Shown here piece by piece: positions 1 to 22,492 of a DNA stretch of 22,492 nt (positions within the stretch are counted from its first letter, which is position 1; every line of letters starts with the position of its first letter). Below the pieces are notes generated by a model, which made no database searches, had not been told where the DNA came from, and was given only the letters and a program-made list of their open reading frames with translations. Source of the stretch: a virus. The stretch is from IMG/VR virus record IMGVR_UViG_3300020395_000120, positions 1-22,492 of that record. One strand, given 5' to 3'. Both the position numbers and the translations under genes were made by a program.

Positions 1-11
1 TCTATGTATAA

Positions 12-1406
12 TCAGTCTAGGCTGACGTTTAGAGTAACCTTGATTTGGTCACCATTGTTCTGAATGGCGTATGGACCGTTTGTAAATCTTTCTGCAAAGA
101 ATATACTTGAGTACAGAGTAGCATCACCTGTTCCAGAAAGTGCTGGAGTTGTGGTGAATGTATCAGCATCAGGTGTTTCAAATACTGTGTAATGAGCAGC
201 AGGTAATGTGCTTGAAGTACCTTGTGCAATGTAAATAACATCGCCTGGATTTAAAGCATGTGCTGTAGCTGTTACTTTAGAGAAATCAAACTTAATAGCA
301 TCGTTACCATTTGATACCTGAATGTTGTCTACCAACAGTTCACTGAGATAAACACGAGGTCCAATCTCACCAGTAACAGTCTCATAGTCAATACCAGTAA
401 TTGTTGTATTAGCAGCAATACCATTTGGAGTTGCTGTCTGAGAAACTGCCATTCCTGGAGTTAGATCTTTAGCAACATCAACTTTAAATGTTGCAGTACC
501 AGAAGCAGCACCTGTAAGTGCTTTATTTAAATAAATTGTTGTTCCTGAAACACCAACAACTGTTGATCCAGTAGCAATTCCTGTACCAGATACACGTTGT
601 CCAGCTTCAATACCTGTAGCAGAATCAACTGCTATTTCAAATGTACCAGAAGCACCAGCAGTAATAGATGGAGTTACATTAACATCAAGAAGGTTAATAT
701 AGTTGTTACCGATAACACCCTTAGTACCAGTCTTAGTGATTTGAGTACCAGCAGTTGCTGCAGCTGCATCAACAACACCCTGTAATGTTACAGGCATGTT
801 ATTTGCACGTGCTAAGTAGTAACCATAAACATCACCAGCAGCAGATTCAAATGTGAAAACTTTTTCAGGATAGGAAGCAGTAGAACGACCTCTACCGAAT
901 GAAACAGCAGTTGTAGAAAGAGCAGCAGTTAACTGTTGACTAATTTCAAGAACTAATCCTTGAATATCAACAACATAAGTGTTTGTAGGAACACCAGCAC
1001 CTTCTACATAGTCTCCTTTCTTAATGTCGCTCGCATCTTGTACTGTAATAGAATAAGTACCAGAAGTACCATCAGCAGTCGTAGTATGTGCAGCAGTTAC
1101 TGTAGTGTCAATACTCCAGCGATTACCATTAAGTAATATACCGTACTGTTGACTGAAATCTTGATCTTCTTCCACTCTATTGTTTTCTACTTCTGGATAA
1201 CCAGTTGTAGGTGCAGAACCGTAACCACTAGCATTACTTGCGTTGTATGGTTCAAAATAATTTGTAGCAGAAGGAACATCCGACTCAGATGGAGTGGTGT
1301 TACTTGTGTAGAGTTTCAAAACCAAGTTCCTTGGTATTTGATGTGTTGAGTTTAATAACGTGCGGAGTGAATCAATCTCACCCTGGTCGGTAACTAGCAG
1401 TGCCAT
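12..1406 (-). CDS. Modular virion structural protein (464 aa)
   Basis: Probable virion structural protein. The N-terminus (MALLVTDQGEIDSLRTLL, then NLVLKLYTSNTTPS at about 27-40) and the core around RWSID (96-100) and YPEKVFTFE...DVYGYYLAR (179-200) resemble a protein I recall from marine T4-like phages, function unsettled. The core looks split by a beta module at about 104-170. A related module follows at about 248-307 (GIEAGQRVSGTGIATGSTVV), and a more diverged one at 308-373 (LTPGMAVSQTA...YLSELLVDN). A looser unit is at 376-432 (LNPGDVIYI). These modules share the pattern hydrophobic-x-x-G-x-x-V-x-G-x-G-I-x-x-x-T. There is no signal peptide or membrane segment. The ATG is preceded by AGGAG about ten bases upstream and by a TATAAATA motif at 1445-1452, so this gene probably has its own late promoter. 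It is the last gene before the left edge. Structural role is likely; exact position in the virion is unknown. Confidence 0.75.
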   Translation of the reverse strand: MALLVTDQGEIDSLRTLLNSTHQIPRNLVLKLYTSNTTPSESDVPSATNYFEPYNASNASGYGSAPTTGYPEVENNRVEEDQDFSQQYGILLNGNRWSIDTTVTAAHTTTADGTSGTYSITVQDASDIKKGDYVEGAGVPTNTYVVDIQGLVLEISQQLTAALSTTAVSFGRGRSTASYPEKVFTFESAAGDVYGYYLARANNMPVTLQGVVDAAAATAGTQITKTGTKGVIGNNYINLLDVNVTPSITAGASGTFEIAVDSATGIEAGQRVSGTGIATGSTVVGVSGTTIYLNKALTGAASGTATFKVDVAKDLTPGMAVSQTATPNGIAANTTITGIDYETVTGEIGPRVYLSELLVDNIQVSNGNDAIKFDFSKVTATAHALNPGDVIYIAQGTSSTLPAAHYTVFETPDADTFTTTPALSGTGDATLYSSIFFAERFTNGPYAIQNNGDQIKVTLNVSLD

Positions 1407-1444
1407 TTAAGTTTAACTCCTCGTGTTTTCTTCCTATATGAACT

Positions 1445-1452
1445 TATTTATA
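1445..1452 (-). promoter_or_regulatory. T4-like late promoter, TATAAATA
   Basis: Read on the minus strand this is exactly TATAAATA, the T4 late promoter -10 consensus. It lies in the 52-base gap between two genes, 39 bases upstream of the ATG at 1406. This is the longest true intergenic gap in the window. No hairpin terminator is evident in the same gap. Confidence 0.6.
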
Positions 1453-1458
1453 ATAATA

Positions 1459-2184
1459 TTACAGTGCGAGCTTCAGTGATACTACGCACCTCTGTATATT
1501 TAGGGCATACACAATTTCAAACTGTAGAATATCTCCAGAATTTAGAGTGGGACTCCAAGATGAAATAGTTGTATTCTTATTTATTCTTTGTTCTGACCCT
1601 GTACTAATGTCTCCTAACTGTGGTCTCTCACTACCACAAATAGAAGAAAAATTAGGGAAATTTGTATAATCAGATCTCTTAATATCAAATTGTATTTGAC
1701 CTTCTTGATCCGCAATTAAAGTCCAACTAATAATTTTACCAGTAACATCTAATGTCATGTCACCTTTAACTCCTTGTGACATAGGTGCAGAACCAGCATC
1801 AACAACAAAGTTAATTGTTCTTGTGAGGTCAGCAGTTGTAGAAAGACCTACGACATATACTGTATCTGTAGATCCAGGAGCATTGGTAAAAATTAAATTG
1901 GTTCCACTAGTACTATAATCAATACCAGGAACTTGAACTAAACCATTAATACAAACAATTAATTGTTGATCATTAATTGGGGTGTATGGATCTCCTTGTG
2001 GATCTATTAATGGAAACCCTACATTAGTTCCATTAAATATCCAACTAGAAGTATTAAGTATCTCATTACCATATTGGAGATACTTACTAGGTATTTCGTA
2101 GTTAACCCCAACATTATATTTCTTCTGAGGTTCCGAAAGAACCTGATAATTAGAAGACTTTACTGATACATTATACTTTGGCAT
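1459..2184 (-). CDS. Tail/baseplate-associated structural protein (241 aa)
   Basis: Likely tail structural or adhesin protein. The central part reads ICINGLVQ-type followed by VPGIDYSTSGTNLIFTNAPG (about 84-105). This is the 'NGxxQxPGxDYxxSGxxLxFxxAP' beta module recurrent in phage tail fibres. The C-terminal third begins with QGVKGDMTLDVTGKIISWTLI (about 137-157) and continues QIQFDIKRSDYTNFP and SGDILQFEI. I recall this as a beta-sandwich C-terminal domain common in phage tail proteins. The start overlaps the stop of the upstream 111-aa gene as TGATG, so translation is probably coupled. No catalytic motif is visible. The tail assignment rests on both modules; a receptor-binding role is inference. 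Confidence 0.72.
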   Translation of the reverse strand: MPKYNVSVKSSNYQVLSEPQKKYNVGVNYEIPSKYLQYGNEILNTSSWIFNGTNVGFPLIDPQGDPYTPINDQQLIVCINGLVQVPGIDYSTSGTNLIFTNAPGSTDTVYVVGLSTTADLTRTINFVVDAGSAPMSQGVKGDMTLDVTGKIISWTLIADQEGQIQFDIKRSDYTNFPNFSSICGSERPQLGDISTGSEQRINKNTTISSWSPTLNSGDILQFEIVYALNIQRCVVSLKLAL

Positions 2185-2519
2185 CAGGTCACCCCAGGAG
2201 TTACTTCAACAATTCCTTCAATAACTCTAGTCTTAATACTTTGCGGAGATGTCAAAACAATATCATAAACATATCGTCTCGGATCTAATGCAGCAGTACT
2301 AGTATTAGTTAAACTAATTTTTAGTATACCATTATAACGATCAACAAAATCAATAATAAAATCTGTTGAAGTTGTTGAATAATAACTACGTCTCATCTTA
2401 GCAGCTGCTGTATAACCAGTCAGGTTAAGAGGTGTTGTGTTATCTTCATTTTGGATATTAAAGGTGGCATCAAAATCCGTTCCTTTTTCCAATAATAGAT
2501 TTAAGGGGATTGCTGCCAT
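2184..2519 (-). CDS. Small beta-domain protein, upper-baseplate (BppU N-terminal)-like
   Basis: A 111-aa protein beginning MAAIPLNLLLEKGTDFDATF, followed by LNLTGYTAAAKMR (about 32-44) and ending in VYDIVLTSP...VIEGIVEVTPG. The order 'polarity-alternating strand, G-T-D/F, L-T-G-Y/x-A-x-A-x-M-R, then Y-x-Y-D-I-x-L, then I-x-G-x-V-x-V-x-P-G-V-T' matches a small immunoglobulin-like phage domain. That domain resembles the N-terminal part of lactococcal phage upper baseplate proteins and occurs as stand-alone proteins in marine myophages. It probably binds another tail component. Its stop shares one base with the ATG of the next gene. An AATAAATA motif lies 22 bases upstream. The Shine-Dalgarno match is weak (AGGT). 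Confidence 0.68.
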   Translation of the reverse strand: MAAIPLNLLLEKGTDFDATFNIQNEDNTTPLNLTGYTAAAKMRRSYYSTTSTDFIIDFVDRYNGILKISLTNTSTAALDPRRYVYDIVLTSPQSIKTRVIEGIVEVTPGVT

Positions 2520-2540
2520 TTAATTACCTAGACTATTTTG

Positions 2541-2548
2541 TATTTATT
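2541..2548 (-). promoter_or_regulatory. Putative late promoter, AATAAATA
   Basis: Minus-strand AATAAATA fits the NATAAATA form of the T4 late promoter. It lies 22 bases upstream of the ATG at 2519 and overlaps the stop codon of the preceding coiled-coil gene. Such motifs are concentrated in the very small gaps of this window. Confidence 0.45.
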
Positions 2549-2741
2549 CAGCTGGAATTGCTGGTACTTCTGGTGGTTTAGTTTCTTCTTTTGGATCTAA
2601 AATCTCCAAGGTTTCTAAACCACCAAGAAGTTTAGTTTTATACTCTTTTAATTGAGTTAAAGTATTTTCTGTCGCTGCAATTTTTGTATCAGCATCTTTA
2701 ATTTGTTTTTCAAATTCAACACGTAAACTTGCTGGATCCAT
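2544..2741 (-). CDS. Short coiled-coil protein (65 aa)
   Basis: The protein begins MDPASLRVEFEKQIKDADTK and continues as one long amphipathic helix with hydrophobics spaced as heptads to about residue 47 (IAATENTLTQLKEYKTKLLGGLETLEIL). It then ends in an acidic, proline-rich tail (KEETKPPEVPAIPAE). I recall short proteins of this design near structural genes of T4-like cyanophages, without assigned function. A TTG codon three residues upstream (2750) would give 68 aa; I prefer the ATG at 2741 because MDPxSL is the natural start of the helix. A CTAAATA motif lies 28 bases upstream. It may act in oligomerisation or as a chaperone. Function is unknown. Confidence 0.65.
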   Translation of the reverse strand: MDPASLRVEFEKQIKDADTKIAATENTLTQLKEYKTKLLGGLETLEILDPKEETKPPEVPAIPAE

Positions 2742-2769
2742 TGTAATCAAGAAATATAATGTGTAATAA

Positions 2770-2776
2770 TATTTAG
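2770..2776 (-). promoter_or_regulatory. Putative late promoter variant, CTAAATA
   Basis: Minus-strand CTAAATA overlaps the stop of the 60-aa gene and lies 28 bases upstream of the ATG at 2741. The same heptamer occupies the same position in front of the genes starting at 2955 and 8972, which argues that it is not chance. It may be a variant of NATAAATA. Confidence 0.35.
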
Positions 2777-2955
2777 GTGATTCCTAAAGAGGTCAAAAAA
2801 TGATTATAGTATTCATCGTATCCAGGTATACCAGGATCAACTTTTCTCAAAGCACATATACAAGCTCTTTGATAGAATTCGGTATGTAAACCTCTCTCCT
2901 GTGATTCCATTGCTTCTTTTATCTTAATCCAATTTTGATGAACTTCATCAGTCAT
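2773..2955 (-). CDS. Short hypothetical protein (60 aa)
   Basis: Small soluble, probably helical protein starting MTDEVHQNWIKIKEAMESQE. Cysteines at 32 and 34 (ACICAL) lie in a predicted helix, and the C-terminus is tyrosine-rich (IPGYDEYYNHFL). It has no signal peptide, transmembrane helix or recognisable domain. The ATG lies 24 bases after the stop of the oxygenase gene, with a weak purine-rich site (CAGAG) before it and CTAAATA 26 bases upstream. I do not recognise it. Its position next to the oxygenase and the ParB-like gene suggests a small accessory cassette rather than a virion component, but that is inference. Confidence 0.55.
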   Translation of the reverse strand: MTDEVHQNWIKIKEAMESQERGLHTEFYQRACICALRKVDPGIPGYDEYYNHFLTSLGIT

Positions 2956-2979
2956 ATCAATACTCTGTAATACTTTTTT

Positions 2980-3591
2980 TTATTTAGGGAATTTGTGAAA
3001 ATACCAACCAGTTGCTATATATTTTTTTCCATTAAGAACAGTACGTCCTCTGTGAATATAGATCCAAGTTGCAGGAAATATAAGTAATCTTCCTGTCTTC
3101 GGTTTGATTAAAGTTCCATTAAAGAATTCTGTCTCACCTTCATCAAAATCATCATTCAAATACCAAATGCAGGTTAACAATCTAGTTCCATTTAGGTTAT
3201 CAATTTGATAATCATCATGCCAATCATAGAATCCATCAGAATCATATACCTTAACTTGATACCCAGAATCAGAATAGAAGTCTTCATTATCTGCGACTTT
3301 ATATGGAAATCCAGTAGACTCTTTTAAATCATCCCTGTAACTATCAACGTATTTTGACATTGATTTATATATTGTATTATCTTCTTCTTCCCAATCAGGT
3401 AATGAACTAATACGTAAATCAAGTGAAGTCTTTTTTGTTATATCTTTTTTCTTTTCTCTACCCATAACACCCAAAGACTTTCTAGTATCAGATTCTATTC
3501 TGTCACATACGTGCTTACAGAAATCAGGTGTCAATGCATTATCATGAATCTTCATGAAAGAATCAAAATTTATATCAGGATGAAAATTCAT
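2980..3591 (-). CDS. 2-oxoglutarate/Fe(II)-dependent oxygenase, prolyl 4-hydroxylase-like
   Basis: A 203-aa protein with the double-stranded beta-helix signature of 2OG/Fe(II) oxygenases. The HxD iron ligands are H125 and D127 (FYDWHDDY), and the distal histidine is H180 (IYIHRGRTV). A basic residue at the 2OG-binding position, K190, is followed by Y191 (GKKYIATGWYF), matching the family spacing H-x(9)-K/R. The strand L-x-x-x-W-Y-L-N-D-D-F (139-149) followed by GETEFF (152-157) is typical of prolyl 4-hydroxylase-like members. All catalytic residues appear intact. The family couples 2OG decarboxylation to hydroxylation of protein side chains or small molecules. It is cytosolic, with no signal peptide. 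The start lies 17 bases inside the preceding ParB-like gene, with a GAAAGAAAGAAG purine run as ribosome site. The substrate is unknown; virion proteins encoded next to it are a reasonable guess. Confidence 0.85.
   Translation of the reverse strand: MNFHPDINFDSFMKIHDNALTPDFCKHVCDRIESDTRKSLGVMGREKKKDITKKTSLDLRISSLPDWEEEDNTIYKSMSKYVDSYRDDLKESTGFPYKVADNEDFYSDSGYQVKVYDSDGFYDWHDDYQIDNLNGTRLLTCIWYLNDDFDEGETEFFNGTLIKPKTGRLLIFPATWIYIHRGRTVLNGKKYIATGWYFHKFPK
2981..2987 (-). promoter_or_regulatory. Putative late promoter variant, CTAAATA
   Basis: Minus-strand CTAAATA overlaps the last codons of the oxygenase gene and lies 26 bases upstream of the ATG at 2955. It is followed by an A-run. It has the same motif and nearly the same spacing as in front of the genes at 2741 and 8972. 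Confidence 0.35.
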
Positions 3592-4024
3592 AATTTCTTC
3601 TTTCTTTCACTACATCATCATCTTCCTTTAAGAAAAACTGTTTTACATCTTTAAAATCAAGAACATAAAACAAACCTTCAGTTTTTTGTTCAAGTAACAT
3701 CTTAACTATTCTACGTCTACCGTCAACCATACGATACTTATTATCAAATGGATTAAAAGCATTACTCAGTATTATACCTGGATATTTTGTATCTGCTGCA
3801 TCATACCTAAGATCCTCTTTTGGCCATGGCAAAGGAAATAAATGTTTATCTTTCCATGCAATATCTTTTAAACTAATTGATTGTATTACATCATCTGTAA
3901 GTAAATGTAATATATCCATCATGAAAAGATAATGAGTCTCTGTAATAGCCCATTTATCTATAGCCCAATTACCATGAAATCCACTGTTAGCACGATGGAA
4001 ATGATGATACCATTCTTTTTTCAC
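3575..4024 (-). CDS. ParB-like domain protein (DGRRR motif), 149 aa
   Basis: Begins at GTG (MKKEWYHHFHRANSG). That start is required because the only nearby upstream ATG belongs to the end of the fibre gene and is closed by a stop after three codons. The stretch PGIILSNAFNPFDNKYRMVD then GRRRIVKMLLEQ (82-113) resembles the ParB/Srx-type nucleotide-binding fold, where a 'variable strand, then DGxHR, then helix' box is diagnostic. Here it reads D101-G102-R103-R104-R105. The N-terminus is rich in W, H and F, and the C-terminus is charged. It begins eight bases after the fibre gene stop and overlaps the oxygenase by 17 bases, so the two are probably co-translated. The function is unknown; the ParB-like call is tentative because only one motif is clear. 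Confidence 0.6.
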   Translation of the reverse strand: MKKEWYHHFHRANSGFHGNWAIDKWAITETHYLFMMDILHLLTDDVIQSISLKDIAWKDKHLFPLPWPKEDLRYDAADTKYPGIILSNAFNPFDNKYRMVDGRRRIVKMLLEQKTEGLFYVLDFKDVKQFFLKEDDDVVKERRNYEFSS

Positions 4025-4031
4025 AATATAA

Positions 4032-7000
4032 TTACAACTTCATTATATAGGTGAGTGTGTAGTATGGTGGTAAGTTCTTACCTGATCCAGACTGACCTTG
4101 AGAATCTATGCTAAAGCTATGTGTGTGATCTCCTGTAGATGTTTCAGTGAAGCTCATAGTAATACTATGATTATGTGAACCTCCACCACCACTACTACCA
4201 CTGAAAGGATGACTATGACTTCCAGTACCTTCACTACTTGTATTACCACTTAGTCCATGATCATGATAACTATAAGTTAAAGGTGGACTTGTAAGAACAT
4301 TAAAGTTCATTGAATGGCTGTGGTTTTCACTAATTCCTAAAGTAGCATGTGTAAGACTATGACTGTGATTTCCACCACCAGTAGCAACATTTCTTACACC
4401 TAAACTATTCCATGCAGTTGAATAACCCCATCCAGTTTCACTATCCTCACCGCTAAAATAAGGTGGATATGCTGGTTGGGTGTGACTGTGACCTCCTCCT
4501 CCAAAACCAGAACCACTAGTATCTAATGTGTGAGTGTGGTTAGCACTTTGGTTACCTGTATTAGCATTTATGTTAGCCTGGTGAGTGTGACTTCCACCTT
4601 CATCTGTATCAAAATCAACTGAATGAGAATGTGATCCACCACTAGCATTGCTTACAGCATAGTTTCCAGCAGGGTGAGTATGATTACTTTGGTTACTTAC
4701 ATTAGTACTACTTTGACTTACACTATGAGTATGATCTCCAGTACTACTAAAGGATGAATATCCATGACTGTGAGATACAACTACTGCATCAGCACTACCA
4801 CCAGTACCACTATAACTTCCACCAGCAGCAACAATAAATCTACCTCTTAAATCAGGTGTTCCATTTGATCCATCACACACAGCCCATCCAGAAGGAGCAC
4901 TACCACTGTTGTACATAACAATAGTACCAGAAGGAACTCCTGAAGGTGCTGAAGCAGAAGTTAGATATCCCTGTGTACTGTGATCACCCCATCCATAAGC
5001 GGTATCCCATTGTGATATCTTAGTCGTTGTTACATTACTAGCAGCATGTGATGAAAATACAGGATCGGATTCACTAGTCACGAATCCACTATCATTAGTA
5101 AGTTGACTTACATTTGTTGGTACATTTGCTGGAGTGTAGGTAAACTCTCCATTACTAGCATTGTAAGAAAGATCACCATTACCAGAAGCAGCAGGGTGTG
5201 GTGAAGCAACACTAATATCTGTTAGAGCAATTCCACCTCCACTACTACTTACTGATGCAAGATCAAACTGAGCACCAGTCCACCTCAAATAAGTATTTGC
5301 TGTACGGTTTTGAGCAAGACCAACATTAACATCTTTAATATCATTTAGATTAGCATCCAACTCAATATTAATATTTCCAGATGATGTTACAGGACTATTG
5401 GTTACTGTTACTCCAGTACCTCCTAAAAGTCCTACACTAGTTACAGTACCAGAGTTACTTGTATATCCAGCAGCACTATGATCACCCCATCCATAAGCAG
5501 AATTCCAATTAGAAATATTAGTTGAAGTAATGCTCTTTACATGACTAGGTACAGTAGGATCTGTTTCTGTAAATGAAGTTAGGTATCCAGCAGTACTATG
5601 ATCACCCCATCCATAAGCAGTATCCCATTGTGCTGTCTTAGAAGAATTAGGTATACCTGATAAATCTGGTGGACTGTATGTGAAGATACCTGTTGTATCA
5701 TCATAAGAAATTCCACCTGTAGCAGTTGCAGATCCGTTAGTACCATTTATTGATAATCCTTGTCTAGCTTGTGCTAAAGTAATTCCAGAAGATCCTGCAT
5801 TATTCCAATTAGTAATATCCTGTGCAGTAATATTCTTTACATGACTAGGTACAGTAGGATCAGTCTCTGTATATGAAGTTAAGTATCCTTCTGTACTATG
5901 ATCACCCCATCCATAAGCAGAATTCCAATTAGTAATATTAGATGAATTAATATTATATGCAGCAGAAGCAACAAAAACAGGATCTGTTTCTGTATATGAA
6001 GTTAAAGCTGAGTTCCATGTATTAATATTTGATTGAGTAATACTCTTTACATGACTAGGTACAGTAGGATCTGTTTCTGTAAATGAAGTTAAGTATCCAG
6101 CAGCACTATGATCACCCCATCCATAAGCGGTATCCCATTGTGATATCTTGGAAGCATTGGGTATACCTGATAAATCTGGTGGAGTATATGTAAACTGACC
6201 ATTAATACTACTATATGTTAGATCACCATTTCCAGAAGCAGCAGGGTTTGGTTTTAGAACACTAAGATCTGTTAGTGCAATACCACCACCAGAAGCACTG
6301 GATGCGGTTACTTTAACTTCATGTGAATTACTACCATAGTTGGTAATCATAATCCATGCAGCAGTTATATTATAAACTGTTGAACCAGTATAAGATCCTG
6401 AACTTGTTACGAATTGCCAGTCAGTACCATTACTAGATCTCCAAACATCTAGTGTATCAATAGTACTATTAAACCCACTCTGAACACTGTCTGGGTGTAC
6501 TTTTATACTCCAAGTAGTTTCACTTAGATCTGACAATCTAAAGAAAGAAGGAGTCCAATCATTTCTTAAATTCCAAGGTGAAATCTTTCCACCAAAATTA
6601 TTCCATACCCAAGGAGAACCTGTTGGCATGGTAGCAGTGAAATCATCATAAGATTGATCTAGAAAGTCATAAAGATAATCACTAGGATTAATGTTTCCTG
6701 CTACACCATAACCTATGTACTCTATTACAGCAGAAGAAGCTACTCCACCACTAGTAAAATTATATGTAATTTCAGTTAAAACATTATCAAGTGATCTTGT
6801 AATCTTGAAGTAATAAACATGACATCTTGATCCTGGACCTCTGTTACTACCACCAGTACCATTTGCATCTGGATATTCAACAAATGTTAGAGTTTGTAAT
6901 TGACCACTGTATGCTGGTGAATTATTATCATATACTATAATTTCTGTAGGTGAACCTGTAACTCCATTAGCACCATAAGCTTGTCCATTATCAACTCTCA

Positions 7001-8972
7001 ACAGAGTAGCAGAGTCAGTACTTATTCCACTATTACTACCATATCCTATCCAACCATGACCATCAAATCCAACTGTAATTTTAACTACGTCTGTTAATGC
7101 AGCTTGTGATAACCACAGAAAGCTCATGTCAGCATGACCACATCCCATGTTCACAAACGTATTATCATTACCATCACAGAGAGGTAATAATGAAACTCCA
7201 CCAGGTCCAGTAGTGGAAGCAGACTGATAAGTTATAGCCTCTTGATAATTATTTGCTGCTGTTTGTTCAGACCATCTAGGTTCTCCATTTAAATATGTAA
7301 CATATGTGTTAGAACTAGTGGCAGAACCAGTTAGATCTGCAGCTGCAACCCATTGAGTATTAGTATTATCCCATTTTAAAACATATCCATCAGTTATAGT
7401 AGTACCAACATTAACATCTCCAATATCGTTAAGAGTATTAATTGTAGTATCATCTCCAATTACCCAAGAAGTTCCATTATGTTTAAGAATCTTGCCATTT
7501 CCTACACCACTTGTATTAACATCACTTAGATCATTTAATGCTGATACATCAGACTTAGCATTCCAACTATTAATATCTCCAGTAGTAATACCCTTCACAT
7601 GAGATGGAACAGTAGGATCAGATTCTGTAGTTAAGTATCCTTCTGTACTATGATCACCCCATCCATGAGCATCATTCCAATTACTAATATCAGCTGAACC
7701 AATGCTCTTTACATGAGCAGGTACTGTGGGATCTGTTTCTGTAAATGAAGTTAAGTAACCAGAAGTAAAGTTAATCCAATTATTACCATCCCACTTTAAG
7801 AGTTGATCACCTTGAACATTATTAATAGATACATCATTAATATCACCTAAAGAATTTATTGTAGTACCTCCACTACCAGCATTATCATCTGCTATTACCC
7901 AAGAGGTTCCATTATATTTAAGAATTTTGTTGTTTGCTACACCAGTTGTATCAACATCAGAAAGAGCACCAATACTAAGAGAACCAATTCCTTTTAAATA
8001 ACCTTCGGTAGAATGATCACCCCATCCATGTGCTTCATCCCAATTAGTTACTTGTTGTGCAGTAATACCCTTTACATGAGATGGAACAGTAGGATCTGTT
8101 TCTGTATATCCAGTTATAAATCCAACATCATTATTAAGTTGACTTAAATTAGAAGGTACATCTGCTGGAGTAAATGTAAATTGACCACTTACATCATTAT
8201 AAGTAAGATCACCATTTCCAGAAGCAGCAGGGTTTGGTTTAACAACACTAATATCTGTTAGAGCAATTCCACTACCACTAGTAGATGTTGAGTCAGGTGC
8301 TGGACCCCATGTAGTTCCATCCCACTTGAGAACATGACCAGTTGTAATAGTTCCAGGTATTGTGGTATCAGTTAAAGCAGCAAGTGTTGTTGCACCACCT
8401 CCACCACCAGTAGATTTTATAGTAACATCAGAACCATTTGCATTTAAACCCTCAAATTCAATACCAGTTCCTGCTTTGAAACTAATAATATCAGTTCCAC
8501 TACCAGAACCACCAGCAGTTAATTGTAATTTAAATTCGTCTGCTACTGGAGTATTACCACTTTGAATAAGATCAATTGTGTATGTGGTATCTGAATCTGT
8601 AGTTAAATAACCTGCTTGACTATGATCACCCCATCCATGTGCTTCATTCCAGTCTGCAATATTTTGTGTAGTAATGCTTTTTACATGACCAGGAACAGTA
8701 GGATCTGTTTCTGTAAATGAAGTTAAATATCCAACATCATTTGTTAATTCACTAAGTTTTGTTATACCATCAAACCATTCTAAAGAACTCCCAGAAGAAT
8801 CTACCCGTATCCACTTATCTGCTGTGAATGTTGTAGGTGTATCTGTAAGAGCTACAAAAGCAGTAGCCCCAGATTGAGTTTGTAAATTATAAACGTCTGC
8901 TGCTAGATTATTAATCTTTGTCCTTTGTTCTTCAAAGGTATCGGTTTTCGCAACATTAATCAGCTGTGGCAT
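4032..8972 (-). CDS. Giant tail fibre protein C with collar domain and HxH metal-binding-like tip (1646 aa)
   Basis: The N-terminus (MPQLINVAKTDTFEEQRTKI then NNLAADVYNL) matches that of fibre A and is a likely docking segment. Residues ~25-550 and ~890-1335 are a mosaic of short beta modules: eight GWGDHS units, TETDPTVPSHVKSIT linkers, 'SGNGDLTYxxxxGxFTYTP' units, and 'L-x-D-V...LKYNGTSWVIADD' units. Residues ~552-890 form a distinct globular insert. A phage tail-collar domain follows at about 1340-1390 (GTIVMYNSGSAPSGWAVCDG, GTPDLRGRFIV). From about 1400 to 1617 the chain holds 13 HxH motifs, and it ends NLPPYYTLTYIMKL. In T4 gp37, HxH motifs of the trimer coordinate iron along the fibre tip, so a trimeric metal-stabilised receptor-binding tip is inferred. 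The gene follows the chaperone-like gene. AGGGATGGA precedes the ATG and CTAAATA is 25 bases upstream. Confidence 0.9.
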   Translation of the reverse strand: MPQLINVAKTDTFEEQRTKINNLAADVYNLQTQSGATAFVALTDTPTTFTADKWIRVDSSGSSLEWFDGITKLSELTNDVGYLTSFTETDPTVPGHVKSITTQNIADWNEAHGWGDHSQAGYLTTDSDTTYTIDLIQSGNTPVADEFKLQLTAGGSGSGTDIISFKAGTGIEFEGLNANGSDVTIKSTGGGGGATTLAALTDTTIPGTITTGHVLKWDGTTWGPAPDSTSTSGSGIALTDISVVKPNPAASGNGDLTYNDVSGQFTFTPADVPSNLSQLNNDVGFITGYTETDPTVPSHVKGITAQQVTNWDEAHGWGDHSTEGYLKGIGSLSIGALSDVDTTGVANNKILKYNGTSWVIADDNAGSGGTTINSLGDINDVSINNVQGDQLLKWDGNNWINFTSGYLTSFTETDPTVPAHVKSIGSADISNWNDAHGWGDHSTEGYLTTESDPTVPSHVKGITTGDINSWNAKSDVSALNDLSDVNTSGVGNGKILKHNGTSWVIGDDTTINTLNDIGDVNVGTTITDGYVLKWDNTNTQWVAAADLTGSATSSNTYVTYLNGEPRWSEQTAANNYQEAITYQSASTTGPGGVSLLPLCDGNDNTFVNMGCGHADMSFLWLSQAALTDVVKITVGFDGHGWIGYGSNSGISTDSATLLRVDNGQAYGANGVTGSPTEIIVYDNNSPAYSGQLQTLTFVEYPDANGTGGSNRGPGSRCHVYYFKITRSLDNVLTEITYNFTSGGVASSAVIEYIGYGVAGNINPSDYLYDFLDQSYDDFTATMPTGSPWVWNNFGGKISPWNLRNDWTPSFFRLSDLSETTWSIKVHPDSVQSGFNSTIDTLDVWRSSNGTDWQFVTSSGSYTGSTVYNITAAWIMITNYGSNSHEVKVTASSASGGGIALTDLSVLKPNPAASGNGDLTYSSINGQFTYTPPDLSGIPNASKISQWDTAYGWGDHSAAGYLTSFTETDPTVPSHVKSITQSNINTWNSALTSYTETDPVFVASAAYNINSSNITNWNSAYGWGDHSTEGYLTSYTETDPTVPSHVKNITAQDITNWNNAGSSGITLAQARQGLSINGTNGSATATGGISYDDTTGIFTYSPPDLSGIPNSSKTAQWDTAYGWGDHSTAGYLTSFTETDPTVPSHVKSITSTNISNWNSAYGWGDHSAAGYTSNSGTVTSVGLLGGTGVTVTNSPVTSSGNINIELDANLNDIKDVNVGLAQNRTANTYLRWTGAQFDLASVSSSGGGIALTDISVASPHPAASGNGDLSYNASNGEFTYTPANVPTNVSQLTNDSGFVTSESDPVFSSHAASNVTTTKISQWDTAYGWGDHSTQGYLTSASAPSGVPSGTIVMYNSGSAPSGWAVCDGSNGTPDLRGRFIVAAGGSYSGTGGSADAVVVSHSHGYSSFSSTGDHTHSVSQSSTNVSNQSNHTHPAGNYAVSNASGGSHSHSVDFDTDEGGSHTHQANINANTGNQSANHTHTLDTSGSGFGGGGHSHTQPAYPPYFSGEDSETGWGYSTAWNSLGVRNVATGGGNHSHSLTHATLGISENHSHSMNFNVLTSPPLTYSYHDHGLSGNTSSEGTGSHSHPFSGSSGGGGSHNHSITMSFTETSTGDHTHSFSIDSQGQSGSGKNLPPYYTLTYIMKL
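4100..4790 (-). other. Segment encoding 13 HxH motifs (fibre C tip)
   Basis: About 220 residues rich in G, S, T and N contain thirteen His-x-His motifs. In order from the N-terminal side they are HSH, HTH, HTH, HSH, HTH, HTH, HSH, HSH, HSH, HDH, HSH, HNH, HTH. They are spaced roughly every 10-25 residues, with one longer spacing around the HSHTQPAYPPYFSG section. The central residue is mostly S or T. The arrangement agrees with the collagen-like or needle-shaped metal-binding tip seen in T4 gp37. Confidence 0.75.
6300..7316 (-). other. Inserted globular domain of fibre C (~340 residues)
   Basis: Between two repeat tracts the composition changes to a non-repetitive, Trp-, Tyr- and Cys-containing sequence (residues ~552-890). 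It includes LLPLCDGNDNTFVNMGCGHA, then GSRCHVYYFKITR, then WNLRNDWTPSFFRLSDLSE, and VWRSSNGTDWQFVTSSG. The last part resembles galactose-binding or F5/8C-like beta sandwiches, but I cannot assign a family. Both flanks are standard fibre modules, so the domain looks inserted into the repeat framework. Confidence 0.6.
8410..8604 (-). repeat. Duplicated fibre module, copy in fibre C
   Basis: It encodes the module TTDSDTTYTIDLIQSGNTPV to TIKST. The right-hand 66 bases (8539-8604) match 11015-11080 in fibre B at 63 of 66 positions by eye. The remainder is similar at protein level with one codon of length difference. Confidence 0.85.
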
Positions 8973-8996
8973 TACTTTATTCCATCCCTATGTTGA

Positions 8997-9003
8997 TATT
9001 TAG
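8997..9003 (-). promoter_or_regulatory. Putative late promoter variant, CTAAATA
   Basis: Minus-strand CTAAATA lies just before the stop-to-start gap between the chaperone-like gene and fibre C, 25 bases upstream of the ATG at 8972. It has the same motif and spacing as at 2770 and 2981. Confidence 0.4.
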
Positions 9004-9004
9004 T

Positions 9005-9394
9005 TTAAGATGGCTCGGTAGGCCATGTTGGATTTGATGCGTCAGCAGTATTAGATGGAAGATCCCTCAATGCTTGTCTATAAGTCTGCCATGCAGAATC
9101 ATTAGATAAGGTCACATCTCTACTCTGAGTCCAATCTGACTTTGTTAATAAATCATTTCTTCTATCTCTGAGAAATTTAAGATTTTGCTCATTAGTAAAT
9201 CCAGGTGGTGTATATGAAAATGTAGTTCCATCATAACTAGAACCATTTTTAATATTTTGCCCTTCAATATTTACAAGAGTTTCTCCAGTCTCAGGACTGT
9301 AATCACTCTCTTTCTCAAGCATAACTTTTTTTATTACTTTGCCGTCTTTAACAACAGCAAAAGTTTTAGTATCTTTATTTGAATAATCAATCAT
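9005..9394 (-). CDS. Tail fibre assembly chaperone-like protein (129 aa)
   Basis: The N-terminal half (residues 1-65) carries a small beta domain (FAVVKDGKVIKKVMLEKESD, later SSYDGTTFSYTPPG). The C-terminal half has the pattern LRDRRNDLLTKSDWTQ (75-90), W-x-x-YRQALRDLP (102-113) and a proline-rich end (NPTWPTEPS). That C-terminal pattern (R-x-x-R-x-x-L-L-x-x-x-D-W-T-Q ... Y-R-Q-A-L-R-D-L-P ... P-x-W-P) is the hallmark of phage tail assembly chaperone-like proteins that help fold fibres. It sits between the genes of fibres B and C, as expected for such a helper. Its start has a perfect AGGAGG Shine-Dalgarno site overlapping the stop of fibre B. It is a cytoplasmic helper rather than a virion part by family analogy, though some members stay in the virion. 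Confidence 0.78.
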   Translation of the reverse strand: MIDYSNKDTKTFAVVKDGKVIKKVMLEKESDYSPETGETLVNIEGQNIKNGSSYDGTTFSYTPPGFTNEQNLKFLRDRRNDLLTKSDWTQSRDVTLSNDSAWQTYRQALRDLPSNTADASNPTWPTEPS

Positions 9395-9398
9395 AATA

Positions 9399-9404
9399 CC
9401 TCCT
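9399..9404 (-). promoter_or_regulatory. Consensus ribosome binding site AGGAGG overlapping a stop codon
   Basis: Minus-strand AGGAGG lies four bases before the ATG at 9394. Its first two bases are part of the TAG stop codon (9403-9405) of fibre B. It is the strongest Shine-Dalgarno match I saw at any start in the window and would give coupled, efficient translation of the chaperone-like gene. Confidence 0.8.
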
Positions 9405-9985
9405 AGAATTCGTAGATGTCAATACGTCCACCAACACCACTGTTACCATTATTTGTATTTCCACTATTACTTTTAATTCCTCCTCCACCTGATCCCCAGT
9501 TAGCACCAGAACATCCTGGTGCATTAGTAACTCCTGGTTCTCCTTCTTTAGCATTAGCACCATACCCTGTTGAATGTCCTCCAGCAACACCAAAACAAAT
9601 GTGATGTGGCCATGCAGCACCACCATAAGGATGAAATCCACCAGCACCACCATAACTATAGTTACCTGGACCTGTTCCAGCAGATCCACTTCCTCCTGAA
9701 GCTCTTAACGTAGGTCCAGTTCCTGATACCTGTAGAGTACTTTCACCTCCATTTTCCCCATTATCATTTTGACCAACTCCTCCTGCACCACCTGAACCAC
9801 AACTATAATATCCACCTTGGTTCTGTGCATTTGTATACTGGTCTCTAGTATAGAAATAAACAGCAGCAGCAGCACCTCCACCTCCACCAGTACCAGCACT
9901 ATATGAAGAATTACCTGTAGCAGATCCAGATCCACCTCCACCACCAACAAGTACAACTAACAAACCTTTAGTTTTTGCATGAGGA
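9403..9985 (-). other. Glycine-rich distal domain of fibre B
   Basis: About 190 C-terminal residues contain repeated GG to GGGGG runs separated by short aromatic or polar loops, after a hydrophobic strand (GLLVVLV). The composition is sharply different from the preceding Asp/Ser/Thr-rich modules. The chain ends with a conserved-looking GGRIDIYEF. Confidence 0.75.
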
Positions 9986-12900
9986 TAATGATAACCTGTT
10001 CCAGAAAAAGATTGCATCTGCAATACAAGCATTCCATTTATGGTAAAGGTATTATTAGTAGTTTCAATATCAATACCACCACCAGCAATTAGATCAGCAA
10101 TAACCCATTCGGTTCCATCATGTCTAAGTATCTTTCCATTTAATGAAGATCCTCCTTGTGGAAGTCCTTGAGGTTCATCAGCCCAAACAAGATTACTACC
10201 GTTTGATTTTAACCACTTACCATTATCATGTGAACTAGGAGTATCACTAAGATCTGTAAAACTACCACTAGCAGTATTTTCTACCCAAGCTGGTGCATTA
10301 CCTGAACCTTGACTTTGTAAAATCCATCCTGATGTTCCAGCAGGTAACAGTCCTGTAGTTGTTCCATCAATCTGATATAATAATTGCTTACTTGCACTGC
10401 TCGTATTCAAATTAGTTGCAGTATCAGCATTTCCTTGAAGATCACCTATGAACAAGTTAGCAGTAGCATCTCCAGTAACTTCCAATTCACCTGTTACCTT
10501 ACATCCAGATTGAGTTGTTCTAAATCTTTCTGCTAATCCACCATAAAGTTTTACTGTTGTTGGTCCTGCATAATTAAATTCTGCAAATTTATAACTACTT
10601 GACCCATTAAAAGTATCTCTGAAAACAATATTGTATGCATCAATATACATTGTTCCAGTAGGACTAGTAATTGATTTTCCATTTACATCAAGATTTCCAC
10701 CTAACTGGGGAGTTGTATCTTCTACAATATTTTGAAGGCCGCCACCTCCACCTGAAGTTACATTAGCATACTCTATACCATTCTCAGTTGAATTTATCCT
10801 CAAGTACATGCCAGCAGCACTTGACATTGCTGCTGGTGTGTCACTTAGATCTGTAAACTTGGTTACATTATTACTAGCAGCAGTAGATTTAATAGTAATT
10901 TCACTAGAACCACCTGGATTTAAATTCTCAAATTCAATATCAGTTCCTGCTTTTAAACTAATAATATCTGTACCAACATTAGAACCACCAGCACTTAATT
11001 GTAATTTAACTTCATCTGCTACTGGAGTATTGCCACTTTGAATAAGATCAATTGTATAAGTGGTATCTGAATCTGTAGTTTTGTATCCAGCATCATTAGT
11101 GAATTCAGATACATTAGTTGGTTTGTTAAGAATTTCTGCATCACCAGAAGTTGCGTCCCAATCAGACTTAACATTGTCCTCTCCAGTAGGATTAGCATTT
11201 ACCCATCCAGTTCCAGATACATATTTAAGAATCTGATCAGGTTGCGGACCACTAATAGTAACATCATCATGACTACTAATAGAACCAAGATCATTAAGAT
11301 CTGGTGGAGTATATGTGAATACACCTGTAGTATTATCGTAATCTAATTGACTAGGATTGTTAGCAACTGCATTATTGCGAGAAAGATCTGTTAATGATAT
11401 ACCACTACCACCTGTTGCAGTTAAATCAGCAGCAGCAATCCACTTTTGACTGGAATGTTGATACTTTAAAACCAATCCATCTGAATTAGCATCATTGGAT
11501 ACGTTAACATCTGTAAGTTCATTTAAAGTAGTAGCACCACTAGGAGCATCAATCCAATCTAATTGAGTTCCAGTAGAAGAAAGAATTTGTCCAGGATTAC
11601 CTAAGTCATTATCTTTATCTAAGATACCACCAATAATCTTAACAGCACCATCAGCAGTTTTAAATGTTTCAACTCCAGCATAAGATAAAATGCTCTCACC
11701 TTCTAATACAAACTTAGCATTTGTAAAACCCACCGAACCCATTATTATAGCTGATCCTGCTGTTACTCTAATAGGATCAAGTGCATGTTGTATAAAGAAA
11801 TCACCAGTAGGATGAGCATGAATATACTGATATGTCTGTGTTGATCTTAATTGCAATGGTCCACCACCAGAACCTATTGGTAGATCATGACCTATCTGAA
11901 GATAAGCATCTCCTTCAGTAGCATTACCTAGTTTTAATAAAGGAGAGCCATATGTACTAGATCCTTCCCTTGTGTATGTTAAACCATCATCTGCACCAAA
12001 AGAACCACTATCATTTAATTGTACCTGTGTATCAGAACCAGCAGGAGATGTAGAACCACCACCACCGCCTGTTTGAGCTGTCCAACTTAACTGACCAGCT
12101 CCATTGGTCATAAGGACTTCATTTGGATTCCCTGTGCTTATAGGGTACTTGTTTCCACCAGCTTCTAATTCACCTGTTACTTTTGCTCCAAGTAGAGTAG
12201 TTTCAAGTCTTAATGAAGATACTGGATTAACAACTCCACCACTCTTATGATAGAGTTTAGTACCATTATCTCCAGCAACAATCATCTCTGTTGATTGATA
12301 ACCATGAACCTTGAATGATCCACTTGGTGTGATTTGTATTAACCAATCATTTCCATTATTAACTTGTGTTATAAATTCCGATGATGATTGTTGATAGAAA
12401 AAACTAGCCTCAGAATTATCACCTAATGTAATTTTATTATTTGCACCATCAAAAGATCCCATAGCGAGACCTTGAGTGGTTATACTATTGGTAGTTGTAT
12501 TTCCCTGATCTGTTACCTGTTGTAAATTACCAACTCCACTTCCACCACCTGAAACATTATCAGAACCTAGCATCCACTTCTGTGTTGCAAGATTAAATTT
12601 CAGTATGGCATTATTAGAAGGTTGTCCAACAATATTAACATCACCAAGATCACTAATATTCTCAGGACTACTAATCTGTATATTTTTAGTACCAATATTT
12701 ACAGAGTAATCTATTCCACCACTAGCAGAAAGAGTAATATCAGAATCAGTATTATCAGAACCTGCTAAACGTATTATTGGATTATTTCCAGACTGAGATG
12801 CTTCTAATCCGTATGTTGTATTATCTCCAGCTGGTTCATTAACCCATTCAAGAGCATTTCCAGCAGAATTAACTTTAATCCATTTATCAGCAGTAAATGT

Positions 12901-13212
12901 TGATGGTGTATCATTAAGTCCAGTAAAAGTTGAACTGCCACTTCCACCACTTCCACCACTAGAAACTATCTCAATCTCATTGACGTTTCTATTTAAAGTA
13001 ATATTTTGTCCAGCAACTAAAGTTACATCATAAGTATCAACTGTGTTTGATAACCTTATATGTTTTTTAGTACTACTACCATCTTGTGCTGATAGTGTGT
13101 AGTCATTATTAAGTCCTTCAAGTTTCCATGTAATTCCATCCCACTTCCATGTCTTTCCGACAGCTGAAAAGGTATCTCCTGGATCTGGAGCACTTGGAAA
13201 ATCTAATGCCAT
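9403..13212 (-). CDS. Giant tail fibre protein B with glycine-rich tip (1269 aa)
   Basis: The N-terminus MALDFPSAPDPGDTFSAVGK, then TWKWDGITWKLEG (residues 1-33), is a common first module of phage collagen-like and fibre proteins. The body is a mosaic of beta modules. These include 'TFTADKWIKVNSAGNALEW' (shared with fibre C), several 'L-x-D-V...LKY...W' units, two 'GxKVTGELE' units (~340-350 and ~910-920), and the TTDSDTTYTIDL module duplicated in fibre C. After IETTNNTFTINGMLVLQMQS (~1045-1065) the chain enters LLVVLVGGGGGSGS and stays glycine-rich to the end (~1080-1269, GGRIDIYEF). Glycine-rich ends of this type occur in phage adhesins; in Salmonella phage S16 gp38 they form a polyglycine-II sandwich presenting recognition loops. 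The aromatic and His-containing stretches between Gly runs (FYTRDQYTNAQNQGGYYS, YGGAAWPHHICFG) are candidate recognition loops. AATAAATA lies 20 bases upstream; the ribosome site is weak. Confidence 0.88.
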   Translation of the reverse strand: MALDFPSAPDPGDTFSAVGKTWKWDGITWKLEGLNNDYTLSAQDGSSTKKHIRLSNTVDTYDVTLVAGQNITLNRNVNEIEIVSSGGSGGSGSSTFTGLNDTPSTFTADKWIKVNSAGNALEWVNEPAGDNTTYGLEASQSGNNPIIRLAGSDNTDSDITLSASGGIDYSVNIGTKNIQISSPENISDLGDVNIVGQPSNNAILKFNLATQKWMLGSDNVSGGGSGVGNLQQVTDQGNTTTNSITTQGLAMGSFDGANNKITLGDNSEASFFYQQSSSEFITQVNNGNDWLIQITPSGSFKVHGYQSTEMIVAGDNGTKLYHKSGGVVNPVSSLRLETTLLGAKVTGELEAGGNKYPISTGNPNEVLMTNGAGQLSWTAQTGGGGGSTSPAGSDTQVQLNDSGSFGADDGLTYTREGSSTYGSPLLKLGNATEGDAYLQIGHDLPIGSGGGPLQLRSTQTYQYIHAHPTGDFFIQHALDPIRVTAGSAIIMGSVGFTNAKFVLEGESILSYAGVETFKTADGAVKIIGGILDKDNDLGNPGQILSSTGTQLDWIDAPSGATTLNELTDVNVSNDANSDGLVLKYQHSSQKWIAAADLTATGGSGISLTDLSRNNAVANNPSQLDYDNTTGVFTYTPPDLNDLGSISSHDDVTISGPQPDQILKYVSGTGWVNANPTGEDNVKSDWDATSGDAEILNKPTNVSEFTNDAGYKTTDSDTTYTIDLIQSGNTPVADEVKLQLSAGGSNVGTDIISLKAGTDIEFENLNPGGSSEITIKSTAASNNVTKFTDLSDTPAAMSSAAGMYLRINSTENGIEYANVTSGGGGGLQNIVEDTTPQLGGNLDVNGKSITSPTGTMYIDAYNIVFRDTFNGSSSYKFAEFNYAGPTTVKLYGGLAERFRTTQSGCKVTGELEVTGDATANLFIGDLQGNADTATNLNTSSASKQLLYQIDGTTTGLLPAGTSGWILQSQGSGNAPAWVENTASGSFTDLSDTPSSHDNGKWLKSNGSNLVWADEPQGLPQGGSSLNGKILRHDGTEWVIADLIAGGGIDIETTNNTFTINGMLVLQMQSFSGTGYHYPHAKTKGLLVVLVGGGGGSGSATGNSSYSAGTGGGGGAAAAVYFYTRDQYTNAQNQGGYYSCGSGGAGGVGQNDNGENGGESTLQVSGTGPTLRASGGSGSAGTGPGNYSYGGAGGFHPYGGAAWPHHICFGVAGGHSTGYGANAKEGEPGVTNAPGCSGANWGSGGGGIKSNSGNTNNGNSGVGGRIDIYEF
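10883..11080 (-). repeat. Duplicated fibre module, copy in fibre B
   Basis: Partner of the module at 8410-8604 in fibre C. It encodes TTDSDTTYTIDLIQSGNTPV through TIKST, with substitutions such as F to V after ADE and one extra residue near the end. The right 66 bases show only three mismatches to the other copy. Confidence 0.85.
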
Positions 13213-13230
13213 TCTAATACACTATTTTTG

Positions 13231-13956
13231 TTATTTATTGTAGTTTCCTCTGGGATATTTAAGACCGTAAGCAGGTCTTCTTCCTTGTAGAGGGAATCTG
13301 ACAGCACTACCTAACTTATTGAAAATAAAAGTTTGTCCTTCTGGTGGTACTCCTACAGCTCTAGTTACAGAACTAAAGATTGGATCAACATTATTATTAG
13401 TAGTTGCTACCGTATATTTGGAAGTATCAAATGCATCAATTGCTCTATCTATAGGATTTCCATTTCCATCTACTGTATCTCCTGTAAGGTCATGATGTGA
13501 TTCAACAAAAATCATATCATCCTGCAAGATAGTTGTACCATTAATTCTAATAGCACCTAATCTTGGAGCTTGATTATTATTACCAATTAATGTTATAGAT
13601 TTTAGTTCTCCATTAAAATCAACATCAGACCAAGTATCAGCAGTAACACCATTTTGTAGTGCTGTTCCAGTACCACTTACAGCAGTACCAGTAACAATAT
13701 ATCCAGTAGTAGCACCAGGACAATATACTTCAAATTTCTCTGCTACTATTCCTTTAACATAATTAGAAGGTGAAGTTAAAGTAACAGCATCAAGCTTTAC
13801 AGATGTTGTGCTATCAATAACCGATCCTCTAGCATAAGATGTTGTAGTACCATCAAATATATGCTCAAGGGGATATGTAGGAGAAAAATCTTGATAGGTA
13901 GTCCAATCATTATTGATTACAAAATCTCTTGAAAAATTACGGGAAAGTAGTAACAT
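13231..13956 (-). CDS. Virion protein of unknown fold, possible galactose-binding-like domain (241 aa)
   Basis: The region YPLEHIFDGTTTSYARGS (28-45), followed by a beta-rich stretch with TWSDVDFNGELKSITLIGNN (about 106-125), recalls discoidin or galactose-binding-like sandwiches and the spacer domains of cyanophage LamG proteins. In these, 'xxFDGxxxTyA' precedes a ligand-binding sheet. The C-terminal section (SHHDLTGDTVDGNGNPIDRAID then AFDTSKYTVATTNNN) is unfamiliar. The end is basic (RRPAYGLKYPRGNYNK). The ATG shares one base with the stop of the 826-aa gene (TAATG), so the two are probably produced together and may form one structure. There is no signal peptide and no catalytic motif. I am confident it is a real gene; the domain call is tentative. 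Confidence 0.65.
   Translation of the reverse strand: MLLLSRNFSRDFVINNDWTTYQDFSPTYPLEHIFDGTTTSYARGSVIDSTTSVKLDAVTLTSPSNYVKGIVAEKFEVYCPGATTGYIVTGTAVSGTGTALQNGVTADTWSDVDFNGELKSITLIGNNNQAPRLGAIRINGTTILQDDMIFVESHHDLTGDTVDGNGNPIDRAIDAFDTSKYTVATTNNNVDPIFSSVTRAVGVPPEGQTFIFNKLGSAVRFPLQGRRPAYGLKYPRGNYNK
13232..13239 (-). promoter_or_regulatory. Putative late promoter, AATAAATA
   Basis: Minus-strand AATAAATA overlaps the stop of the 241-aa gene and lies 20 bases upstream of the ATG of fibre B at 13212. The motif fits NATAAATA. The short gap leaves little room for both a start site and a ribosome site. Confidence 0.4.
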
Positions 13957-16436
13957 TAGATTGCTCTCCTAGCACAGAATAACATTCCTCTAGATGTATT
14001 ACCACTAATCCAATCTAATCCTTGTTGATCAAATGTTTGATCCGCAACAATAACAGTATATTTTTCCGAAGTAGAAATTTCAACAATATCACCTGGTCTA
14101 AAATGAGTTTTACCAGGCTGTACAGCAGCTTGTATCATCACAAAACTATCTGGCATATAATAAGGACAAGGTGCAAATCTATTTGTTATAGGTATTCCTT
14201 TAATTGGTCTATAATAATCGGTCTGTGTTGCTAGTCTTTTTTCATAATCACTTTTAAACCAATTATAAGTAGCATCCCAAGTTTGATCTGTTTTATCAAA
14301 ATCACCATCTCTAAAATAAGTCTGTATGTGAGCATTATCATAACTAGAACTACAATCTATATTACATTTATAATATGTTCTATAACTCAGTTCATCATCT
14401 TGGTTTCTTGTAAACCCGTAAGAAGCTTCTCTTGCTCTTGAGTTACCCACTACTGGTTCTTCTTGTGCAGTACTATCGCCATAAGCGTAAGAGTAATCGG
14501 GAGTTATGTACGAAGTATAAATGTAATCACCGTGTGTTGTACCATTCCAGTTATCTATATGTCCCGTTCTGTAGTTGGTCATTGTTCCATTCCACACATA
14601 ATCCAAATCCCAAACATTCGCACCAAAATTTAGACCTTTATGTAAAGTAAAAGTCCACCAAGGAATATATCTCTGATTAACTAATTGAGTAAATTGTATA
14701 ACTACAAAATTATCATCATCTGGTGCTTGTGCTGCATAGAAATTAATTCTTAATGGATAATTTGTTGTAGATGATCCGTATGCAATATAATATTCGTCAA
14801 AAGATATTGTTGAAGTATTATTTGATGTATAACAATAATTTACTCCATTTTGAATATCTAATCCTATGTCACCATGAAAATAACCAAGTTGTGAATTACC
14901 ACCAGCACTATCTACAGAACCAGTAGCATTAGTACCAAGTCTATTCACATAGTTCCAATCAGGACCACAGTTTACTCTGATCCTATCTAATTGATCAGAC
15001 ATAGAGAATCCCCAGTAAGTGATTCCAAAATCCTTATTTACTGGATTTTGTGTTGCGGATCTAGTATCATTTTCTAATCTTAAAATACCAAATCTACCAT
15101 CTGGATGCTTTTGGAACATATTGCTACCAGCACCTAAACTAGTTACTACAATGCTAGGAGTTCCATCGTTACCATTACTAGTTTGCTCTGGTTGATTAGT
15201 ACCAAATGTAATATCATTTTCAGGAGTAGCACCACCTATTTGATCACCAGGTATTGTAAATTCATCACCATTCTGCCAGTTAAGTGCTTTATTTTGAATT
15301 GATATTGAAGTTACTCTACGTTCATTAGTACTGTAAACAGGACGATATATTCTTAACTTTAAATCTGTTCTTCCTGTACCAGAATTATTTGGATTAGCAT
15401 CAGCAGTTGCTCCACTGACCGTGTATTTATAGTAATTCTGATAACTACTATTAGTACATGGAGAAGGATTAATAATTACTGTTCCTTTCATTGTAGCAAC
15501 AGTATCACTAGCATATCCGTAACTGTATAATCCCTGATATCCTATATCAGTTCTATTAGGGTGAGGTTGTTCATCTTCTGTTTGATTCCACCAAGCAGTA
15601 CCCCAAACAAAAGGCGAAGCTTCAGTACCATTACCATAGGGTAGATTACTTTTGATTTGACCAGTAGTTGCTCCAGATGGATAATTACAATTGTCAGCAT
15701 TTAAAACTCTATCAGCAGCATAATCAGAACCATTTACAGTATTTAAAAAATTAAATGTACCTGCTCCAGCACTAGTACCAAATGTGATATCAAATATATC
15801 TCCAACATTAACAGTAAAAGTTGGATTTGCTACAGCTACTCCTCTAAATCTTTTAGGACTTGATAGATATATGCTATTAGTTAAATCAATAGCAGTTCCA
15901 GCTGAAGCATCTGCTGAACTTGCTGCTAATTTCATGTTATTCCAATCAACTTTAATTACATAATATGTTGCATTCTCAGTAAGATCAGGAATTACTCCTG
16001 TTCCTACACCTCCAGTAGGTGCATACACCACTTCATCTCCTGTTTCAAATGGAACTCCAGTATTACATGTTATAGTATCATTAGAAGTTTGAATCCATTG
16101 ATCACTAGGAACTGCTTCTGGTGCAAATAAATAACTGGTTCCATCATCAGTTAAATAATAATACCTTCTTTTACTTGAAATTTCAATAACCTGACCACCA
16201 CCACACTTAGTCCACGCAGTCTCATTGTTTGGATAATTTATAGTAGTATTAGTATATGGAAGTGCGTCAGCAGTAGTTTTACCTGGTGCAAGACAAGCAA
16301 CAGGAACACCATCTTCTTGTGTTCCAGAATTCCATCCTAATTTTTCAAATACTTCTTCCAGAGCGTCCATAACATGACCTCTGTTCCAACCAGTATCTCC
16401 ATTATATACATCAACATGTTCAGTACGCACAGACAT
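13956..16436 (-). CDS. Large virion structural protein of unknown fold (826 aa)
   Basis: The N-terminus MSVRTEHVDVYNGDTGWNRG, then HVMDALEEVFEKLGWNSGTQ, resembles a family of large uncharacterised structural proteins that I recall from T4-like cyanophages. A module LTENATYYVIKVDWNNMKLA, then GTAIDL (about 151-188), is a beta unit common in such proteins. Unlike the fibres, the sequence is not repetitive. It is rich in Tyr, Trp and Asn (for example NYRTGHIDNWNGTTHGDYIY). The C-terminus contains FRPGDIVEISTSEKYTVIVA, a small beta-barrel-like unit, and ends GMLFCARRAI. It starts four bases after the fibre A stop, with GGGGAAT before the ATG, and ends overlapping the next gene by one base. No enzymatic motif is seen. 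It probably belongs to the tail or fibre assembly; the role is unknown. Confidence 0.75.
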   Translation of the reverse strand: MSVRTEHVDVYNGDTGWNRGHVMDALEEVFEKLGWNSGTQEDGVPVACLAPGKTTADALPYTNTTINYPNNETAWTKCGGGQVIEISSKRRYYYLTDDGTSYLFAPEAVPSDQWIQTSNDTITCNTGVPFETGDEVVYAPTGGVGTGVIPDLTENATYYVIKVDWNNMKLAASSADASAGTAIDLTNSIYLSSPKRFRGVAVANPTFTVNVGDIFDITFGTSAGAGTFNFLNTVNGSDYAADRVLNADNCNYPSGATTGQIKSNLPYGNGTEASPFVWGTAWWNQTEDEQPHPNRTDIGYQGLYSYGYASDTVATMKGTVIINPSPCTNSSYQNYYKYTVSGATADANPNNSGTGRTDLKLRIYRPVYSTNERRVTSISIQNKALNWQNGDEFTIPGDQIGGATPENDITFGTNQPEQTSNGNDGTPSIVVTSLGAGSNMFQKHPDGRFGILRLENDTRSATQNPVNKDFGITYWGFSMSDQLDRIRVNCGPDWNYVNRLGTNATGSVDSAGGNSQLGYFHGDIGLDIQNGVNYCYTSNNTSTISFDEYYIAYGSSTTNYPLRINFYAAQAPDDDNFVVIQFTQLVNQRYIPWWTFTLHKGLNFGANVWDLDYVWNGTMTNYRTGHIDNWNGTTHGDYIYTSYITPDYSYAYGDSTAQEEPVVGNSRAREASYGFTRNQDDELSYRTYYKCNIDCSSSYDNAHIQTYFRDGDFDKTDQTWDATYNWFKSDYEKRLATQTDYYRPIKGIPITNRFAPCPYYMPDSFVMIQAAVQPGKTHFRPGDIVEISTSEKYTVIVADQTFDQQGLDWISGNTSRGMLFCARRAI

Positions 16437-16439
16437 TTT

Positions 16440-19061
16440 TTATTCCCCAATTTTTAGTAGTGTTAATGTTACGGTAATAGCAGCTGCACTACCACTTCTA
16501 TTATTTATTGATAGGTATATTGTATTAGCTCTTGGGTTATCATTATTAAATCCCATAACACCAGGTGTGATTAATTGTCCCTGTCCTGATCCGTAAGTTC
16601 TAACTTCAGCAATCACACCACTACCAGGAAGAGGATCGTTACCTTCACTCCTGTTAACGTCTGCTTGTCTAGAAGTATTATCACAATAAACTCTAACCCA
16701 TGCTTCAGCACTAACAGCAATTTTATAAAGAACATATCCTGGATAACCAGTTATTTCTAATTCACCACGTTCATTATCAGCAATAGTAGCACTAGTGCCT
16801 TGCTTATCTTCTATAGATGGAATAGTAGCAGAAGCTACGTTTTCCCATTTAGTAGTAGTTGTATTGTACTGTAATGCAGTCTCAGTTCCATTTGCTAAAG
16901 TAGCACCATCAATATCAGTATCATCAAGACCACTTAGAGTAGATGATCCACCTGATCCTGATTCATCAGCACGAGGTTCCCAACTATTATTAGCAGCAAC
17001 CCACTTCAATACATCACCGCCATTTGGTGCAGTAGTTACAGTATCAACATCATCAAGATCATTAATACCAACTGGTATATTGGGTTTGTTTGATAAGTCA
17101 TCGTAATCACCACTCTCAGCAACAGTTGAAAGTGTTGGTTTTGCCTTAATGAAATCTAATTTTGTATTATCTGATTGAGACCAATCTGGTTGTATAGGTG
17201 CAGTAGTTCCAATAGTTATCTTAGAATCATTAGAATCCCAATCAATTGTAGTTGTGTTATTACTGGTAGAATCAAATGGATTATTTCCAGCAGCAATTTC
17301 TATAGTATCAGTTACTCCTGAACTAGGTACTAAATTTATAGTAGCATTATTTGAATTTGTGTTGCCACCTTGAAGATCATAAGTAACACTACCACCACCA
17401 TTATTACTGTTAGTGGCGTTAAGGTTGACTACTCTATTAACACTATCATAAGTAACCTGTACATTAGTATGACTACCATTAAGCAAAGAAGTAGCAGCAG
17501 CATCCTTTGCCATATTATCAGTGTACTGAGTCACCGTTTGTGTAGGTGCTCTAAATGTTATAGTACTAGCATCAGTTCTTTCTATTGATATACCACCAGC
17601 ACCAGCAAACTTAATTTCATCTGTATCACCAGATACAGTTTCTGTTAATTTGAATATGGTATCGTTGGGTGCAGCATCTTCTTCAGCAGAAATTGCATAA
17701 TCATATACTATACCAGTTAATGTAATTTCATCTTTATTCCACTGGTTCTGTGCTTTTCCTATTGTTAATCCTGTAGAAGCATGTAATACAAATGTATTAG
17801 TATTACCTTCATTGTCAGCAAGTTTTATAACTTTTCTTGCATCATTTTGAGTAGTACTACCACCACTATGATCTTCTGTGGTTAATGTGTATGATAACTG
17901 ATAATTTGAAAGTAATGTCTGGAAATCTGAAGAAGTTCCACTATTAGTTGTTACTATTCTATTTGTTGTCCAGCTATTACCATCAGAGTAATATAAAGCT
18001 GTGTTAGCAACTGAATAAGCTAGATCACCAGCATTTTGAGAACTTACAACTGGGAAAGAACCAATATCAGCATATTGCCAAGAAATAGTTAGAGAACTTA
18101 AATCTGGTGGAGTATATGTAAACTGACCATTTGAACTATCGTATGTAACATCACCACTACCAGTAGCAGTTGGGTTAGGTTTAACAACTGATAGATCTCC
18201 AAGACCTATTCCACCACTACCACCCGTTCCAGTACCTCTAGAACCTCCTGTGTCAATCCAAGCAGCACTATTTACATCTTGATACCAGATCTTTAATTGA
18301 CCCTCGTTTGACTTCCACCAAAGATCTCCATCATTGGGGTTTGCTGGTGGAGTATCATCAGTAGTTACTTGAGTACCTTGAGCAGCACCACTAATAACAC
18401 CAGTAGTGGCATCTATAGTTATTGTTGTTCCATCAACTTTAACTCCACCAAGTGTACCAGTAGCAGTAACACCAGCAACAGGTAAATCATACTGTTCTGC
18501 TGGTGTAAATTCAAATATACCAGTCTGTTGATCGTAATTTAATGCACCTCCAGCATTAGGTGTATTTGATGTAGTAACATCAAAACTTGCTAACGATACG
18601 AAAGTGCTATCTAAATACCAACCAGCTCCCGTTGCTCCAGTATCAGACCACCTTATAACATTTCCTGCCGAAGGAGTACCTGTATACTTAACATCAAGAA
18701 GTGCATTAAGATTAAACGCACCAATTCCTTTTAGATAACCTTCTAATGAATGATCACCCCATCCATGAGCTTCATTCCAATCAGTAATATTCTGTTGGGT
18801 AATACTCTTTACATAACCAGGAACAGTAGGATCACTCTCTGTAAATCCTGTCAGAAAATTACTAAGATCTGGTGGAGTATAATCTAACACACCAGTCTCA
18901 GCATCATATGTGAGATCAGCAGTACCTGGATTATTTTTATTTACAACAATATTTACATTAGACTGTTGAAGATTAAATACATCAACTGCTAACTCATTAA
19001 GTTCTACCCTTTGATCTTCAAAGGTAAATGTCTTTGGTACATTTCTAAGAATTGCTGTCAT
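16440..19061 (-). CDS. Tail fibre protein A (873 aa)
   Basis: The N-terminus MTAILRNVPKTFTFEDQRVE, then LNELAVDVFNLQ, shares the 'TFExQRxxxNxLAxDVxNLQ' docking segment of fibre C. Modules follow. They include 'ADLTYDAETGVLDYTPPDLS', one GWGDHS unit (about 98-110) followed by YLKGIGAFNLNALLDV, and a 'TPPANPNDGDLWWKSNEGQL...IWYQD' unit (about 238-268) widely seen in phage tail proteins. There are also several 'L-D-D-V...VLKWVAANNSWEP' units. From about residue 747 a compact C-terminal domain begins (GELEITGYPGYVLYKIAVSA, EAWVRVYCDNTSRQADVNR, then TPGVMGFNNDNP, ending TVTLTLLKIGE). I recall this domain as the conserved end of many cyanophage virion proteins. The start overlaps the 71-aa gene by 17 bases. 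Fibre identity is well supported; the receptor is unknown. Confidence 0.85.
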   Translation of the reverse strand: MTAILRNVPKTFTFEDQRVELNELAVDVFNLQQSNVNIVVNKNNPGTADLTYDAETGVLDYTPPDLSNFLTGFTESDPTVPGYVKSITQQNITDWNEAHGWGDHSLEGYLKGIGAFNLNALLDVKYTGTPSAGNVIRWSDTGATGAGWYLDSTFVSLASFDVTTSNTPNAGGALNYDQQTGIFEFTPAEQYDLPVAGVTATGTLGGVKVDGTTITIDATTGVISGAAQGTQVTTDDTPPANPNDGDLWWKSNEGQLKIWYQDVNSAAWIDTGGSRGTGTGGSGGIGLGDLSVVKPNPTATGSGDVTYDSSNGQFTYTPPDLSSLTISWQYADIGSFPVVSSQNAGDLAYSVANTALYYSDGNSWTTNRIVTTNSGTSSDFQTLLSNYQLSYTLTTEDHSGGSTTQNDARKVIKLADNEGNTNTFVLHASTGLTIGKAQNQWNKDEITLTGIVYDYAISAEEDAAPNDTIFKLTETVSGDTDEIKFAGAGGISIERTDASTITFRAPTQTVTQYTDNMAKDAAATSLLNGSHTNVQVTYDSVNRVVNLNATNSNNGGGSVTYDLQGGNTNSNNATINLVPSSGVTDTIEIAAGNNPFDSTSNNTTTIDWDSNDSKITIGTTAPIQPDWSQSDNTKLDFIKAKPTLSTVAESGDYDDLSNKPNIPVGINDLDDVDTVTTAPNGGDVLKWVAANNSWEPRADESGSGGSSTLSGLDDTDIDGATLANGTETALQYNTTTTKWENVASATIPSIEDKQGTSATIADNERGELEITGYPGYVLYKIAVSAEAWVRVYCDNTSRQADVNRSEGNDPLPGSGVIAEVRTYGSGQGQLITPGVMGFNNDNPRANTIYLSINNRSGSAAAITVTLTLLKIGE
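18721..18783 (-). repeat. Ninth GWGDHS unit, shared by fibres A and C
   Basis: This 63-base segment of fibre A aligns without gaps to 7984-8046 in fibre C, with about 55 of 63 bases identical by eye. It encodes WNEAHGWGDHSLEGYLKGIG versus WDEAHGWGDHSTEGYLKGIG. The two genes are otherwise separated by more than 7 kb. Confidence 0.8.
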
Positions 19062-19260
19062 TGGACTTCACTATCTGCTTGAGTAGGAATTTGATCTCAC
19101 TTATCTCACTCTTCACATAGTCCAAATCTTGTTCCATGCTTTGAAATTTCTGTTTAGACTTTTTATATTTCTCAAAAGAAGATCTGTCAGTATTTATGAT
19201 CGCACCAGTGTTTACGTCACGGTACAGATGATCGTTGTCTTTTACTTTCAAATGGTTCAT
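19045..19260 (-). CDS. Small coiled-coil protein (71 aa)
   Basis: The N-terminal third (MNHLKVKDNDHLYRDVNTGA, then IINTDRSSFEKYKKSK) matches a short protein recurrent beside structural genes of T4-like cyanophages ('L-x-K-V-K-D-x-x-x-L-x-R-D-x-x-T-G-A-I-I-N'). Residues about 38-65 form a heptad coiled coil (MEQDLDYVKSEISEIKFLLK) and the end is polar. The ATG overlaps the LamG gene stop as TAATG, and its own end overlaps fibre A by 17 bases, so it is locked between two virion genes. It has no transmembrane segment. A role in assembly or as a minor virion part is plausible but unproven. Confidence 0.75.
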   Translation of the reverse strand: MNHLKVKDNDHLYRDVNTGAIINTDRSSFEKYKKSKQKFQSMEQDLDYVKSEISEIKFLLKQIVKSNDSNS

Positions 19261-21302
19261 TAGAATGGATGTGATGATGAAGGCAAAGCATGATCACCAC
19301 CAGTGGTTATAGTACTAGGAGTTTTTAAGGATGCTGTTGCACTACTTGGATCGTTACAACATAGAATTATAGTACTAGCACTATATGCTACTGGTCTTGT
19401 TGGTTTTGTAAAATCACTTGTAGAATATAGTGCTCCATTATGAAGATGGAAATTACTAATTTTTCCATTCCAACTAGATTCATTGATTCCGTGGTGCTCA
19501 CCTATCTTAACTGAATGAGGACCATAATTTAATGCGATTCCACCAAGAGCTGCACTAGCTTGTGCTTGACCGTTCACATGCAGTACAATAGTTCCATTTG
19601 CCATTCTAGTAAATGCAACATGATACCAAGTACTAGTACTTCTACTACTACTTGTTAACATCACAGCATTGTTATATCTAAATCTAAACCGACCTTGATT
19701 ATCCATCTCCATAGTGATTCCATCAGTATAATTACCTACAGCAGGATTATCAGATAAACTCCACATCCTCTTAAACCAACCTGTATTAGCATAACTATCA
19801 GCAAATACCCAACATTCAATAGTAAATGGATCACTAGTACCAAAACTCCAAGGAGAATTAGTACTGATTCCTGCAACCTCTACGAAATCATTAGTACCAT
19901 CAAAATCAACACTACCAAAACCACTTGGACCACTAAATGGTCCATAGGAAGGTTTAACATAACTATTAGTATGAAGTTGTGGACCTGTTGTTCTCGCCTT
20001 TACGATTGGAGTTTGACAACCTAAGAAACCAACATTACTTTCAATAGCACCTTGACTTGTTAATGTAAGTGGTTCTGTTGGTGGAGTAAAGTTACTAGTA
20101 TAAAGTGCTTGACCTTTAACTAATCTCATGTTACTTATATCTCCATCCCATCCTCTTCCATAATTCGCAAGATGTCCAATGTGGAATTCTCCACCATGAT
20201 CACAATTTCTTGGAACACCACCACCATCATCTGATGTATGAGTGGCTTCAAGAACTCCATTTAAATATATGGATACCGTAGTTCCACTTCTTACTAATGC
20301 TGTATGATACCATGTATTGAGATTAAGAGCTGTTGATCCTGTTGCGAAACCATTACCTCTATCTCCTCCATTAAGAACCCCACTACTAGATAAATGAAGC
20401 CACCATCCATTATCAGCTGATGAACCATACTTACCAAATATTGACTGCCAAGTATTATTGTTTGAATGCCAATTAAACCAACATTCAATAGTAAAATCAC
20501 CAGTACCAAATTGTATAGCAGAATCATTTAGAGTGTACATATATTGGTTATCACTTCTATCAATCCAAACACCATTATTAGTTTCAAACGGACTTTCAGA
20601 AGAAGGTTGTGGATCACCAACAGCATTTATAGTTTGTGGAGTTACAGTTGATCCTGTTGCATCCTCTGGATCATTACAACATAACAACTTACAGTTAGTT
20701 CCTGTTACACCTTGAGAAGTTGTTGTTAATGGTAATGCTGTTAGAGGATGGCTATTTGACCATAATGCTTGACCTGAAACAATTCTTACATTTGATACCT
20801 TACCGTTAAAGCTTCCATTTGCAACTTGACCTATAGTAAAGTCAGGAGATGTTCCAGTTGGTGTACCTGATATAGAACCACCAGCATAAAAATCACCATC
20901 AACATATATTCTTATATTACCACTACCATCATGTGTAAAAGCAACTTGATACCACTGATGATTATTTAATGTAAAATTACTATTTAAACTATTCTGACTA
21001 CCATTCCAATAATACCAATTAACCTGACCATTTGCCATTGGTCCAAAACTATAATTCTCTGCATTGCTAGTAGGATTAGATGCACCAAGAACACTTGAAT
21101 ATCCATTAGTAGAAGCACTAAATACATCTGCTTTAAGCCAATACTCAAGAGTCCATGCCTGACTCGCCCAATCCCTTAGATCAGTATAAGGAGAAGCAAG
21201 AGTTTGTCTGAGGTAATCATTACCATCAAAATCTACGGAAGCATAACCTCCACCACCAGAAGCTGGTGCAGGTATTCCTAGAAACATTTGTTGTATTGCC
21301 AT
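19260..21302 (-). CDS. Triple LamG-like (concanavalin A-like) domain virion protein (680 aa)
   Basis: It starts MAIQQMFLGIPAPASGGG, an N-terminus I associate with cyanophage virion proteins. Three consecutive LamG/pentraxin-like lectin folds follow. Domain 1 (about 20-240) has SVDFDGNDYLRQ, WTLEYWLKAD, WYQVAFTHDGSGNIRIYVDG and FNGKVSNVRIVSGQALW. Domain 2 (241-455) has FTIECWFNW, WYHTALVRSGTTVSIYLNGV and WDGDISNMRLVKGQALY. Domain 3 (461-680) has SVDFDGTNDFVEV, FTIECWVFAD, WYHVAFTRMANGTIVLHVNG and WNGKISNFHLHNGALY. Domains 1 and 3 end with LLCCNDP/ILCCNDP plus a 'TP-x-T-I-x-x-x-GDP/H' tail; domain 2 has GFLGCQTP instead. These folds commonly bind glycans, so host-surface recognition is inferred. 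It is linked to both neighbours by TAATG junctions. Confidence 0.85.
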   Translation of the reverse strand: MAIQQMFLGIPAPASGGGGYASVDFDGNDYLRQTLASPYTDLRDWASQAWTLEYWLKADVFSASTNGYSSVLGASNPTSNAENYSFGPMANGQVNWYYWNGSQNSLNSNFTLNNHQWYQVAFTHDGSGNIRIYVDGDFYAGGSISGTPTGTSPDFTIGQVANGSFNGKVSNVRIVSGQALWSNSHPLTALPLTTTSQGVTGTNCKLLCCNDPEDATGSTVTPQTINAVGDPQPSSESPFETNNGVWIDRSDNQYMYTLNDSAIQFGTGDFTIECWFNWHSNNNTWQSIFGKYGSSADNGWWLHLSSSGVLNGGDRGNGFATGSTALNLNTWYHTALVRSGTTVSIYLNGVLEATHTSDDGGGVPRNCDHGGEFHIGHLANYGRGWDGDISNMRLVKGQALYTSNFTPPTEPLTLTSQGAIESNVGFLGCQTPIVKARTTGPQLHTNSYVKPSYGPFSGPSGFGSVDFDGTNDFVEVAGISTNSPWSFGTSDPFTIECWVFADSYANTGWFKRMWSLSDNPAVGNYTDGITMEMDNQGRFRFRYNNAVMLTSSSRSTSTWYHVAFTRMANGTIVLHVNGQAQASAALGGIALNYGPHSVKIGEHHGINESSWNGKISNFHLHNGALYSTSDFTKPTRPVAYSASTIILCCNDPSSATASLKTPSTITTGGDHALPSSSHPF

Positions 21303-22492
21303 TAGCTTAATCCAGCTCCTGTAATAAAGGCAGTTGCACTTCCTACATATAAAACTGTCGCCATACCCTTACTGGCCAGGGTTCTATCACCTGTAGAAGC
21401 ATCTGCTGAATTAGTCAGCGTAACACTATTTGTGGCAGCATCAATTGTTATATCACTACCACCATTATTGATAATCGTTATTACATCGCCACTTGTCATA
21501 CCATTTGCCAATCTGACATTATCAGTAGTAAAAATATATCTACCTTGAGTTCCATTATCTCCAGCTACTACATCATAAACACCCACAGGATTCACTGGAC
21601 TGATTCTTCTTAGATTACCTCTACCATCTGATACATTTGCATTAAAGACTGCATTATCACCCATCTCCAAATTACATCCACCATCTCTACTAATCTTTAT
21701 GTCACCAGTAGCATTTGTACCGATATATGCATTTCTACTTTGATCTTCTCCCCAGAAGGTCATGTATGCCCAATCATTTGCTTCTCCTGAAGGAACTTTT
21801 AATTTTAATTTATCATGATCAGTTGGATCAATTTGTAGATATCCTTCATTAATTACTACGTCACCATCACTATTGATAGTTAGGTGATTTGTATTATCAC
21901 CTGCACCAATTTCTAATTTCTGATCACTATGATCCCATCTAATTTCACCCTTTACTGAACTAACACCATTATCACCATCAGTAAGTTTGATTATTGCATC
22001 ATGACTTCCACCTGTTCTAATTTCAAATACATTCCAATTAGGAGAGATAAGTGATGTACCATTACCATCTGCATTAATATTAAGCCTTTCAGTATTATTT
22101 GTTCTTAAGCTTAACTTTTGAAAAGTTTTAGAACCTATAAAAGTTCCAGTGCTATCAGCATATAATCTACCATGAGCATTACCATCAATGTCACCCCAAT
22201 CTATAGTTGCAGCAGTACCTGTATCAACTGTTAGATTGCCAGAAAAAGTTTGATCTCCAGTCTTATATACGAGGTTAGGAGCTTCAAAGTTCTTGTTAGA
22301 TTCCCACTTATCCCCAGTCTGATTGTATGATATAGTCTTGTCATCTGCACCCTTAAGAGTTATACCTCCTCCAGAGGCAGCAGCATCAGTACTAGATCCC
22401 TTAGCAATAACAATGTTCTTGTCCTCCACCTCAAGTGTGGCAGTGTTCAAAATCGTCTGAGTGCCGTTGACTGTTAGCGTCCCACTCAATGT
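21302..22492 (-). CDS. Virion structural protein, 5'-truncated by the window edge
   Basis: The reading frame is open to the last base of the window. The only start candidate nearby is a TTG at 22489, but the frame continues upstream through ACA and the sequence begins mid-module (LSGTLTVNGTQTILNTATLE, then VEDKNIVIAKG). This module normally follows other fibre repeats, so the true start is outside. The visible part has fibre-type units such as LSLRTNNTERLNINADGNG and LTINSDGDVVINEGYLQIDP, and a region containing WAYMTFWGEDQSRNAYIG. The C-terminal domain (VYDVVAGDNGTQGRYIFTTD, then SGDVITIINNGGSDITIDAA, ending FITGAGLS) is one I recall at the end of several cyanophage structural proteins. Its stop overlaps the start of the LamG gene (TAATG). 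It is probably a fibre or baseplate-associated protein. Confidence 0.8.
   Translation of the reverse strand, partial: TLSGTLTVNGTQTILNTATLEVEDKNIVIAKGSSTDAAASGGGITLKGADDKTISYNQTGDKWESNKNFEAPNLVYKTGDQTFSGNLTVDTGTAATIDWGDIDGNAHGRLYADSTGTFIGSKTFQKLSLRTNNTERLNINADGNGTSLISPNWNVFEIRTGGSHDAIIKLTDGDNGVSSVKGEIRWDHSDQKLEIGAGDNTNHLTINSDGDVVINEGYLQIDPTDHDKLKLKVPSGEANDWAYMTFWGEDQSRNAYIGTNATGDIKISRDGGCNLEMGDNAVFNANVSDGRGNLRRISPVNPVGVYDVVAGDNGTQGRYIFTTDNVRLANGMTSGDVITIINNGGSDITIDAATNSVTLTNSADASTGDRTLASKGMATVLYVGSATAFITGAGLS

What the first reader, a model, noticed from the sequence alone, without database searches (positions are those of the whole stretch)
2980..4024. Oxygenase and ParB-like gene pair embedded among tail genes
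An apparently intact 2OG/Fe(II) oxygenase (H125, D127, H180, K190) overlaps by 17 bases a protein with a ParB-like DGRRR box, immediately downstream of the giant fibre C. Oxygenases of this type are known in marine T4-like phages but their substrate is unsettled. Placement suggests modification of fibre proteins, for example hydroxylation of Pro or Asp/Asn in the Pro-rich modules, or a host target. The pair may act as one unit.
Basis: partly seen in the sequence, partly recalled or inferred. Interest (0 to 1): 0.5.

Follow-up and report, generated by a model that had tools for sequence, protein, structure and literature searches.

The report
Phage fibre hydroxylase with ParB-fold partner
A marine phage, probably of cyanobacteria, carries among its tail-fibre genes a small enzyme shaped like those that hydroxylate proline in collagen, its gene overlapping that of a small partner protein that recurs beside such enzymes; related phages suggest, without proof, that these enzymes chemically modify the phage's own tail fibres.

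Summary
Observation confirmed. Window 2980-3591(-) is an intact prolyl-4-hydroxylase-type 2OG-Fe(II) oxygenase; 3575-4024(-) is a ParB/sulfiredoxin-fold protein (phrog_35149). They overlap by 17 bp, 7 bp behind a 1646-aa fibre gene.

The pairing is real but not obligatory: 14 of 46 ParB-like clusters have an oxygenase as next gene, against 42 of 604 other genes. The closest oxygenase relatives keep it in 7 of 7 contigs. A second, probable oxygenase family overlaps or is fused to ParB-like proteins in 15 of 55 clusters; a bacterial fusion also exists.

In five relatives the gene upstream of the pair is collagen-like. One of them, and isolates S-CAM9 and S-PRM1, encode a collagen lysyl-hydroxylase/glycosyltransferase; fibres there carry Lys at Gly-X-Y position Y, four sister loci without it almost none. 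The window's fibre is not collagen-like, and the collagen-oxygenase link is not significant after phylogeny.

Best reading: an accessory module hydroxylating the co-expressed fibre. Substrate and partner's job are inferred. The window partner lacks CxCC and has DGRRR where most relatives have DG(K/R)HR.

The parts
2980..3591 (-). 2OG-Fe(II) oxygenase of prolyl-4-hydroxylase type, 203 aa
   Evidence: PF13640 1.1e-16, phrog_61 7.6e-40; AF2 model pLDDT 89 closest to viral collagen prolyl hydroxylase and P4Hs
3217..3219 (-). codon of H125, first expected iron ligand (H-x-D)
   Evidence: residue by script; invariant in 45-row alignment
3211..3213 (-). codon of D127, second expected iron ligand
   Evidence: not among the positions at 90% or more
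3052..3054 (-). codon of H180, third expected iron ligand
   Evidence: invariant
3022..3024 (-). codon of K190, expected 2-oxoglutarate-binding lysine (role recalled from P4Hs)
   Evidence: at least 90% conserved
3575..4024 (-). ParB/sulfiredoxin-fold protein, 149 aa, GTG start, family phrog_35149
   Evidence: phrog_35149 1.4e-32; AF2 model pLDDT 92; ParB, Srx, SbnI, SerK are the top fold matches
3710..3724 (-). DGRRR box, residues 101-105 (family majority DG(K/R)HR)
3575..3591 (-). 17-bp overlap of the two genes
4032..8972 (-). fibre gene directly upstream, 1646 aa; candidate substrate
   Evidence: phrog_9729 tail fiber 1e-139; no window ORF of 100 aa or more has a Gly-X-Y tract of 8 or more triplets
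2773..2955 (-). 60-aa ORF downstream, unknown; occurs without the pair in L335 and L340

Best explanation
The two genes are one co-translated accessory module carried in a tail-fibre gene run of a cyanophage-like T4-type virus. The oxygenase is a protein hydroxylase of the prolyl-4-hydroxylase type: with Fe(II), O2 and 2-oxoglutarate it hydroxylates a side chain, most likely Pro, in the fibre protein made just upstream. The ParB/Srx-fold protein is its dedicated partner, most likely a nucleotide-binding accessory that presents or gates the substrate; in relatives that keep DG(K/R)HR it may act on the hydroxyl itself, as ParB-fold serine kinases act on a hydroxyl. Shown by sequence or prediction: both ORFs are intact and under purifying selection, the predicted folds are those named, the genes overlap, the module is absent from syntenic fibre loci, the ParB-like family recurs beside oxygenases and fused to a probable oxygenase domain, and some relatives flank collagen-like fibres and a matching lysine-modifying enzyme. 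Inferred: co-translation, catalysis, the fibre as substrate, residue type, nucleotide binding and the partner's job.
For: Predicted fold of a peptidyl hydroxylase: best Foldseek hit is the chlorella-virus collagen prolyl hydroxylase 5c5t (E 2.4e-11); VIA Z 20.6 to algal P4H with a Ser-Pro peptide, 20.1 to P. putida P4H with EF-Tu, 19.3 to 5c5t. ParB/Srx fold. Linkage: 14 of 46 clusters versus 42 of 604 other genes (odds ratio 5.9, p 7e-6 with relatedness ignored; 14 of 46 versus 43 of 603 when the D family is counted too); pairing changes 7 times on the ParB-like tree, at least 6 forced by supported branches; partners match different oxygenase profiles and lie on either side; 15 of 55 clusters of the D family carry an overlapping or fused ParB-like partner; fusions L491 (Cellvibrionaceae, 349 aa) and L538 (viral, 328 aa). 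Fibre context: in the window and the 7 contigs with the closest oxygenases a fibre or collagen-like gene lies directly upstream of the pair (window; L014 and L015 contigs; collagen-like in L016-L020, cut by the contig end in 4 of these 5). Accessory insertion: S-CAM1 and S-CAM3 as annotated have the syntenic locus without the pair; the pair is seen in 2 of 80 syntenic contigs. Enzyme-substrate match in relatives: six viruses with the collagen lysyl-hydroxylase/glycosyltransferase gene have Lys at Y in 18/84, 24/88, 70/186, 22/59, 23/59 and 35/82 triplets; four sister loci where it was not seen have 0/75, 2/217, 1/252, 0/70.
Against: The window, L014 and L015 show no collagen-like gene in the DNA held. 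Y-position proline is absent in L017 (0 of 217 triplets) although its oxygenase is 50% identical, so a classical Gly-X-Pro hydroxylase cannot be the rule. Within 40 deduplicated loci, oxygenase-collagen adjacency is no better than shuffles (26 versus 24.6, p 0.40; 26 versus 20.7, p 0.065). The locus-level association (21 both, 18 neither, 3 oxygenase only, 2 collagen only) rests on two collagen changes on the tree. The ParB-like sister rows L021 (no oxygenase near), L022 (a different oxygenase upstream) and L026 (oxygenase on the other strand) break the fixed pair. Several annotated relatives sit apart from oxygenases, near thymidylate synthase, carbamoyltransferase, speD or replication genes. 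ParB-fold scores are moderate: no Foldseek hit at E 0.001 or better, Z at most 5.9.
Confidence: 0.42

Rival explanations
1. The oxygenase modifies a host protein (translation factor or ribosomal protein) during infection; the fibre locus is only where the insert landed.
For: P. putida P4H bound to EF-Tu is among the closest structures, Z 20.1; a bacterial P4H entry titled as modifying EF-Tu (5v7y) is also listed; the window's fibre is not collagen-like.
Against: The window and its 7 nearest contigs place the pair directly behind a fibre or collagen-like gene, and related oxygenases sit with a collagen-modifying enzyme.
Confidence: 0.2
2. The pair acts on DNA, RNA or nucleotides: an oxidised base or nucleotide is handled by the ParB-fold protein.
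For: Unpaired ParB-like relatives lie near thymidylate synthase, Nol-like carbamoyltransferase, speD or replication genes and S-N03 has its pair between recombinase and helicase. Sullivan et al. 2010 name DNA repair as a possible role of cyanophage 2OG oxygenases (PMC3037559, passages).
Against: Of the 50 structures shown (1568 matched) all but PolD are titled prolyl hydroxylase or PHD2; the VIA list also has PiuC and uncharacterised oxygenases lower down. The window's copy is inside the fibre cluster.
Confidence: 0.13
3. Two unrelated accessory genes that landed in an insertion hot spot; the overlap has no functional meaning.
For: 32 of 46 ParB-like clusters are unpaired; 72 of 80 oxygenase-scan loci show no ParB-like gene; oxygenases are common in these loci, 40 of 690 genes.
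Against: At least six supported changes on the tree, different oxygenase profiles as partners, and two fusions to a probable oxygenase domain.
Confidence: 0.17
4. Metabolic role: the oxygenase draws on 2-oxoglutarate and so tunes the host nitrogen (NtcA) response.
For: Proposed for cyanophage 2OG oxygenases by Sullivan et al. 2010 (PMC3037559, passages).
Against: Does not explain the P4H-type fold, the fibre context or the partner.
Confidence: 0.05

Closest known systems
Viral collagen prolyl hydroxylase vCPH of chlorella virus PBCV-1 and other P4Hs (PF13640)
   Same: Predicted fold and order of iron ligands; lysine at the expected 2OG position; vCPH is the top Foldseek match
   Different: 22-24% identity to vCPH; the window lacks a collagen-like gene; activity unknown; ParB-fold partner beside it
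ParB-CTPase / sulfiredoxin / SerK-SbnI superfamily
   Same: Predicted fold; G-x-R/H-R box; very short single-domain phage members are noted in the PNAS 2025 survey (PMC12704722, passages)
   Different: 149 aa without HTH or C-terminal domain; no Pfam match; CxCC in 35 of 46 relatives but not here; in that survey's main text words beginning 'oxygenase' or '2OG' occur 0 times
Procollagen lysyl hydroxylase/glycosyltransferase (LH3, COLGALT1, mimivirus R699)
   Same: A phage version lies in the tail locus of L020, which carries a sister pair, and in isolates S-CAM9 and S-PRM1
   Different: Not seen in the window; a different oxygenase branch from the finding's gene; S-CAM9 and S-PRM1 loci have no ParB-like gene in the DNA held

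Membership tests
P4H-type 2OG-Fe(II) oxygenase (PF13640) | Profile score above gathering cut-off | tested here: met
   62.1 versus 27 bits
P4H-type 2OG-Fe(II) oxygenase (PF13640) | H-x-D...H iron triad and basic 2OG residue | tested here: met
   H125, D127, H180, K190; H125 and H180 invariant, K190 at least 90%
P4H-type 2OG-Fe(II) oxygenase (PF13640) | Double-stranded beta-helix fold like P4H | tested here: met
   predicted model; Z 20.6, rmsd 2.4, 169 aligned to 3gze
P4H-type 2OG-Fe(II) oxygenase (PF13640) | Prolyl hydroxylation activity | not testable with these tools
   needs enzyme assay
Collagen prolyl hydroxylase system | Collagen-like (Gly-X-Y) gene in the same locus | tested here: not met
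   none in the window; present in 5 of the 8 contigs with the closest pairs
ParB/Srx superfamily | Fold | tested here: met
   predicted model; Foldseek prob 1.00 to ParB 7bnr, E 1.2e-3; VIA Z up to 5.9, moderate
ParB/Srx superfamily | Nucleotide binding | not testable with these tools
   needs binding assay
Canonical ParB (PF02195, HTH, dimer domain) | Pfam match and extra domains | tested here: not met
   149 aa; no Pfam match for the window protein at 0.1, best of 46 relatives E 0.022 to an unrelated family
SerK/SbnI serine kinase | NCBIfam SerK profile | tested here: inconclusive
   3 of 46 family members, best E 0.0049; not the window protein
SerK/SbnI serine kinase | His of the DG-x-H-R box (motif recalled) | tested here: not met
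   Arg in the window; His in 38 of 46 clusters
D family as 2OG oxygenase | Relation to oxygenase profiles at both metal motifs | tested here: inconclusive
   invariant H-x-N, H, R; three local hhalign matches P 0.0004-0.002 at the expected motifs, probabilities 14-37; in end-to-end mode some oxygenase profiles did no better than 3 controls; no oxygenase among its Pfam matches

The most novel reading that the evidence does not exclude
Marine phages carry a two-part protein-modification module, a 2OG hydroxylase plus a ParB/Srx-fold nucleotide-using partner (sometimes fused), that hydroxylates and then further processes (for example phosphorylates) residues of their tail fibres, parallel to a phage-encoded collagen hydroxylation and glycosylation pathway; the window's copy is a derived form whose partner has Arg in place of the kinase-like His.
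Probability: 0.15. Interest if true: 0.85.

Novelty: new variant of a known kind. Interest (0 to 1): 0.6.

Why it matters
Cyanophages carry several 2OG oxygenases of unsettled purpose. A recurrent ParB-fold partner, fusions, and a fibre/collagen context give that question a concrete substrate hypothesis. Isolates S-CAM9 and S-PRM1 (fibre, small ORF, two oxygenases and a collagen-lysine hydroxylase/glycosyltransferase in overlapping genes) and S-N03 (oxygenase overlapping ParB-like) make it testable by mass spectrometry. If true, phages hydroxylate, and perhaps glycosylate, collagen-like fibres with their own enzymes.

Tried and rejected
Canonical ParB partition gene: rejected, no Pfam match, too short for the extra domains. 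Sulfiredoxin proper: the catalytic Cys of its box (recalled) is not in DG(K/R)HR. Degenerate pseudogene: unlikely given dN and dS. Simple collagen prolyl hydroxylase for the window: not supported. Adjacency of oxygenase and collagen genes beyond chance: not shown. The strong locus-level association fell to two independent collagen changes on a tree, and the anchor alignment A9 was itself built from four loci that hold oxygenases, so it leans that way. Sequence search of the ParB-like profile against solved structures: nothing up to E 10. Bacterial fusion: found in 1 of 293 genomes searched, the source genome itself. Gammaproteobacterial ParB-like copies (L482-L490): no oxygenase among the neighbours shown. 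Search of phage records with one D protein and its ParB-like partner found no annotated pair. The gene beside the L492 D pair had no match in phage records. Paper searches, seen as listings, some capped at 20 rows; none listed described the pair by title or the start of the abstract. Passages were read; no paper was read whole.

Dropped rows: the tool kept 80 of 232 ParB-like relatives; 94 hits became 85 loci after leaving out 9 same-contig repeats, then 46 clusters; the adjacency shuffles used 40 of 83 loci; the anchor test used 44 of 80 loci, those with at least 4 kb upstream; the D test clustered 80 loci to 55. In the syntenic set at least 9 of 80 contigs begin too late to show the place of the pair. 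Structure alignments used 41 and 45 rows after leaving out rows from annotated records.

Full report
On the minus strand a 1646-aa fibre gene (4032-8972) is followed after 7 bases by a 149-aa GTG-start ORF (3575-4024) and, overlapping it by 17 bases, a 203-aa ORF (2980-3591). The 464-aa protein at 12-1406 is 58-59% identical over its whole length to proteins of Synechococcus phages S-CAM1 and S-CAM3, so the window is part of a cyanophage-like T4-type virus.

The oxygenase. It passes PF13640 and matches phrog_61. In 45 aligned sequences H125, R137, G167 and H180 are invariant and K190 is at least 90% conserved. An AlphaFold2 model (pLDDT 89) is closest to peptidyl-prolyl hydroxylases: viral collagen prolyl hydroxylase 5c5t by Foldseek, and algal P4H, P. 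putida P4H and 5c5t at Z 19-21 by VIA-align. This says what the fold is, not what the substrate is.

The ParB-like protein. No Pfam model fits the 46 family members better than E 0.02, but the model (pLDDT 92) finds ParB, Noc, KorB, sulfiredoxin, SbnI and SerK at the top, with moderate scores (E 1.2e-3, Z 5.9 at best). NCBIfam's SerK profile touches 3 of 46 relatives weakly. Of 46 clusters 38 carry the His of DG(K/R)HR and 35 the CxCC motif; the 8 without the His, the window among them, all lack CxCC. The window partner is therefore a divergent form. Gammaproteobacterial homologues in metagenome-assembled genomes also have DGRRR.

Do they travel together? An IMG/VR scan plus phage records gave 85 ParB-like loci, 46 clusters at 90% identity. 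In 14 the next gene within 60 bp on the same strand is an oxygenase, against 42 of 604 other genes in the same loci (Fisher p 7e-6, relatedness ignored). On the ParB-like tree pairing changes 7 times, at least 6 on supported branches. In the window and its nearest kin the order is fibre, ParB-like, oxygenase; elsewhere the oxygenase is upstream (S-N03, L022, L051, L056, L081, L089) or on both sides (AG-345-L05, L075-L079). From the oxygenase side, 7 of 7 contigs with at least 50% identity have the partner directly upstream, but only 8 of all 80 loci hold one. Two contigs at 49% identity (L176, L177) have none. On the ParB-like tree the nearest sisters L021, L022 and L026 do not share the arrangement.

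Fusions. A scan of bacterial genomes found a 349-aa protein in a Cellvibrionaceae assembly whose C-terminal part is ParB-like and whose N-terminal part is a family called D here. D has invariant H-x-N, H and R. No Pfam match names it an oxygenase; one of 41 members touches phrog_61 weakly (E 0.0048). Local profile alignments place its two motifs on the metal motifs of three oxygenase profiles with P 0.0004-0.002 but probabilities of 14-37; end to end, some oxygenase profiles did no better than the controls. D is a probable oxygenase, not a proven one. In 80 viral D loci (55 clusters), 15 clusters have a ParB-like gene overlapping downstream or fused; L538 is a second fusion. In 8 of 28 such loci (L492 and L493 included) the next gene begins with an ISELG-type, fibre-like sequence, and in a ninth with a similar one (my reading by eye; no match in phage records).

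Where the window's module sits. S-CAM1 and S-CAM3 as annotated have the same run of genes without the pair. Of 80 contigs with the neighbouring structural gene, 2 show the pair (the contigs of L014 and L015, 92-99% identical in that gene), 3 others hold an oxygenase upstream of it, and none shows a collagen-like gene; at least 9 begin too late to show the place. The pair is an accessory insertion.

Fibre modification. In the five other near relatives (L016-L020) the gene directly upstream of the pair is collagen-like, cut by the contig end in four. L020 also encodes a 635-aa protein that is collagen galactosyltransferase-like, LH3-glycosyltransferase-like and lysyl-hydroxylase-like in succession (E 6e-21 to COLGALT1, 4e-33 to LH3). 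The same gene is in two further viral contigs with oxygenase/ParB-like/oxygenase runs and collagen-like genes (L277, L279), in the AG-345-L05 record set (on another contig than its oxygenase/ParB-like/oxygenase run), and in isolates such as S-CAM9 and S-PRM1, where fibre, a small ORF, two oxygenases and this gene overlap in turn. In these six the collagen-like triplets have Lys at position Y in 18/84, 24/88, 70/186, 22/59, 23/59 and 35/82; in four sister loci where the gene was not seen 0/75, 2/217, 1/252 and 0/70 (those contigs are partial, so the gene may lie outside). This match supports fibre modification as a theme of these loci. It does not show it for the window, whose fibre is not collagen-like, and S-CAM9 and S-PRM1 have no ParB-like gene in the DNA held.

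Results against. Oxygenase-collagen adjacency within loci is not above shuffles. In 44 loci chosen by a structural anchor, 21 have both, 18 neither, 3 only an oxygenase and 2 only collagen (p 3e-7), but the tree needs just two collagen changes, so this is not independent proof. L017 has no Y-position proline at all.

Print. The 2025 ParB-fold survey (PMC12704722, passages) notes very short phage ParB-fold proteins and has no word beginning 'oxygenase' in its main text. Sullivan 2010 (PMC3037559, passages) reports 2OG oxygenases in 14 of 16 cyanophage genomes and suggests DNA repair or 2OG signalling. A Baltic Sea study (PMC9301287, passages) says that collagen can be part of viral tail fibres and that how viruses use prolyl 4-hydroxylase remains cryptic. 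A pelagimyophage study (PMC7029224, passages) lists collagen repeats among structural proteins. I found no description of the pair in the searches listed under Tried and rejected.

Noticed in passing
L020:4826-6733; L277:6283-8190; L279:11352-13259; S-CAM9 L577:9001-10842; S-PRM1 L578:9001-10845; AG-345-L05 L579:1835-3766: Phage three-domain collagen-lysine modifying enzyme (COLGALT1-like, LH3-GT-like, lysyl hydroxylase-like; domains shown for L020, the others by overall similarity) in viruses whose collagen-like fibres have Lys at position Y; annotated as hypothetical protein in S-CAM9 and S-PRM1.
   Followed up: partly
   Followed up: partly
L482-L490: ParB-like proteins with DGRRR and no CxCC in gammaproteobacterial assemblies; in 8 of 9 loci beside a divergently read gene that looks like glutathione S-transferase (Pfam-checked for L488 only).
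   Followed up: no
L480: A contig filed under a Planctomycetaceae metagenome assembly carries this phage's fibre, ParB-like (95% identical) and oxygenase genes; probably a mis-binned phage contig.
   Followed up: no
window 2773-2955: A 60-aa ORF sits between the pair and the phrog_580 gene; it occurs without the pair in L335 and L340, and L021 (6821-6976) has a similar-looking small ORF two genes after an unpaired ParB-like gene (by eye).
   Followed up: no
L016:4898-5491, L008:8385-8981, L075:955-1551: A second, well-conserved oxygenase subfamily near a large structural protein in many marine phage tail loci, often a few genes behind collagen-like genes.
   Followed up: partly
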